Below are positions 1 through 64,000 of a stretch of DNA of 64,000 nt, one piece after another. Below the pieces are notes generated by a model. That model searched no databases and was not told the DNA's origin. It worked only from the letters and a program-made list of their open reading frames with translations. How positions within the stretch are numbered: the first letter of the stretch is position 1; every line of letters begins with the position of its first letter. The stretch is from Saccharospirillum sp. (GTDB taxonomy: Bacteria; Pseudomonadota; Gammaproteobacteria; Pseudomonadales; Natronospirillaceae), in contig JAIUML010000001.1 in assembly GCA_022565595.1 (NCBI GenBank), forward strand, positions 62,001 to 126,000. Direction: 5' to 3'. The translations under genes were made by a program, and so were the position numbers.

Positions 1-839
1 GGCACGATGCCCCCGGTAATATAAACCCCACCCTTGGCGCCCAGTGTCAGGGCAACATCGCCAGCGTAATTCCCCAGAATGGCGCAAAACCTGGCCAGTG
101 CTTCTTCGCAAACGACGTCGGTTTTTTCCAGCGCCTGGCGAGAAATATCCGCCGCAGTCAATTTCTGACTGACCTGACCTCGCAGCGAACAAAGCCCCTC
201 GTATATATTCTCCAACCCCATACCGGAAATCAGCCGCTCGTTGGAAACCCGATTATGCTTTTTGAGCAGGAACTGGAGAATGCCAATCTCAACCTCATCG
301 GTGGGCGCAAAATGCGCATGCCCACCTTCGGTCTCCAGGGTTACCGGGCCCGCCTCACCAAAGGCAAGCCCTGCCAGACCCAGGCCGGTGCCGGGGCCAG
401 TAACGGCCATGGGCCAACCGGCCACGGCTTCACCACGCCCAATCTTGATCAGGCCATCTTCACCAAGGTGTGGAATCGAGTTCGCCAGGGCGTTGTAGTC
501 GTTGATGAACTTGAGCGAGGCCAGGCCCAGTTCCGCCTTCAACTCACTGACCTTGAACGACCAGGTGTGGTTGGTCATGGTGATCTGATCCTGATCTGTC
601 GGGCAGGCAATCGCCATCACGGCGTGCTCAGGCGTGTCGTACCCTTTGGCCGGGCCAGCCAGGTAAGCCTTGACCGCCTCACCAATGGTCTCGTAGTCGG
701 CACCGTTCAACGCCTTCACGGCGACCAGTTCGTCATCACCCAGGCTGAGGCCATCGGGCCCACTGAAAGTCTTGATCGGCGCCAGTGCAAAGCGCGCGTT
801 GGTGCCACCGATATCGGCGATCAATCCATACTGGGTCAT
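1..839 (-). CDS. glk: Glucokinase, C-terminus cut by window edge
   Basis: This enzyme phosphorylates glucose to glucose-6-phosphate with ATP in the cytoplasm and so feeds the Zwf/Edd route encoded beside it. The start MTQYGLIADIGGTNARFAL contains the phosphate-binding DIGGTN (residues 9-14). GPGTGLGLA and a LETEGGHAHFAP stretch follow, as in the bacterial Glk family. About 279 codons are present and the frame is open at base 1, so roughly 40 residues lie outside, judged from the family length of about 320. The ATG lies two bases past the edd stop, with GAGG inside the edd end, which implies translational coupling. It is the fourth gene of zwf-pgl-edd-glk. Confidence 0.95.
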   Translation of the reverse strand, partial: MTQYGLIADIGGTNARFALAPIKTFSGPDGLSLGDDELVAVKALNGADYETIGEAVKAYLAGPAKGYDTPEHAVMAIACPTDQDQITMTNHTWSFKVSELKAELGLASLKFINDYNALANSIPHLGEDGLIKIGRGEAVAGWPMAVTGPGTGLGLAGLAFGEAGPVTLETEGGHAHFAPTDEVEIGILQFLLKKHNRVSNERLISGMGLENIYEGLCSLRGQVSQKLTAADISRQALEKTDVVCEEALARFCAILGNYAGDVALTLGAKGGVYITGGIV

Positions 840-841
840 GG

Positions 842-2677
842 TTACTCCTCGAAGTCTTCAAAACGGAAGATGGTGGCGCCTTCTTCTGGCGCATTAACAG
901 CGGCACGCATCGGGCTATAAAGCTCGCGGCCCACACCCCAGAAATTGTCGCTGAGGTCTGCCTTGACTGGCGAACGCTTAGCCCACTCGTCATCGGAAAC
1001 CAGAACCTTCAATTCACCCGTATCGGCGTTCAGAGCAATACGATCGCCCTCTCGTACTTTGGACAGCGGGCCGCCTTCGCTGGCTTCAGGCGACATATGA
1101 ATGGCCGCCGGCACCTTACCGGAGGCGCCACTCATGCGGCCATCGGTGACCAGGGCCACCTTATGGCCTCGATCCTGCAGTACGCCGAGCGGCGGCGTCA
1201 ACTTGTGCAGCTCGGGCATACCGTTGGCTTTGGGGCCCTGAAAACGTACCACCACGATGCAGTCCTTATCCAGATCACCGGCCTTGAAAGCGGCCTGCAG
1301 ATCGTGCTGGCTTTCAAAGATGACGGCCGGTGCTTCGATGATGCGATGTTCCTTCGCGACAGCCGAGATTTTCACCACACCGGTACCCAGATTGCCGTGA
1401 ACCACATGCAGGCCACCCTCAGGGCTATAGGGGTTGCTTGTCGGCCGCACCACGTCCTCATTCAACGACACCTCGGTGCCTTCGCGGAATTCGAGCTGAC
1501 CTTCCTTCAGGAAGGGTTCCTGCGTATAACGATGCAGCCCCTTGCCAACGATGGTGCTGACGTCGTCGTGCAACAGGCCGGCGCCGAGCAGCTCACGGAT
1601 CATGAAGCCCAAGCCACCGGCTGCATGGAAGTGGTTTACGTCCGCCATGCCGTTCGGGTAGACATGTGCCAACGAAGGCACAACATGTGACAGGTCGGAA
1701 AAATCCTCCCACTTGATGATGATGCCTGCCGCACGCGCCATGGCAATGATGTGGATGGTCAGGTTGGTCGAGCCACCGGTGGCCAACAAGCCGACAATGC
1801 CATTGATAAAGGCTTTTTCTGAAAGCACTTCACAGGCTGGCGTGTATTGGCCATTCAGGCGTGTCAGGCGAGCGGCCTGCTGCGTGGCTTCATAGGTCAA
1901 CGCATCACGCAACGGCGTGTTGGGGTTCACAAAGCTGCTGCCCGGTAAATGCAGGCCCATGAACTCCATCAGCATCTGGTTGCTGTTGGCTGTGCCGTAA
2001 AAGGTGCAGGTACCTGCGCTGTGGTAGGAATCAGATTCCGCCTGCAACAGCGCATCCCGATCGACCTTGCCTTCGGCGTATTCCTGACGAATGCGCGCCT
2101 TTTCCTTGTTCGGCAACCCTGATGGCATGGGCCCCGCTGGCACAAAGACGGCCGGCAGGTAACCGAAACGGGCGGCACCGATCACCAGACCCGGAACAAT
2201 CTTGTCGCACACCCCCAGGAACAGGGCGGCATCAAACATGTTGTGTGACAGAGCGATGCCAACGGACTGAGCAATGTTGTCGCGACTGAACAGACTCAGT
2301 TCCATGCCCGGCTGCCCCTGGGTCACGCCGTCACACATGGCAGCGGTCGCACCAGCAACCTGAGCGGTACAGCCCATATCGCGTGCAGCGGCCTTGATCA
2401 TGTCTGGAAAATCCTTGAACGGATGATGGGCGCTGAGCATGTCATTGTAGGCGGTAACAATGCCGAGGTTCGCCGCATTCATCAGCTTGATGGTGTCTTT
2501 TTCAGACTTCGAGCAGGCAGCAAACGCGTGCGCCAGGTTACCGCAACTGAGCTGCTTGCGATCTGGCATGCTGTCGCCTGCCGCTTTCATCCTCGCCAGG
2601 TACTTCTGACGGGAGGCTTTACTGCGCTCCATGACTCGCTCGGTGACCTTGACCAGGCCGGGGTGTAGGGTTGTCAT
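842..2677 (-). CDS. edd: Phosphogluconate dehydratase (Entner-Doudoroff)
   Basis: Edd converts 6-phosphogluconate to 2-keto-3-deoxy-6-phosphogluconate. It is a cytoplasmic [4Fe-4S] enzyme of the IlvD/Edd family. At 611 residues it has the usual length. Both family signatures are present: [10 protein letters not shown] at residues 115-124, and a [16 protein letters not shown] block near residue 515. Cys157 and Cys224 are candidate cluster ligands. The ATG at 2677 is preceded by GAGG. pgl ends 14 bases upstream and glk starts two bases downstream, so this is one operon. No eda (KDPG aldolase) is visible; it may lie beyond glk, outside the window. Confidence 0.97.
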
Positions 2678-2691
2678 TTTATATTGTCCTC

Positions 2692-3390
2692 TTAGCTGGC
2701 CCAGTAGACGGAAACAGGGACTCGATCCTGGCGTAACACAGTGCGAACGGGCATCTCTTCGACCGGACCTTCGGCCAAAGCGGCCTTTAATGTGGTTTGC
2801 TTGGCATCACCGGACAGGTGAAGCACAATCCAGTCACTGCGCAGAATGCGCTGCAGTGTGAGCGTCATGCGTGGGTTCGGGGCGGTTTTGGGGATAATGC
2901 CGCAGCAGTCGTTTGCATTGGAGGGGTCGATCGCACTGGCCAGCGCGTCCGCTCCGGGGAAGAACGAGGCAGTGTGACCATCTTCCCCCATGCCAAGAAT
3001 GGTTACCGTAATGGCCTCCGGCAGTTCAGCCAACGCCTGATGCAGCTCCGCCTCGGCTTCAAAGGGTGTCTCGGCCTCACCCTTGTGCGCTATAAATTGC
3101 GCCCTGGCAGCCTTGCCAGTCAGCAAATATTCTCGCACCAGACGCTCGTTGCTGGCGTCATCGCTCGGGTCTACCCAGCGTTCATCGACCAGGGTAATCA
3201 CCACCTTTGACCAGTCCAGATCCACTTCACTCAATCCCTTGAACAGGTCGATCGGCGTGCGTCCGCCGGATACCGCCAATGCCGCCTTGCCCGACTGAGC
3301 GATGGCCTTGCTTAAACGGCTACTGATTTCACTGATCAATTTATCGGTCAGGGCGTCGCGGGTTTCGAATACTCGTTGTTCCAGTGCCAT
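2692..3390 (-). CDS. pgl: 6-phosphogluconolactonase
   Basis: Pgl hydrolyses 6-phosphogluconolactone, the Zwf product, to 6-phosphogluconate. The 232-residue protein is of the DevB/SOL type and has the usual length. It carries an N-terminal VSGGRTP loop (residues 41-47), LVDERWV (residues 66-72) and [15 protein letters not shown] near residue 137, all family hallmarks. The start is an ATG with GAGG six bases upstream. It sits 14 bases after zwf and 14 bases before edd, so the three successive enzymes are translated from one message. Confidence 0.96.
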
Positions 3391-3404
3391 AAATGCCTCT
3401 TCAA

Positions 3405-4886
3405 TTAGTTACTTTCGTGCCAGCTGCGTCCATCTCTTGCGACCAGCTCGAAGGCGGCCTGGGGGCCCCAACTACCGGCCGGATAGGCGTGCGGCGCAAT
3501 GGTGGATTGATGCCAGCCATCCAGCACCGCGTCGGCCCAAACCCAGGCGGCCTCGACTTCATCGCGATGCACAAAGAGCGTTGAGTTGCCGCGAATGACA
3601 TCCAGAATCAATCGTTCGTAAGCCTCGGGCACTCGGTTGTCGGCGAGGTGATCCGGCATGGACAGGTTCAACGTCACCGGGGTCACCTGCATGCGCTCAC
3701 TGAGGCCTGGCAGTTTATTCATCATATACAACTGAATGGATTCTTCCGGTTGCAGGCGAATCACCAGCTTGTTGGAGCTCAGGTTGGAGCCATCCGGAAA
3801 GATGGAGTGGGGTACGTCCTTGAACTGGATGACAATCTCACTGTAACGTGCGGGTAGCCTTTTGCCGGTGCGCAAATAAAAGGGCACACCGCGCCAGCGC
3901 CAGTTGTGAATATCGGCACGGATGGCAACAAAGGTTTCAGTCATCGATTCAGGCTTGCCGCCCTCTTCGTCCTTGTAACCCGGCACCTGAACCCCGTTGA
4001 CGTTGCCCGAGGTGTATTGAGCGCGCACCGTATTGCGGCGAACCCGGTCGATGCTCATTTTCTTCAGCGATTTGAGCACCTTCAGTTTTTCGGCGCGGAC
4101 GGCATCCGGGTCCAACGACACCGGTACGCCCATGGCCACCAGACACAGCAATTGCAACAGGTGGTTCTGAATCATATCGCGCAAGGCACCGGAGTCGTCG
4201 TAATAACCCCAGCGCCCTTCAACGCCAACGGTCTCGGCAACGGTGATCTGGACATTATCAATATGAGCATTGGTCCAGACCGGCTCAAAGAGCGCATTAC
4301 CAAAACGGACGGCCAACAGGTTCTGAACCGTTTCCTTGCCCATATAGTGGTCAATGCGATAGATGTTGTTTTCGTCAAATACGGCCGAGACCGCGTCATT
4401 GATCAGTTTCGATGTTTCCAGACTCTTGCCGATGGGCTTTTCCATGACGACGCGGCAACGGTTACTGACCAGGCCGGCTTTTTTCAGGTTGCTGCAAATG
4501 TCACCAAAGAAATCCGGTGCTGTTGACATATAATAGACGGTATCCTGCTCCTTGAAGCCTTTGCCAAGAGCGTCAGACAGCAACTTGAACGTCTCCGCTT
4601 TGGTTGCATCCACAGCGGCGTAGTTCAGGCGTTCCGAGAAACGAGTCCAGACATCGGCATCCCAATCCTCTTTTTTAACGAACTCCTGAAGTCCTTTTTT
4701 GACCATTTTTAGATAGCCATCCCGACCCAGATCGGTTCGGGAAGCACCAATGACCTGGGTACCCTCTCCCAGATAACCGGCACGATCCAGGTTGTAGAGT
4801 GCAGGCAGCAGTTTCCGAATGGCCAGGTCGCCATTGCCGCCAAAGATGACAACATTGCACGGGAAACTGACGTTGGATTGAATCAT
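3405..4886 (-). CDS. zwf: Glucose-6-phosphate 1-dehydrogenase
   Basis: Zwf oxidises glucose-6-phosphate to the lactone and makes NAD(P)H, the entry step of both the Entner-Doudoroff and oxidative pentose phosphate routes. The 493-residue protein has the nucleotide-binding FGGNGDLA (residues 15-22), the conserved substrate-binding RIDHYMGKE (177-185; HYLGKE is commoner) and the C-terminal domain of the family. The ATG at 4886 follows GGAG at a good distance. It is first in the leftward operon. Two HexR-like boxes lie in the region shared with divergent hexR, so it is probably repressed by HexR and induced when KDPG accumulates, as known in Pseudomonas and Shewanella. Confidence 0.97.
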   Translation of the reverse strand: MIQSNVSFPCNVVIFGGNGDLAIRKLLPALYNLDRAGYLGEGTQVIGASRTDLGRDGYLKMVKKGLQEFVKKEDWDADVWTRFSERLNYAAVDATKAETFKLLSDALGKGFKEQDTVYYMSTAPDFFGDICSNLKKAGLVSNRCRVVMEKPIGKSLETSKLINDAVSAVFDENNIYRIDHYMGKETVQNLLAVRFGNALFEPVWTNAHIDNVQITVAETVGVEGRWGYYDDSGALRDMIQNHLLQLLCLVAMGVPVSLDPDAVRAEKLKVLKSLKKMSIDRVRRNTVRAQYTSGNVNGVQVPGYKDEEGGKPESMTETFVAIRADIHNWRWRGVPFYLRTGKRLPARYSEIVIQFKDVPHSIFPDGSNLSSNKLVIRLQPEESIQLYMMNKLPGLSERMQVTPVTLNLSMPDHLADNRVPEAYERLILDVIRGNSTLFVHRDEVEAAWVWADAVLDGWHQSTIAPHAYPAGSWGPQAAFELVARDGRSWHESN

Positions 4887-4915
4887 GTATGGCTCCAGAA
4901 CTTGGCGAAAAGCGA

Positions 4916-4930
4916 TGTAATTTTATTCCA
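4916..4930. promoter_or_regulatory. HexR box proximal to zwf
   Basis: TGTAATTTTATTCCA matches the published gammaproteobacterial HexR consensus TGTARTTWWATTACA in 14 of 15 positions. It lies 30 bases upstream of the zwf start codon, where a bound repressor would block transcription. Confidence 0.65.
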
Positions 4931-4965
4931 ATTTTACGGCATAAGTGTATCGATGTCGCCCATTA

Positions 4966-4979
4966 TTGTAATTTTACAA
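4966..4979. promoter_or_regulatory. Second HexR-like palindrome (zwf/hexR gap)
   Basis: TTGTAATTTTACAA is a perfect palindrome of the TTGT...ACAA type bound by Pseudomonas HexR. A further ACAA overlaps at 4979-4982. It is 80 bases from zwf and 160 bases from hexR, so it could serve both divergent promoters. Confidence 0.6.
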
Positions 4980-5139
4980 CAATGAATTCCTGCTCTATGC
5001 TGGCTGCTGATGGATAGTAGAATGTCATTACGCCGGGTTGCCCAAGGCTCTTTGCACCATTTGAGCACAGGGCGCTTTCACTGCGGAGGCGAATTACCTA
5101 CAATCCTGCGGCATTTAAACCTTCTGGAACCTCGAACGC

Positions 5140-6000
5140 ATGTCACAGAACATTCTGGAGCGCCTGAAGTCCAACCCGAGTTGCCTGAGCAAGAGCGAGC
5201 GCAAGGTGGCCCAGGTCATTCTGGAAGACCCGAACAAGGCCATACGCTCCAGCATCGCCAGCCTGGCCAAGGCCGCCAATGTGTCCGAGCCGACGGTCAA
5301 TCGCTTTTGCCGCAGCCTCGATTGCACCGGCTTCCCGGACTTCAAACTGAAACTGGCGCAATGCCTGGCCACCGGCACGCCCTATGTCAGCCGGAACGTT
5401 GAAGCCAGCGACAATGTCGAGGAATACAGCAGCAAAATCTTCGAGGCGACCATGAGCGCCATCTCGGACGCCAAACGCGCCATTGACCCAAATGCCTTAC
5501 ATCGCACCGTAGACGCCCTGGCGCAGGCGCGCCGTATCGAAATCTACGGCCTGGGCGCTTCCGGCAGTGTCGCCCAGGACGCACAACATAAACTGTTTCG
5601 CCTGAACACCCCCTGCGTTGCCTATACCGATGTATTGCAACAGCGCATGGCCGCTGCAGCCACCAAACCCGGTGATGTGGTTTTGATCATTTCCAACACT
5701 GGGCGCACCATTGCCCTGGTCGAGACGGCCCGTATCGCCCGAGATTCCGGCGCAACGGTGATCACCATCACCCAGCCGCATTCCCCATTGGCAAACGAGA
5801 GCCACATACTGCTCGGCGTCGAAAGCCCTGAAAACACTGACATTTACACCCCCATGACTTCTCGGATAGTACACCTCACCGTCATCGATGTGCTCGCCAC
5901 CGGTGTGATTCTGCGCCACGGCCCGGAGTTTCAGAGTCATCTGAAACGCATCAAGGCCGCACTGGCCGATACCCGCTTTAAACTCCCTGATACGGACTGA
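5140..6000 (+). CDS. hexR: RpiR-family repressor HexR
   Basis: HexR represses glucose-catabolism genes and is released by 2-keto-3-deoxy-6-phosphogluconate in characterised relatives. The 286 residues show the RpiR N-terminal helix-turn-helix (about 1-77, with SIASLAKAANVSEPTVNRFCRSL) and a C-terminal SIS sugar-phosphate domain (about 120-260, with YGLGASGSVAQDAQHK and LIISNTGRT). The ATG at 5140 gives MSQNILERLK, typical of the family. It is divergent from zwf and upstream of gap and pyk, the classic HexR neighbourhood. No clear terminator follows it. Confidence 0.95.
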   Translation: MSQNILERLKSNPSCLSKSERKVAQVILEDPNKAIRSSIASLAKAANVSEPTVNRFCRSLDCTGFPDFKLKLAQCLATGTPYVSRNVEASDNVEEYSSKIFEATMSAISDAKRAIDPNALHRTVDALAQARRIEIYGLGASGSVAQDAQHKLFRLNTPCVAYTDVLQQRMAAAATKPGDVVLIISNTGRTIALVETARIARDSGATVITITQPHSPLANESHILLGVESPENTDIYTPMTSRIVHLTVIDVLATGVILRHGPEFQSHLKRIKAALADTRFKLPDTD

Positions 6001-6460
6001 ATGCCGGGCCTTTTCGCCCTATAGCCCCACTGCGGACGCAGAGTGCGCACCACAGACTGCTGCCAACCTTGATTCGCGCACTGGCAAAGTGCGCCTTCTG
6101 AACTATTCTCCCGAAAGCTCCGTAACAAGACGCATCATTCGCTTCCTTGATCTGGCGCAATATTGATGTAATAAAACTACAAAATACTACCAAAGCCGGG
6201 CTAAAGCTGGCAGTATAAGCCCACAATGTTGGATTAATATGAAACTTAGCTACAGAAACCCGGCAAAGCAGTAGGCTGAACGCTCGAGTGAAACGGCCTG
6301 ACAACAAAGGGGCCAGCTCACTCGACATTGGTTTCTACGACTATGGTTTCACACAGCAAAAATTAAACGCTCGATCCCATCAGTGGTTTAAGGGTTCGAG
6401 CACAGACAAACCTAGTATCCGTCGGGTCAGAACCCGTCACTTCTGCTTAAGGAGCACATC
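6001..6460 (+). promoter_or_regulatory. Upstream region of gap (no gene)
   Basis: These 460 bases hold no credible gene in any frame. The region contains the HexR-like box at 6167-6181 and a long leader of about 280 bases before the gap start, preceded by AAGGAG at 6450-6455. A long untranslated leader leaves room for post-transcriptional control, but I recognise no known RNA element. Confidence 0.5.
6167..6181. promoter_or_regulatory. HexR-like box upstream of gap
   Basis: TGTAATAAAACTACA matches TGTARTTWWATTACA in 13 of 15 positions. It lies 280 bases upstream of the gap start. In related bacteria gap is a HexR target. Confidence 0.5.
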
Positions 6461-7486
6461 ATGTCCAATATACGCGTTGCTATTAATGGTTATGGTCGCA
6501 TCGGCCGAAATGTACTGCGTGCGCTGTATGAAGCCAAACAGGCAGGTAACGGCTACCCAATCGAGATCGTTGCCATCAACGACCTGGGCGACTCCAAAAC
6601 CAACGCCCACCTGACCAAGTACGATACGGTTCATGGTCGCTTCAATGCCGATGTCAGCTTTGACGACGAGGGCCTCATCGTCAACGGCGACAAAATCGCG
6701 ACTTACTCTGAGCGCAACCCGGCCGATCTGCCCTGGGCCGACCTGAAAGTCGATGTTGTCTATGAATGCACAGGGCTGTTCACCGACAAGACCAGTGCCG
6801 GCAAGCACATTACCGCCGGCGCAAAAAAAGTCATCATCTCCGCTCCCGGCAAGGAAGTGGATGCGACCGTCGTCTTCGGTGTCAACGACAGCATCCTGAC
6901 CAGTGACATGACGGTGATTTCCAATGCTTCCTGCACCACCAACTGTCTGGCACCTGTTGCCAAGGTATTGAGTGACAGCGTCGGCATTGAATCCGGCTTG
7001 ATGACGACCATTCACTCTTACACCAACGATCAGCGCCTCAGCGACGTTTATCACTCGGACCTTTACCGTGCCCGCGCTGCTGCACTGAACATGATCCCGA
7101 CCAAAACCGGTGCGGCTGCCTTGGTAGGCAAGATTGTTCCGGCGCTTGAAGGCAAGTTTGATGGCATGGCCGTGCGTGTGCCGACCGCCAATGTTTCACT
7201 GGTCGATCTCACCTTCACCGCCAGCAAAGACACCAACGCAAAAGAAATCAACCAGGCCATCAAGGATGCCCTGGCGTCAGACGCAAACCTGGCCAAGGTA
7301 TTGGATGTCAACGTTGAGCCGCTGGTCTCCTCTGACTACAACCACAACAGCTTCAGCTCTATCTTTGATGCCACTCAGACCCGTGTTCAGGGTCGTCTGG
7401 TCAAGGTAATGGCCTGGTATGACAACGAGTGGGGTTTCTCTAACCGCATGCTCGACAGCACCGTTGCCCTGATGAACGCCAAGTAA
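6461..7486 (+). CDS. gap: Glyceraldehyde-3-phosphate dehydrogenase, type I
   Basis: This enzyme oxidises glyceraldehyde-3-phosphate to 1,3-bisphosphoglycerate with NAD(P) in the cytoplasm. The 341 residues contain the dinucleotide fold start [12 protein letters not shown] (residues 10-21), the active-site [12 protein letters not shown] with Cys158, and general base His185 in TTIHSYTND. The [22 protein letters not shown] block marks the GapB/Epd-like branch that sits next to hexR and edd in Pseudomonas, not the E. coli GapA branch. The substrate could in principle include erythrose-4-phosphate, but position and length favour a glycolytic role. AAGGAG precedes the ATG. Confidence 0.93.
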
Positions 7487-7500
7487 GGCACGGCAACCTG

Positions 7501-7521
7501 AACCCGGACTTGTTCCGGGTT
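7501..7521 (+). terminator. Hairpin between gap and pyk
   Basis: AACCCGGA and TCCGGGTT pair over eight bases around a five-base loop. The tail is TGTTGTATC, without a clean T tract, so it may attenuate or protect the gap message more than terminate it. Confidence 0.5.
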
Positions 7522-7573
7522 TGTTGTATCTGTTTGTCCTGTTTGCCTGAATCAAAAAAGAGACGATGAAAGA

Positions 7574-9016
7574 ATGAGACGCACCAAGATCGTGACCACT
7601 CTGGGCCCGGCGACCGACAAGCCCGGCGTACTGGAACAGTTGATTCTGGCCGGCGCCAATGTCGCCCGGTTGAATTTCTCCCACGGCAACGCTGAAGACC
7701 ACAAGCAACGCGCCCAGGCAGTGCATGACATTGCCGACAAACATGGCTTGTCCGTTGGTATTCTCGGTGATCTTCAAGGCCCGAAAATCCGCATCGCGCG
7801 TTTTGCCGAAGGCAAAGTCACACTGGCTAATGATCAGTCCTTCATTCTCGATGTCGATTTCGACAAGACCGCAGGTAACAACGAGCGCGTCGGCATCGAC
7901 TACCCCGCCCTTGCCGAAGACAGCAAACCAGGCGATGTCTATCTGCTGGACGATGGCCGAGTCAAGGTCAGAGTCGAAAAGGTGGTGGGCAGTGAGGTGC
8001 ATACCACTGTCACTCAAGGCGGCGTGTTGTCGAACAACAAGGGCATCAACAAACTCGGTGGTGGTTTGTCCGCCAAGGCATTGACCGAAAAAGACAAAGC
8101 CGACATCAAGACTGCCGCTGAAATTGGCGTCGACTTTGTTGCTGTCTCCTTTCCGCGCAGCGCGGAAGACATGGATGAAGCTCGTCAATTGCTGGCCGAG
8201 GCAGGCTCTACGGCTCAACTCGTCGCCAAGCTGGAGCGTGCCGAAGCCACCCTTGATCACGACAACCTGGATAGAATCATCCTCGCATCCGATGTGGTCA
8301 TGGTTGCGCGTGGTGATCTGGGTGTCGAAATTGGTGACCCGGAACTGATCGGCGTACAGAAACACATCATCAAGCGGGCCCGCACTCTGGATCGGGTGGT
8401 CATCACGGCGACACAGATGATGGAGTCCATGATCGACAACCCGTTCCCGACACGGGCGGAAGTGTTCGACGTTGCGAACGCTGTGCTCGATGGCACCGAT
8501 GCGGTCATGTGCTCTGCCGAAACAGCCGCCGGTGAATACCCGGTCGAGACGGTAAAGGTGATGCACGACGTCTGTCTGGGTGCCGAAAAGCACCCCTTGA
8601 CGACCAGGTCAAAGCATCGCGTTGATCATGCGTTTCACCGGGTTGACGAAACCATTGCCATGTCTGTCATGTATGCGGCCAATCATCTCAAGGGCGTAAA
8701 GGCCATACTGTGCATGACCGAGTCGGGTTCTACGCCACTGTGGATGTCTCGCATCAGCTCCGGCATGCCGATCTATGCCATGACAGCCCACGATACAACC
8801 CGTCGCAAGACAGCGCTCTATCGGGGTGTGGAGCCGATTCCCTTTGATGTATCAGCTGCGCCAATCGATCAGGTCAACCGCCTGGCCGTGGACGAGCTAA
8901 AAAAACGCAATATTGTCAAGGATGGTGATCTGGTACTGCTTGCCTACGGTGATCACCAGGGCGTTCATGGTGGCACCAACACCATGAAGATTGTCAGCGT
9001 CGGCAATATCCTGTAA
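7574..9016 (+). CDS. pyk: Pyruvate kinase (PykA type)
   Basis: The enzyme converts phosphoenolpyruvate and ADP to pyruvate and ATP. The 480 residues match the length of E. coli PykA. It begins [17 protein letters not shown] and shows RLNFSHG, the [10 protein letters not shown] catalytic-lysine segment and the [30 protein letters not shown] block. The C-terminal allosteric domain is complete. It lies 87 bases after gap and upstream of aceE, so gap-pyk-aceEF lays out the path from triose to acetyl-CoA. The ATG follows AAAGAGACG. Confidence 0.96.
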
Positions 9017-9040
9017 AAAGGCGCTCTATATTGAAAAACC

Positions 9041-9075
9041 CCACAAACGGCAGCCTTTTTGGCTGCCGTTTGTGG
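9041..9075 (+). terminator. Perfect 15-bp hairpin after pyk
   Basis: CCACAAACGGCAGCC (9041-9055) and its exact reverse complement (9061-9075) enclose a TTTTT loop. No T run follows, so rho-independent termination is uncertain. The stem would still be very stable and sits 24 bases after the pyk stop. Confidence 0.6.
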
Positions 9076-9251
9076 TTTAAGGGACCAAAAAAAGCGAAAT
9101 TTCGCCAAAAGTTGTTTCCACGCTGGCGTCTTTTTTCGGCTACAGTGTGTGAAGTCTTTTTTTCGTCATCACCGACAGAGGGTTGCGGTGAGACACGTAC
9201 CATGAATCCGTCAATCACGATTCAACCCATAGGGGAAGAGGTCTGAACTTT

Positions 9252-11909
9252 ATGGAACACGATATCGATCCTATTGAAACGCAGGAATGGCTCGACGCCC
9301 TGGCGTCTGTCATGCGTGAAGAAGGCAGTGACCGGGCGCAATTTTTGCTCAAGCGCCTGTCCGACAACGTCACTCAGGGCGGCCCGACCGTGCCCTTTGC
9401 CCTCAACACGCCGTTCCGCAACACCATTCCGTTGGACGAAGAACCGAAGTACCCTGGCGACAACGAGATGGAGCGAAAAATCCGCGCCATGATCCGCTGG
9501 AACGCCGTGGCTATGGTAGTTCGCGCCAACAACAGCGGCGACGACCTGGGTGGTCACATTTCCAGCTTTCAGTCCTCCGCCACCATGTACGACATTGGCT
9601 TCAACCATTTCTGGCGCGCGCCGACCGACACCCACCCTGGTGACATGGTCTACTTCCAGGGGCATATCTCCCCGGGCATCTATGCGCGCTCCTTCGTTGA
9701 AGGCCGCTTGAGTGAAGACCAACTCGACAACTTCCGCCGCGAAGTCGACGGCAAGGGCCTCTCTTCCTACCCGCACCCCTGGCTGATGCCGGACTACTGG
9801 CAGTTCCCGACGGTCTCCATGGGCCTCGGCCCCATCCAGGCGATCTACCAGGCGCATGTCATGCGCTACATGGAAAACCGCGAGCAGATCGAAAAAGGCG
9901 GCCGCGTCTGGGCCTTCCTTGGCGACGGCGAATGCGATGAGCCAGAATCACTGGGCGCCATCTCCCTGGCCGGTCGCGAGCACCTCGACAACCTTAACTT
10001 CGTCATCAACTGCAACCTGCAGCGCCTCGATGGGCCCGTGCGTGGCAACGGCAAGATCATCCAGGAACTCGAAGGTGTGTTCCGCGGTGCCGGCTGGAAC
10101 GTGGTCAAGGTGGTCTGGGGTCGGCATTGGGACAAGCTGTTCGCCAAGGACAGCAAGGGCCTGTTGCAGAAGCGCATGGATGAAGTCGTCGACGGTGAAC
10201 TGCAGGCGTTCAAATCGCACGGCGGCGCCTACACTCGTGAACACTTCTTCGGCAAGTACCCTGAATTGGCGGAAATGGTCAAGGATCTCAGCGACGATGA
10301 GATCTTCCGCCTGAACCGCGGTGGGCATGACCCGTACAAGGTTTTTGCAGCTTTCCAGCGCGCGATCAATGACAACAATGGCCAGCCAACGGTCATTCTG
10401 GCGCACACCGTCAAAGGCTATGGCCTCGAAGCCGGTGAAGCGAAAAACGCCACCCACTCGCTGAAGAAACTCAGTGTCGACGACCTGAAGACCTTCCGTG
10501 ATCGTTGTGGTGTGCCGATTTCCGACAAGGACCTCGAAGACGGCAAGATCCCCTTCTACCGCCCGGACGAAAACAGCCCGGAAATGCAGTACATCCGCAA
10601 CCACCGCAACTCTTTGGGTGGCTATATCCCGATGCGTCGGGAAAAGGCGAAGGAAGAACTGGAAGTCCCCACACTGGAATCTTTCGAGTCGCTGACCAAA
10701 GACAGTGGTGATCGCGAAATCTCCACCACCATGACCTTTGTGCGCCTGATCTCCACGCTGATGAAAGACAAGAAGATCGGCGACCGCATCGTGCCCATTG
10801 TGCCGGACGAAGCACGCACCTTTGGTATGGAAGGTCTGTTCCGTCAGTTTGGCATCTACTCACCCAACGGCCAGCTCTATATCCCTCAGGATAAAGGCCA
10901 GGTCATGTGGTACAAGGAAGACGTCAAGGGTCAGATACTGCAGGAAGGCATTAACGAAGCCGGTGCATTCAGTTCCTGGATCTCGGCAGCGACGTCCTAC
11001 AGCACCTATAACAAGCAGTTGATCCCCTTCTACATCTTCTACTCCATGTTTGGTTTCCAGCGTATTGGTGACCTTGCCTGGGCTGCGGGTGACCTGCAGG
11101 CGCGGGGCTTCCTGATCGGTGCCACCTCGGGCCGCACCACTTTGAACGGTGAAGGTTTGCAGCACCAGGACGGCCACAGCCATGTTCTGGCGGGCACCGT
11201 ACCCAACTGCGTCTCCTACGATTGCAGCTATGGCTATGAACTGGTGACCATCATACAGGATGGCATGAAGCGGATGGTCGAAGACCAGGAAAACGTCTAC
11301 TACTACATCACCACCCTGAACGAGAACTACCACAACCCCGGCCTGGATGAGTCCATGGTTGAAGGCATCAAACGGGGGATGTACCTGCTCGAAGACGGCG
11401 TCAAGAAAGGCAAGAAGGCCGTTCAGCTCTTTGGCTCCGGCTCGATCATGCAGGAAGTGCGTGCCGCTGCAGAAATGCTGCGCGACGACTACGGCGTTCA
11501 GGCCGATGTCTGGGCTGTCACCAGCTACAACGAACTGACTCGCGATGGCCTGGATGTTGACCGCTGGAACATGCTGCACCCTGAAGACAAGCCGCGTCAG
11601 GGCTATGTCGAACAGATGCTCGAAAAACGCCGTGGTCCGGTAATTGCTGCCAGTGACTACATGAAGAACTACGCCAACCAGATCCGCAAATGGGTACCGC
11701 AGCCTTACTATGTGCTCGGCACCGATGGCTTTGGCCGCAGTGACTCGCGCAAACAGTTGCGCCACTTCTTTGAAGTGAATCGCTACTGGATTGTGGTCGC
11801 CGCGCTCAAGGCACTCGCTGATGAAGGCACCATCGAGGCGAAGGAAGTCAGCAAAGCCATTGCTGCATTCAACCTCGACCCGAACAAACCCAACCCGGCC
11901 ATTTCTTGA
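9252..11909 (+). CDS. aceE: Pyruvate dehydrogenase E1 component
   Basis: AceE is the thiamine diphosphate-dependent, homodimeric E1 that decarboxylates pyruvate and acetylates the lipoyl groups of AceF. At 885 residues it is full length (E. coli 887). It starts MEHDIDPIETQEWLDALASV. The thiamine-binding GDGE begins at about residue 224 and ends in the NFVINCNLQRLDGP stretch. The LIGATSGRTTLNGEGLQHQDGHS block is typical of the family. AGGGGAAGAGG precedes the ATG. No PdhR-type box was seen in the 235 bases upstream. aceF follows after 36 bases. Confidence 0.97.
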   Translation: MEHDIDPIETQEWLDALASVMREEGSDRAQFLLKRLSDNVTQGGPTVPFALNTPFRNTIPLDEEPKYPGDNEMERKIRAMIRWNAVAMVVRANNSGDDLGGHISSFQSSATMYDIGFNHFWRAPTDTHPGDMVYFQGHISPGIYARSFVEGRLSEDQLDNFRREVDGKGLSSYPHPWLMPDYWQFPTVSMGLGPIQAIYQAHVMRYMENREQIEKGGRVWAFLGDGECDEPESLGAISLAGREHLDNLNFVINCNLQRLDGPVRGNGKIIQELEGVFRGAGWNVVKVVWGRHWDKLFAKDSKGLLQKRMDEVVDGELQAFKSHGGAYTREHFFGKYPELAEMVKDLSDDEIFRLNRGGHDPYKVFAAFQRAINDNNGQPTVILAHTVKGYGLEAGEAKNATHSLKKLSVDDLKTFRDRCGVPISDKDLEDGKIPFYRPDENSPEMQYIRNHRNSLGGYIPMRREKAKEELEVPTLESFESLTKDSGDREISTTMTFVRLISTLMKDKKIGDRIVPIVPDEARTFGMEGLFRQFGIYSPNGQLYIPQDKGQVMWYKEDVKGQILQEGINEAGAFSSWISAATSYSTYNKQLIPFYIFYSMFGFQRIGDLAWAAGDLQARGFLIGATSGRTTLNGEGLQHQDGHSHVLAGTVPNCVSYDCSYGYELVTIIQDGMKRMVEDQENVYYYITTLNENYHNPGLDESMVEGIKRGMYLLEDGVKKGKKAVQLFGSGSIMQEVRAAAEMLRDDYGVQADVWAVTSYNELTRDGLDVDRWNMLHPEDKPRQGYVEQMLEKRRGPVIAASDYMKNYANQIRKWVPQPYYVLGTDGFGRSDSRKQLRHFFEVNRYWIVVAALKALADEGTIEAKEVSKAIAAFNLDPNKPNPAIS

Positions 11910-11945
11910 ACGGGCAGCGACATAAAGCGGATTTAGGAGTCAATA

Positions 11946-13595
11946 ATGGCAACTGAAATCATTAAAGTTCCCGACCTGGGAATGGACGCCGCCTCGGTGA
12001 TAGAGGTGAGCGTAAAAGAAGGCGATGTGATCGCGGAAGACGATACGTTGATCGTGCTGGAGTCCGACAAGGCCTCCATGGACGTACCTGCACCCATGGC
12101 CGGCAAGATCACCAAAATCAAGGTCAGCGAAGGTGACAGCCTCGCCGAAGGTGACGAGATTCTCTATCTGGAAGTCGAAGGCGCCAGCGGTGGCGACGAC
12201 AAAGACGACAAGAAAGAAGAAAGCGACAGCCCTGCTGAGGATGCTCCAGCCAAGAAAGAAACTGAACCCAAAGACGCTGAACCCAAAAAAGAAGCGTCCA
12301 GCGGTAGCAAGGTGCAGCAAGTCAAGGTGCCGGATATCGGCATGGACAGTGCCAGCATCATCGAGATCAACGTCAAACCCGGTGACACCATCGAGGAAGA
12401 AGACGCCATCGTCGTGCTGGAATCCGACAAAGCCAGCATGGAAGTGCCTTCGGATGTCAGTGGTGAGGTCGTCTCGGTATCGGTGAAAGAAGGCGATACC
12501 GTTTCTGAAGGCAGCGTGCTGATTGAAGTGAAAACCAGCGGCGGTGGCTCAACTGAAGCCTCAAAAGAGCCAGAACCCGAAAAGCAGGAAGCCCCTGCCA
12601 AAGCAGACGCCAAAGAGAGCAAACCCAAAGCCGCCTCTGAACCGGAAGCACCCAGTCTGGCACACGCTTACGACGACGCACCCGTTGCCCCTTCCAAGAA
12701 GGTACACGCCGGCCCTGCCGTGCGTAAACTGGCGCGCGAGTTCGGCGTCGACCTGGCCTACGTACCTGGTTCTGGCCCGAAAGGCCGCATCGTCAAAGAC
12801 GACGTTGCTGGTTGGGTCAAGAAGCGTCTGCAGGAGCCTGCCAAGGCAGCAGCCGGCGCTGGTATTCCTGAAATTCCCGATCAGGACTTCAGCAAGTTTG
12901 GTGAAGTGGACATTCAGGATCTGAACCGCATTGCCCAGATCACCGCTCAGAACATGGCGCGCAACTGGCTGAACATTCCGCATGTGACCCAGTTCGACGA
13001 AGCCGATGTAACCGAGACTGAAGCCTTCCGTCAATCACTGAAAGGTGAGATGGAAAAACGCGGCGTCAAGATCAGCCCGCTGGCTTTTATTGTAAAAGCC
13101 TGTGCGTCTGCGTTGATCGAGTTCCCGAACTTCAACGTCTCCCTGTTGGCCGATGGCAAGCGCCGTGTGCAGAAACACTATGTGCATATTGGTGTGGCGG
13201 TCGATACGCCCAACGGTCTGATCGTGCCGGTGATTCGCGATGCCGACAAGAAATCGATCTGGCAGATTGCGGAAGAGATCATCGACTACGCCAAACGCGG
13301 CCGCGATGGCAAGGTGAAAGCCGACGAGATGAAAGGCGGCTGCTTTACCGTCTCCAGCCTCGGTGGCCTTGGAGGTACGGCCTTTACTCCCATCGTGAAC
13401 GCACCGGAAGTTGCTATTCTGGGTGTCTCGAAAAACCAGGTGAAACCGCACTGGAATGGCAAGGAATTTGTGCCGCGCACTTTCACGCCGCTGTCACTCT
13501 CCTACGACCACCGTGCGGTGAACGGCGCCGATGCGGCCAAGTTTGCCACCTATCTGTGTACTGTTCTGGCGGACATTCGTCGCCTGGTGCTGTGA
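11946..13595 (+). CDS. aceF: Dihydrolipoamide acetyltransferase (E2 of PDH)
   Basis: AceF is the core of the pyruvate dehydrogenase complex; it carries acetyl groups on lipoyl-lysine and passes them to CoA. The 549 residues show two lipoyl domains with LESDKAS motifs (Lys42 and about Lys161), each followed by an acidic/alanine-rich linker. A peripheral-subunit-binding domain (HAGPAVRKLAREFGVDL, about 255-290) and the catalytic domain ending in SLSYDHRAVNGADAAKF (His about 522) follow. The ATG follows TTAGGAG. No lpd gene follows; a strong terminator closes the unit, so E3 must be encoded elsewhere. Confidence 0.97.
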   Translation: MATEIIKVPDLGMDAASVIEVSVKEGDVIAEDDTLIVLESDKASMDVPAPMAGKITKIKVSEGDSLAEGDEILYLEVEGASGGDDKDDKKEESDSPAEDAPAKKETEPKDAEPKKEASSGSKVQQVKVPDIGMDSASIIEINVKPGDTIEEEDAIVVLESDKASMEVPSDVSGEVVSVSVKEGDTVSEGSVLIEVKTSGGGSTEASKEPEPEKQEAPAKADAKESKPKAASEPEAPSLAHAYDDAPVAPSKKVHAGPAVRKLAREFGVDLAYVPGSGPKGRIVKDDVAGWVKKRLQEPAKAAAGAGIPEIPDQDFSKFGEVDIQDLNRIAQITAQNMARNWLNIPHVTQFDEADVTETEAFRQSLKGEMEKRGVKISPLAFIVKACASALIEFPNFNVSLLADGKRRVQKHYVHIGVAVDTPNGLIVPVIRDADKKSIWQIAEEIIDYAKRGRDGKVKADEMKGGCFTVSSLGGLGGTAFTPIVNAPEVAILGVSKNQVKPHWNGKEFVPRTFTPLSLSYDHRAVNGADAAKFATYLCTVLADIRRLVL

Positions 13596-13600
13596 CTCAG

Positions 13601-13629
13601 AAGCCCGAACTCAAGTTCGGGCTTTTTTT
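13601..13629 (+). terminator. Rho-independent terminator of aceEF
   Basis: AAGCCCGAAC pairs with GTTCGGGCTT and is followed by an unbroken T tract to 13629, six bases after the aceF stop codon. Confidence 0.9.
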
Positions 13630-13908
13630 AGCATGCCTCCCCTGGCCCTGCTGGTATTTCATTCTGGCAGGGCTACCTTCCAGAGCTCCACCCCAACACT
13701 GCCACCATTTGCCAAAAAAACATATTTCGTTGCCACTGTCTCAGGCTATAGGAGTCGCAGTCCTGAGTGTTATTGATGCCAGGCCTGAAGATCCAATACT
13801 TGACAAGTTACCCTTATAAAAATACTGTACAAACCACTGTATAATTTGATTTAAATCTCACGACTGCTTTTGCCCAACCTGAACGCTCGCTACATGTCGG
13901 AGGAAAGC
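13630..13908 (+). promoter_or_regulatory. Promoter region before the VOC gene
   Basis: No gene is seen between the aceF terminator and the VOC start. A consensus -35 TTGACA at 13800-13805 is followed after 17 bases by TACTGT (13823-13828). A perfect TATAAT also lies at 13840-13845 but lacks a good -35. ACTGTA is repeated directly at 13824 and 13836. Confidence 0.45.
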
Positions 13909-14262
13909 ATGAACGCGAATGGACACATCAACTACATCGAGATGCCTTGCCGTAACCTGGACGTAACAAAAAACTTTTTTACGGTCGCCTTTGGTTGGAA
14001 CTTTGTAGGCTATGGCCCGGACTATGTGGCCCTTGAGAATGCAGGGATAGATGGCGGTTTCTATCGTTCAGATAAAACAGCCACAACAGCGAACGGCAGT
14101 GCTTTGGTCGTGCTTTACAGCACGAATCTGGAGGCTACTCTGGAAAAGGTACAGGATGCAGGGGGCGAGATCATTCAATCAATCTTCTCTTTCCCTGGTG
14201 GACGGCGCTTCCACTTTACCGACCCAAGTGGAAACGAATACGCGGCCTGGTCGGAGCCATAA
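13909..14262 (+). CDS. VOC-fold (glyoxalase/bleomycin-resistance type) protein
   Basis: A 117-residue protein of the vicinal oxygen chelate superfamily, single-domain type. It begins MNANGHINYIEMPCRNLDVTKNFF and ends FTDPSGNEYAAWSEP, the usual first and last strands of such a module. The His and Glu metal-ligand positions are plausible but not proven. The substrate is unknown. I chose the ATG at 13909 because GGAGG precedes it; an upstream TTG at 13870 lacks a ribosome-binding site. Related annotated proteins are often called 'VOC family, predicted enzyme related to lactoylglutathione lyase'. It is 46 bases from the next gene and perhaps cotranscribed. Confidence 0.8.
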   Translation: MNANGHINYIEMPCRNLDVTKNFFTVAFGWNFVGYGPDYVALENAGIDGGFYRSDKTATTANGSALVVLYSTNLEATLEKVQDAGGEIIQSIFSFPGGRRFHFTDPSGNEYAAWSEP

Positions 14263-14307
14263 GAAGAATAACTGGTAGCAACCACTCAAGGGGTAAAATA
14301 AAACGCC

Positions 14308-14733
14308 ATGGCAGACAACAAAACCCAAACAACCGAAATGGCGATCGAAGACTACCTTGCCACTATTGAGGACCCACAACGCCGCCAGGACTGCACCAGC
14401 CTGGTATCAATAATGGCGGAAATCACCAATGAACCACCTGTACTCTGGGGCACCAGCATCGTCGGGTTCGGAACCTACCATTATAAGTATGAGAGTGGTC
14501 GAGAAGGCGACTTCATGATCACTGGTTTTGCTTCCCGCGCACGTGATATCAGCATCTACTTGATGGCCAGCACCGACGCACAAGCCAACTTGTTGGCAAA
14601 ATTGGGTAAGCACAAAATGGGCAGAGCCTGTTTGACCATAAAACGCTTGTCCGATATTGATCTCACCGTCCTTCGCGAATTGATAACCCAGTCTGTAGGC
14701 GAAATGAAGAGACGTTATCCAGACTCACCATGA
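14308..14733 (+). CDS. DUF1801 domain protein
   Basis: A 141-residue soluble protein with the DUF1801 (YdhG-like) pattern: EDYLATIEDPQRRQDCTSL, then PPVLWGTSIVGFGTYHYKYESGREGDFMITGFASRARDISIYLM, then KMGRACLTIKRLSDIDLTVLRELI. No biochemical role is established for the family. It lies in the same direction as the VOC gene, 45 bases downstream, a pairing that suggests shared expression. The start ATG has only a weak AAGGGG upstream. Confidence 0.8.
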   Translation: MADNKTQTTEMAIEDYLATIEDPQRRQDCTSLVSIMAEITNEPPVLWGTSIVGFGTYHYKYESGREGDFMITGFASRARDISIYLMASTDAQANLLAKLGKHKMGRACLTIKRLSDIDLTVLRELITQSVGEMKRRYPDSP

Positions 14734-14823
14734 ATGGCTGTGACAGCCAGCCAGGCCTGAGTTTGAGTGCCAGGAATGTATCACCTCCCTGGTTCTCAAT
14801 TTCAGGCCTGGTTGAACGTTAAA

Positions 14824-15699
14824 TTACTGACCCAACACCCTGGAGACCATCTCCTGAAAAGGGGTCGTTTGATGCCCTATCAACCGACTCAACTGATGCC
14901 CGTCGTCAAACAACGCACCCCTGGACGCCTCAACATCACTGTTGGCCAATACGGCTGCAAAGCCCTCAGGCAAACCCAGGCTGACCAGTACGCCGGCATA
15001 ATCCGCTTCTTCCAGGTTCTGATACTGAAATGGGCGTCCAGACTGTCGGCTGACGTCTGCAGCCAACTCGGACAGGGTAAAAGCCACATCGCCAGCCAGT
15101 TCATAAACACGGCCAACCTGTTGCTCAGCGGAAGTCAGCACGGCAACAGCCGCTTCGGCATAGTCGGAGCGGGCGGCTGCGGAAATACGACCTCCCTCGG
15201 CAGCCCCCACCAATGCACCATGATCCAATGCCATTGGTATGTTTGCCGTGTAGTTTTCGGTGTACCAGCCGTTGCGCAATATCACATAGGGTACACCCGA
15301 CTTCTGCAAATAGCCTTCGGTCTCCTTATGCTCCGCTGCCAGCTGCATGGGATTGGTATCGGCATGCAAAATACTGGTGTAAGCCAACAAAGCCACTTTG
15401 GCGCGAAGGGCTGCATCGATCACATTTTTGTGTTGAGGCGTTCTCTGACCGACTTCGCTGGAAGATATCAACAACAGCCTGTCGACGCCTTCCAGGCTGC
15501 TATCCAGAGTGTCTGGCTGATCATAGTCGAACCGCCGGACGGTGACGCCCAGGTCTGCAAGATCGCCCGCCTTTTCAGGGTTCCGAACCCCGGCGATGAT
15601 CTGTGATGGGTCTACCTTTTTCGCCAATTGCTCAATCACCAAACGGCCCAATTGACCAGTGGCGCCTGTTATGAGTATTTGGGGGGATGCTTGTGTCAT
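14824..15699 (-). CDS. qorB: NAD(P)H:quinone oxidoreductase, QorB type
   Basis: QorB (E. coli YtfG) is an NADPH-dependent quinone reductase of the atypical SDR/NmrA family. The 291 residues begin with the GATGQLG dinucleotide-binding loop. They share long recognisable blocks with the E. coli protein: LLLISSSEVGQRTPQH, YTSILHADTNP, ILRNGWYTENY, VYELAGD and ALFDDGHQLSRLIGH. It is divergent from an HxlR regulator, as E. coli ytfG is from ytfH (qorR). A palindrome lies between the two starts. The likely job is detoxification of quinones or electrophiles under HxlR control. Confidence 0.92.
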   Translation of the reverse strand: MTQASPQILITGATGQLGRLVIEQLAKKVDPSQIIAGVRNPEKAGDLADLGVTVRRFDYDQPDTLDSSLEGVDRLLLISSSEVGQRTPQHKNVIDAALRAKVALLAYTSILHADTNPMQLAAEHKETEGYLQKSGVPYVILRNGWYTENYTANIPMALDHGALVGAAEGGRISAAARSDYAEAAVAVLTSAEQQVGRVYELAGDVAFTLSELAADVSRQSGRPFQYQNLEEADYAGVLVSLGLPEGFAAVLANSDVEASRGALFDDGHQLSRLIGHQTTPFQEMVSRVLGQ

Positions 15700-15733
15700 A
15701 ATTCTTGTTTCCTGTCGTTATACGATTTGTGTA

Positions 15734-15769
15734 GGTCTCTATTTAAAACATGGTCTATTATAGAGACCA
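15734..15769. promoter_or_regulatory. Candidate HxlR operator (qorB/HxlR gap)
   Basis: TGGTCT (15751-15756) and AGACCA (15764-15769) form an inverted repeat with a seven-base spacer. A third half-site, GGTCTCTAT (15734-15742), is the exact inverse of ATAGAGACC (15760-15768). The array lies 35 bases before qorB and 31 bases before the regulator. Confidence 0.6.
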
Positions 15770-15799
15770 CGATTCCACTGTGGAAGGAGGCAGTTTTTT

Positions 15800-16222
15800 G
15801 TGACCAGGTTACCTTCAAGTAACTCACCCAAACGAGAAGCCATTGCTGAGCACCTTGATCAGTGGAATAGCGCACCCTTTGACTCGGCCAGGTGCCCAGT
15901 AAGGGATGTACTTGATCACCTGGGCGACAAATGGACCACTCTGATTCTGATGACGCTGGCCAAAGAACCCAGACGCTTCAGTCAGGTGCAGCGCCTGGTG
16001 CCCGATATTTCAAAGCGAATGCTGACGCAGACATTGCGCCAATTGGAAAGAGATGGTCTGGTGCTCAGAGAGGTGTTTCCAACCAAGCCACCCAGTGTTG
16101 AGTACCAGTTGTCTGATCTCGGTGAGTCTTTGCTTACGCCTCTGGCGCAACTGGTGGATTGGGCAGAAGCCGCGCATAGCCAGATCCGACAATCACGCTC
16201 AGAATTTGATGCATTGAATTGA
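15800..16222 (+). CDS. HxlR-family transcriptional regulator (YtfH/QorR-like)
   Basis: A 140-residue winged-helix repressor. The HxlR core is plain: [23 protein letters not shown] (from about Cys34), [30 protein letters not shown] and [15 protein letters not shown]. The single N-terminal cysteine before VRDVL is at the position that senses oxidants or electrophiles in characterised HxlR proteins such as QorR and HypR. The start is GTG at 15800, chosen because GGAAGGAGG lies upstream. Its divergence from qorB and the shared palindrome suggest it represses both. Confidence 0.9.
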
Positions 16223-16284
16223 GCCCTGCCAGCCTTATCTGTTGATGGCTTACTCATAAAATGCAGAAACCATAAAGGGAAACC

Positions 16285-16839
16285 ATGTTCACCAAAATCG
16301 TTAATCAGGACATTCAGCTCGCTCTGGTCGAACCCTCGTTCGCTCGCCACTACTACGCCATTGTTAAATCAGAACGAGACGATCTCGGTCAATGGCTGGC
16401 CTGGCCACGCCATGCCGACTCAGAGGCTTTCTTTGCCGCTTTCATCCAGAAAGCCTTGCATGATTATGCCGACGGCAAAGCCATGACCTGCGCTATTTTG
16501 TATCGCGGGAAGGTGGTTGGAAATATCAGCTACAACAGCATTTCTCACGCGCTGAAAAAGGTAGAGATCGGTTATTGGTTAAGCCAGGAAGGTCGAGGAA
16601 AAGGCATCGTTACACAAAGTGTAAGTTGCCTGATCGATTATGCCTTCGATGTACTCGGAATGGAAAAAGTGCAAATTTCAGCTGCGGTAGACAACCAACC
16701 CAGCCGTAAAGTGTGCGAGCGGCTCGGTTTTAAACTGGAGGGCATCGTTACCCGCAATGAGAATCTGAACGGGCGGGTGGTGGATCATGCTATTTACGGC
16801 CTTACGTCACTCAACCGTCTACAGGGTCAACGCGATTAA
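16285..16839 (+). CDS. GNAT acetyltransferase, RimJ/RimL type
   Basis: A 184-residue acetyl-CoA-dependent acetyltransferase. The fold is visible as ALVEPSFARHYYAIV, an EIGYWLSQEGRGKGIVTQSV segment (the Q/RxxGxG/A acetyl-CoA loop) and ISAAVDNQPSRKVCERLGFKLEGI with DHAIYGL at the end. This is the RimL/YdaF subgroup, which modifies ribosomal proteins or small molecules; the true substrate is unknown. The start ATG follows AAAGGGAAACC. Its 3' end overlaps the convergent exporter gene by 29 bases. Confidence 0.88.
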   Translation: MFTKIVNQDIQLALVEPSFARHYYAIVKSERDDLGQWLAWPRHADSEAFFAAFIQKALHDYADGKAMTCAILYRGKVVGNISYNSISHALKKVEIGYWLSQEGRGKGIVTQSVSCLIDYAFDVLGMEKVQISAAVDNQPSRKVCERLGFKLEGIVTRNENLNGRVVDHAIYGLTSLNRLQGQRD

Positions 16840-17746
16840 CCGACTTTGGCTGCCCAACAGCAAGAGCGACACCCACTACGGCGACGGCTATGCCAATCAG
16901 CGCCACTATGCCAAGGCGTTCACCAAAGAGTATCCAGGCTTCTATCGCAGTAACCGGTGGTACCAGGTAAAACAGGCTGGCGACGCGTGACGCCTCGCCG
17001 CGCCGGATCATGGTCATCAACAGTAAGATGGCGGCGATCGACAACCCAAAGATCAACCACAACAACGCCAATACAAAGACAGGGTTCCACTGGATTTCCC
17101 GGGTCTCGAACAGCAAGGCAGCCACGCCCAGCATCAGACTGGCCCCGAGGTATTGAATAAAGGTGCCAGTGACCAGCGGCATGCCGGTACAGTGGCGCTT
17201 CTGGTAAAGCGTACCAACCGAAATGCCCAGCAGGGCGGAAAATGCACTCAAGACAGCCGCCCAGCCAAAACCTGTGAAAAGGCCACCCGGGCTTCCCAGA
17301 TCAAGCTGTTCAGACATGACCAGCGTAATGCCGACCAGCCCCAGCAGTATCCCCAACCATTGACGACGCTGGATTCGTTCACCCAACCATAGCCGCGCCA
17401 GACCGGCCGTGATCAGAGGCTGTAGACCGACGATCAACGCTGTAATGCCTGCAGGCATACCCAGACCTATGGCTGTAAACACCGCACCCAGGTAAACCCC
17501 ATGCACCAGTACACCAACAACCGCTATGTGGAACCAGAGCAACGAACCGCTAGGCCAGCGCTCGCCAAGCAGCCGGATCAGGAGGTACAGCAATACCAAT
17601 ACACAGGCAAAGCGCACAAACAGAAAGGTGAAAGGCTCTGCATAGGGCAACCCAAACTTGGCGCCAATAAAGCCTGTACTCCACAACAGCACAAAGAGCA
17701 CAGGAGTCAGTTTCAGCCAAAGGTGGTGCGCGCTGTACGTTGTCAT
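16811..17746 (-). CDS. DMT/EamA-family exporter
   Basis: A 311-residue inner-membrane protein with ten predicted helices arranged as two EamA repeats. The first begins LLWSTGFIGAKFG, the signature of the drug/metabolite transporter family. The second follows an LYQKRHCTGMPL linker. Members export amino acids or other metabolites, and the substrate cannot be read from sequence. It is monocistronic, and its end overlaps the acetyltransferase gene convergently. Confidence 0.88.
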   Translation of the reverse strand: MTTYSAHHLWLKLTPVLFVLLWSTGFIGAKFGLPYAEPFTFLFVRFACVLVLLYLLIRLLGERWPSGSLLWFHIAVVGVLVHGVYLGAVFTAIGLGMPAGITALIVGLQPLITAGLARLWLGERIQRRQWLGILLGLVGITLVMSEQLDLGSPGGLFTGFGWAAVLSAFSALLGISVGTLYQKRHCTGMPLVTGTFIQYLGASLMLGVAALLFETREIQWNPVFVLALLWLIFGLSIAAILLLMTMIRRGEASRVASLFYLVPPVTAIEAWILFGERLGIVALIGIAVAVVGVALAVGQPKSVNRVDPVDG

Positions 17747-17976
17747 GGTATCTCGAGAGAAGGATGAGGAGAGCGAGTGCGGCCATCATAACCGAATTTA
17801 CAATGAATTTTAAAAAAACGTCCGCAAAGCCGTGCCATACTTATCGCGAAAATCGTACGGTGATCGTTGTTGTCAACGTAAAGTTTGTGTTTACTGGCAT
17901 TTTATCATCCAAATCCGCTTCGGTGGCTGCCTGAAACGCACGGCTTCACGCAGCCTGCAAAAACAAGGAGACCCCT

Positions 17977-18429
17977 GTGGTCTGGTTTCTGCTACTGCAC
18001 ATGGCTGCGCTTTTGATTTGGGCTGCGGCTCTGCTTTACATACCCATTATGGTCGGCGCGTCCCCCGAGACACCACCTGATATCGACAAAAAACCAAAGC
18101 CCTACGATTCTGTAGGTAGATTTTTGTTTACTCAAGTAGCAACACCAGCCGCTCTGGCAGCCATCATCACCGGTACAATCGTATTTCTGCTCAACCGCAC
18201 CGTCGACCCCTGGTTGATCATGAAACTGACTCTGGTGACGGCTCTGGCAATGGCGCATACCATGGCTGGTGTCATAGTACTGCGCGCAGAGCAAGAGGGA
18301 AAACGACGTTACATTCGAATTTTAAGTGGCATTTTACTGGTCGTTCTGTGCCTGTTGATGACAGCCATCGTCTGGTTTGTGCTGGCCAAACCTTCAATGG
18401 AATGGCTGCCGATGGAGTGGCTGCCATGA
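17977..18429 (+). CDS. CopD-like four-helix membrane protein of the oxidase cluster
   Basis: A 150-residue integral membrane protein (VWFLLLHMAALLIWAAALLYIPIM, then three more hydrophobic segments) resembling the CopD/HemJ-like small membrane proteins often found at the head of caa3-type oxidase loci. A His in the first helix (LLHMAALLIWAAAL) could bind haem or copper; this is inference. The GTG start is supported by AAGGAG ten bases upstream. The C-terminus carries a duplicated MEWLP-MEWLP. It precedes the oxidase genes and may help haem or copper insertion. Confidence 0.6.
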   Translation: MVWFLLLHMAALLIWAAALLYIPIMVGASPETPPDIDKKPKPYDSVGRFLFTQVATPAALAAIITGTIVFLLNRTVDPWLIMKLTLVTALAMAHTMAGVIVLRAEQEGKRRYIRILSGILLVVLCLLMTAIVWFVLAKPSMEWLPMEWLP

Positions 18430-18458
18430 ATCATCTACTGTTTAACAGCGGTTCACAG

Positions 18459-18959
18459 TCATTCTGGCGCCGACTCTTTGTTTCCCGGCAAGCTCTTGAG
18501 TCGCGCATGGTCAATGTCGACACCGACTGCGTATTCATACACCAGCTTGCCTCCAAGAAAACCGGTAACGGCGATTACACCAGCGGTAATAAAGGAGAGG
18601 TACACACCCCAGGGCCAGACAACGGTCGCCGGATCATCGACCCGCAACAGCCAATTCAGCGTGGCAAGCGACAGCAGCATGACGGCCAGAATGCCGTGAC
18701 ACCAGGCTGTGATCAACCTTCGTACTCTGGGTACAATGACCAGGTCAATCAGACCAACGGTGCCGGACACCCAACCGCCCAAAGCACCTATGCCGACGAG
18801 CCAGAGGCTGGCACGAGCCCAGAAAAAATCACCTGTCCACAGATAGGTCAGATCTGTTGCAACAAGCCCGAGCAGGGCAGCGACTGGAAAATGGATCAGA
18901 ACGGGGTGAATAGGGTGACCTTTAATGGCCATCCGGCTGGCTATGGGTTGCAAGGGCAT
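18459..18959 (-). CDS. DUF2231 membrane protein, antisense within oxidase cluster
   Basis: A 166-residue protein with four predicted helices and the DUF2231 opening IKGHPIHPVLIHFPVAALLGLVATDL. Its His residues in helix one recall haem-binding cytochrome b-type proteins. DUF2231 proteins recur beside cytochrome oxidase genes. It is transcribed against the cluster, between the CopD-like gene and subunit II, and its start codon lies 25 bases from the subunit II start, so the two share a divergent promoter region. Confidence 0.8.
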   Translation of the reverse strand: MPLQPIASRMAIKGHPIHPVLIHFPVAALLGLVATDLTYLWTGDFFWARASLWLVGIGALGGWVSGTVGLIDLVIVPRVRRLITAWCHGILAVMLLSLATLNWLLRVDDPATVVWPWGVYLSFITAGVIAVTGFLGGKLVYEYAVGVDIDHARLKSLPGNKESAPE

Positions 18960-18983
18960 AATGCCTCCTTTGGTCTAACTCGG

Positions 18984-19712
18984 GTGATCAGGGTACTGCG
19001 GTCACTCAACAGCAGCCTAGCAGGCGTTGGCGCTGTGGTCATCTCTTTGCTGCTGACGGCCTGCAGCGGCCCCTACTCCACCCTCGACCCAGCCGGGCCT
19101 GCCGCCCGCGATATAGCGGGCTTGTGGTGGGCCATGTTCGCTTTCTCCACACTGGTGTTGATTGGGGTAACAGCGCTGTGGATCTATGCCATACGGCGCC
19201 CTTCCTCACACCCGGACGAGAAGTCTGCTCAGGCATTTCAGAACCGATGGATTATCTGGGGAGGGCTTGCGCTGCCACTTGGCACCATTGCCCTGCTGTT
19301 GGCCTTCGGCATTCCGATCGGGCATCGAATGATGCCATTGCCGGCGGAATCCGGGGAGGTTTTGCAAATAGAAGTCACTGGCCATCAGTGGTGGTGGGCG
19401 GTGCATTACCCGGATCAGGCCATCGACCTCAGGGATGAAATCCATATCCCGGTGGGCACCCCCATTGATCTGGTTTTGCGCAGTAACGATGTGATTCATT
19501 CATTCTGGGTACCCCGCCTGGGCGGCAAGATGGACATGATTCCTGGCCATACCAATGTGCTGCGCCTCCAGGCAGACGAGCCTGGCGTCTATCGGGGCAG
19601 CTGTACCGAATTCTGTGGCCTCGGCCATGCCCACATGCAGTTCACCGTCACCGCACACACGGAAGATGACTTCGACCACTGGCAGCAACAAGCTCAGGAG
19701 AGCACAGAATGA
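18984..19712 (+). CDS. ctaC: Cytochrome c oxidase subunit II (CuA, lipoprotein)
   Basis: Subunit II takes electrons from cytochrome c through the CuA centre and passes them to subunit I. The C-terminal cupredoxin domain has the full set of CuA ligands in CTEFCGLGHAHM: Cys207, Glu209, Cys211, His215 and Met218; a further His lies in the DVIHSFWVP segment. Two membrane helices precede it. No fused cytochrome c domain is present (242 residues). I place the start at GTG 18984 because it gives a signal with lipobox LLTAC; the open frame extends much further upstream but antisense to DUF2231. The stop overlaps the subunit I start as ATGA. Confidence 0.9.
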   Translation: MIRVLRSLNSSLAGVGAVVISLLLTACSGPYSTLDPAGPAARDIAGLWWAMFAFSTLVLIGVTALWIYAIRRPSSHPDEKSAQAFQNRWIIWGGLALPLGTIALLLAFGIPIGHRMMPLPAESGEVLQIEVTGHQWWWAVHYPDQAIDLRDEIHIPVGTPIDLVLRSNDVIHSFWVPRLGGKMDMIPGHTNVLRLQADEPGVYRGSCTEFCGLGHAHMQFTVTAHTEDDFDHWQQQAQESTE

Positions 19713-22222
19713 CCAACAACCAGGGACAGTCAAAATTCGTTGATGAGTTGCAGCGCGTCTGGGCCAATCCACCGGGTTGGCGCAGCCTGTCGGCGGTCAA
19801 CCACAGCACCATCGGCTTGCGTTTTATGGTCACGGGGATGATCTTCTTTTTGATCGGTGGCGGTCTGGCCATGTTGGTGCGCACCCAACTGGCCTTGCCC
19901 GAGCAAGACCTGATCAGCGCCGAACTCTACAATCAGTACTTCACCATGCACGGCACGGTGATGATGTTTCTGTTTGCCATACCAGTGCTTGAAGGCCTGG
20001 CCATTTACATGATTCCCAAATTGATCGGTGCGCGCGACCTGGTGTTTCCACGCATCAGTTCATTGGGCTACTACTGCTACCTCTTTGGCGGCATCATTAT
20101 TTTGTCGAGCCTGTTTCTCGGCGTCGCGCCAGATTCCGGCTGGTTCATGTACACACCGCTAAGCAGCAGCACTTTTTCGCCTGGCCCCGGTTCCGATTTC
20201 TGGTTGCTGGGCATTACCTTTGTCGAAATCTCCGCCATGTCCGCTGGCATCGAACTCACGGTGTCCATCCTGCGTACCCGCGCGCCGGGCATGACACTGA
20301 GCAAGATGCCGATCTTCTGCTGGTACATTCTGGCCATGTCGCTGATGATCGTCTTCGGCTTTCCGCCACTGATTCTTGCCAGCATTCTGCTGGAACTGGA
20401 GCGAGCTGCAGGCATGCCGTTCTTCGATGTCGCAGGCGGTGGTGACCCGCTGCTGTGGCAACATCTGTTCTGGCTGTTCGGGCACCCCGAGGTGTACATC
20501 ATCTTCCTGCCCGCCGCTGGTATCGTATCGACGCTGATTCCAGTGTTTTCCGGCCGCCCTCTTGTCGGCTATCGCTGGATTGTGCTGTCCATCATTCTCA
20601 CCGGTTTCATCAGCTTCGGGCTCTGGGTACACCACATGTTCACTGTGGGCATTCCCCAGTTGGCGCAGGCTTTTTTCTCGGTAGCCAGCATGATGGTGGC
20701 CGTGCCTACGGCCATTCAGGTCTTCGCCTGGCTGGCCACTCTGTGGACGGGAAAGGTCGTGTTTCGGCTGCCCATGCTCTGGATCATGGGGTTCCTGGTC
20801 ATCTTCGTCTGCGGTGGCCTGACAGGGGTCATGCTGGCGCTGGTGCCGTTCAACTGGCAGGTGCACGACACCCATTTCGTTGTAGCACATATGCATTATG
20901 TCCTGGTCGGGGGCATGTTCTTCCCACTGATGGCGGGTCTGTACTACTGGTTGCCGCTGGTCTCCGGGCGCATGCCTTCGGAACGCATGGGCCAATGGGG
21001 CTTCTGGCTAACCTTTGTCGGATTCAATACCACCTTCTTGCTCATGCACCTCACCGGGCTGCTGGGTATGCCGCGTCGTGTTTATACCTATGAGGCCGGA
21101 CTCGGTTGGGACTGGTTGAATCTGCTGTCATCCATCGGTGGCTTTATCATGGCGGCCGGTGTGGTGATGATCCTGCTTGATTTGCTATTGCATTTTCACT
21201 TCGGCCGCAAGGCGTCGCGCAACCCCTGGCAGGCAGACACCCTTGAGTGGACTCTGCACCAGCCGCCGGCGCCTTACAACTTCGTGTCGCTACCCCACAT
21301 TCACTCTCGACATCCGCTGTGGGATGACCCGGAACTGGTTGATAGCCTGCAAGCTGGCGAAGGCAGCCTGACCCGCATTGACCACGGCCGGCGAGAGACC
21401 TGGGGCACCGATGCAGTAACCGCTGAGCCCCGAGAAATCTGCCACCTGCCAACCAATTCCTGGTGGCCACTGCTGGCCTCAGCAGCCCTTGCTCTGGTTT
21501 GCATCAGCTTGTTGTTGCGCTGGTATTCACTGGCAATTGTAGGTGTGATCCTGGCAGCGCTGCCGCTGTTTCGCTGGAGCTGGGAAAACGGTGGGCACCC
21601 TGATGCGGCAGCGCTGAGACGCGAACCTGAGGGAGAGCTGCCACTTGAGTCAAGAACAACAGACGGCCCCGGGCGCTGGGGTATGATCTTCACACTGATG
21701 GCAGACGGTGCACTCTACCTCTCGTTGTTGTTCGGCTGGTTTTACCTATGGACAGCCTCACCTCAATGGTCAGCACCCGATGCCGGGCCACTGAGCATCT
21801 GGGGCCTGGTACTCAGTGGCATTCTGCTGACGCTCGCCAGCTTGCGTTTTCATCAGCAAGCTCAGCGTCTGGCTCGCCGCGAGGAAACTGGTGTGCTCTC
21901 TGGGCTCTGGCAGGCGACGGGGCTTGGGGCGCTGCATGTGCTCTCACTGTTCGCTGTGCTCTGGCTGGCGCCCCTGGCCATTACCGAAAGCGCCCATGAT
22001 GCGGTGCTCTTTTTCATGTTGGCGTTTCTGCTGTTTCACAGTGCTCTGGCCGTCGTCATCACGGCACTCCAGGCCTGGCGCGCGCAACTCGGGTTTGTGA
22101 GTGCCCGCTTGCCTTATGAACCGCAAGTGGTCTGGCCATTCTGGCTATATACCACCGGTATTTTCTGGGTAAGCCTGGCGCTCTTTGTGCTACTGCCCAT
22201 GGCATGGGGGACGCCGTCATGA
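19709..22222 (+). CDS. ctaD: Cytochrome c oxidase subunit I fused to subunit III
   Basis: The 837-residue protein joins the catalytic haem-copper subunit I (about 1-560) to a C-terminal segment with further helices like a reduced subunit III (about 640-837). Seen in subunit I: MHGTVMMFLFAIP (low-spin haem His), FGHPEVYIIFLP with His259 and the Tyr of the HPEVY cross-link, VHHMFT (CuB ligands) and HDTHFVVAHMHYVL (haem ligands). The Glu of HPEVY marks an A-type oxidase. The III-like part has GRWGMIFTLMADGALYLSLLFGWFYLW. Fused I+III forms are known, for example in Thermus caa3. It overlaps ctaC and the next gene by ATGA. Confidence 0.93.
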   Translation: MTNNQGQSKFVDELQRVWANPPGWRSLSAVNHSTIGLRFMVTGMIFFLIGGGLAMLVRTQLALPEQDLISAELYNQYFTMHGTVMMFLFAIPVLEGLAIYMIPKLIGARDLVFPRISSLGYYCYLFGGIIILSSLFLGVAPDSGWFMYTPLSSSTFSPGPGSDFWLLGITFVEISAMSAGIELTVSILRTRAPGMTLSKMPIFCWYILAMSLMIVFGFPPLILASILLELERAAGMPFFDVAGGGDPLLWQHLFWLFGHPEVYIIFLPAAGIVSTLIPVFSGRPLVGYRWIVLSIILTGFISFGLWVHHMFTVGIPQLAQAFFSVASMMVAVPTAIQVFAWLATLWTGKVVFRLPMLWIMGFLVIFVCGGLTGVMLALVPFNWQVHDTHFVVAHMHYVLVGGMFFPLMAGLYYWLPLVSGRMPSERMGQWGFWLTFVGFNTTFLLMHLTGLLGMPRRVYTYEAGLGWDWLNLLSSIGGFIMAAGVVMILLDLLLHFHFGRKASRNPWQADTLEWTLHQPPAPYNFVSLPHIHSRHPLWDDPELVDSLQAGEGSLTRIDHGRRETWGTDAVTAEPREICHLPTNSWWPLLASAALALVCISLLLRWYSLAIVGVILAALPLFRWSWENGGHPDAAALRREPEGELPLESRTTDGPGRWGMIFTLMADGALYLSLLFGWFYLWTASPQWSAPDAGPLSIWGLVLSGILLTLASLRFHQQAQRLARREETGVLSGLWQATGLGALHVLSLFAVLWLAPLAITESAHDAVLFFMLAFLLFHSALAVVITALQAWRAQLGFVSARLPYEPQVVWPFWLYTTGIFWVSLALFVLLPMAWGTPS

Positions 22223-22632
22223 CCGAGCCCAACAATGTCGACCAGAATACCCTCGGCAACAGGACCTTCTTGAGGCTTTCGACCGGGCACCCGGCGCAAC
22301 TGGTAATCGGGCTAACAGTCTGGTGTGTCTGGTTTGTGGCAGTCTATGGCGGCCTGTCAGTCGCTTGCGAACTGGCAGCCCCGGATCCGGCTCAAGGTGC
22401 CTTTAATGCCATCAATATAACGCTTATCCTGATCACTATATTAACCATCCTCGGCCTGATCTGGGGTGCCTGGGCATGCTGGAAAAGCACAGCAAGCCGC
22501 ACCCATCTTACCGACCCTTCGGGCAGGCAGGCCTGGTTTATTGCTCGCATTTCTGCCAGCTTGTATACACTTTCCGCTGTTGCCGCGCTCATCGCTATAG
22601 GGCCACTGCTCGCACTGCCACCATGCCTTTGA
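22219..22632 (+). CDS. Small three-helix membrane protein of the oxidase cluster
   Basis: A 137-residue protein with hydrophobic segments at about 26-48, 65-88 and 110-133. I do not recognise the family. The ATG at 22219 overlaps the ctaD stop (ATGA). Its own end overlaps the ctaG start by ten bases, so it is translationally coupled within the oxidase operon. It may be an accessory oxidase subunit (a IV-like protein) or an assembly factor. Confidence 0.65.
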   Translation: MTEPNNVDQNTLGNRTFLRLSTGHPAQLVIGLTVWCVWFVAVYGGLSVACELAAPDPAQGAFNAINITLILITILTILGLIWGAWACWKSTASRTHLTDPSGRQAWFIARISASLYTLSAVAALIAIGPLLALPPCL

Positions 22633-23462
22633 AGAGACCAGCACTGGGCGTCGCATTCGCCCTTGTCACAACACTCTGGTGCCTACCCATGACAGGGTGG
22701 GCACATGACCCCATCACCAGTGAGGGTTCAGCACGCTGGGTGGGCGCTCTTAACCTCTTGCTGCTGGGGGGGCTTTGGGTACTCTATCTGGTCGGGCAGC
22801 GCCGACACGCTCCCCCCCTCTGGCGTGCGATCCTGTTTCACGTCACTACTGCGCTAGCGCTGATCACCCTGATGGGCCCGCTGGATCACTGGGCCGAAAC
22901 CAGCACGTCTGCCCATATGGTACAGCACATGCTGATCATGGTGATCATTGGGCCCTTCTGGGTTCTGTCCCGCCCGTTTCCGCAGTGGTTTCACGCGGGT
23001 TTCAAGTATCAAACCGGTTGGCACCGTATCGTGCGCATCAGTCAGTACCCACTGACTCTGGCCTATGCACATGCGGCCGCCATCTGGTTCTGGCACCTGC
23101 CCAGACCTTATATGCTTGCTGTCGAGAACCCCTGGTGGCACTGGGTGGAACACCTTTGCTTCCTGCTGACGGCGGTCGGTTTCTGGTGGGCAGTTCTGCT
23201 GAGTGGTCGACACACACGCCCCTTCGCCCTGCTCGCCGTGCTGTTCACTCTGATGCACACCGGCTTTCTCGGAGCAGTCCTCACCTTCGCCAATACCGTA
23301 CTCTATGGCGAGGCACGAAGCATTCAGGATCAACAATTGGCAGGACTGAGCATGTGGGTCGGCGGCGGCATCCCCTACCTGATCGCCGCAGTCTGGGTCG
23401 GCCATCAGTGGCTGAGCGACCTTGAGCGCCGCCTGCAGACAGCAGAAATAGCCAGAAGGTAA
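22623..23462 (+). CDS. ctaG: Cytochrome c oxidase assembly protein CtaG (caa3 type)
   Basis: A 279-residue polytopic membrane protein of the caa3_CtaG family, involved in CuA/CuB assembly in Bacillus-type oxidases. It has a cleavable-looking N-terminal signal (LVTTLWCLPMTGWAHDP) and then GPLDHWAETSTSAHMVQHMLIMVIIGPF, WFWHLPRPYMLAVENPWWHWVEHLCFLLTAV and DQQLAGLSMWVGGGIPYL, with many conserved His in helices. The ATG at 22623 starts inside the preceding gene. It is the last gene before a strong hairpin. Confidence 0.9.
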   Translation: MPLKRPALGVAFALVTTLWCLPMTGWAHDPITSEGSARWVGALNLLLLGGLWVLYLVGQRRHAPPLWRAILFHVTTALALITLMGPLDHWAETSTSAHMVQHMLIMVIIGPFWVLSRPFPQWFHAGFKYQTGWHRIVRISQYPLTLAYAHAAAIWFWHLPRPYMLAVENPWWHWVEHLCFLLTAVGFWWAVLLSGRHTRPFALLAVLFTLMHTGFLGAVLTFANTVLYGEARSIQDQQLAGLSMWVGGGIPYLIAAVWVGHQWLSDLERRLQTAEIARR

Positions 23463-23463
23463 A

Positions 23464-23499
23464 AACCCCTGACCAGCAATCTCGCACCGGTCAGGGGTT
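23464..23499. terminator. Bidirectional terminator, ctaG / exaC
   Basis: AACCCCTGACC (23464-23474) and GGTCAGGGGTT (23489-23499) form a perfect 11-bp stem with a 14-base loop between convergent genes. On the minus strand it is followed by TTTTTA, so it should end exaC transcription efficiently. Confidence 0.8.
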
Positions 23500-23531
23500 G
23501 TATAGTGCTTACGGCCGTCAGCGGTGGGCGA

Positions 23532-25043
23532 TCAGAAGAAGCCCATGGGGTTGATGTCGTAGCTGACCAGCAGGTTCTTGGTTTGCTGGTAGTGGTTGAG
23601 CATCATCTTGTGGTTCTCGCGACCCACGCCGGATTTCTTGTAACCACCAAAGGCCGCATGAGCCGGGTAATGGTGATAGCAATTGGTCCACACTCGGCCC
23701 GCCTCGATACCGCGACCCAGACGATAGGCACGGTTCATGTCACGCGTCCACAAGCCGGCACCGAGGCCAAACTCGGAATCGTTGGCAATGGCCAGGGCTT
23801 CGGCCTCGTCCTTGAAGGTAGTGACGGAAACAACAGGCCCGAAAATTTCCTCCTGGAAGACGCGCATCTTGTTGTGGCCCTTCATCAAGGTCGGCTGAAT
23901 GTAGTAGCCGGTATCCATGGAGCCTTCCTTGTCGCCACCGAGCAGGAACTCAGCACCTTCTTCGCGACCAATGGCAAAGTACCCCATGATCTTGTCGAAC
24001 TGCTCCTGAGAGGCCTGGGCCCCAACCATGACTTCGGTATCGAGCGGGTTGCCACGCTTGATCTGATTGGTGCGCTCGATTACCAGCTCCATAAAGCGGT
24101 CGTAGATGCTCTCCTGCACCAGCAAACGCGATGGGCAGGTGCAGACTTCGCCCTGGTTGAAGAAGGCCAGCACCACCCCTTCGACGCACTTGCTGAGGTA
24201 GGCGTCTTCGTTCTGCATCACATCTTCGAAATAGATGTTGGGTGACTTGCCGCCAAGCTCGACGGTCGAAGGAATGATGTTCTCGGCCGCGCACTTGAGA
24301 ATATGAGAGCCCACAGGTGTAGAGCCGGTAAAGGCAATTTTGGCAATGCGCTTGCTGGTGGCAAGAGCCTGACCGGCTTCGGCGCCATAGCCATTGACAA
24401 CATTCAGCACGCCCGGTGGCAGCAGGTCTTCAATCAGTTCCACGAACTTGAGAATGGACCAGGGCGTTTGCTCGGCCGGCTTGAGAATGGTGCAATTACC
24501 GGCCGCCAGAGCGGGTGCCAGTTTCCACGCCGCCATCAACAGCGGGAAGTTCCAAGGGATAATCTGCCCGACAACCCCCAGCGGCTCATGGAAATGGTAG
24601 GCCACGGTGTTGTTGTCGATTTCACCGATGGAGCCTTCCTGAGCGCGGATGGCACCGGCAAAGTAACGAAAGTGGTCCACGGCAAGGGGAACGTCCGCAT
24701 TCAGCGTCTCGCGCACGGCCTTGCCGTTGTCCCAGGTCTCGGCGACAGCAATCATCTCCAGGTTCTGCTCCAGCCGATCGGCGATTTTCAGCAGAATGTT
24801 GGAACGTGCAGTCACCGAGGTTGCGCCCCAGCCGGCTTTGGCGGCATGGGCGGCATCCAGTGCCAGTTCAATGTCTTCGGCGGTTGAACGCGGAATTTCG
24901 CAAAAGGCTTCGCCATTGGTGGGCGAGACATTACTGAAATACTGCCCTTTGACAGGCGCCGTCCACTTGCCACCAATGAAGTTCTCGTAGCGAGGTTTGA
25001 CGGATACGATGGAATCGGTAGAACCAGGTTGTGCATAGATCAT
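23532..25043 (-). CDS. exaC: NAD-dependent acetaldehyde dehydrogenase ExaC
   Basis: ExaC oxidises acetaldehyde to acetate in ethanol catabolism. The 503 residues match Pseudomonas ExaC closely in recognisable blocks: MIYAQPG start, [81 protein letters not shown] and [13 protein letters not shown] at the end. The catalytic cysteine is Cys301 or Cys303 in CTC. It is divergent from a LuxR-type response regulator, as in the Pseudomonas exa/ped regulon. No PQQ alcohol dehydrogenase is in the window. Confidence 0.92.
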
Positions 25044-25252
25044 GACTTGAGCCTCGATGTTGTTGTTATCGCCTCCGGCATTGCGGAGCGTGGGTTGATA
25101 CTAGGCTCACAGCAGGGGCGCCGACCATTCGGCTCAGGGGGGATTTTATTGCAACTTTGGTATTAAGTCTTTGCGCTATGGTGAAGCTTTTTGGTGTGCG
25201 ATTCTTTTACCGACTGTGCTAAAGTCACTGCAAAACAAGACTCTATACGCCT

Positions 25253-25909
25253 GTGTATACCATACTGATTGCCGACGACCATCCGCTGTTTCGAGACGCC
25301 ATGATTCAGGTTCTTCAACGCCTGTATGAAGGCTGTGAGCTGCTGCAAGCAGACGATTTCGACGCCGCCATGGAGGTAGCACAAGATCAACCGGAGCTGG
25401 ATCTCGTCCTGCTCGACCTCAACATGCCGGGAATGAATGGCTTGAATGGCCTCAAGGCACTTCGCCAACAGGCCCCTACTCTACCGGTGGCGATCATTTC
25501 CGCCGAAACGGACAAGAGCATCGTGATGCAGTCCATTGCCCTGGGTGCCGTGGGCTACCTGAATAAATCCGCTCCCAGGGAGAAACTTGACCAGGCGCTG
25601 GAACTGATACTTGCCGGCAACATCTACATTCCACCAGACATCATGCAGGCACCGGAAAGCCCCCAACCGGACCACGGCCTCCAGGCCACGCCTCAACAAC
25701 TGCACAGCTTGACGCGCAAGCAATTATTGGTACTGCAGAACATGCTCACCGGTGCATCGAACAAGCAGATCGCCTACGAACTCAACATAGCCGAGGCCAC
25801 GGTCAAGGCTCATGTGTCGGCCATATTGGCCAAACTCAATGTTTCCAACCGTGTCCAGGCAATGTTATTAGCACGAGATATCGACTTCTCGGACTACCTG
25901 AAACGCTGA
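25253..25909 (+). CDS. LuxR/NarL-type response regulator, AgmR/ErbR-like
   Basis: A 218-residue response regulator. The receiver domain has Asp8-Asp9 (ADDHPLFRD), phosphoacceptor Asp55 (LLDLNMPGMNG) and Lys in LNKSAP. The NarL-type helix-turn-helix reads LTRKQLLVLQNMLTGASNKQIAYELNIAEATVKAHVSAIL. The domain sequences resemble AgmR/ErbR (ExaE), which controls alcohol oxidation in Pseudomonas; the divergent exaC supports this. The start is GTG at 25253 (MYTILIADDH); no strong ribosome-binding site is seen. No histidine kinase is adjacent, so its partner lies elsewhere. Confidence 0.85.
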   Translation: MYTILIADDHPLFRDAMIQVLQRLYEGCELLQADDFDAAMEVAQDQPELDLVLLDLNMPGMNGLNGLKALRQQAPTLPVAIISAETDKSIVMQSIALGAVGYLNKSAPREKLDQALELILAGNIYIPPDIMQAPESPQPDHGLQATPQQLHSLTRKQLLVLQNMLTGASNKQIAYELNIAEATVKAHVSAILAKLNVSNRVQAMLLARDIDFSDYLKR

Positions 25910-25919
25910 TGCTTCATCG

Positions 25920-27539
25920 CTAAAGACGCGTCACAGTGATCTTGAATTCTTCTGATATGGCTCGATTGCTGTTAATCGCAGCATCACGAAGACCGGTTGC
26001 ATCCACATGCACATACAACCGGTTGGGCCGAGTATCGGCTTCAAGTTCAAACTGCAGAAAACATTCGGTGGCTTCTTCGATCACTATAGCTGAGCTATTA
26101 TCAAAGGGGTTATTAGCTGCTTGCTCAACTGGAAGCTCACGAACATCCCAATCCCACTCGTAACCTTTTACACGAATGGGTGGTGGGTCGAATACAGCAC
26201 AGCGATAACCACTGATGTCAAAACGGTAACGACCAGGCCCAGCAATAAGCTGATAGTAACTGTCGGTATTCTTGTCTGTTCCCCATACCACACCGACTTG
26301 CACAGAATTTTCACCCACAACCAATGGGTAGGGATCTTTCGGCAGGCCATCGCTCAAGCGGAACATGCTCAGGCGCTCAATCATCTTGTCCACTGAACTG
26401 GTAAAACGAAGATTATAGCGTGCTTTCCCGGTAATGGGGCGCACCATGATTTGAATAAACGAGCTGGAGCTGCCGCTGGCTGAACGCAAAGCTGTTCCCC
26501 CTGGTTGGCTGGAAAATGCAATATTGGCGTTTTGACCATTACCCTCAAAGTAGGCAAGAAAACCATAAGACCCTGAATAAAGGACATTGACAGGGACATC
26601 TTTAGGGATACTCGCCTGTACTGGAACGCCTTCCAGCATGCCACCCTCGCAAAGTACACCGGCATAAATACAAATGGTGCCCGCAACACGGTTGGTACCG
26701 ATGTCACCAATACTGATCACACGTTTGAATTCCTGCTCGAGCTGTTCACGAGCTTGAGTAATCAAAGAGGCTTCGTTTTCCTGCACCTCCTGAAACAATT
26801 TCTCCAGTACGGTACGACCCGGCCCTGGTGGCCAGTCGACGTAGTAACCGGCATCGTACTGAGCAAATTCGTCTGCGAGTTGGTCAACCTCTTCTTGTGT
26901 CAATTCCAGGCTGGCCATGGCGGCAGAATACAAAAGCAGGATGTAGCTATCACGGTCGGTATTGGCATCTATGCTATCCAGCAGGTTAAGATGTTCCGGA
27001 GGTGTCAGTAACCCAAACCAGTCAGCAAAGTAGCTGTCTGCATATTCTCGCAATTCGTCGTAGCTGTAACCATCTGGCATCCAGTATTCTATGTAACGGG
27101 CGATGATGTGAGTAAAAAGATTCACATTGCCTACTCGCTCGGTATCCGATACGAGCATCGCTGCACGCAGAGCAAAGGGTTCCGCAGAATAGCTACCGCT
27201 GATCTCGTTAAAGTAATGGCCAGTAACAGTGACCATGGCCAGGCCTTCCCAACCGATGCCTTCAAAGCTGATCTTGCCATCACTCTGTGTGGTGGTTGAC
27301 CAGGTTAACCCCGTCGGAGCGCCTTCATCGTCAAACTCTTCGACCAGGACAGTTGCACCGTTTTGAAAGGGACCCTTTTGGGCGTAACCTTCCCCGATTT
27401 TGGGTACCAGAGGCCCCGAGCTGTTCGCTCCATTATTGTTATTCTGGTTGTTGTCCGATTGTGCGCCGCTGCTATCGCAACTTGTGATGGCAATAGTGGA
27501 AAATATAGCGATCAGTAGAGTAGATAAAATACCTTTCAT
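25920..27539 (-). CDS. Large secreted lipoprotein of unknown function
   Basis: A 539-residue protein with a lipoprotein signal (KGILSTLLIAIFSTIAITSC, Cys about 21) followed by an Asn-rich linker (SDNNQNNNNGANSS). A segment YAQKGPFQNGATVLVEEF looks like the carboxypeptidase-regulatory-like repeat common in surface lipoproteins; a helical middle part (about 110-260) and a beta-rich C-terminal half with two possible Cys-linked loops follow. I do not recognise a catalytic motif. The ATG at 27539 has GAGGAT upstream; an upstream in-frame start lacks support. It is convergent with the response regulator (10-base gap). Confidence 0.75.
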   Translation of the reverse strand: MKGILSTLLIAIFSTIAITSCDSSGAQSDNNQNNNNGANSSGPLVPKIGEGYAQKGPFQNGATVLVEEFDDEGAPTGLTWSTTTQSDGKISFEGIGWEGLAMVTVTGHYFNEISGSYSAEPFALRAAMLVSDTERVGNVNLFTHIIARYIEYWMPDGYSYDELREYADSYFADWFGLLTPPEHLNLLDSIDANTDRDSYILLLYSAAMASLELTQEEVDQLADEFAQYDAGYYVDWPPGPGRTVLEKLFQEVQENEASLITQAREQLEQEFKRVISIGDIGTNRVAGTICIYAGVLCEGGMLEGVPVQASIPKDVPVNVLYSGSYGFLAYFEGNGQNANIAFSSQPGGTALRSASGSSSSFIQIMVRPITGKARYNLRFTSSVDKMIERLSMFRLSDGLPKDPYPLVVGENSVQVGVVWGTDKNTDSYYQLIAGPGRYRFDISGYRCAVFDPPPIRVKGYEWDWDVRELPVEQAANNPFDNSSAIVIEEATECFLQFELEADTRPNRLYVHVDATGLRDAAINSNRAISEEFKITVTRL

Positions 27540-27921
27540 GGCACCATCCTCTGAGTACCTTAAGACAACTGTCATCCCTCAAGTGCAAATGGAGAACGCC
27601 CTGGGACTCCAGAACCGGAAAAGAAAATTTACAGTGAACGGTCCAACTATATTCCAAAGCACACCCGGCTCAAGCATTTAATTGCTGAGGGTTAGCCTTA
27701 ATTCTTCTAAAGGGTGTGAACCAACAGCTGTTTCAGTTATTTAACTACCCTTCACGGCGGTGCGTTCTCTGAAAGAGACTAAGAGGCACCCTTAAGCGCA
27801 ATTAAAACGAAATCAGACCGTCTATATTAGTAGAGAAGACTATAGAGTTGTGAATTACTCGAACCGCTCATGCCTAGAGCTGAAGGGTTGGGCACGCATC
27901 GCGTACCCAACCAGCCAGGGA
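27540..27921. other. Intergenic region upstream of the lipoprotein
   Basis: These 382 bases lie between the lipoprotein start and the cupin stop, both on the minus strand. The part next to the lipoprotein should hold its promoter, but no confident -35/-10 pair is seen. The only clear structure is the hairpin at 27886-27912. Small open frames here have no coding features. Confidence 0.5.
27886..27912 (-). terminator. Hairpin after the cupin gene
   Basis: GGTTGGG and CCCAACC form a stem that continues, after one mismatch, through ACGC/GCGT to an ATC loop. It is 10 bases past the cupin stop codon. No T tract follows on the minus strand. Confidence 0.5.
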
Positions 27922-28404
27922 TTATTGAGTGATTCGGGGGTCGTCTTCAGGGTTGATGTAGTCGATCGCCCAGGGTCCTGTACCGTGCAACTGAATCACG
28001 GTCTCCTCTTCGGTGTAACCGAACATTGGCTCGCCCGGCGCCATAATGGCGACGGCACCTTGGGGCAAAGCCTTGGCCTGTTGACGATCAAATTCATCTC
28101 CATGTGCGAAGTAAAAAGTCCCGGAGATCACCGTGACGCGCTCGTAAGCGGGATGCACATGAGGCTCAACCCGGTAGTTGGCGGGCAGCAGCAACCGGAA
28201 GGTGAAGGGGTCGTCTGTACCCAGTTCACCCTCGATTACCGCGATACGAGCGTCACCCGACATGGAGCCAACGGGCCCCCACTCCAGTTCATTAGGTAAC
28301 ACCATAATGTGGCCCTGACCCTTGTAGGGCATATCAGCCGAGACAAGGCCAGCCATCCCCATGGACACCAGGACAATGATGAACAAACGAATGCAATTGA
28401 TCAT
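27922..28404 (-). CDS. Exported cupin-domain protein
   Basis: A 160-residue protein with a signal peptide (INCIRLFIIVLVSMGMAGLVSADM, cleavage near ADM) and one cupin barrel. The metal-site motif is RVEPHVHPAYERVTVISG (two His and a Glu), and a second cupin motif includes the later GAVAIMAPGEPMFGYTEEE. Small exported cupins of this type are common but their substrates are unknown. It lies 38 bases after a methyltransferase gene on the same strand, so it is probably the second gene of the ECF-controlled arm. ChrR, the anti-sigma for a singlet-oxygen ECF factor, also carries a cupin; here the cupin is separate. Confidence 0.8.
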   Translation of the reverse strand: MINCIRLFIIVLVSMGMAGLVSADMPYKGQGHIMVLPNELEWGPVGSMSGDARIAVIEGELGTDDPFTFRLLLPANYRVEPHVHPAYERVTVISGTFYFAHGDEFDRQQAKALPQGAVAIMAPGEPMFGYTEEETVIQLHGTGPWAIDYINPEDDPRITQ

Positions 28405-28442
28405 GTCAAATACTCCTTAATTGATTGGTGTAACACCCCAAC

Positions 28443-29240
28443 TCAATGTTGCGACTTGATGGCCAACAACGAGATGCTCTTCACGCCATAACGTTCGCTG
28501 GCATTCTGTGCAGCTTCGGTCAGAAAGGCGTATTGCGAATTTGGCCAGCCACTGCTCACACTCAGCCCGACACGCTCGATCGCTCGCTGATAGTCGTCCT
28601 GTCGAATGGCACCGCCAATACAGGCCGCCCAGAGAGTGGCATCGCGCTTCACCCCTTCGGGCAGATCCTGCTCGGTGACGATGTCGGAAACCGAAAGTTT
28701 GCCGCCTGGTCGCAGCACTCGTGCAGCCTCGGCGAAGACCCGCTGTTTTTCGGCAGAGAGATTGATCACACCGTTACTGATAACGACGTCTACGCTATTG
28801 TCGTCGAACGGAACGTCCTCGATGTAACCTTCATGAAACGATACCCAGTGAAAATCGGCCTCCCTGGCCAGGCGTTCTGCTTTTCCCCGCTGCGCTTTGG
28901 TCATGTCCACACCCAGAACTCGTCCTTCCGGCCCCGTTTTTAGTGCCGCAATAAAACTGTCCATACCAGAGCCGCTGCCCATGTCCAGCACCACGTCTCC
29001 AGGCTGGATGTCCGCCAGCTCTAGCGGATTCCCGACCCCGGCGAAGGAGTCTATGGCTGCACTCGGAATGCGGTCCAGGTCCTGGGGTGAATAACCCAGA
29101 TGCTCGGCCAGAAGTCTACCCATGGCGAAGTGGTACTCCGCATAAGGTTCTTCAGCGACCTGTTGATACATGTCTTTTACCTTGCTCTCCAACGCCTGTT
29201 GATCGACGTTCAAATCGGTTGCTAATGCCTTGTCGTTCAT
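28443..29240 (-). CDS. SAM-dependent methyltransferase, ArsM-like but lacking its first Cys
   Basis: A 265-residue class I methyltransferase. Motif I is VLDMGSGSGMDS (residues 84-95); acidic VDMTKA ends strand two, and ISNGVINL and RVLRPGGKLSVSDIV follow. The architecture and the WAACIGGA segment (Cys207) resemble arsenite methyltransferases, but the place where ArsM has GCGNP reads FAGVGNP (66-72), without cysteine. The ATG at 29240 follows GGGAGGA. An ECF-like promoter (GGAAC-N17-CGTCC) lies upstream. The substrate is unknown; a metalloid or a small thiol-type nucleophile is possible. It is paralogous to the methyltransferase domain at 30633. Confidence 0.85.
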   Translation of the reverse strand: MNDKALATDLNVDQQALESKVKDMYQQVAEEPYAEYHFAMGRLLAEHLGYSPQDLDRIPSAAIDSFAGVGNPLELADIQPGDVVLDMGSGSGMDSFIAALKTGPEGRVLGVDMTKAQRGKAERLAREADFHWVSFHEGYIEDVPFDDNSVDVVISNGVINLSAEKQRVFAEAARVLRPGGKLSVSDIVTEQDLPEGVKRDATLWAACIGGAIRQDDYQRAIERVGLSVSSGWPNSQYAFLTEAAQNASERYGVKSISLLAIKSQH

Positions 29241-29310
29241 AACCAGAGTCCTCCCATGCTTTCCTGTTTTTCTCGCGGCACGCTGCGTTGGTACCCTAGA
29301 GTCCAGGCAA

Positions 29311-29337
29311 GGACGCAGCAGCATGAAAAATGGTTCC
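29311..29337 (-). promoter_or_regulatory. ECF-type promoter of the methyltransferase-cupin arm
   Basis: On the minus strand GGAAC (29337-29333) is followed after exactly 17 bases by CGTCC (29315-29311). The identical pair with the same spacing lies on the other strand before the sigma gene. The -10 is 70 bases upstream of the methyltransferase start. Confidence 0.7.
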
Positions 29338-29383
29338 TGCTCAATCAGTAAATGACAAAATCGATCGATTATAGAGGGCAGCG

Positions 29384-29410
29384 GGAACTTTTTATCAGGC
29401 CTATGCGTCC
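29384..29410 (+). promoter_or_regulatory. ECF-type autoregulatory promoter of the sigma operon
   Basis: GGAAC (29384-29388), a spacer of 17 bases and CGTCC (29406-29410) match the general ECF pattern GGAAC/-10 CGT. The element is shared with the divergent arm, which argues that the sigma factor drives both arms and itself. Confidence 0.7.
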
Positions 29411-29446
29411 TGCATTTTGCGTGCGTTTTACGCGACCTGAATTCGT

Positions 29447-29467
29447 GCCTATACTTCTGCTATAGGC
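29447..29467. promoter_or_regulatory. Inverted repeat before the ECF sigma gene
   Basis: GCCTATA (29447-29453) and TATAGGC (29461-29467) are perfect inverse copies separated by seven bases, 40 bases before the sigma start. It could be an operator for a second regulator or a leader hairpin. Confidence 0.4.
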
Positions 29468-29507
29468 TGCGGATAAAACACTCGGTCCTACCCTTCAGGA
29501 GTCTGTC

Positions 29508-30167
29508 GTGGGAGTGCCAATGCCACATCCGGATCAACAAGAAGATGAGCAAGGTCTTGATGAGCGCCGAGCAATCTTCAAACAAAAAATCGAGTGCCTG
29601 CTCGATCGTCTTTACGGCACTGCATTAAGATTGACGCGCGACCCGTATGAGGCAGAGGACGTGGTCGCCGAGTCGGTCAGCAAGGCGTGGGCCAGTCTCG
29701 ACCAATTGGATGACCCTCACTCAATGGAGCCCTGGCTATTTCGCATCCTGAACAATACCTTTGTCAGTCACTGGCGGCGTCAACGTCGACGCCAGGAAAT
29801 GGAATCGGAATCGTTAACCGATGAGGAAGACCTGAATGCAGAGCGATTTTCGTTGTTTCGCGAACTCCACCAACCCTTCCTGCTCTGGTGGGGCACGCCA
29901 GAGCAACAACTGCTGAACACTATTCTGCGTGAAGACCTGCAGTGCGCCCTGGACAACCTTCCGGATGCTTTCCGTCATGTGGTTGTGTTGATAGAAGTCC
30001 AGGGATATACCTACGAAGAGGCAGCAGAGATACTGCATACCCCCTTGGGTACAATACGCTCCAGACTCAACCGAGGCCGAGGTCTGTTGCAGAAAGCGCT
30101 CTGGAAACAAGGCAGAGCGGCTGGGCTGGTAGCTGACAGTGGCAACTCGAGTGGAGAAAGACCATGA
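29508..30167 (+). CDS. ECF RNA polymerase sigma factor
   Basis: A 219-residue extracytoplasmic-function sigma factor. Region 2 reads LYGTALRLTRDPYEAEDVVAESVSKAWASL then WLFRILNNTFVSHWRRQRR. Region 4 reads LDNLPDAFRHVVVLIEVQGYTYEEAAEILHTPLGTIRSRLNRGRGLL. A longer acidic linker (about 105-135) separates them. The start is GTG 29508 with AGGAG six bases upstream; ATG 29520 is an alternative. Its stop overlaps the anti-sigma start as ATGA. Candidate targets are its own operon and the divergent methyltransferase-cupin arm. Confidence 0.93.
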   Translation: MGVPMPHPDQQEDEQGLDERRAIFKQKIECLLDRLYGTALRLTRDPYEAEDVVAESVSKAWASLDQLDDPHSMEPWLFRILNNTFVSHWRRQRRRQEMESESLTDEEDLNAERFSLFRELHQPFLLWWGTPEQQLLNTILREDLQCALDNLPDAFRHVVVLIEVQGYTYEEAAEILHTPLGTIRSRLNRGRGLLQKALWKQGRAAGLVADSGNSSGERP

Positions 30168-30556
30168 ACTCCAGGCACCTGAACTGCGATGCAGTCATCA
30201 AACGGGTCATTGATCACCTGGAGAGAACACCAGGGGTACCGCTCGATGCCGAAACAGAAAAACACTTGAAAGCCTGCGCAGACTGCCACAGCCGAGCTGA
30301 AATAGAACGACGCATTCGCATTGGAACCGGCAAACTGAACTGTGAAGAAGTCATCGAATTATTGTTCGACTATCTTGACCAGGAGATAAGCCATCCTTTG
30401 AGTACTCATATCGAACGTCACCTGGAAACCTGTCGCGACTGCTTTTCACGCGCCGAGTTCGAAAAGCGATTAAGAGCCAGAGTACGAGAGAGTGCCGAGG
30501 TTCAGGCACCGGAGCGACTAAAACTGCGCATCAAATCACTCATCGAAAAATTCTAA
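30164..30556 (+). CDS. Zinc-binding anti-sigma factor with duplicated motif
   Basis: A 130-residue soluble protein with no membrane helix. It contains two copies of the zinc anti-sigma (ZAS) pattern Cys-X25-His-X3-Cys-X2-Cys: LNC at residue 8 with HLKACADC, and LNCEEV with HLETCRDC. The spacing is identical in both, so the protein arose by internal duplication. ZAS proteins release their sigma factor when zinc thiolates are oxidised or bound by metals. Translational coupling to the sigma gene makes it the likely partner. The C-terminal helix (APERLKLRIKSLIEKF) may also contact sigma. Confidence 0.85.
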   Translation: MNSRHLNCDAVIKRVIDHLERTPGVPLDAETEKHLKACADCHSRAEIERRIRIGTGKLNCEEVIELLFDYLDQEISHPLSTHIERHLETCRDCFSRAEFEKRLRARVRESAEVQAPERLKLRIKSLIEKF

Positions 30557-30632
30557 TCAGAGAGCGTCCAGTTCGCAGTGACAGCTGGATCGACAAATAA
30601 AACTGAACGCAAGCCAACGGAGGCACCTGTTT

Positions 30633-31853
30633 ATGGTTGCAGTATTGGGCTATTCACGCGAACAGATTGTCGAGGCGGTGAAAGAGATGTACACCCTTGT
30701 GGCCGATGTCCCTACTTCGACCTTTCATTTCCCGGTTGGCCGCAAGGCCTGCGATGCCCTGGGCTACCCCAGAGAGCAAACCGACCCGTTGCCAGAAACA
30801 CTGCTGGAATCCTTTGCAGGAGTCGGCAACCCTTTCAATGCCAACCTCATCCAGCCGGGTGACACCGTCCTGGATATTGGCGCTGGTGCTGGCACAGACA
30901 GCCTTATAGCAGCAGGCCTGGTTGGCTCCAAGGGGCAGGTGATCGCGCTGGACATTACGCCGGCGATGATTGCCAAGCTGAGCCAAACACTGGAAGCGGC
31001 CGGCTACACTAATGTGACCGCCAAAGTAGGGTCAGCCGAAGCCATCCCATTGCCAGACAAATCAGTGGATGTCATCACCAGCAACGGCGCCTTGAATCTG
31101 GTACCCGACAAGCGTCGCGCCATCACAGAGATGTTCCGAGTACTCAGACCCGGGGGGCGTCTACAAATTGCCGATGTCGTGATTCGTAGACCGGTTACCG
31201 TAGACTGTGACAATGACCCACGGCTCTGGGTGGAGTGTGTGGTTGGTGCCACCGTCGACGAAGACCTGGTCACGCTGTTCCGCGATTGCGGATTTCAGAG
31301 TATCAAGACCGTGCGCGTTCAGGACTATTTTGCTCACAGCCCCAGCGCCCAGACGCGAGAGATAGCCACCAGCTTCGGAGCCTACTCCATGGAGCTGAGC
31401 ATGTGTCGCGGCGAGCGTGCACCTTCCACTTTGCAGCAGTGGCTCAAGCGACTCAACCCTCAGCGCTGGGTACGTGCTATCTGGCGGCGAGGGCTGACCG
31501 GCGTGACAGCTTTACTAATGGCGCTGATCTCCTGTTACGGCACTCTGGGCGCCCTGGCGTTACTGCCGTTGCTGGGTATGAACCTGATTCTGGACGAGGG
31601 GATCTGGGCTTTAACCATCGCCGCTTTTACTGTCATCACCGCCGTTGCCGTCGCCGCTGGTTGGCGTCGTCATGGCTCCACCGCCCCTGTCATTGGTGCG
31701 GTTATTGGGGTGGGCACAATCAACTATGCACTGTTTATTAATTACCACTTGATCGTCGAGGCTACGGGTTTTCTTGTGCTTGCCGGCGCAGCGGGATGGG
31801 ACCTCTATCTCAAACGGCGTTCTGAAGCACGAGCCCTGGGGTTGAGTTCATAG
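30633..31853 (+). CDS. Methyltransferase fused to a four-helix membrane domain
   Basis: A 406-residue fusion. Residues 1-260 are a class I methyltransferase paralogous to the 28443-29240 product: FAGVGNP (61-67), VLDIGAGAGTDS (79-90), ALDITP, SNGALNL and WVECVVGA with Cys202. Residues about 288-395 form three or four hydrophobic helices (GVTALLMALISCYGTLGALALLPLLGM, WALTIAAFTVITAVAVAAGW and others) like a MerC-type or small multi-helix membrane domain; only one Cys is present there, so metal transport by a Cys pair is unlikely. It follows the anti-sigma by 77 bases in one operon. The substrate is unknown; the enzyme would be membrane-anchored facing the cytoplasm. Confidence 0.85.
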   Translation: MVAVLGYSREQIVEAVKEMYTLVADVPTSTFHFPVGRKACDALGYPREQTDPLPETLLESFAGVGNPFNANLIQPGDTVLDIGAGAGTDSLIAAGLVGSKGQVIALDITPAMIAKLSQTLEAAGYTNVTAKVGSAEAIPLPDKSVDVITSNGALNLVPDKRRAITEMFRVLRPGGRLQIADVVIRRPVTVDCDNDPRLWVECVVGATVDEDLVTLFRDCGFQSIKTVRVQDYFAHSPSAQTREIATSFGAYSMELSMCRGERAPSTLQQWLKRLNPQRWVRAIWRRGLTGVTALLMALISCYGTLGALALLPLLGMNLILDEGIWALTIAAFTVITAVAVAAGWRRHGSTAPVIGAVIGVGTINYALFINYHLIVEATGFLVLAGAAGWDLYLKRRSEARALGLSS

Positions 31854-31886
31854 AATGACCCTGGTCCGCGTCCGCGGATCATGGCG

Positions 31887-32648
31887 TTAAAGTTCATCCT
31901 GTGGCTGGTTCAGGAATTCACTCAGATCAATGTAACTGTTGTGGTTCAGGCCTGGCAGAACGTGCAGGGTTGCAATGCCGGGCTGAAAGGCTTCCAGCAG
32001 TTGCTCTGCTCGTTCCAGCGGTATGATTTCGTCGTCTTCCGCTGCCACCAATACAGTTGGCACATTCAATTCGGAAGCGTATCGCCAGGATTCATATCGA
32101 TCCAGCATCAACCATTGAACCGGCACGAAAGGAAACTGCTTTTGTGCCACCTTGAGCAGACTATCGAAGGGGGTGATCAGCACCAATTGGTCGACCGGCC
32201 TGGCATTGGCCAGTTGAATGGCGACGCCAGAACCCAGGCTCCGACCAACCAGAATGATGGACGGGTGACTTGCGGCGATGGCGTCATAAAGGGCCAGGGC
32301 GTCGGCGACCAGGCCCTCCTCGGTTGGCCTGCCCTCACTGCCGCCATATCCCCGATAGTGCATGGCATAGAGCGCCATCGATGGCAGTGTTCGCTCGAAT
32401 TCGCCAATGCTGATGCTGACGTCTTCGGCATTGCCGCCAAAATAGATAACCGCCTTATCAAGATGAGTCTGGCGTGCGCGGATAACCAGGCTCACATCAC
32501 CCTGTTGCAAGGTAAAATCACCCGACATCAGGGCACGCTCTGTTGTGTGGTAGTACAGCAGGCTACGTTGATAGAAAAACAGCAGAACACACAAGGCGAT
32601 AAAGCCGAACAGGCCAGCCATTAACAGTGAGCGAGCAAAGTCGTACAT
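31887..32648 (-). CDS. Membrane-anchored alpha/beta hydrolase
   Basis: A 253-residue serine hydrolase of the BEM46/ABHD-type. An N-terminal helix (LLMAGLFGFIALCVLLFF) anchors it. The nucleophile elbow is GRSLGSG with Ser137; HYRGYGGSEGRP (about 97-109) is the typical oxyanion-loop region, and a late His in GLNHNSYID completes a likely triad. The substrate is unknown. Its start abuts the stop of the MFS gene, so it is the last gene of the arsR-arsH-MFS operon. A direct role in arsenic resistance is not evident; a gene of this type has no established ars function. Confidence 0.82.
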   Translation of the reverse strand: MYDFARSLLMAGLFGFIALCVLLFFYQRSLLYYHTTERALMSGDFTLQQGDVSLVIRARQTHLDKAVIYFGGNAEDVSISIGEFERTLPSMALYAMHYRGYGGSEGRPTEEGLVADALALYDAIAASHPSIILVGRSLGSGVAIQLANARPVDQLVLITPFDSLLKVAQKQFPFVPVQWLMLDRYESWRYASELNVPTVLVAAEDDEIIPLERAEQLLEAFQPGIATLHVLPGLNHNSYIDLSEFLNQPQDEL

Positions 32649-33818
32649 TTACGCCTCTGGATCAAAAGTGTTCACGGACTGATTTATCTTGCGTTCTACC
32701 ATCAGCAAAGGTATCAGCATAGCCAAAAGCCCAACCCCCCATGCCCCATAAAAAGCAGGGGCCACTTGCCATGCTATTAATCCACCTGCCAGCAAGGCAC
32801 CGACAGCAGCGGACAGATCACGCCAGAAGGTAAAGCTGTTCAGACTTTGTTGTCGTTCAATTCGGTTCTCTGCTCGGTCTGAAAGCAACCTTGGCACCAG
32901 TATCATGAACAAGCCATGGCCGATAATAGCCAGTGCACTGGCCAAAAGGACTGACTTCAGCGCCATCAGGACACAGGCCAGCCACATCAAGCCAAAAGCC
33001 AGACTCAACCAGGCCCCTGTTTGTTGCCAGGTATCCAATCGAACCACGACAAAGCCGAGCGCCATGTTGAAAAGCCGCTTGCCCACCAGCAACACAGAGG
33101 TCAGTGTCAGTGCCATGGCAGTGGACCAGCCGGCAGCCACCAACAGGGGTGCCAGGATGACGGTCCAAACGCCATCGAAAAGTAGACACAACACAAAGGT
33201 TAGACGATGCCAGGCATTTGGCCAGGGTAACCGGGCGCGGGCGCTCGCACCTTCCTCGGCTTCTGCCCTTGGCAAGGCCAGAGCCGGCAACATCGCCACC
33301 AGACAGAGCATAAAGGACAATACCAGCACCGCCTGCACTGAAACCTGATCAACGATCAGCGGAGTCAGCAGGAGTACCAATAGCGGGCCTACCTCCTGCA
33401 AGCTGGTGTACCAGCCAAGATTAACCATCCGCCGTTCCGGCTGCTCAGTGGCGTAGTGCAAACAGCCCAGGCGCATCAAGGCATAGGCAGAACCCCAGAG
33501 CAAACGGGCAGCCAGCAGGGCCCAGGGGTTCAGCAGCCAGATAAAACTGAGGCTGGCCAGGCTCGCCAGGACAACGGCCTGGATCATGGCCGTACGAGCA
33601 CCAAAGTGCTGAAACCACGGCACCAGCCAGGGGTTGATCAGCAAGCGCACAAAACGATTGGCCGACAACAACACCCCGACCCAAAGCAACGTCAACCCGA
33701 AGTCCTCAAAGAACAGCGGCAACAGCAGGTAGAGCACGGCATCGGAAACCAGCGTCAACGTTAAAACCAGGCTGGCCAGCACCGTTGGCCGGCTGTCTGC
33801 AGCAATCAGGCGCAGCAC
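32649..33818 (-). CDS. MFS transporter in the ars operon
   Basis: A 389-residue major facilitator protein with about twelve helices. The opening [46 protein letters not shown] carries the MFS pattern, and a GARTAM loop follows. It differs from ArsJ, whose start and loops I do not find here. It overlaps arsH by 13 bases and precedes the hydrolase with no gap. Efflux of an arsenical made or changed by ArsH is the obvious hypothesis, since no ArsB, Acr3 or ArsC is present in this operon. Confidence 0.8.
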
Positions 33819-34528
33819 GTTTTGCGTTCTACGGCCGAGGCTTCTGCAGCACTGACCACATGGTCAGTCTTGTTTTCGGAATATCGGCGTGTCAGCCCGG
33901 GCGCCTGATCGCGCAACAGGAGGGTAAACCGAAACAGCTCTTCCATCACATCAACCACCCGATCCCGATAACTGGAGTCCTTCATGCTGCCATCGACATT
34001 GAATTCTTGCCAGGCCTTGGCAACAGAGGATTGATTGGGAATGGTAAACATCCGCATCCAACGGCCAAGAATGCGTAAGGCAATGACCGCATTGAAAGAC
34101 TGGGAGCCACCACTGACCTGCATCACGGCCAGCGTCTTACCCTGAGTCGGACGAACAGATCCCTGAGTCAACGGAATCCAGTCGATCTGGTTCTTGAATA
34201 CGCCGGTAAGATTGCCATGCATCTCCGGCGAACTCCAGACCATGGCCTCACTCCAGATCACGGACTCGCGCAGCTCCCGAACCTTGGGGTGATCCGTCGA
34301 GACGTGATCAAAGACCGGCAGACCAGTGGGATCAAAGACCCGGACTTCAGCCCCGAATGCCTGGACTATGCCAGCGGCTTCAAGTGCCAGTTTACGGCTA
34401 TAGGACTCAGGCCTGAGCGACCCGTACAACACCAGAACCCGTGGTGGGTGAGTGGTCACTTGCGAGAACGCCTTCTTTTGCTGCGAGATGACGCTTTCTA
34501 CACTGTGGTCGGGCGCACCACAACTCAT
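33806..34528 (-). CDS. arsH: Organoarsenical oxidase ArsH
   Basis: ArsH is an FMN-dependent NADPH oxidoreductase that oxidises trivalent methylarsenicals to the less toxic pentavalent forms. The 240 residues match the family: [20 protein letters not shown] (flavodoxin-like phosphate loop GSLRxxSxSR), [26 protein letters not shown] and [28 protein letters not shown] precedes the ATG at 34528. An ArsR-box-like motif lies at 34544-34564, so it may have its own promoter as well as read-through from arsR. Because ArsH acts on methylated arsenic, the nearby methyltransferases are of interest. Confidence 0.95.
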
Positions 34529-34543
34529 GGCAACCTCCTATCA

Positions 34544-34564
34544 TTCTAGATATATCGAAATATA
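34544..34564. promoter_or_regulatory. Candidate ArsR operator before arsH
   Basis: TTCTAGA followed by TATATCGAAATATA. The same TTCTAGA-ATCGAA-ATATA arrangement recurs at 34924-34945 before arsR. It lies between arsR and arsH, 16 bases before the arsH start. Confidence 0.55.
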
Positions 34565-34579
34565 AAACCCCAAAAAAAA

Positions 34580-34882
34580 TCAGCACGTTTGATGCACACA
34601 GCACTCTTCCTGCAGAAAGCCCAACAGGGTGTTCAGTTGCTCAAACTGCGCAAAACAGCGCAACACCCGCCCTTCTCGGACCTGCCGTACCAGGCCAACC
34701 TGAACAAGGCGACTGATGTGATGTGAGAGCGTCGAGCCGGGAACGCCCAATGCCTGCTGCAGATCAGCCACCGGCATACCTGTGGTACCAGCCTTGACCA
34801 ATTGGCGATAAAGACCCAGCCGGGTCGTATGGCCGAGTTCGGCCAATTGTTTCGCAGCTTGTTCGAGCGTTAAGCGTTTCAT
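34580..34882 (-). CDS. arsR: ArsR-family repressor with C-terminal Cys cluster
   Basis: A 100-residue winged-helix repressor of the SmtB/ArsR family: LEQAAKQLAELGHTTRLGLYRQL, VPGSTLSHHISRLVQVGLVRQVREGRVLRC (recognition helix and wing). The C-terminus ends ECCVHQTC with Cys94, Cys95 and Cys100. This layout resembles the As(III) site of Acidithiobacillus ferrooxidans ArsR (Cys95, Cys96, Cys102), not the CVC site of plasmid R773 ArsR. The cognate operator candidates are at 34544 and 34924. It is first in the operon with arsH, the MFS gene and the hydrolase. Confidence 0.92.
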   Translation of the reverse strand: MKRLTLEQAAKQLAELGHTTRLGLYRQLVKAGTTGMPVADLQQALGVPGSTLSHHISRLVQVGLVRQVREGRVLRCFAQFEQLNTLLGFLQEECCVHQTC

Positions 34883-34923
34883 GGAGACAGCATAAAACAG
34901 ATGGAGTATTTTTTAAACTATAT

Positions 34924-34945
34924 TTCTAGAATAATCGAATAATAT
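34924..34945. promoter_or_regulatory. Candidate ArsR operator before arsR
   Basis: TTCTAGA (34924-34930) followed by ATAATCGAATAATAT, closely matching the motif before arsH. It lies 42-63 bases upstream of the arsR start, in the expected promoter region. Confidence 0.55.
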
Positions 34946-35130
34946 ATTCTTCTACATGGCAGCAATTCTTTGCGCTGACATCTACTGCCTGCAAGCCCAG
35001 AGCTTCGATATCAAACCTCAAGATAGCACTGGCATCCCAAACCATTGCTATTCCTGCGGCTTTATACCTTGCTCTGAGCTTGCTTGCGTCACTCCCTGGC
35101 AACAGACGTTAACCTTTGGACCAATGGACC

Positions 35131-36171
35131 TTACTGCAGCAGTTCAGTCCATATCTGAGTATAAATATTGGTGGCTTCAGCCGAGCAACTTTCGCTGAAA
35201 CGGCCAGCACCGACCAACGCATCTGGCACATCGATCTCGGGAGCCCCCTTCATTTCCGGGTCCAGATAAGCTTCCGATCCCAGGATGCCGTTGGAATAAC
35301 GTGCATAGTTGGAGATCATGGCCGCATGCTCTGGCTCCAGAATAAAATTAATGAACTTCATCGCCGCTTCCGGGTTGGGTGCATCGGTCAGTACGGCCGC
35401 GTTGTCCATCCACACCGGGAAACCCTCTTGAGGGTAGCCGTAGGCGAGGTCCGAGTTTTGCAAACGAGCTCTCATACTGGCGCCATTCCAATACACACCG
35501 GCACCAATGTCTCCGGCAGCGTAGGCATCCACCGTGCCATAGTCCATGGCGATCCAGTGCTGTTTGGCCGATACCAGGGTATCGCGCACTGTGCGTAATA
35601 CGTCTCTATCGGTAGTACAGGATTCACCGCCAGCAGCATAGATTGCCATGGTAATGATGTCCGACATTTCGGGGATGACATTTACCCTGCCCTGCAAGGC
35701 GGGCGGCGGGTTAAGGAAAATGTCGGAGGTATTAATGTCCCCATCGTAAAGAGAGGTATTCACAATCACGCCCGTGGTACCCCATGCCCATGGCACCGTG
35801 TATTCACGGCCGGGGTCGAAAGGCACATCAACCCACTGCGGGGCAATGTTGTCGAAGTTGGTGACAACGCTGAGATCCAAAGGTTGTATCAACCCCTCCT
35901 CAATCCAGACAGGTATAACGTTGTTGGAAGGCACGACAATATCAAAACCGTGGCCTCCCTGACGAACCCGAGTCAAGGCCGTCTCGTTACTGTCGAAGTC
36001 GGTCAGCGTCACACGAATACCAGTTTCGGCAGTGAACTTCTCCAACAGTTCTGGCGGCGTATAGTTGCCCCAGTTGTACAGATTCAAAACGCCCTGGGCG
36101 TTGGCAGCAGTGATTGAGGCCGACATTACGGCCAGACTCATCAAAGTGAGTCGAAAGGCAGATCTCGTCAT
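35131..36171 (-). CDS. potF: Polyamine-type periplasmic binding protein (PotF/PotD)
   Basis: A 346-residue solute-binding protein of the spermidine/putrescine family. It has a signal peptide (SLAVMSASITAANAQG) and LNLYNWGNYTPPELLEKFTAETGIRVTLTDFDSNETALTRV, the typical opening. Later, MIPEMSDI and the VYWNGASMRARL segment fit the ligand cleft. Spermidine, putrescine or a related amine is the likely ligand, but the exact specificity cannot be read. GGAG lies eight bases before the ATG. It is the last gene of the transporter operon (potG-H-I-F order). Confidence 0.88.
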   Translation of the reverse strand: MTRSAFRLTLMSLAVMSASITAANAQGVLNLYNWGNYTPPELLEKFTAETGIRVTLTDFDSNETALTRVRQGGHGFDIVVPSNNVIPVWIEEGLIQPLDLSVVTNFDNIAPQWVDVPFDPGREYTVPWAWGTTGVIVNTSLYDGDINTSDIFLNPPPALQGRVNVIPEMSDIITMAIYAAGGESCTTDRDVLRTVRDTLVSAKQHWIAMDYGTVDAYAAGDIGAGVYWNGASMRARLQNSDLAYGYPQEGFPVWMDNAAVLTDAPNPEAAMKFINFILEPEHAAMISNYARYSNGILGSEAYLDPEMKGAPEIDVPDALVGAGRFSESCSAEATNIYTQIWTELLQ

Positions 36172-36258
36172 CGTTCAGTCTCCATGGTGTTATTATTAAT
36201 GACCCCTCGCCATTTCCGGCCCCTGCTCAGGATGCCGGGCAATTGCGATGGGCCACGC

Positions 36259-37059
36259 TTAAGCGCGTTTGCGCGAAAGTACGAAAAAAATGGTTACAGC
36301 CAGTACCGAGAGCAATAGAAACAGCGTCGCAATGGCGTTCATCTCGGGAGTTACCACACGCCTGAGTTGCCCCAGCATGTAAGTGGGCAAGGTATCCTGA
36401 CCGGCTGACTTTACAAATTCGGTTATGACTACCGCATCGAGTGAAATCACAAAACCCAGCATCAAACCAGCAAAAATTCCTGGCAATAACAATGGCAAGG
36501 TGATGTGCACAAAGGTTTTGATGGGGCCGGCATAGAGATCTGCCGCTGCAATCTCAAGGGTGTTGTCCATGGTTTCCAGTCTGGCTCGTATTGGCAAATA
36601 AGCAAAGGGAATACAAAAGGCTGTGTGAGCAGCAACCAGATAGCCCATACCGGTATAACCGGTTTGAACCTTGATGGCAGCAAAGAAAATCAACAGGGCA
36701 ACACCAGTGACGATTTCGGGCACCATCAACGGCTGGTTGATCAGGGCGTAGATCATGGTCTGGCCCTTGAACTTGCTGGTACGGGTAGTGCCCAGTGCCG
36801 CCAGGGTTGCCAGGATGGTGGCAAAACTGGCCGCTGTAGCTGCCAGCCAGAGTGAACGGATGGAAACATCCCGCACCTGCCGATTCTGAAAGGCCGCTTC
36901 GTACCATTTGAGCGAAAAGCCTTCCCAGCGAGACATCGAAGCGGCTTCGTTGAATGAAAAAACGACCAGTGTAAAAATAGGCAAGTACAACAGGAAAAAG
37001 GTCAGTATCGCGACCGATGCAAAGCCCGGCAAACGGTTGATGGAAAAGTCCCTAGCCAT
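36259..37059 (-). CDS. potI: Polyamine ABC transporter permease (PotI/PotC)
   Basis: A 266-residue inner-membrane permease with about six helices. The cytoplasmic EAA motif is visible as LEIAAADLYAGPIKTFVHITLPLLLPGI, where it docks on the ATPase. FFLLYLPIFTLVVFSFNEAASMSRWEGFSLKWYEAAFQ is typical of the PotC/PotI branch. It overlaps the preceding permease gene by eight bases, so the two are coupled. An 87-base gap separates it from potF. Confidence 0.9.
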   Translation of the reverse strand: MARDFSINRLPGFASVAILTFFLLYLPIFTLVVFSFNEAASMSRWEGFSLKWYEAAFQNRQVRDVSIRSLWLAATAASFATILATLAALGTTRTSKFKGQTMIYALINQPLMVPEIVTGVALLIFFAAIKVQTGYTGMGYLVAAHTAFCIPFAYLPIRARLETMDNTLEIAAADLYAGPIKTFVHITLPLLLPGIFAGLMLGFVISLDAVVITEFVKSAGQDTLPTYMLGQLRRVVTPEMNAIATLFLLLSVLAVTIFFVLSRKRA

Positions 37060-37996
37060 GTCGAGGCTCCTCTTCGCGGTTCACCGTGCGGATATAAAGC
37101 ACCAAAGCACCCACGACCAACACCAGCATCGTCAACGCCAGCGCAGAGCCCAATGGCCAGTTACGGCCCTGGCCAAACTGCAGCTCGATCAAGTTCCCCA
37201 GCATCATGCTGCGACCACCACCCAGTAAGCGCGGTGTCACGTAAGCACCAATGGATGGAATAAAGACCAGTATGGAGCCGGCAATAAAGCCTGGCTTTAC
37301 CAACGGCAGAATAATGTGTCGCAGCACCTGCCAGCGGCTGGCGTATAAATCGTAGCCAGCCTCCAGGTAGCGGATATCCAGTTTGTCCATGGCGGCATAG
37401 AGCGGCAAAACCATCAAGGGTAAAAAAACATAGGCCATGCCCAGAAAGATCGCAAAGTCGGTGTACATCATCTGGATGGGTGTATCGATGAAACCAAAGC
37501 GAATCAAGGTAGTGTTGATCAACCCCTGATTGCGAATGACTTCCTGAATGGCAAAGGTGCGAATCAGAAGGTTTGTCCAGAATGGGATGGTAATCAGGAA
37601 CAGCCAGATGTTTCGTGTATGTTGGGGGCGAGTGGCAATAAACCAGGCTGTCGGAAAGCCGAGAATGGCGCAGATAATGGTCGTCTGCAGCGACAAGCTG
37701 ATCGAGCGCCAGAAGATCGTTAAATGGGCAGTATTCAAACTGACGATTTCAGGATCAAAAATATCCCGCGAAAAGAAGACTCTGAACCAGCCTTCCAGGG
37801 AAAAGCTCCAGGTAATACCGCCAAAACTGCCTGGTGCCAAAAAAGAATAGACCAGGACAATCAACAGAGGACCCGATGCAGCAAACACCAGAACCGTCAG
37901 TGCCGGTGCGCAGAGTATCCAATTCCACAGATGGCGCTTTGGCGTTTCCTTGATCTCAGTTGCCTGCTCCGTCTTATTTCCGGCCATGTCATCCAT
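37052..37996 (-). CDS. potH: Polyamine ABC transporter permease (PotH/PotB)
   Basis: A 314-residue permease, partner of the PotI-like protein. It opens with a cytoplasmic tail and then ILCAPALTVLVFAASGPLLIVLVYSF. The EAA loop is DIRYLEAGYDLYASRWQVLRHIILPLVKPGF. GAGGAG precedes the ATG at 37996 by about nine bases; an ATG three codons later is also possible. The stop of the ATP-binding gene is four bases upstream. Confidence 0.9.
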   Translation of the reverse strand: MDDMAGNKTEQATEIKETPKRHLWNWILCAPALTVLVFAASGPLLIVLVYSFLAPGSFGGITWSFSLEGWFRVFFSRDIFDPEIVSLNTAHLTIFWRSISLSLQTTIICAILGFPTAWFIATRPQHTRNIWLFLITIPFWTNLLIRTFAIQEVIRNQGLINTTLIRFGFIDTPIQMMYTDFAIFLGMAYVFLPLMVLPLYAAMDKLDIRYLEAGYDLYASRWQVLRHIILPLVKPGFIAGSILVFIPSIGAYVTPRLLGGGRSMMLGNLIELQFGQGRNWPLGSALALTMLVLVVGALVLYIRTVNREEEPRHG

Positions 37997-38000
37997 GAAT

Positions 38001-39128
38001 TCAGCTCCTCAATACCTGAATGCCACCTTCTGCCACAGCAATACAAGCGTGCTGACCGGCTTCTGGTGGGGCTACCGAGACACCGGTATTTTGCCGTCGG
38101 AGAATAAAGGGCGTCTGGTCTTCAAGGCGCAGATGAATGTGAGTATCGGTACCAAAGAAGACAGCGTTTTCCACTGTCGCTTGCAAATCTCCCCTTTCCG
38201 TCAGACTGGCGTGCTCGGGGCGAATCACTACAGTGACCGTCTCTCCCACTCTGGCATTAAAACCTTCCGGGAGACTGGCCTCTCGTACCACGCCTCCCGG
38301 CAGACGCACCTGAGCAAAATCCCCCTCATATTGCACAATTTCGGCGTCAATAAAGTTCGTATCACCAATAAAGTCGGCGACAAAACGCTCTGCAGGGAAG
38401 TTGTAGATTTCGTGTGGGGTACCCATTTGTAATACCTGACCACCGGAGATTACGGCTATGCGATCGGACATGGTCAGGGCTTCTTCCTGATCGTGAGTCA
38501 CGAATACGAAGGTAATACCGGTTTCGAGCTGGAGCCGTTTCAGCTCGACTTGCATCTCCTTGCGCAGCTTGAGGTCCAGCGCTGAAAGAGGCTCATCCAG
38601 CAGCAGCACTCTGGGCCGAGGTGCCAGGGCACGCGCCAGGGCGATTCGCTGCTGCTGACCGCCAGAAATCTGGGCCGGCTTTCGATCAGCCATGGCATCC
38701 ATCTTGACCAGTTTGAGCATCTCTTGCGTCGTGCTGGCCACCTCTGAGCGGGACTTGCCCAGCATCTTGAGACCAAAACCAATGTTCTCGGCCAGGGTCA
38801 TATGGGGAAAGAGGGCATAATTCTGAAAGACTGTATTGACCGGACGGCGGTTTGGCCCAAGCCCGGCCACGGCTTTGCCATTGATCTGGAGAAGGCCGGA
38901 CGATGGCTGCTCGAAACCCGCGATCAACCGCAGCAGGGTGGTTTTACCGCACCCGGAAGGGCCTAACAGGGTGAAAAACTCACCCTGGCGTATATCAAGC
39001 TGGATGTCGTCGAGTGCCTTGAAGGCACGCGGCCCATCGCCAAAGACCTTGCTCAGGTTCCGAATTTCAATCTCGATAGCCGGGCCCTTGTCTGTAGCCG
39101 GGCTGCCGATCCCTTGTGTAGCGGTCAC
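38001..39128 (-). CDS. potG: Polyamine ABC transporter ATP-binding protein (PotG/PotA)
   Basis: A 375-residue ABC ATPase. Walker A is GPSGCGKTT, the signature is [15 protein letters not shown], Walker B is [12 protein letters not shown], and the H-loop is [17 protein letters not shown]-terminal TOBE region follows. The start is GTG 39128, eight bases after GAGG; the adjacent TTG is less likely. It is the first transporter gene, 128 bases after the aminotransferase gene, so it may have its own promoter. Confidence 0.93.
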
Positions 39129-39255
39129 CAAACCAACCTCTTTTAGTTTTTTGATTCCAGTTTAGACACTATTCCATATTTCGCACACTAGTGCACAGAA
39201 TATTGAACAGTCCGGGACTCGAACGAGTTAATTAGGTGCCAATGGACCACCAGCA

Positions 39256-40485
39256 CTAACACACCTTATCCAGTGCCCCCAATAACTGGTTCAACTCATC
39301 CGGGCTGGTGTAATGCACGAACGACAACCTCAGCACGCCTGTATCCGGGTTGACTCCCATGGCTTCGAGCAACCGCACGGCATAAAAATGCCCGGCACCG
39401 CACTGAATCCCTTGATCCACTAGCTGCTGTGCCACAACCTGGGGGCTGTGCTCGGTATGCAGCAGCGAGACAGTCGCTGCTCTGCGACCAGCGTCGGAAG
39501 GCCCCAGCAGGCGCAACCTGGGGTGGTGGCTAATGAACTCCAGCAAAGGCGTCAGCAAAGCCTGCTCGCTGGTATGTAGCAGGGCTCGCAACTCTGCCTG
39601 CTTGCCCTGACTGGCATCCGGGTCAGTAAAGTGATGCGCATGGAGTGCATCAAAATAATCCAACACGCCTTGCGCCGCCGCCACCTGGGCGTGGTCCGGC
39701 CCTGCCGGTACAAACCACTTGCGTTTGTGCGCTTCATTAAAATAGTGCGCCTGATTGCCCAATTGCTCAGCAAGGGCCCGGCGAATCACCATCACGCCCT
39801 GGTGAGGGCCGAAAGTTTTGTAAAGCGAGAACAAATAAATGTCTGCTCCCAAAGCGCTCACATCGGGGTAACCATGACCGGCATAGGAGACGCCATCTAC
39901 TACGGTAACAACGCCCGCCTCGCGCGCTCTGGTGCAAATCTCGGCCACAGGGTTCAAGTGTGCCACTATGTTCGAACAATGCCCGAAGGCCAGAAGCCGT
40001 GTCTTTTCAGTCAGCAGTTCATCGAGGTCTTCGATGTTCAGCTCACCTGTTTGCGCATCCACCAGCCACTCCTTGATGACTACCCCACCCCGCTCCAGTC
40101 GACGCCATACGCCAATGTTCGCTTCATGGTCCTGGTTGGTCACGATAAGCTCATCACCTGGCTTCAGCCATTGAGCAAAGGCCTGTGCCAATACATAGGT
40201 GTTTTGCGAGGTCGAGGGACCCAGGTGAACGTCATCACTTGAGACGTTCAAATAGTCCGCCAGTCGCTGGTAGGACTGATCCATCAACTCACCTGCACGC
40301 TGCGCCACCGGATGCAAGTGGTATGGCTGCACTTTGGTCTGGCGATAGTAAGTATTCAACCGCTCTATCACGGCTTTACAGACATAGGAGCCACCAGCAT
40401 TCTCAAAAAAAGCCTGCCCTTCAAGAGAGGGCTCACTGAAGGCAGGAAACTGCGTTCGAACGAAATCAAGATCCAATTTTGTCAC
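39256..40485 (-). CDS. Class V aminotransferase, cysteine desulfurase-like (VC1184 type)
   Basis: A 409-residue PLP enzyme. The fold is clear: FFENAGGSYVCKAVIERLNTYY near the N-terminus, HLGPSTSQNTYVLAQA, TNQDHEANIGVWRRL, VVDGVSYAGHG (Asp-Gly PLP site) and SLYKTFGPHQG with the PLP lysine. This is the 'cysteine desulfurase-like, VC1184' group, whose members lack a proven substrate. The start is GTG at 40485 after AGAGG. It precedes the polyamine importer on the same strand, which hints that it acts on an imported amine, but this is inference only. Confidence 0.85.
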   Translation of the reverse strand: MTKLDLDFVRTQFPAFSEPSLEGQAFFENAGGSYVCKAVIERLNTYYRQTKVQPYHLHPVAQRAGELMDQSYQRLADYLNVSSDDVHLGPSTSQNTYVLAQAFAQWLKPGDELIVTNQDHEANIGVWRRLERGGVVIKEWLVDAQTGELNIEDLDELLTEKTRLLAFGHCSNIVAHLNPVAEICTRAREAGVVTVVDGVSYAGHGYPDVSALGADIYLFSLYKTFGPHQGVMVIRRALAEQLGNQAHYFNEAHKRKWFVPAGPDHAQVAAAQGVLDYFDALHAHHFTDPDASQGKQAELRALLHTSEQALLTPLLEFISHHPRLRLLGPSDAGRRAATVSLLHTEHSPQVVAQQLVDQGIQCGAGHFYAVRLLEAMGVNPDTGVLRLSFVHYTSPDELNQLLGALDKVC

Positions 40486-40563
40486 TTTTCAACCTCTGTT
40501 CAATTTCTATAAATCCAGGCACACTCGGTTCAACTCAACTATAGTGGAAACCGACTTGTTCAT

Positions 40564-41508
40564 ATGAGCATATGCCGTATCAATCATGCGCTGAACGATT
40601 TATTGCTGGATATTCACGCTGCAAGTATGAGTTTGCCCTCTGACGAGTTTGAACGCCACACCCTGGAAAGGGTACGCAGCGTAATAGACTTCGACTTCGC
40701 CATCTGGGGTGCCGGGGACGGCATGAACCGGGAGCTACACAGCGCGCATGTGATCGATCAAACGGACAAGTTGTTCAACACCTGGGAACCCGTAAAAGAA
40801 GTAGACCCTTTCGCCAATCTGGTCATTGGTAACACCGGCCAGACATGGACCACAGATCAGGTCCCGGATTTTCACCATGCTCGAGCCTACAGGGAACATT
40901 GGGGGCTATATCGAGCCCGCACCATGATCGCCACGATGAAAATTGATCCAGAAACGGGTCTGCACGTCTTTATCACTCTGGCTCGCGATCTTCCCAATAC
41001 TCGCTTCAGCCACGCCGATGTCGAATTGAAAAACATCATCACTCAACATCTGTTTCTCGCCGCTCGCCACAACGATCAGCGTCAGCTCACCACCTGCGAA
41101 GGACCAGTAGCTCTATTGGACGCCAAGGGGCAGGTGCATGCCAGCACACCGGTGTTTCGAGACCTGGTAGCACAGGAATGGGGCCGTCCAGCGGCCAAAC
41201 GCTTGCCCGACGCTGTCAACGAACGCTTGTGGTGCGAAGGTGAATATCGCAGCGCGTTTTTATCGCTAAGTACAGAGCCTTCCGGCTCCCGCTTACTGGT
41301 CCGTATTCGCTACAAGCCACCCCAACCGCTCAGCCCGCGCGAAATGGAAATTGCCATCGCTTATGCCCATGGCCAAAGCTACAAGGAAGTGGCACAGGAT
41401 CTTGGGCTATCTCCCACGACAGTGCGTAGCCACCTCAGCCGCGCCTATCAGAAACTGTCAATTCGCGATAAAGGCGCTTTAGCGACCTGGTTGGGGAACC
41501 AGAGCTGA
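40564..41508 (+). CDS. LuxR-family transcriptional regulator
   Basis: A 314-residue regulator with a C-terminal LuxR helix-turn-helix (LSPREMEIAIAYAHGQSYKEVAQDLGLSPTTVRSHLSRAYQKLSI). The N-terminal part (1-240) is a PAS/GAF-like sensor without a recognised ligand motif; it lacks a receiver domain. It is divergent from the aminotransferase, and 78 bases separate the two starts, so it may control the aminotransferase-transporter operon. The ATG at 40564 lies in a CATATGAGCATATG stretch with no clear ribosome-binding site. Confidence 0.8.
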   Translation: MSICRINHALNDLLLDIHAASMSLPSDEFERHTLERVRSVIDFDFAIWGAGDGMNRELHSAHVIDQTDKLFNTWEPVKEVDPFANLVIGNTGQTWTTDQVPDFHHARAYREHWGLYRARTMIATMKIDPETGLHVFITLARDLPNTRFSHADVELKNIITQHLFLAARHNDQRQLTTCEGPVALLDAKGQVHASTPVFRDLVAQEWGRPAAKRLPDAVNERLWCEGEYRSAFLSLSTEPSGSRLLVRIRYKPPQPLSPREMEIAIAYAHGQSYKEVAQDLGLSPTTVRSHLSRAYQKLSIRDKGALATWLGNQS

Positions 41509-41719
41509 AACCACCTTTGCCTGTATGTGGTACATCTAACGGTTTTGTCGGTTCAGGGCGCGGAGAGTAGTCCACGCGAAAGTGGATTCAACGGGGGGTT
41601 AGCCCGTTTAGGTGATTGTGCATCCTCCCCAACAGCCCTAGCATTTTAGCGTTAATGTCACAAACCCCGTTTCGTAATTTCGACTCACTGCGAACCGGAC
41701 GGTGAGCGAGGAAGGAAAG
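41509..41719 (+). promoter_or_regulatory. Leader region with two hairpins before the propeller lipoprotein
   Basis: TCCAC (41571-41575) pairs with GTGGA (41582-41586) around a GCGAAA loop. ACGGG (41591-41595) pairs with CCCGT (41603-41607). The paired segments lie in a 211-base gap with no gene. I do not recognise a known riboswitch; a structured leader is possible. Confidence 0.3.
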
Positions 41720-44275
41720 ATGCTGGCTATTGATCGTAGGACTACAAACTCAGGCTACAGCTGGCGCGGCATAATGGCGGTTGCGCTGATTGGTTGGTTA
41801 GCGGGTTGTTCCGGTGGAAGCGGTACAAGCGAGAACGGAGCTGGAACCGACACCACTGAACCTGGTACTGATCTCGCATTGCCCGATGGCATCGAGATGA
41901 AGCTAGCTTCGAAACAGATCACCCTCACCTGGCCCATGCAGGAAGATGTCACCTACGATCTATATTGGTCAACCGACCCCGATCTCGACCCAGACATTGC
42001 TACCAGTAATACGATGGAAACGAACATTTCATCTCCCTTTGTTTTATCCGATTTAAATAACGACCAGAATTATTTTGCCTATCTAACAGTCAGTTCTAAC
42101 GATGCAACGCTGACCAGCGCGAGGCTTGACACCCGAGTGGTCGCGCCTGGTGTAGATCGCGGAAATTTTTTCCCCGGTGGTGGCGTAACCAATCTGGTGC
42201 AAAGCAACGATGGACGGCTGTTCATAGGTGGGGACTTCCGCATGACCGGGCATGGTTTCGGGAGCCTGCAAGCACTCGACGATCGGTTCGGCTATCCCCG
42301 AGCGCACCCACAAATCAACAATGAAGTAACAGCAGTCGCAAAGGACAACCAAGGAGGCTACTTTATTGCTACCAATTACCCGGTGAAAATACTCCGGGTA
42401 ACAGCCAACGGTGATCTCGACCCCACTTTCAACATTACAGTCGATAATGAAATCCTGACCATGCTGGTGCATGGTAATACACTCTATGTAGGTGGCGATT
42501 TCAGTCAAATTGCCGGTTCGTTCCGAGATAATCTGGCCGCGTTTTCCATGAACGGCGACTTACTGGGATGGACGCCCAACCCGAACCGAGAAGTCTATGC
42601 GCTAATGGTTCACGAAGATGTGCTCTACATCGGTGGCGGTTTCAGCAACACCAATATTCTGAATGAAGACATCCGAAATTATGTGGCTGCCTTTGATCTT
42701 GACAACAATCGCGCATTGACGAATTGGGCGCCAAAGATCAATAGTCAAGTCCGTTCTCTGGCAGAAATGAATGGCCATATTGTCTTGGGTGGTAACTTTA
42801 GTGAAGTCAACGATCAGGAAAGAAGGCGACTTGCTATGGTCGACACAACCGGAAACCTAACCGATTTTAACGTTACGGTTGTCGGCTCTGTAAGAGCATT
42901 AGCAAATCACAATGGCTGGCTGTACATTGGTGGCGGATTCACGTCTCCTCAGCAACGTATAATGCGAGTCGATGTCGATGGCCTTGTCGATGAGAATTGG
43001 CCTGAGCATTTTCCGAGCAACTCTGTGGATACTCTGTTGGTCACAGACAATGCCATTTATGCAGGCGGAAGATTCAGTGAAGTTGGCCCTTATCCGATCA
43101 GTAATCTAGCCAGTTACTCCCATGGCGGAGAACTCGAAACCCGCATTGGCTATGGTCTTGATCAAGAGGTGTATGACCTTGAACTGGTTGACGATAAAAT
43201 TGTGATCGCCAGTCGAGCGCTTATACGCGTCGAAGGACAACACCGAGGTTTGGCAGTTCTGGACTGGAAAGGGCGCTGGCTCGACTTCCCAGTCACACTG
43301 AACGGTTCAGTACAATCGCTGAACATCCATCAAGGCAATCTCTATGTTGGCGGCAGCTTTACCGAAGTAATGGCACCCAATCTCGACGAACCTGTCGTGC
43401 GCAGTGGTGCCGCCGCATTTTCAATGGACACTGCCGAACTTCAGGCATTCGCCCCACAAATCAGCCATAACGCATTTCTGCATCAAGTCCAGAACATTCT
43501 GCCCATGGATGGAGATTACCTGATCAGTGGGCGTTTCGATACTGTGAATGGCGTAAGTCAGCAAGGGCTGGCACGCGTCGATAGCCTGGGCGCTAATGCT
43601 GGCGCTGTTGCAGGCACAACAGAAGCCAACGGTCGCGTAGGCGCGCTGGCACTGACGAACAATCACATCTATGTTGCGGGCAGCTTCGAGGGTTTCGGTG
43701 GCAATGCCGACGCGAAGCATATTGCCCGCATACACCGAACTGGCGAAGACAGTGGCAAACTGGACGCCAGTTGGCTGCCAGACATTAGCAATTCCACTTT
43801 TAGCCACTATCCCGTTGTCGCTGCGATTGCAGAGCATCAAGGCCTCCTGTACATGACGGGCAGCTTTACCCAATTTAACGGTTCAGACACTCGACTCTAT
43901 ACCGCTGCCATTAATACCAGCAATGGGAATCTGGCACCCTGGACCGCTGAATTATCTGGCCCAGGCTGGTCCTATGGTATTGGTTTCCAATACTTGCCCA
44001 GTGAGAATGGCTTTTTGATTACCGGTACCTTTACGGAAGTGAACGGCACAGAAACAGGCCGAACGGCTTTGATCAAACAATCAGACGCGACCCAAGATAC
44101 GACATCGAACCTGGGCAATGCTCTCGCAAACTTACAGCAAAGTAGCCCCGGCAGTGCCATCGACCTGAATCAGACTACTGGTAACCTATGCTTTGGAATT
44201 GCAAGGCACGAAGAAGAAGAACGGTTGCGAGTGGGTGTCTACTGCATGGACTCAGCAGGAAACTTGCTCTGGTAA
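41720..44275 (+). CDS. Delta-60/beta-propeller-repeat lipoprotein
   Basis: An 851-residue exported lipoprotein. The signal ends in a lipobox (ALIGWLAGC, Cys about 28), then a Gly/Thr-rich linker and a fibronectin III-like domain (about 50-140: KQITLTWPMQEDVTYDLYWSTD). At least ten repeats follow with the hallmark 'L-Y-I/V-G-G-x-F' (for example LYVGGDFS, LYIGGGFS, IYAGGRFSEV, LYVGGSFTEV), a beta-propeller of the delta-60 kind. A role in binding or adhesion at the cell surface is plausible. The ATG at 41720 has GAGGAAGGA upstream; the GTG at 41702 is weaker. Confidence 0.85.
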   Translation: MLAIDRRTTNSGYSWRGIMAVALIGWLAGCSGGSGTSENGAGTDTTEPGTDLALPDGIEMKLASKQITLTWPMQEDVTYDLYWSTDPDLDPDIATSNTMETNISSPFVLSDLNNDQNYFAYLTVSSNDATLTSARLDTRVVAPGVDRGNFFPGGGVTNLVQSNDGRLFIGGDFRMTGHGFGSLQALDDRFGYPRAHPQINNEVTAVAKDNQGGYFIATNYPVKILRVTANGDLDPTFNITVDNEILTMLVHGNTLYVGGDFSQIAGSFRDNLAAFSMNGDLLGWTPNPNREVYALMVHEDVLYIGGGFSNTNILNEDIRNYVAAFDLDNNRALTNWAPKINSQVRSLAEMNGHIVLGGNFSEVNDQERRRLAMVDTTGNLTDFNVTVVGSVRALANHNGWLYIGGGFTSPQQRIMRVDVDGLVDENWPEHFPSNSVDTLLVTDNAIYAGGRFSEVGPYPISNLASYSHGGELETRIGYGLDQEVYDLELVDDKIVIASRALIRVEGQHRGLAVLDWKGRWLDFPVTLNGSVQSLNIHQGNLYVGGSFTEVMAPNLDEPVVRSGAAAFSMDTAELQAFAPQISHNAFLHQVQNILPMDGDYLISGRFDTVNGVSQQGLARVDSLGANAGAVAGTTEANGRVGALALTNNHIYVAGSFEGFGGNADAKHIARIHRTGEDSGKLDASWLPDISNSTFSHYPVVAAIAEHQGLLYMTGSFTQFNGSDTRLYTAAINTSNGNLAPWTAELSGPGWSYGIGFQYLPSENGFLITGTFTEVNGTETGRTALIKQSDATQDTTSNLGNALANLQQSSPGSAIDLNQTTGNLCFGIARHEEEERLRVGVYCMDSAGNLLW

Positions 44276-44425
44276 CGGCTAATGCCGGTTCGTGTGATGG
44301 AGGCGGTTACTGCAGCAAAGCTTCTTTCACCGGCCTTACGCATTTCCTCAAGACAATCAGGGAAGCCTTTATAGCTGACAGCTTTCAAGCTAGACTTCGG
44401 GCGCACCCAAAAATAACCGGCCACT

Positions 44426-45529
44426 ATGAACATCGATCAATACCGCGCAGCCTTTCGCGCCTGCACCCTCAATATCAGCCGCCACAAACCCGAGTCCATC
44501 AAAACAACACTTCAAAGGTTGGCTGATGCCACCAGCGACGATGAGCAGATAGACAACTACGGCTCTGGCGAGTTGATAGAGGCTTTCGAACGCGAAGTGG
44601 CTGCACTGCTGGGCAAGGAAGCGGCGGTTTTTATGCCGAGCGGCACCATGGCGCAACCAATGGCATTGCGTATCTGGGCGGATCTGGCTCGCTCGGACTA
44701 TGTAGCACTCCACGCGACCAGCCATTTGGCAATGCACGAACACAACAGTTACCAGGTACTGTGGCAGTTGAAAGGCTGCGAACTGGGAGAACCACACCGG
44801 GTGCCATTGTTGGCAGATCTGCAATCTGCTGCAAGAAATCCTTTGGCAGCCATCTTACTGGAACTGCCGATGCGCGAAATAGGTGGGCAATTGCCGGAGT
44901 GGGAAGAACTGGTAAAACAAAGCCAATGGGCCCGCGAACAAGGTATCAAGCTGCATATGGATGGTGCTCGCTTGTGGCAATGCCCCGCCGCGTACGATAA
45001 ATCTCTGGCTGAAATCGCCGCGCTGTTTGACTCCGTCTACGTCAGCTTCTACAAGGACCTCGGTGGCATTGCCGGGGCCATGCTGTTGGGTAGCAGTGAT
45101 TTCATCGAGCGCACTAAAGTCTGGAAACGGCGTGTTGGTGGCAACCTGTACGCTCTGTTCCCTTATATAATTGCCGCGCGCGAGGGTCTGGCCCAGCATC
45201 TGGACACCCTGCCCCAGCGACGCCTGCAAGCTCGCTGGCTAGCCGAACAATTGAATCGCTTGCCCGGCTTCAACACCTGGCCTGCTGTACCGCAAACCAA
45301 CATGTTTCGTCTACGAATTCGCTGTCAGCCAGAGGCGTTTCTGACTGAAGGTGAGCAATGGATGCAACAACATAAAGTGGCACTGATCCCACCACCTTAT
45401 CGCTCCGATGAAGATGCCATTCACTGCGAAATCAACATTGGTGATGCGTTCGATGCATTAAGCGAAGACGAATGGGCTGACTGGATCAAAAAATTTGGGC
45501 AGGAAATGGCTGGCGTGCTAAAAGCCTGA
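44426..45529 (+). CDS. Threonine aldolase-like beta-eliminating lyase
   Basis: A 367-residue PLP enzyme of the threonine aldolase/aromatic amino-acid beta-lyase family. It shows DEQIDNYGSGELIEAFEREVAALLGKEAAVFMPSGTMAQPMALRIW, MDGARLW (Asp binding PLP) and SFYKDLGGIAGAMLLG with the PLP lysine. ELPMREIGGQLPEWEEL is also typical. It most likely cleaves L-threonine or L-allo-threonine to glycine and acetaldehyde. No ribosome-binding site is obvious before the ATG at 44426. Preceded by the propeller lipoprotein with a 150-base gap. Confidence 0.85.
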   Translation: MNIDQYRAAFRACTLNISRHKPESIKTTLQRLADATSDDEQIDNYGSGELIEAFEREVAALLGKEAAVFMPSGTMAQPMALRIWADLARSDYVALHATSHLAMHEHNSYQVLWQLKGCELGEPHRVPLLADLQSAARNPLAAILLELPMREIGGQLPEWEELVKQSQWAREQGIKLHMDGARLWQCPAAYDKSLAEIAALFDSVYVSFYKDLGGIAGAMLLGSSDFIERTKVWKRRVGGNLYALFPYIIAAREGLAQHLDTLPQRRLQARWLAEQLNRLPGFNTWPAVPQTNMFRLRIRCQPEAFLTEGEQWMQQHKVALIPPPYRSDEDAIHCEINIGDAFDALSEDEWADWIKKFGQEMAGVLKA

Positions 45530-45645
45530 ACTGCCCCAAGGGTCAACCCTCCTGGCTGAATACAGAATCACGGTGAACAGGGTATTTCGCAAACGCCACT
45601 CCTACTCGGGTTGAGTCGAGTCGAGCCCTCGACGACAGCCGCCAG

Positions 45646-45744
45646 TTAAAAACAAGCGACCAGCAGCCAGCCCCATTCGTCCGGCGATGTGGCTTTCGGT
45701 ATGGCAGGCTTGTCCCACAGCGAGCGAAGAATTTCAAGGATCAT
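45646..45744 (-). CDS. Possible 32-residue peptide
   Basis: A minus-strand frame encoding MILEILRSLWDKPAIPKATSPDEWGWLLVACF-like sequence, in which an N-terminal helix is followed by a Trp-rich hydrophobic tail. No ribosome-binding site is clear. It follows the next small frame by 13 bases. It could equally be random; treat as a hypothesis. Confidence 0.15.
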   Translation of the reverse strand: MILEILRSLWDKPAIPKATSPDEWGWLLVACF

Positions 45745-45757
45745 GACAAAGGCCTAT

Positions 45758-45847
45758 TCAAGGCAGCGAGTGCATCATGTTGTCAGGAACGGCTGCCAGT
45801 ACCAATGCGGCCGTGCCTATAACAATCAGAACGTTATAACCGTCCAT
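45758..45847 (-). CDS. Possible 29-residue membrane peptide
   Basis: A minus-strand frame starting MDGYNVLIVIGTAALVLAAVP, with one hydrophobic segment (about residues 6-20). AAGG lies a few bases before the ATG. The size and hydrophobicity resemble small membrane proteins, but there is no comparative support. Not long enough to judge codon bias. Confidence 0.2.
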   Translation of the reverse strand: MDGYNVLIVIGTAALVLAAVPDNMMHSLP

Positions 45848-45946
45848 CTACCTTGCTGATACTCACATATCCAGGTTATCTACAAATTTCCGCAAGCAAG
45901 CCAATGCCCGTCTATACTCCACCTGGGCCTCACTTCTGGAGGAACA

Positions 45947-47236
45947 ATGATGGATAAAATAGCCTCTCACCAGGTGCATGGGTTTGTCGTTTTGATTGCA
46001 GCCGCACTCCTTACTGCAACTACATCGGCTCAGGAAACAATCATGAGGGTCGAAGATGCCGCCAGGATTATTCAACTTCAGCAGATCCTGGAACGTCGTG
46101 AACTTGAGGAAGACGAGGTAAGAATAACGGACTTTGAGGGGCGAGTGATCAGGCGAGACTTGCCGACTCTGGAGTCTGCTCCCGAGACCGCTACGCGGAC
46201 CGAAGCTCACGGCAGGCTTGAGAATCAATTCATCGTGCGTCCAGCTGAAACCCTGACCTTGCGCCTTACAACCGAGCAAGTGGATTTGCCAGGTGGCGTT
46301 GCCGTTACCCGAACTGATGACTCAGAGTCGGACGAACCTGAAGGCTGGTTCCACCCGACCCTGGCAGCAAGCCCGACTCCAGCCGTGTGGGATGGAGCAC
46401 TTCGCCGCTACCGGATGCGATTGTCTCTGGGTTTAAGAGGTGAAAACCTGCCTTCAAATGCTTCCCTCCAGCAGCCAGTGACGGTGCAATTCGGGTATCG
46501 AGGCCTGATCGCCGACCCCTTTGACGCGGTGACCATTGAGCATGCCGGTGTCGAGAACGAAGTTCACCTGGAGTTTCTCTTTCTGCCCACCGGCGCTCAG
46601 CCTGTTCTGGAGCTGCGTTCCGCAATCACAGACATCGATTTCCAGATAGAGGCCATGCCCCGGATAGAACTGCGGCCAGTGCGGGATTCAATGATGGGGT
46701 TGGGGCTCGATGAAGTACAAGTGCGCGTACTGCGCTTGCAGCCGCACGGTGCCCCAGCGAACGATGAGACCAACCTCACTGCAACGGTTGAGGTGACCAC
46801 GGGGTCCGCGGTACCAGAACCCTCTGAACTCATCTTTAGAGAAGGAGAATCGCAGGCGGTTTTCAGGCTACGCTCTCAGGGACTGGATGATGCGACCATC
46901 CGTGTCACTGCTGGCGCTCATTCCGATACTCGTATCATCCAGCAGCGCTTTCCTACCGGGCCGCTTCTGGCCACCCTTGTGGGCGGTGTTATAGGTGGCT
47001 TTTCCAGACGATTTGTCCGAAATGCTAACGGAGGGTCCACCAAAGCTCGCATTGCAGAAGGCTTGGCAGTGGCGGTCATTGCTTACGTTGCAGGGGTGTT
47101 GGGTGTGGGCTACCTCGGCTTACCAGCCGCAGTGGTCGGCACAGAAGCTGGAGCCTTCCTTACGGGTGCTCTTACCGGCTTTGCAGGTGTCACCGTTATT
47201 GAAGTATTGAGCAAGCGGCTCTCCCCGGGGAGCTGA
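45947..47236 (+). CDS. Membrane-anchored exported protein of unknown family
   Basis: A 429-residue protein. It starts with a signal or anchor (GFVVLIAAALLTATTSAQ), then a predicted beta-rich exported part to about 330, then two C-terminal hydrophobic segments (GPLLATLVGGVIGGFSRR and GLAVAVIAYVAGVLGVGYLGLPAAVVGTEAGAFLTGALTGFAGVTVIEVL). Between them lies RRFVRNANGGSTKARIAEG. No catalytic motif is visible. GGAGG lies just before ATG 45947 and the next ATG (45950). The Gly/Ala-rich C-terminal hairpin is unusual. Confidence 0.65.
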   Translation: MMDKIASHQVHGFVVLIAAALLTATTSAQETIMRVEDAARIIQLQQILERRELEEDEVRITDFEGRVIRRDLPTLESAPETATRTEAHGRLENQFIVRPAETLTLRLTTEQVDLPGGVAVTRTDDSESDEPEGWFHPTLAASPTPAVWDGALRRYRMRLSLGLRGENLPSNASLQQPVTVQFGYRGLIADPFDAVTIEHAGVENEVHLEFLFLPTGAQPVLELRSAITDIDFQIEAMPRIELRPVRDSMMGLGLDEVQVRVLRLQPHGAPANDETNLTATVEVTTGSAVPEPSELIFREGESQAVFRLRSQGLDDATIRVTAGAHSDTRIIQQRFPTGPLLATLVGGVIGGFSRRFVRNANGGSTKARIAEGLAVAVIAYVAGVLGVGYLGLPAAVVGTEAGAFLTGALTGFAGVTVIEVLSKRLSPGS

Positions 47237-47280
47237 GGCCTGGTTCTTACGCCGCTTGACCTGGAATGGTGACAGCGGCG

Positions 47281-47712
47281 TCAACCCTGCCAATGCTGTA
47301 CGACATCGACACCAATACCATTGGGGTCGACAACAACAAACAGACTGTCCGCCATGATCGACTCTGCAGCCCACTCCAGGTCTGCAAACAGGGTATCAGT
47401 CACAGGTCTATTTGCGTTCGTCAGTTCCGACGCCTGAACGTCCAGAAAGTACCGACACTGGCCAGCCCTGAACCTTATGCCCAGATAGTGACTACCCATG
47501 TCGAGCTCAAGCTCTGCTCTGGATGTGGTGGTACCAAAAACTTCAACCCGGAATGTCGAGCCAGCAACCACAACGACCAGATCGACCGAGCCATCGGGCA
47601 ATATCGAATAGTTTTCGTCAGTGTTATCGATACTCAGCCAATAGTGGCTGATATAGGGTCGCAACGGCTCGAACGGAAGGGAAACACGGAGTGGAGAAGC
47701 GAGCGGTATCAT
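47281..47712 (-). pseudogene. Chimeric remnant: AraC N-domain joined to a VOC C-terminus
   Basis: A 143-residue open frame. The first part (PLRPYISHYW, ILPDGSVDLVVVVAG, MGSHYLGIRFRAGQCRYFL) is the DUF6597 N-terminal domain of AraC-type regulators, but no AraC helix-turn-helix follows. The last part (LFADLEWAAESIMADSLFVVVDPNGIGVDVVQHWQG) reads like the last strands of a VOC protein, where DPNG.x.I/VDVVQ is the usual ending. An internal deletion that joined two genes in frame would explain it. It is convergent with the preceding gene, 44 bases apart, and may be expressed but non-functional. Confidence 0.6.
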
Positions 47713-47965
47713 TGACGACTGGCCGTTTTTTGAACAACACAAAGAACACCACCCGTCATCACCTGGAGACCTCTGCGTTGCAAAACTGTGACTCAGCTCT
47801 TGGTACTTTCATTGTCACCTCGTTATGATCTGTCGATTTTTTAGAACCTCACTCTGATTGTAGTCCATAGGCGCTGTACAGGAACCAGGCAACGATACAA
47901 TTACTCGCCACGAGGCAGTTCTTCGAGGATAGAGAGTCTGGTTCAGCCTTTACAGGAGCACACTA

Positions 47966-48736
47966 ATGTCAAAATTCAAATACTGGTTGGCCGTAGCCTT
48001 GTTGTCAGTCAGCAGCCTGGTACAAGCACAGTCGCCACGCTTTATTCTCTGTGTAGACCAAACCTGGTACCCCTTTACCTATTTAATGTCTTACCGAGCG
48101 GGTGGTGTCTTTGTCGATATCGTAGAGGAGGCAGGCGATCGCCTGGGCCTCAAGGTACGGGTAAGGCCTGTTGATTGGGGGCGCTGCATGGAACACGTCA
48201 GAGAAGGCACTGTCGATGCCGTCCTGGGCATTTCCTACGTGGCAGACCGTACCAGCTTTCTGCAATACCCGATGAATGGCTCAGAGATTGATACCCGGTA
48301 CAGTTTATCTACCCTGGATGACGCCGTCGTCACTCTACAAAGCCAGAACTACGAATACGATGGCAACCCACATTCCCTGCCTCAGCCGGTACGCATACCC
48401 AATGGTTATGCGCTGGTCGACACAATGCGAGCACTTAATATCGAAGTGGACGACAGTGCCCAAGGAGATCAGGCTAACCTGATCAAGCTCTCGACAGATA
48501 GGAACGGCAGCGTCATCATGCTGCGCCAATTGGCCGAAGTACTGGCCGACCGGGAATATTTTGATAGCCAATTACACATCAGCAACCAAGCCTATACCTC
48601 CGTTGATTTCTATTTGGCATTTTCAGTTGAAGCAGGCTTGAGCCCTGAACTCAGGCAGGCGGTATGGGAAGCCGTGCGTGATATTCGTAGAGACGAAGAG
48701 CTGATTCGCTCCTATTACGAAGAGCATACTCGCTGA
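47966..48736 (+). CDS. Periplasmic solute-binding protein, family 3-like
   Basis: A 256-residue exported protein with a signal peptide (LAVALLSVSSLVQAQS). The body opens RFILCVDQTWYPFTYL and contains GVFVDIVEEAGDRLGLKVRVRPVDWGRCMEHVREGTVDAVLGISYVADR, the usual SBP_bac_3 start (a substrate-bound conformation clamp). No permease or ATPase is adjacent, so it is an orphan sensor or binding protein, as common in gammaproteobacteria. CAGGAGCACAC precedes the ATG. The ligand is unknown. Confidence 0.8.
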   Translation: MSKFKYWLAVALLSVSSLVQAQSPRFILCVDQTWYPFTYLMSYRAGGVFVDIVEEAGDRLGLKVRVRPVDWGRCMEHVREGTVDAVLGISYVADRTSFLQYPMNGSEIDTRYSLSTLDDAVVTLQSQNYEYDGNPHSLPQPVRIPNGYALVDTMRALNIEVDDSAQGDQANLIKLSTDRNGSVIMLRQLAEVLADREYFDSQLHISNQAYTSVDFYLAFSVEAGLSPELRQAVWEAVRDIRRDEELIRSYYEEHTR

Positions 48737-48802
48737 TTTCAAAAAAATGGGGTGGTGGCCATAACATTAGCCTGGTGCAGCCACCAACCTTAATAAACGG
48801 TT

Positions 48803-49216
48803 CTAGAAGTGCTTCACCATGTAGTAGTTTTTGGTTGATATCGGGTAATCGTTCAAAACCATTTGAACCTCGTAACCTTGTCGTTCATAAAACGGTTTGG
48901 CCTGAAAACTGAAGGTATCGAGAGAGCTTGAGTGGCAGCCAACACTCTGCGCATAGCTCTCTGCTTTTTCCAGAAGCTGACTACCCAGGCCACTTTTTCG
49001 ATGGCTTTCATCAACCCAAAGGTACCTGACAAAAAGCCAATTCCCCCAGATTTCACCTACCAGCCCAGCTATCTTTGCTCCTTCATCATTGTTCAGGTAG
49101 CAAACAACGTCTGTTTTACGCACACCACCCAAATAAGGCTCGTTGTGTTTTCTCAGCCCCTGACGAATTTCTTCAATATCGGCCAGGTTCGGCTCTGTTG
49201 TCAGTTCAACTTTCAT
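48803..49216 (-). CDS. GNAT acetyltransferase
   Basis: A 137-residue acetyltransferase. The acetyl-CoA loop is RYLWVDESHRKSGLGSQLLEKAE (R/QxxGxG/A pattern), and CHSSSLDTFSFQAKPFYERQGYEVQMVL gives the last strands. The substrate is unknown. It is a stand-alone gene on the minus strand between the binding protein and the small DUF6500-like gene. Confidence 0.85.
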   Translation of the reverse strand: MKVELTTEPNLADIEEIRQGLRKHNEPYLGGVRKTDVVCYLNNDEGAKIAGLVGEIWGNWLFVRYLWVDESHRKSGLGSQLLEKAESYAQSVGCHSSSLDTFSFQAKPFYERQGYEVQMVLNDYPISTKNYYMVKHF

Positions 49217-49325
49217 TGGGCTCTATTTCCTGAAGTAAACGTATTTGACTAGGCAGATCCACAGTGACAGCTGCCTTCGATCATCCTGAAGCCCCCCTAA
49301 TGACTCATTTTCTTCGCCTGTAAAC

Positions 49326-49544
49326 CTACAACCCGTTCTCTACCATCTCTTTAATCTTGACCGCTTTTTCAAAATGATCCAGCTCGTGAGTTTTTATCCA
49401 CCAGGTGGCAGCCTCCATAAGGCGTTCTGGGTCGGTATTCTTATTCTCGAAAAAAGCATAGAAAGACAACCCCACATTGCTCCCTTTGACCAGTATCTTC
49501 TTTTTACAAACCTCAATGACTTTTTCTCTCAACTCGGACCGCAT
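49326..49544 (-). CDS. Small DUF6500-like protein
   Basis: A 72-residue soluble protein: MRSELREKVIEVCKKKILVKGSNVGLSFYAFFENKN, then PERLMEAATWWIKTHELDHFEKAVKIKEMVENG. I match it from memory to the DUF6500 family of short conserved proteins, with moderate certainty. No function is known. It is 35 bases after the chemoreceptor stop, on the same strand, and may be co-transcribed with it. Confidence 0.6.
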   Translation of the reverse strand: MRSELREKVIEVCKKKILVKGSNVGLSFYAFFENKNTDPERLMEAATWWIKTHELDHFEKAVKIKEMVENGL

Positions 49545-49578
49545 TGCTTAAAGACCTCTTTTATTCGCCTGACCCAAC

Positions 49579-51747
49579 TTACAGCTGGAAGCGTTGTACC
49601 AGAATTTTCAACTGATCGGAAGTCTGCTGGAGCCCAAGACTCGCATTGATATTAGCCTCGGCTGTCTTTTTCGCCTCGTTAGATTGCTGTCGGACACTTT
49701 CAATTCCCTGATTAATAATGGTCAATTGTTCACGTTGATTCTGGGTGACACTTCCAATTTCGATATTCTGCGAGTTGATGTCAGCCACCTGGCTAATAAC
49801 AACGCCCAATGACTGGGCTACCTCTTCGGTAGCACGCACATTGCGTTTGAGTTGCTCCAGGCTGAAGCTGATGGCCTCGTTCCCACTGTTCGCTCCGACT
49901 TTCAAGGAAGCTGTGAGTGCTTCTATTTCAACCGTAGCCTCTCCAGTACGTTGCGCCAGCTGACGTACTTCATCGGCAACCAACGCAAATCCGCGTCCTG
50001 ACTCGCCCGCTCGCGCAGCCTCAATAGCCGCATTCAATGCCAACAGATTGGTCTGCTCAGAAATTTCACGGATAACCGTCAGGGTTCGGCTAATATTATC
50101 ACTGTCTGTCTTTAGTCGACTCATGGCGTCGTTCACTGCTTCTATACGACTGGAAAGAGCGTCCATCTCACTCCTGGCTTGTTGAACGCCCTGCTGGCTG
50201 GTCTGTATGGCACCATCGACTTGTTTCGCATTCTGCTGGACCTGTTCGCCGATATCCGCTACCGAATGCACCATGATTCCGAGTTGCTGAGTCGCCTGTT
50301 CAATCTCTACTTCGCTACGCTGCTGAGCCTCAACCGCAGCCTGAGTCGTCATACTTGTGTTGTGCATGGTATTAACGCTGCTGGCAATGGCTTCACCGGC
50401 CTCAATCATGTCGTTGACATTCTGTCGCAAAGACTGGATCAGATTGTTGACCTGCACAATCACCAACCTGAGCTCGCCGACGGCCCCCCGGGCGTCAATC
50501 TCGCTGCGCAAGTCATTACGGGCGACCCGATTGACGCCTGCGACGAAGCGCGAAATGGGTTGGACAAACAGTCGCTGTAGTCCAAAAATTGCCACCAGGC
50601 TAAAAATCACCGCCAGCGCGCACAATGACAGCAGGATAACGGGCAATCGCCGAGCGTCTTCCTGCCGATTGGCGGCCTGTATCTGCACCGTATCCAGTCG
50701 CTCGGATTGATCAGCAGAGACGATGTTCCGTATTGCCTGTATGGATTGCTGAAACTCGGCTTGCACTGTTGGAATAATCTCCAACGAAGCACCCAACTCC
50801 TGAGCGGTACTGTAGAGTTCCACAGTCAATGCTTGAGTAACTTCGTTGTTGTTGCTGACGATCGCTAAAGTGTTCGCCAGCACGGCTTCTGACTCGGCAT
50901 TGGTTTCACTCTGTTCGGCGACGGCTACCTGAGCAGCCTCCGCCAGTTCATTCACTTGAGCGGCGGTTGTATTGGCCAGTTCTAGACTGCCGCTCTGGAT
51001 GCGACTGGTGCGCGCAGCCACCTCAGTAGCGGCTGCGATCAATTCAGGTAAAAGGGTATTTCGCTGAGCTTCATCGTCACTGCGAGTGAACACGTTAAAG
51101 TCGCTTCGAAAAGTTCGCATTTCTCGCCGCAGTTCTATCAATTCCTGTCGAGTATCGTCACTCTGGTCAACATTGAACATGGCACTGGTCATGGTGGCCA
51201 GTCCGCGAGTAATACCAATGATGTCGTCACCAATACTGGCTTCGGCATTGCCATCGCCAGCGGAGGTTTGATACAGGCTCAGCAGGATATGCTGGGCATT
51301 GCCGTTAATGGTTTGGGAAGTCGTAATCATGGTCAGCAGCGGCCCCGATACCAAAGCAAGATCCTTGGCGATACGGTTCGACCGGTCGCTGATATTCCGC
51401 AGACTTTCATTTTGCACAGAAGCGACGCTTTGCAAATTCTGTAAGCCACTGTCAATTTCACTTGCGGCCTGCCCAGTGCGCGCCAGTTGCTGCTCCAGAT
51501 CCCGCAGGCGGACAAGGGACTCCTGGGCAGCGGACAACGCCGTTAGCTGAGACTCCAACTCACTCAGTTCGAACAAGGATTGCTGGAGATTTTCTGAAAT
51601 TTCATCTGTCTCTGACGTCAAATGAATCAGGCTGGTGCTGAGCTGATTTACACCGAATAATGCATAGCCGCTGATCAACAATAGCCAAAATATCACGAAC
51701 CCGAACAATGAATAAATAAGGCCCTTGATTGTCATGATTTTAGTCAT
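49579..51747 (-). CDS. Methyl-accepting chemotaxis protein
   Basis: A 722-residue chemoreceptor. An N-terminal membrane helix ([26 protein letters not shown]), a long periplasmic helical sensor, a second helix ([20 protein letters not shown]) and a HAMP domain precede the MCP signalling domain. The hairpin tip includes [54 protein letters not shown]. No CheR-binding pentapeptide is seen at the C-terminus (LVQRFQL). The ligand is unknown. The ATG at 51747 was chosen with GGAG eight bases upstream. Confidence 0.92.
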
Positions 51748-51951
51748 TGCCATGTCTCCAGACCGAGGATATCTCACTATTCAGGGAAAAACATTCGACT
51801 ACAATGCAAAGTGATACGGTGTTTAATAACGCATATACACAAGCATAGACCGCTTTTTGTGAAGTATCCTCTCAAAACGCCGAGGGTAAACGTCTAATCG
51901 GTCATCAAACCAGAATCTTTAATAGCAGGGCGCTATAAAGGCCAGTAGCCA

Positions 51952-52431
51952 TCACTCGTTCGAAGACGAGCACTCAACCAGACTCCGTGTCATGAAAACG
52001 CTATTAGGGTCCTCCTTATAGGAACCAAATGGCTCGCAACAAGTGAAGCCGTGTTTCTGGTAAAGGTTACGCGCCGGTTCAAAAAAAGGCATTGTGCCTG
52101 TCTCCAACCAGAGGCCCTTGTAGCCCCGAGCTTTCGCTTCAGCTACCACATGGTCAAGTAACTTCGAACCAACCCCAAGGCCTCGTGCTGACGCCAACAC
52201 CCTCATGGATTTTATCTCACCCTGCCCTGCACCCAGATCCTTCAGGGCGGCACACCCCAATAACTGATCGGCGTTATAAATCGACCAGAAGGTGATTTCA
52301 GGCACCTTCAGGCCTTGAAGATCCAGAGCATGCTTGCTCTCTGGAGGCGAAGTAGCCCTCATGTCGTCGATGTGCTGCTGGAGGAAGTTGGCGATCTCCT
52401 CACTTTCAAGGTTGTCCAGCCGAATGTCCAT
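51952..52431 (-). CDS. GNAT acetyltransferase
   Basis: A 159-residue acetyltransferase. The fold is shown by MDIRLDNLESEEIANFLQQHIDDMRATSPPESKHALDLQGL (typical of the YafP/PhnO-like group), AALKDLGAGQGEIKSMRVLASARGLGVGSKLLDHVV (R/QxxGxG/A) and LWLETGTMPFFEPARNLYQKHGFTCCEPFGSY. AAGGAG precedes the ATG at 52431. The gene stands alone; the substrate is unknown. Confidence 0.85.
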   Translation of the reverse strand: MDIRLDNLESEEIANFLQQHIDDMRATSPPESKHALDLQGLKVPEITFWSIYNADQLLGCAALKDLGAGQGEIKSMRVLASARGLGVGSKLLDHVVAEAKARGYKGLWLETGTMPFFEPARNLYQKHGFTCCEPFGSYKEDPNSVFMTRSLVECSSSNE

Positions 52432-52680
52432 TTTGCTCCTTATGGGAAACCCCAAAAAATATAAAACAAGCTAATGTCTGGAATAGAGCGTATAACTGTT
52501 GTTGACCGCAGGAACTCGGTCTCTCCAAATACGCAAAGTATCCTCAATCAGATAAACCCCTGTGCCTTCCAGCGTTTCTTCGCAACTGCATATGTCTTCC
52601 GAAACCAGGTAATTGTACCTCACCTCCATCAACTGGCTGTACATTTCACGTATCGCTGGTTCAAATTAGCAGGCTCTACT

Positions 52681-54132
52681 ATGAGTATTCTACAGAAGTA
52701 CTCGACGTCCTTTTATGCCCTTATCACATCCCTATTGCTGGTAACACTGGCCGCCTGCAGCAGTGGCAATGCCAACAATGACGACGATCAAACGCTAAGC
52801 GTTGGTCCATCCATAACGTCCAGTGCGCCAGCCAGTGGCTCGGTCGGTGTGGGTACCAACGTTAAGGTCGTTGTTGTTTTTAACGGCGCAATGAATTCGG
52901 AAACGCTCTCCCAGTCCAGCTTCACGCTGCAGGGCGTAGGCGAAACCGCTATTGTCGGTGAGGTCATCTACTCTGCCGACACCCTGACTGCAACCCTGAT
53001 ACCGAACGCCACCCTGACGCCGAACACCCTTTATACTGCAACAATCACCACGGAAGTTGAAGGCGAATCCGGCATCGCCCTGCCCACTAACGTTCTCTGG
53101 ACCTTCACGACCGGGAGCTCGGCAGATACGGATGCACCTTCGGTTGTATCTACCAGTCCGGCTGATGAGGCCGTTGATGTGGTGCGCAATACCATTGTCA
53201 ATGTCGTCTTCAGTGAGGCAATGGACCCTGCCACTCTCACAGCCAGCTCGTTCAAACTGACGAAAGACGCTGATGACTCCGAGGTAACAGGCAGCCTGCG
53301 TTACATCAACACAACCACAGTAGTGCTGAGCCCTTCGAGTGCACTGGACCAAACGGCGGCTTATACGCTGACGCTGACTGACGGCTTGACTGACCTGGCA
53401 GGTAATAGCCTGGCCCAGACAACCATCGGCTTTACCACTGGATCTGCTGTATCCTCCAGCCCTGCCATGGTTGACCTGGGCACCGCGCAAGACTACGTGA
53501 TTCTGGCCAAAACCGGTATATCCACAACCGGCACGACCCACATCACTGGCGACATTGCTGTCAGCCCGGAATCGCTTACCGCAATCACTGGCTTCAGTGA
53601 AACGCTGGACGCAGACGGTACCTTTGCGACCTCCAATCTGGTGACAGGCAAACTGTTAGCGGCCGACTTGACGGCACCAACGCCGATCACCCTGACCACC
53701 GCCGTAAGTGATATGGAAACCGCCTATACCAATGCAGCAGGCCGCACCGACCCGGACTTTAACGAACTTGGCGCGGGTGAAATTGGTGGCTTGACGCTCG
53801 ATCCAGGCCTCTACAAATGGGGTACCGGCGTACTGGTGACTTCAGACGTCACCTTGAATGGCTCTCCGACCGATGTCTGGATCTTCCAGATAGGTCAAGA
53901 CCTGAAACTGGAAGATGGCAAGGCTGTCGTATTGACTGGCGGCGCACTGCCTGAGAACGTGTTCTGGCAGGTAGCAGGGGAAGTGACTCTGCAAGCCGGG
54001 GCCAAGTTCAATGGCAATATTCTTAGCCAAACGGGCATTGTGCTGAAGTCAGGCGCAACGTTGAATGGCCGAGCAATGGCACAAACGGCGGTAACGCTGA
54101 TCTCCAACGAAGTAAATAAACCAACTCAGTAA
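52681..54132 (+). CDS. Ice-binding (DUF3494) lipoprotein with two Ig-like domains
   Basis: A 483-residue exported lipoprotein with lipobox LAACSS (Cys about 24). Two bacterial Ig-like (Big_5) domains follow (about 45-130 and 135-225; PASGSVGVGTNVKVVVVFNGAMN, then PADEAVDVVRNTIVNVVFSEAMD). The C-terminal half (about 235-480) is a DUF3494 ice-binding domain: LGTAQDYVILAKTGISTTGTTHITGDIAVSPESLTAITGF, DVWIFQIGQDLKLEDGKAVVLTGG and NVFWQVAGEVTLQAGAKFNGNILSQTGIVLKSGATLNGRAMAQTAVTL. DUF3494 proteins bind ice or inhibit recrystallisation, so cold adaptation or sea-ice life is likely. The start is ATG 52681. Confidence 0.93.
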   Translation: MSILQKYSTSFYALITSLLLVTLAACSSGNANNDDDQTLSVGPSITSSAPASGSVGVGTNVKVVVVFNGAMNSETLSQSSFTLQGVGETAIVGEVIYSADTLTATLIPNATLTPNTLYTATITTEVEGESGIALPTNVLWTFTTGSSADTDAPSVVSTSPADEAVDVVRNTIVNVVFSEAMDPATLTASSFKLTKDADDSEVTGSLRYINTTTVVLSPSSALDQTAAYTLTLTDGLTDLAGNSLAQTTIGFTTGSAVSSSPAMVDLGTAQDYVILAKTGISTTGTTHITGDIAVSPESLTAITGFSETLDADGTFATSNLVTGKLLAADLTAPTPITLTTAVSDMETAYTNAAGRTDPDFNELGAGEIGGLTLDPGLYKWGTGVLVTSDVTLNGSPTDVWIFQIGQDLKLEDGKAVVLTGGALPENVFWQVAGEVTLQAGAKFNGNILSQTGIVLKSGATLNGRAMAQTAVTLISNEVNKPTQ

Positions 54133-54184
54133 ATGGCGACTCGCTGGAGAAATGTATCTCCAGTAGAAACAGCAGAAGAAAACC

Positions 54185-54215
54185 AAAAAAGCCGCGACCC
54201 TGTCGCGGCTTTTTT
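54185..54215. terminator. Bidirectional terminator after the ice-binding gene
   Basis: GCCGCGAC and GTCGCGGC pair around CCT, flanked by AAAAAA on one side and TTTTTT on the other, so it can terminate on both strands. It lies 52 bases after the ice-binding stop and 26 bases past the truncated ATPase stop. Confidence 0.9.
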
Positions 54216-54240
54216 ATATGGATCAAGTTTATAGCGCACA

Positions 54241-54474
54241 TTAACAGTTGAAATTTCTGGTTCCACCTTCTGCATTAAAACCCATGGCAACAGCCATGGC
54301 CTCCACCAGAGTCGACTTGCCACTACCATTCTCACCGACAAAAAAGGTGACCTCAGGCGCGAACTGCAACGAATCCAGCTCCCGCACGGCGGGGATCGAG
54401 AAAGGGTAGCCGCTGAAATCGTCGATCTGATCCCTTTTTAAAACGATCTCTCGCAAATAAGGCAATGCTTCCAT
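54241..54474 (-). pseudogene. Truncated AAA-type ATPase (N-terminus only)
   Basis: A 77-residue frame: LREIVLKRDQIDDFSGYPFSIPAVRELDSLQFAPEVTFFVGENGSGKSTLVEAMAVAMGFNAEGGTRNFNC. The Walker A GENGSGKST is intact, but Walker B and the rest of the roughly 250-residue AAA_21-type protein are missing. It stops just before the terminator at 54185-54215, which suggests a deletion joined the 5' end to a downstream terminator. The remaining peptide would be non-functional, so it is probably a relic. Confidence 0.8.
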
Positions 54475-54538
54475 TAATTGTTACCTTGGTGCTAGTGTAC
54501 TGCAACTATATTGAGACCAATTGAAAGAGCGTAACCTG

Positions 54539-55297
54539 ATGCAATTCATCGGCCGAATGTTGGCTGCTTACCTAAATCGCAGCGACCCGAAGAACCAATC
54601 GGTTGAAACCACCAGCCTGGTTTCGGTTCTGCCCGCTCTGAAGCGGGGCGATGTGCTGCTGGTCGAAGGCAACAGCAAGATCAGTCAGGGCATCAAGTAT
54701 CTGACGCAGTCTACCTGGTCTCATGCTGGGTTGTACATCGGCGAAACCCTGCTACCCGGAAGTCAGGGCTTGCCAGAACCTGCCCTTGTTGAAGCCGACG
54801 TTCGTGACGGCGTGCGCCTGATACCCGTCAGCCATTACGCCAACTTTCACACCCGGATTTGCCGGCCGGTTGGCCTCAAGGACGCAGACATCGACCGAGT
54901 AGTAGCCTACGCCATGCAAAGCATAGGGCATCAGTACGACCTGAAAAACATCGTAGACCTGGCACGCTATCTTCTACCGACGCCACCGGTCCCCCAACGC
55001 TGGCGCCGCCGTATGATCGCGCTCGGCAGTGGCGACCCGACTCAGGCCATATGCTCCTCGCTCATTGCCAAAGCCTTCCAGCATGTGCGCTACCCAATAT
55101 TGCCAGACATAGAGCAGATTGACCGACAGGACCCGAACTGCGTACGCTGCCGCAAGGAGATTCTGCACATCCGTCACTACAGCCTCTTTACTCCCCGAGA
55201 CTTTGATGTTTCCCCCTATTTTCAGATCATCAAGCCTCGGCTTGCCATGGGTTTTGACCCCTATGGCGTTACCTGGTCGACTGGCATGTTGGAATAG
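54539..55297 (+). CDS. YiiX/YaeF-like permuted papain-fold hydrolase
   Basis: A 252-residue protein. The core LKRGDVLLVEGNSKISQGIKYLTQSTWSHAGLYIGE and AICSSLIAKAFQHVRYP give the permuted NlpC/P60 order: a His (WSHAGLYIG) comes before the catalytic Cys (ICSSLIAKA). YiiX-type enzymes act on peptidoglycan-related amides or lipids. No signal peptide is seen, so it may work in the cytoplasm. The ATG at 54539 was preferred over the upstream TTG at 54521. The gene is divergent from the truncated ATPase. Confidence 0.75.
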   Translation: MQFIGRMLAAYLNRSDPKNQSVETTSLVSVLPALKRGDVLLVEGNSKISQGIKYLTQSTWSHAGLYIGETLLPGSQGLPEPALVEADVRDGVRLIPVSHYANFHTRICRPVGLKDADIDRVVAYAMQSIGHQYDLKNIVDLARYLLPTPPVPQRWRRRMIALGSGDPTQAICSSLIAKAFQHVRYPILPDIEQIDRQDPNCVRCRKEILHIRHYSLFTPRDFDVSPYFQIIKPRLAMGFDPYGVTWSTGMLE

Positions 55298-55315
55298 AGA
55301 TGAGTGCCAGACAAG

Positions 55316-56275
55316 TCATTGATAGCGCTGAGCCAGTTTCAAGACTTGCTCTTCCATCGCCAACCTGAGCTCCGGCGGCCCTATGACTTCCATTTCTGCA
55401 CCAAAGCGCAACAGGTCGCTGCAACCATGTGGGGGGTTGCCGACGGGCATCCGAACCCAATGCCACCCCTGGTCGTCCGCCGGTTCAATGGTCACATGCG
55501 AAAGGACGTATGAGCCGGAAAGGAAGTCCATGATTTTTAGCCCAAGGGCCGTCATGCGGACATCAGCCATCAGCGGATATTGTAGGGACTCCATACGTCG
55601 CAAACTGGCCTGCCAAAACTCGGAAAGGTTGAAGTCAGACGGCCGCTCGAAAGCCTCTTCTTTCAATTCAAGCGACTCTATCCGGGACACACGATAGGTC
55701 CTGGTATCCGATTCCACCTTCGCCACCAGATACCATTGCCCACCTTTCAGAACAACGCCAAGGGGCTGAGCCTGACGTAGGCGCACGCCCTTCCAACTCT
55801 GATAGGACATCTCGACCCATTGCTGCTCCAGAACGGCCGTCATCAACAGCGGCAGGTACTCGGCTGGCTCGTCTTCAGAAAACCAGTTGGGCGCATCCAG
55901 TAAGAATCGGCTCTGCAGCCGGTCCGCCTCCTGCCTCATGCGCTCGGGCAGCGCCGTCATCAGTTTCAGTTGGGCGTCTGCCAGAGTGGATTCAAGGCCC
56001 ATTTTTTGTGCCGGACCAGACAAACCGGCCAGGAAGAGGGTTTCCGCTTCCTTTGCGGAGAGCCCGTTCAAGCGCGTACGGTAGCCATCCAACAAGCGGT
56101 ACCCCCCCTGAACACCCTGTTCACTGTACACCGGCACTCCCATCTCGCCGAGTGCATCGATATCGCGATAAATCGTGCGTACGGATGTCTCGCAGGCATC
56201 AGCCAGTTCCCGAGCGGTCACTTTGCCCTGGCTTTGCAAGGTCATCAGCAGCTTCAACAGCCGGCCGGCTCTCAT
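55316..56275 (-). CDS. WYL-domain transcriptional regulator (YafY type)
   Basis: A 319-residue regulator. The N-terminal HTH_11 (RAGRLLKLLMTLQSQGKVTARELADACETSVRTIYRDIDAL) is followed by a WYL sensor domain with QAQPLGVVLKGGQWYLVAKVESDTRTYRVSRIESL and a WCX C-terminus. WYL proteins often sense nucleic acids or ligands in stress control. GGAAAGG precedes the ATG at 56275. It is divergent from a glutathione transferase gene (131-base gap), which is a likely target. Confidence 0.88.
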   Translation of the reverse strand: MRAGRLLKLLMTLQSQGKVTARELADACETSVRTIYRDIDALGEMGVPVYSEQGVQGGYRLLDGYRTRLNGLSAKEAETLFLAGLSGPAQKMGLESTLADAQLKLMTALPERMRQEADRLQSRFLLDAPNWFSEDEPAEYLPLLMTAVLEQQWVEMSYQSWKGVRLRQAQPLGVVLKGGQWYLVAKVESDTRTYRVSRIESLELKEEAFERPSDFNLSEFWQASLRRMESLQYPLMADVRMTALGLKIMDFLSGSYVLSHVTIEPADDQGWHWVRMPVGNPPHGCSDLLRFGAEMEVIGPPELRLAMEEQVLKLAQRYQ

Positions 56276-56406
56276 GGTGCCTTTCCTTCGAATAATTTCG
56301 GGCAAGTTTTATTTTTAACAGTATAGCCAGAATACCTGACACAAGCTGTCAGGTTTAGTCTCTAGCATGGTCGATGCAACACCAATCAAACCCAAGGAGA
56401 CTCACC

Positions 56407-57054
56407 ATGAGCAAAGACAACATCATTCTCTACCATGCCCCACAAACCCGCGGCACAGGCGTATGGTTCCTGCTGGAAGAACTGGGTGTTCCCTATGAGC
56501 TGAAAGTACTGGATCGAAACAAGGGTGAAAACCATCACCCGGACTTCCTGGCCATTAACCCACTGAGCAAGGTCCCGACCCTGGTTCACAATGGCACGGT
56601 GATATCCGAGCAGGTCGCCTGCTTCATCTATCTGGCGGACCTCTTCCCGGAAAAAGGCCTGGCACCGAGCTTGAACGACCCCAAACGCGGCGCTTACTTG
56701 CGCTGGATGGCGTACGAAGGCAGCAGCTTTGAGCCCGCCATCGTTGACCGTGCAATGCAACACGAGCCCGGCGATCCCACCAGCGTGCCCTATGGCACTT
56801 TTGAGCTGATGCAGAAGACACTGTTCGACCAGATAGCCAAGGGCCCCTACTTGCTCGGTGATCAACTCTATGCCGTTGACTTGCTCTGGGGAATGGCCCT
56901 GAAATGGTGTCGGATGTTCGGGCTGGTGGATACCACCCCGATCGTTGATGAATACATCGAACGCATCACCTCACGTCCTGCGTTCATCAGAACCGAGGAG
57001 CGGGATCAAGCACTTGCGGATAAGCAGTCTGCTGCTCAGACCGCAGAAGCCTGA
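56407..57054 (+). CDS. Glutathione S-transferase
   Basis: A 215-residue protein with an N-terminal thioredoxin-like GST domain (LYHAPQTRGTGVWFLLEELGVPYELKVLDRNKGENHHPDFLAINPLSKVPTLVHNGTVISEQVACFIYLADLFPE; the SPLSKVPTL and SEQVACFIYL parts bind glutathione) and an alpha-helical C-terminal domain. It conjugates glutathione to electrophiles or reduces them; the substrate is unknown. AAGGAG precedes the ATG at 56407. It is divergent from the WYL regulator. Confidence 0.9.
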   Translation: MSKDNIILYHAPQTRGTGVWFLLEELGVPYELKVLDRNKGENHHPDFLAINPLSKVPTLVHNGTVISEQVACFIYLADLFPEKGLAPSLNDPKRGAYLRWMAYEGSSFEPAIVDRAMQHEPGDPTSVPYGTFELMQKTLFDQIAKGPYLLGDQLYAVDLLWGMALKWCRMFGLVDTTPIVDEYIERITSRPAFIRTEERDQALADKQSAAQTAEA

Positions 57055-57069
57055 GAAACAGATGGGAAC

Positions 57070-57100
57070 AAGGGTCTTCCCGATAGTCAGCGAGACCCTT
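57070..57100. terminator. Terminator between glutathione transferase and metallopeptidase genes
   Basis: AAGGGTCT (57070-57077) and AGACCCTT (57093-57100) pair over eight bases with a 15-base loop, then TT. It separates convergent genes and is at most moderately strong. Confidence 0.6.
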
Positions 57101-57105
57101 TTCAC

Positions 57106-58071
57106 TTAGAGCCCCAGAGCACCGCGCCTTAACCAGTCATGCACAAAGGTCAGTTTATGCCTGGCGTGATCTGACAGCACGAACGGATAGAGGTCCGACA
57201 AGCCCATGGCACGGTTCACGTGGTTGACGCCCACGGTGAGATCAGCCGCTATACGAATCAGCCGCTCGGCATCGGGCTCCGAGTATGGGTCCCAACCAGA
57301 GTGGGGTATCTGTGGCGACGACAAACCGGTGGCCACAAAGCTGTCTGCTATATCGGTCAGGTGCAACAAATGCGCCGCTGTTTCCGCCCAATCTTCGTGA
57401 GGGTGAGCCGAAGCGTAACTGGTCAGGTAGTGCTGTCGCCACTCGGTTGGTGGGCCGTTCTGGTAGTGGTACTGCAGGGCCGCCTGGTAATCAATCCGCT
57501 CATCTCCAAACATGGCACGGAAGGCATCGAGAAAGTCCTCTCGCAGGCTCAAGCGCCACCAGAGCATGTGTGAGATCTCGTGGCGCATGTGGCCGATCAT
57601 GGTGCGGTAAGGCTCTTGCAGAGCCTCGCGACGGGTCATGACCAGGACGGGATCGACCTCAGCCACACTGATGGTGACCACCCCTTGAGCATGGCCCATG
57701 GCGACCGGTGTTGGCCCTTCAGCCAGCAAATGAAACACAGGTGGCGCACCTGGATCTTCCGGACGAAACCAGTGCCAACGCCCCAGGTTATCAAGAGCCC
57801 AGCGTTTGGCCGCCTCGGTTTGTGCCCAGTTGGGAATGGCATTGGGGATGTCGGGATCCGGAGCCAGGGCAGTCATCGCGCAGGATCGACAGAACTCGCC
57901 TTCTTTAGGCGCTATCCAGTTGCAACCGATCCTTTCACGGTTGGCACAGAACGGCGGCATGGGCACGAAAGCACGCGCTTGCGGGTCATAAGCAACGGGG
58001 GTTCCATCCGCAATAGTGAGGTTATCGAACCAGAGAGATCCGGCACCGACGGGGTTGGAAAAAACACGCAT
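57106..58071 (-). CDS. Putative zinc-binding metallopeptidase
   Basis: A 321-residue soluble protein. The N-terminus has four cysteines in CANRERIGCNW and CRSCAM, a zinc-ribbon-like element (about 42-70). The middle has HMRHEISHMLWWRLS, with HEISH fitting the HExxH zinc-protease motif, and a later HPHEDWAETAAHLLHL that may give the third ligand. This is the family often annotated as zinc-binding metallopeptidase (Peptidase_Mx-like). The ATG at 58071 follows GGAAGG. Its target is unknown. Confidence 0.8.
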   Translation of the reverse strand: MRVFSNPVGAGSLWFDNLTIADGTPVAYDPQARAFVPMPPFCANRERIGCNWIAPKEGEFCRSCAMTALAPDPDIPNAIPNWAQTEAAKRWALDNLGRWHWFRPEDPGAPPVFHLLAEGPTPVAMGHAQGVVTISVAEVDPVLVMTRREALQEPYRTMIGHMRHEISHMLWWRLSLREDFLDAFRAMFGDERIDYQAALQYHYQNGPPTEWRQHYLTSYASAHPHEDWAETAAHLLHLTDIADSFVATGLSSPQIPHSGWDPYSEPDAERLIRIAADLTVGVNHVNRAMGLSDLYPFVLSDHARHKLTFVHDWLRRGALGL

Positions 58072-58145
58072 TCTGGAGCCTTCCAATAGAGCATGTCATA
58101 ACATTGTGAGGGTGAGCCCCCTGACTGCAACCATAAAGCCTTTAT

Positions 58146-59312
58146 TTACACCTTCAAGACCCGGGAGCCGGTCGGACTCAGGCCTTTGTTGGTCGCCAAC
58201 ACCAATTGCTTTTCTTCTTCTGTGGCATAGCGTTCATCCCAGTCCTGCAGCCTTGGCTTCATCAAGCGGTGCCACAGCGGCGGTATCAAGGCGATCATCA
58301 GGGTGCTGAGATAACCGCTGATCATCATCGGGGCTTCCTGCATGGGTTCCAGCTTGTGATAGGGCAATACGGCCTTGGCGTGATGGTGAGAGTGACGAGT
58401 GAGATTGAAAAGACTCCAGGAACTGATGCGCCTGTTGGTATTCCAGGAATGGTGCGGCTGCACTCGGGAGTCCGGGTGGCGCACGATGCCATAGTGTTCC
58501 ATATAGTTGACGACCTCGAGCAACGCCTTGCCCCAGAGTGCACAAGCCACAAAGAATGCCATGCCGATCAGCCCACCTACAACATAAGCGGCCACCAGGA
58601 GCACCAGGCTCATGGCGTAACCTCTCAACACGGCATTGTGTATAGACAGGCAGGGCAATTGCCGGCGCTGCAATCGCTTGCGCTCAATGCGCCAGGCACT
58701 GATATTACCCTTTAGTGTCGAGACAAGAATATGGTAATAGACGTTTCTGCCACGCGGGGCCGTGGCTGGGTCTGCCGTAGTGGCAACATAGCGGTGATGC
58801 CCGTAAACGTGCTCAACGGAGAAACTGGTATCAAAGCTGAAAGCCAGCAACCAGCGCCCTATGGCCAGGGACGCCTTGTCTCGAGTTCGGTGCGTCAACT
58901 CATGGGCGGGAATGGTTCCTACTGTGCCGACCATCAAACCGGTCAGCACTATGGCAGAGAGGTTATGCCCCCAATGGCTCGCCTGAGCGGCAGCGTTCAG
59001 GTCATACCCTGTAAGAGTGCTCAGCCAGGCACCAAAACCAAAAGCATCACCCGGGCTTACCTGCCACACCGCGACGAACACTATGGCTACCAGCAGCGGT
59101 AAGGCGAGCCAGAGTTGCACTGTTAAAATGGCTGGATAATTGAAGGTTGGCGTTGATAGATCGTCTCCCAGAAAGCCATCACCCAATACATAAAACAACA
59201 CAACCGCCAGCAAACCCAGGCTGATATAAGCCCCTCCGGCCAGCAGCGCCAAAAGCACAAAGAGGCCGACAAAATGAAACAGTGAAAATTTGAGATAGTG
59301 CAAAAAAGTCAT
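58146..59312 (-). CDS. alkB: AlkB-like integral-membrane hydroxylase
   Basis: A 388-residue di-iron membrane oxygenase of the alkane 1-monooxygenase family. About six helices are present. The eight-His set appears as HELTHR, HVYGHH and RHSHHH, and NYMEHYGI follows the pattern NYxEHYG. In AlkB the third box is usually LQRHSDHHA; here it is LTRHSHHHA (Asp replaced by His), so the natural substrate may not be an n-alkane. The ATG at 59312 was chosen over GTG 59324. An AraC regulator is divergent. No rubredoxin or rubredoxin reductase is in the window. Confidence 0.88.
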   Translation of the reverse strand: MTFLHYLKFSLFHFVGLFVLLALLAGGAYISLGLLAVVLFYVLGDGFLGDDLSTPTFNYPAILTVQLWLALPLLVAIVFVAVWQVSPGDAFGFGAWLSTLTGYDLNAAAQASHWGHNLSAIVLTGLMVGTVGTIPAHELTHRTRDKASLAIGRWLLAFSFDTSFSVEHVYGHHRYVATTADPATAPRGRNVYYHILVSTLKGNISAWRIERKRLQRRQLPCLSIHNAVLRGYAMSLVLLVAAYVVGGLIGMAFFVACALWGKALLEVVNYMEHYGIVRHPDSRVQPHHSWNTNRRISSWSLFNLTRHSHHHAKAVLPYHKLEPMQEAPMMISGYLSTLMIALIPPLWHRLMKPRLQDWDERYATEEEKQLVLATNKGLSPTGSRVLKV

Positions 59313-59370
59313 TGTATCGCCCACCCGGACTTACTGAGATTACCGTCATTGGACAAGAATAGACCCGGAA

Positions 59371-59388
59371 AACCTGTCTGGGCAGGTT
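59371..59388. promoter_or_regulatory. Inverted repeat in the alkB/AraC gap
   Basis: AACCTG and CAGGTT are inverse copies separated by six bases, within the 113-base intergenic region. CATTGT (59399-59404) and ACAATG also form a wider inverted pair near the AraC start. They are possible AraC binding elements. Confidence 0.35.
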
Positions 59389-59425
59389 AGAGATTGACAT
59401 TGTAGGGGTCATTTTTTGACAATGC

Positions 59426-60454
59426 GTGAACAGATGGCTGAACAGTGACACCGCCTTGAGCTCAGATGAAGTAGTACTGCCGTCCTATTACCTGAGGCAC
59501 ATCATCGAACACTTGCACACCTACCCAATGGATGTGCCTGCACTATTGGGCAAGGCAGGCATCACCGAGAAAATGCTGGAAGAGCCTCTTGTGCGCCTGC
59601 CCTGGGCACAGTTGCAGTCAATATTATCGGTCGGTCGTCAGCTGACACAGGATCCAAACCTGGGCTTGCTCATCGGTGAGCGATTACTGGTAAACATGCA
59701 CGGCATGCTTGGTTATGCCGCCATGAACAGCGGTTCTATCCGTCAGGTGGTCGAGCTGTTGGAGGCATTTTTCCCGCTGCGTACCACCCTGGTGACGGTG
59801 CACCACCACACTCAGGGCGATCAGTTCCAGCTGGAAATTCGGGAAAACATCGCCCTGGGAGATGTCCAGGATCTGGTATACGAGATCATCATCCTTGCAC
59901 TGAAAAACGTGCTCGACTACATCACCCATGGCTCCAGCGGTATTGTTCAGGTCGCCTTCCCCTTCTGTGCAGGCCCACAAGCAGCGCTTGCCCATGAACT
60001 CTTCAAGTGTGAAGTACGGTATGAACAAAGCTGGGCAGGCATGATATTTCCGCTTCAGGTGGTCGACGCCCCGCTGAGCATGGCTGACCCGGATGCCTTC
60101 AAGCATGCAACGCTGATTTGTCAGCGCGAGCTTGAGAAGATAACACCCGATAATTCAACCGCCCAAAAGCTAAAGCGGCTAATGCTGGAAAAGCGCAGCG
60201 GCTTCCCCACTCTGGAAACAGCCGCACGGCTGATGCACCTTACTCCACGTACCCTACACCGTCGGCTAACGGCTGAGGGCACGTCTTACCGGGCCGTGTT
60301 GGAAGACATTCGCCATGCCCTTGCGGTGGAATACTTGCGCTCCGGGCAGATTTCCATTCAGGAAATCGCCTTCGCACTGGGTTATCACGACGTGGCCAAT
60401 TTTCGTCGCGCGTTCAAACGCTGGGAGGGCGTCCCACCCTCGGCCTTTCAATAA
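59426..60454 (+). CDS. AraC-family regulator (OruR-like)
   Basis: A 342-residue regulator. The N-terminal Arabinose_bd region (LPSYYLRHIIEHLHTYPMDVPALLGKAGITEKMLEEPLVRLPW) precedes a C-terminal AraC domain with two helix-turn-helices (TLETAARLMHLTPRTLHRRLTAEGTSYRAVLEDIRHALAVEYLRSGQISIQEIAFALGYHDVANFRRAFKRWEGVPPS). The start is GTG 59426, with no strong ribosome-binding site. It is divergent from alkB and is the obvious candidate regulator of it, like AlkS in function though not in family. Confidence 0.88.
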   Translation: MNRWLNSDTALSSDEVVLPSYYLRHIIEHLHTYPMDVPALLGKAGITEKMLEEPLVRLPWAQLQSILSVGRQLTQDPNLGLLIGERLLVNMHGMLGYAAMNSGSIRQVVELLEAFFPLRTTLVTVHHHTQGDQFQLEIRENIALGDVQDLVYEIIILALKNVLDYITHGSSGIVQVAFPFCAGPQAALAHELFKCEVRYEQSWAGMIFPLQVVDAPLSMADPDAFKHATLICQRELEKITPDNSTAQKLKRLMLEKRSGFPTLETAARLMHLTPRTLHRRLTAEGTSYRAVLEDIRHALAVEYLRSGQISIQEIAFALGYHDVANFRRAFKRWEGVPPSAFQ

Positions 60455-60477
60455 GCGCCCAACGCAGTTTGGGCGCT
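60454..60477 (+). terminator. Hairpin after the AraC gene
   Basis: AGCGCCCAA (60454-60462) and TTGGGCGCT (60469-60477) pair perfectly over nine bases; the A of the stop codon is the first paired base. No T tract follows. Confidence 0.5.
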
Positions 60478-60494
60478 GTGTCTACTGAAACGCT

Positions 60495-60776
60495 TTAGTC
60501 GGTACGTTGGGTCACTTCCAATAAATGGTAACCGAACTGCGTTTTTACCGGACCTTGCACTTCGTTGACTGGCGCACTGAACACGACTTTATCGAACTCA
60601 GGGACCATCTGGCCTGGGCCAAAAGTACCCAGGTCACCACCATTGCGGCCCGATGGGCACTTGGAGTGCTGTTGTGCTAGAGCGGCAAAATCCTCACCGG
60701 CGGCGATTTTCGATTTCAGGTCGTTACAGGTTGCTTCATCTTGAACAAGAATATGACGTGCTGCGGCTTGTGCCAT
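60495..60776 (-). CDS. ppiC: Parvulin-type peptidyl-prolyl isomerase
   Basis: A 93-residue cytoplasmic PpiC. The parvulin fold is seen in [85 protein letters not shown], typical from the first His (RHIL) to the last (GYHLLEV). It catalyses cis-trans isomerisation of prolyl bonds. The length equals E. coli PpiC. It stands alone, convergent with the AraC gene. Confidence 0.95.
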
Positions 60777-60850
60777 CTTGGTAATCTCACTTTTCTTTAA
60801 AATCCATGAGGCTGCAATCTTAACATATTGATTTCAAAAATGGCGCCCGC

Positions 60851-61570
60851 TCAGCCGACCTTTAGCCGCTTTTCGAGCAACTGAATAAGCCGATCTTCAA
60901 GGCCCTGATCAAGATAAACATCGCCGTGACAAGGTATCAATACTGGCCGCTCGGCCTCGTTTAGCCACTCTTTAACCCAGGCTTTAAACTGGCCTTTGTC
61001 GGTGATGTTCGAAATAAAGGCAGGTGTGATCCAGAGTCCAAGCTTCAGCCCATAGATTCGTTGAAGTAATTTCTTGATGAAGCTCTCGGAAAACGCAGGA
61101 AGGTTCATGACACCATCGCACGCTAACCAGAAAGTGCGATCTTGCCTGGCAATGGTTACCCATATTTCTCCCGAGGTACAATCTGGAAGCCGGTAGATGC
61201 CCAGGTGCTCTGGAAGTTCCAGATGAAGCGACTCTGGCTCACTATACTTCATGCCTGTCAGGCCTTGCTTTGCCAGTTTTTCGATTGTTGCCTCAGTGGC
61301 CACTAACCTTGCGTTGGGGAAGGCGTTTAACCAGGAGGCTACCCCAAGGGTATGGCCGAGGCTTGGTGCCACCACTATCACTTCGGCTTCCTTGGCAATG
61401 ATCTCTTGTGCTTGCTCCAGCAAGGGCTCTCCCGGACTGTAGACCAGGTATTTTTTGTCTTCGTCCAGACGAACGATCACTGTACGGGATAAAGCAAAAG
61501 GCGTTCTATATTTGGCAGTTAAAATGTCGTTAACGGCCGCAGTGACTTGCTCAAACTGAAAGCTGTTCAT
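60851..61570 (-). CDS. DUF4336-like protein of the metallo-beta-lactamase superfamily
   Basis: A 239-residue soluble protein. The core layout (VVAPSLGHTLGVASWLNAFPNARLVATEATIEKL) and the C-terminal LIPCHGDVYLDQG resemble DUF4336/MBL-fold proteins, but the usual HxHxDH zinc motif is replaced by APSLGHTLGV, so metal binding in that motif is doubtful. A late His (CHGD) remains. No pathway can be assigned. It is 75 bases before ppiC on the same strand and 87 bases after the dehydrogenase, so operonic linkage is unclear. Confidence 0.7.
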   Translation of the reverse strand: MNSFQFEQVTAAVNDILTAKYRTPFALSRTVIVRLDEDKKYLVYSPGEPLLEQAQEIIAKEAEVIVVAPSLGHTLGVASWLNAFPNARLVATEATIEKLAKQGLTGMKYSEPESLHLELPEHLGIYRLPDCTSGEIWVTIARQDRTFWLACDGVMNLPAFSESFIKKLLQRIYGLKLGLWITPAFISNITDKGQFKAWVKEWLNEAERPVLIPCHGDVYLDQGLEDRLIQLLEKRLKVG

Positions 61571-61656
61571 GGGGTTCCGGCAATCCTTTAATCAAGTTTC
61601 AGGTGAACGAGCAGCCCGTTCAGGTCGGATGCCCGAACCTTGCTGCCGATTTGACA

Positions 61657-62733
61657 TCATTCGTCAGCTATCACAGCAGCTATCGCCTTGCCAAGTACGT
61701 CCGTTTTCCCCTGGCCACCGAGGTCTGGCGTTAATACGTCTTTGTTGCCTTGAGCGAGCACCACTTCAATAGCACTGACTATAGCATCTCCCGCATCCTT
61801 GTAACCCAGATGGTCCAGCATGAGTGCACCCGACCATATTTGCCCTATGGGGTTGGCTATGCCTTTTCCGGCAATATCTGGCGCACTGCCGTGAACGGGT
61901 TCAAACATGCTGGGGAATGCCCCTTCCGGGTTGATATTGGCCGAAGGCGCTATGCCTATGGTTCCGGTGCAGGCAGGGCCGAGGTCCGACAAGATGTCGC
62001 CAAACAGATTGCTGGCAACGACGACATCAAACCAGTCGGGGTGCATCACAAACTGAGCGGTCAGAATGTCGATGTGAAAGGAATCCACCTGAACATCCGG
62101 GTACTGCCGGGACATGGCTTTTACATGTTCATCCCAATAGGGCATGGTGATGGAGATACCATTGGATTTGGTAGCCGACGTCAGTTTCTTGCGCGGGCGG
62201 CTCTGGGCCAATTCATAGGCGTACTTCAACACCCGGTCAACACCGACTCGGGTCATGATCGTTTCCTGGATCACGATTTCACGTTCCGTACCCGCAAACA
62301 TCTTGCCACCAACGCTCGAGTATTCGCCTTCCGTATTTTCACGCACCACAAAAAAGTCGATGTCACCCGGTTTCCGGTTTGCCAGCGGGCTGGGCACACC
62401 GGGCATCAGCTTGACCGGCCGCAAGTTGATGTACTGATCAAACTCGCGCCGAAACTGCAAAATAGAGCCCCACAAGGAAATGTGGTCGGGTACGGCTTCC
62501 GGCCAACCGACCGCACCATAGAAGATGGCATCCTGTCCCTTCAACTGCTCAAACCAGTCGTCCGGCATCATTTGCCCGTGTTCGAGGTAATAGTCGCAAT
62601 TGGCGAAGTCGAAGGTCCGAGTAGTCAGCGGTACCGAAAACCTTTCGCACGCCGCTTCAAGGCAGCGTAGACCTTCTGGCATGACTTCCTTGCCGATACC
62701 ATCTCCAGCGATGACTGCTATAGAATGAGACAT
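61657..62733 (-). CDS. Tartrate/D-malate dehydrogenase (IDH/IMDH family)
   Basis: A 358-residue NAD-dependent beta-decarboxylating dehydrogenase. It begins SIAVIAGDGIGKEVMPEGLRCLEAA. LWGSILQFRREFDQYINLRPVKLMPGVPSPL and NLFGDILSDLGPACTGTIGIAPSANINPEG are the family signatures, and FEPVHGSAPDIAGKGIANP is the cofactor region. The match to TtuC/DmlA (tartrate dehydrogenase/D-malate dehydrogenase) is better than to LeuB, judging from the overall block structure; the exact substrate is not certain. The ATG at 62733 follows GGAGG. Confidence 0.88.
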   Translation of the reverse strand: MSHSIAVIAGDGIGKEVMPEGLRCLEAACERFSVPLTTRTFDFANCDYYLEHGQMMPDDWFEQLKGQDAIFYGAVGWPEAVPDHISLWGSILQFRREFDQYINLRPVKLMPGVPSPLANRKPGDIDFFVVRENTEGEYSSVGGKMFAGTEREIVIQETIMTRVGVDRVLKYAYELAQSRPRKKLTSATKSNGISITMPYWDEHVKAMSRQYPDVQVDSFHIDILTAQFVMHPDWFDVVVASNLFGDILSDLGPACTGTIGIAPSANINPEGAFPSMFEPVHGSAPDIAGKGIANPIGQIWSGALMLDHLGYKDAGDAIVSAIEVVLAQGNKDVLTPDLGGQGKTDVLGKAIAAVIADE

Positions 62734-62848
62734 GGAAACTCCTCCGGATGTGGCAGAAATTGGGCTACCTTGTCAGCATAACCAAAATTGAAGGCAAGAC
62801 GCCACTGTCGAATACCGCCAGGGTACCAAGATCACTGCCTATGGCAGT

Positions 62849-63217
62849 TCAAGAACTAAAAGGCGAGACAACCCCCAACACTACCAACGCGGCAATCGCT
62901 GGAGCTGCTTGCACCCAGAAGATGGTGCGGCTGACTGTAGCTGCACCGTAAATACCAGCCACAACAACACAGCTCAGGAAGAAGACCAACACCGGTACAC
63001 CCGCCGCACCGAGCAGCAACCCCCAAGTCAAACCCGCAACCAGGAAGCCGTTGTACAAGCCCTGATTGGCTGCCAACACCTTAGTAATTTCAGCTTTTTC
63101 CTTACTGAGGCCGAATACCTTCCGACCGACAGGGGATGTCCACAAGAACATCTCCAATATCAGAAAACCCAGGTGCAGGAGAGCGACGACTACCACCAGA
63201 GCTTGGACAAAATACAT
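62849..63217 (-). CDS. DUF1304 membrane protein
   Basis: A 122-residue protein with four hydrophobic segments (FVQALVVVVALLHLGFLILEMFLW, LYNGFLVAGLTWGLLLG, PVLVFFLSCVVVAGIYGAATV and AAPAIAALVVLGVV). The EMFLWTSPVGRKVFGLSKEKAEITKVLAANQGLYNGFLVAG part is the DUF1304 signature. No function is established. AAAGGAG precedes the ATG at 63217. A 22-base palindrome lies 30 bases upstream. Confidence 0.88.
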   Translation of the reverse strand: MYFVQALVVVVALLHLGFLILEMFLWTSPVGRKVFGLSKEKAEITKVLAANQGLYNGFLVAGLTWGLLLGAAGVPVLVFFLSCVVVAGIYGAATVSRTIFWVQAAPAIAALVVLGVVSPFSS

Positions 63218-63246
63218 AAGAAAACTCCTTTTTTAGAGGCTGTTCA

Positions 63247-63268
63247 GCGGACACAATTTAGTGTCCGC
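63247..63268. promoter_or_regulatory. Perfect palindrome before the DUF1304 gene
   Basis: GCGGACAC and GTGTCCGC are exact inverse copies around AATTTA, 30 bases upstream of the DUF1304 start. It lies where a promoter or operator is expected. A regulator site and a leader hairpin are equally possible. Confidence 0.5.
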
Positions 63269-63457
63269 ACCTCCCGTTAAATAGACAGACCCCCTTATTG
63301 TATTCCATGGACTATAGGAGGCACCACTCTCTACATTACTGCTACTGTTAGCACTACCCTGAAAAAACGTGATTTACCGATCTAAAGCATAGCGCCACCG
63401 ATGATGAAACCCGGCAGCTTTAACCCACAACCTGGACAACCAAGCACAGGACAATCA

Positions 63458-64000
63458 TCACAGCAACCAGTTTCGCATTTTGGTCACAAACAACTGTGCA
63501 TCGGTTAATGCACTTCGCTCTCGAATCAGCTCCACCAGAACATCTGGCCGGTCGGTGATGATATTGTCAACTCCCATGTCGATAAAGCGAGCCATATCAT
63601 CTCGCTGGTTGACTGTCCAAACGTGCAACTCCTGGCCAGAATGGTGCGTTTCAGCTACCGATGCAGCGTTAACTCGATTGTGTCGCAGCCCAAGAATATC
63701 GAAGCTCTCCCGGTGCAAAGGGCCAACGATAAACTGCGCAAGCAGAGTCGTTCTTAACGACGGTTCTAATCGCTTCACTTCATTTATAACCTTCGAGTCA
63801 GCAGCCGCAACGACAGTCCGCTCAAGGGCGTCTTCCTGTTGCAGTAGTTCAACGATATCCCGGGTAAGGGTCGGTGTGTCAGTATCGGGTTTTATATCGA
63901 CATAAAGCCCTACCCTGCCCTTTGTGATGGCAATTGCCTGCTGCAGAGTCAGTATCCGCTCACCTTCGAATTCAGGGGAAAACCAGAGACCGGCGTCAAT
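63458..64000 (-). CDS. Glycerophosphodiester phosphodiesterase, N-terminus outside window
   Basis: The minus-strand frame is open to base 64000. It encodes a GDPD-family TIM barrel: DAGLWFSPEFEGERILTLQQAI (the start of the substrate-binding region, Asp at about residue 2 of the visible part), GLYVDIKPDT (the LDIK motif with a metal-ligand Asp), LHVWTVNQRDDMARFIDMGVDNIITDRPDVLVEL (the C-terminal VWTVN and IITDRP). It hydrolyses glycerophosphodiesters to glycerol-3-phosphate and an alcohol. The first catalytic His-Glu region (HRG...EN) lies beyond the window. About 180 residues are visible. Confidence 0.92.
   Translation of the reverse strand: MDAGLWFSPEFEGERILTLQQAIAITKGRVGLYVDIKPDTDTPTLTRDIVELLQQEDALERTVVAAADSKVINEVKRLEPSLRTTLLAQFIVGPLHRESFDILGLRHNRVNAASVAETHHSGQELHVWTVNQRDDMARFIDMGVDNIITDRPDVLVELIRERSALTDAQLFVTKMRNWLL

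Follow-up and report, generated by a model that had tools for sequence, protein, structure and literature searches.

In Saccharospirillum sp., a set of neighbouring genes probably encodes, as judged from its sequence, a self-regulating stress module in which a zinc- and thiol-released ECF sigma factor and conserved promoters would control an output of ArsM-like methyltransferases. The genes lie within a 64,000-nucleotide stretch of DNA, the whole of which is here called the window, and their parts are given in Table 1.

Table 1. Positions of the module's features in the window
Feature	Position	Strand	Basis
Cupin	27922-28404	-	ORF; hydrophobic leader; HxHxxxE cupin motif
MT1, ArsM-like methyltransferase	28443-29240	-	PRK11873 match; PDB 5evj best; 37-row alignment
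GGAAC-N17-CGTCC promoter motif, MT1/cupin arm	29337-29311	-	exact match
GGAAC-N17-CGTCC promoter motif, sigma arm	29384-29410	+	exact match
ECF sigma factor, SigR/SigH-like	29508-30167; alternative start ATG 29520	+	Pfam
RsrA-like anti-sigma, two CHCC zinc motifs	30164-30556	+	TIGR03988, zf-HC2
Methyltransferase + membrane domain gene (MTC)	30633-31853	+	ORF
MTC, ArsM-like methyltransferase domain (V64/G152/C202)	30633-31418	+	profile, alignment, model
MerC-like four-helix membrane domain fused to MTC	31497-31805	+	PF03203

Gene arrangement and regulatory proteins

The preliminary description had placed a methyltransferase-cupin pair opposite a sigma operon, and these genes were found as described. 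The sigma gene does overlap a zinc-motif anti-sigma gene, by 4 bases, and because of this overlap we regard the two as coupled; the operon ends, as proposed, in a methyltransferase fused to a membrane domain, which can now be called MerC-like. Two further points held in part. The "duplicated anti-sigma" has two zinc motifs (C8/H34/C38/C41 and C60/H86/C90/C93) and two zf-HC2 stretches in Pfam, but these belong to one single protein. The cupin is probably exported, judging by eye from its hydrophobic leader, but its gene falls outside the interval 28443-31853 to which the module had been assigned.

The sigma factor matches the Pfam families Sigma70_r2 and r4_2, both above cut-off, and its nearest solved PDB chains are those of SigH (6jcy_F and 5zx2_F); against SigH_actino (TIGR02947) it scores 130.3 bits, under the cut-off of 251.55. 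The anti-sigma scores 67 bits against TIGR03988 (RsrA), over the cut-off of 62.5, and its profile is nearest to RsrA 5frf. All 28 of the anti-sigmas scanned among relatives (window included) match TIGR03988 at E 0.001, and in the 28-row alignment H86, C90 and C93 are invariant and C60 nearly so, an apparent gap at the C60 column in L109 being filled by a cysteine when the full start is taken. Five of 76 anti-sigmas were scored as motif-less by script, and all five carry CHCC in the right frame. The second zinc motif, and with it the doubling of the anti-sigma, occurs in the window only (1/76 loci).

This pair of regulators resembles SigR-RsrA of Streptomyces and the actinobacterial SigH system in its SigH-near sigma factor, its RsrA-near anti-sigma, its CHCC zinc site and the order of sigma gene then anti-sigma gene. 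It differs in its mostly proteobacterial hosts, in its promoter sequence, in the small, local regulon of methyltransferases and in a sigma factor that stays under the TIGR02947 cut-off. The SigR promoter consensus is approximately GGAAT-N18-GTT. The RpoE-ChrR system also combines a zinc anti-sigma and a cupin in one regulon, but excerpts of PMC8999054 place the cupin-like domain of ChrR in fusion with the anti-sigma and excerpts of PMC4960319 give its zinc site as HHCC, whereas the cupin of the present locus has a leader and is encoded apart from the anti-sigma, whose zinc site is CHCC. The same excerpts of PMC4960319 describe the first cysteine of RsrA as needed for redox sensing; oxidation strips RsrA of its zinc and draws this first cysteine into a disulfide, and the sigma factor is freed. 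By analogy, a thiol, oxidant or thiophilic-metal signal is predicted from the CHCC site here, and we infer from that site a redox or metal trigger.

The Pfam cupin-type matches of the cupin are all under cut-off, and a comparison with NCBIfam gave 0 matches. Its model (pLDDT 86.7) has TM1459-type cupins as nearest folds, and H82, H84 and E88 are invariant in a 26-row alignment.

Promoter conservation and distribution among relatives

The promoter boxes GGAAC-N17-CGTCC are present at both positions reported for them, with spacing N17 on each strand. Chance alone would give 0.23 matches to the strict motif in the window, and two matches were reached in 2/100 shuffles; the pair on its own in the window is thus modest evidence, and conservation is what counts. 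ECF genes are often preceded by promoters of this type, which makes the sigma-side motif unremarkable by itself. Genome-wide, the strict motif shows no enrichment, with 13 sites against 61 for a reversed control pattern. Two of the 13 are the divergent pair described here, eight are inside genes, one precedes a further sigma gene of ECF type (by Pfam match; rpoE by eye), another overlaps the start of a gene and the last has no gene called nearby. With the longer tail GCGTCCTNG, the motif has its sole genome match at the minus-strand site of this locus. From these site contexts the regulon looks small and mostly local, in keeping with the self-contained regulon first proposed.

A scan of the genome collection with a single protein returned no relatives, and a scan of 84,980 species genomes with an alignment returned 220, of which 80 were kept; this second scan used the peptides FAGVG[NY]PF and ALNLVPDK and is biased toward V64. 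The 81 loci studied comprise the 80 kept, the window and two further loci, less two duplicates (L053 and L057, dropped as duplicates of L039 and L040). Genes in relatives were called by codon score, since longest-frame calling misleads in GC-rich loci. A near full-length MTC was found in 2/95 other related genomes. Proteobacteria among the kept relatives include Halomonas-type genera, Marinobacter, Saccharospirillum, Thioalkalivibrio, and beta- and alphaproteobacteria, and the core of sigma, CHCC RsrA-like anti-sigma and MTC also occurs in Nitrospirae, Gemmatimonadetes, Ignavibacteria and Phytoactinopolyspora.

Promoters were counted over 72 loci, nine being left out: two with a short upstream stretch and seven that lack a sigma hit, MTC being near a contig end in four of the seven. 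The motif precedes sigma within 350 bp in 65/72 loci, a divergent copy is present in 48/72 and both in 47/72, against 1.0%, 0.94% and 0.10%, respectively, in 14,200 windows drawn at random from these loci. Many of the loci are close kin; when thinned to sigmas of <70% identity the sigma-side, divergent and paired counts are 24, 13 and 12 of 30, and at 60% identity 10, 5 and 4 of 13. Shuffled upstream stretches of the thinned set gave 0.34%, 0.36% and 0. A chance pair of boxes is ruled out by this conservation relative to random windows and shuffles. Conservation across related genomes was the test that the preliminary description had named, and the conserved promoters are consistent with the autoregulation that it proposed. 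In the tail CGTCCTNG, a G common to both arms at position 30 is found in 42 and 41 of 44 N17 pairs.

For the accessory genes, a same-strand motif lies at most 900 bp upstream of MT1 in 35/37 loci (random, 8.9%) and a motif at most 1100 bp upstream of the cupin gene in 33/35 (random, 10.8%). Altogether 179 motif instances occur in the 81 loci, of which 104 stand before sigma, MT1 or cupin and 23 before other genes; 38 are within genes and 14 have no called downstream gene. Neither motif was found near sigma in six of the 72 loci (L047, L084, L086, L087, L092 and L099), and L042 has the reverse motif only. In L084, L086, L087 and L092 the genes called immediately before sigma are co-oriented with it, and a motif precedes that gene run in only L084 and L087 of those four. 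The sigma motif is present in 10 of the 11 loci looked at outside the Proteobacteria, but the divergent motif in none of them, so the promoter pair is proteobacterial as far as seen.

Sigma is present in 74/81 loci and an anti-sigma hit in 76, and MT1 (37/81) and the cupin (35/81) are accessories, not core. Distances between sigmas and between MTC proteins are correlated (r 0.895, 0/2000 permutations, n=71), which shows that the two are co-inherited. A plasmid-borne module was rejected: among 480 matching plasmid records, none covers 80% of MTC in one place.

ArsM-like methyltransferases and their candidate substrates

The two methyltransferases are related, as claimed, and both are ArsM-like, though without two of the three ArsM cysteines. 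MT1 matches PRK11873 (ArsM) at E 1e-68 with 231.8 bits and MTC with 191.9 bits, both under the cut-off of 263; the best PDB match of MT1 is ArsM 5evj, and the best fold matches of the MTC model (pLDDT 87.8) are ArsM structures. The catalytic domain is like ArsM (5evj, 4fr0) in fold and sequence, but the enzymes differ from it in two cysteine positions, in the MerC-like fusion, in ECF control and in remaining under the PRK11873 cut-off. Excerpts of PMC7248198 give three ArsM cysteines, C72, C174 and C224, which in the reference chain 5evj align with V64, G152 and C202 of MTC and with V69, G157 and C207 of MT1. These residues (VGC) are constant in MTC at 80/80 (one row gapped), 81/81 and 81/81 rows and in MT1 at 37/37, 37/37 and 36/36 (one row gapped). 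Because V and G stand at two of the three cysteine positions, canonical arsenite methylation by MT1 or MTC is unlikely.

A class-wide search of 369 genomes used a profile built from VGC proteins, without the peptide filter. Its best 30 loci comprise 19 VGC, one VAC, one VG with a stop sign in the alignment and nine of the classical CCC type. Within flanks of ~1.5 kb, a sigma hit was found in five of these loci (window included), all VGC, and beside none of the nine CCC enzymes. Other VGC enzymes stand without a sigma gene as far as their short flanks reach, so the subfamily probably extends beyond the sigma module.

The membrane domain of MTC scores 41.2 bits against PF03203 (MerC), over the gathering cut-off of 27.6, and the model has membrane helices at 289-314, 322-347, 351-368 and 373-401. 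A MerC match was obtained for 32/42 MTC proteins, eight of the 42 being short forms with no tail. MerC carries a Cys pair in its first membrane helix. The domain here shares the four-helix membrane fold but is fused to a methyltransferase, and C301 is the only Cys of its first helix, so that there is no MerC-type pair. C301 is present in 56/56 MTC rows that reach the column, and 25/81 rows have no residue there.

Neighbours in relatives include DUF1858, DUF302, YceI, OsmC, globin and AhpC/TSA, and DsrE in the eight loci tested for one (L070, L084, L086, L092, L095, L101, L105 and L117). The 23 other motif-preceded genes include DsrE (L070, L084, L105), DUF1858 (L091, L105), DUF302 (L042, L079), YceI (L106), globin (L091) and AhpC/TSA (L117); several of the 23 have no evident link to redox or sulfur. 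These neighbours, which were picked by hand, suggest a redox and sulfur theme.

A thiophilic substrate is suggested by the descent of the enzymes, the one cysteine that they retain, the MerC-like domain and the neighbours; we favour this reading over each alternative but rate it at slightly less than an even chance. One alternative is that the enzymes methylate a small molecule or lipid (quinone, thiol, fatty acid) under oxidative stress and that their likeness to ArsM is one of ancestry. The absence of two metal-binding cysteines and the redox neighbours OsmC, DsrE and AhpC/TSA would suit this reading, which we consider possible though rather unlikely, as it leaves the invariant C202 and C301 and the MerC-like fusion unexplained. 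Less likely still is a mercury or soft-metal transport and modification device, in which the MerC-like domain would feed metal to the fused methyltransferase: the Pfam score and the two invariant cysteines, one per domain, argue for it, but the lone helix cysteine and the rows with no residue at C301 argue against it. An arsenic-resistance module methylating arsenite like ArsM is the least probable reading, despite ArsM being the nearest solved structure for both enzymes and an arsH and an arsR-like gene lying 2-3 kb downstream in the window, since all ungapped rows have V and G in place of C72 and C174, sigma accompanies VGC enzymes alone among the best 30 loci of the class-wide search, within flanks of ~1.5 kb, and the short stretches examined in the other 80 loci hold no ArsH and an ArsR-like gene in two. 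An arsenic island was likewise rejected, the arsH and arsR of the window not being common to relatives.

Proposed mechanism and significance

In the stress module that we favour, the CHCC zinc anti-sigma would bind the ECF sigma factor and, as suggested by RsrA, free it on losing zinc or cysteines to thiol oxidation, to an electrophile or to a thiophilic metal. The conserved sites suggest that freed sigma would read GGAAC-N17-CGTCC on both arms, making more of its own operon and of the methyltransferase/cupin arm. The output would be a pair of VGC ArsM-like enzymes, one membrane-tethered through the MerC-like domain, whose most likely substrate would be a toxicant of thiophilic or reactive-sulfur type. 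The cupin would probably act outside the cytoplasm. A bolder and quite tentative proposal is that this cross-phylum regulon serves an undescribed methylation detoxification, in which the MerC-like domain would bring in a soft metal(loid) or a sulfane-sulfur species for handling by two thiols of the tethered protein, C202 in the enzyme and C301 in the membrane domain. Searches of open-access literature yielded no description of this gene set, in agreement with the earlier remark that no system with this exact set was known; the module may be listed as a numbered group in the 2021 ECF classification.

These results define a readily testable regulon with a conserved promoter code. They also mark out a subfamily of ArsM-like enzymes that lack two of the three cysteines of ArsM, although the models nearest to them are those of arsenite methyltransferases. 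If VGC proteins are labelled ArsM in databases, arsenic methylators would be overcounted.

Genes flanking the module

The ExaC aldehyde dehydrogenase in the window scored above its cut-off and the ErdR-like response regulator below its own. Genes of these types adjoin the module in 20 (aldehyde dehydrogenase) and 17 (regulator) of the 81 loci, the window counted in each, and the other loci with such neighbors are for the most part Halomonas-type.

An ArsH/ArsR-like gene pair also lies near the module in the window, with ArsH scoring above its cut-off and the ArsR/SmtB-like regulator slightly below; a transporter-like protein, recognized by eye, adjoins both. The relatives do not have this pair: in the short flanking stretches of the 80 other loci ArsH did not occur at all, and an ArsR-like gene occurred in two.

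Features and their coordinates
Feature	Position	Strand	Remark
ArsH and ArsR/SmtB-like regulator	window 33806-34882	-	TIGR02690 for ArsH
ExaC aldehyde dehydrogenase and ErdR-like response regulator	window 23532-25909		
OsmC-like gene	L111 6988-7551; L113 6889-7452 (relatives' loci)		after short MTC
Strict promoter-motif site (GGAAC/CGTCC boxes)	G000:C26:30332-30357 (window's own genome)		before another ECF-type sigma gene

Short and extended MTC forms

The order of short MTC (lacking the MerC-like domain) and OsmC-like gene occurs in Phytoactinopolyspora and one Gemmatimonadetes MAG. Extended forms of ~448-517 aa (loci L091, L095, L096, L097 and L105) carry an extra tail past the MerC-like domain, for which the two scanned, L091 and L095, gave no Pfam matches.

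A second ECF-type sigma factor

Because a strict site precedes another ECF-type sigma gene, promoter use by this second factor may overlap with that of the module.
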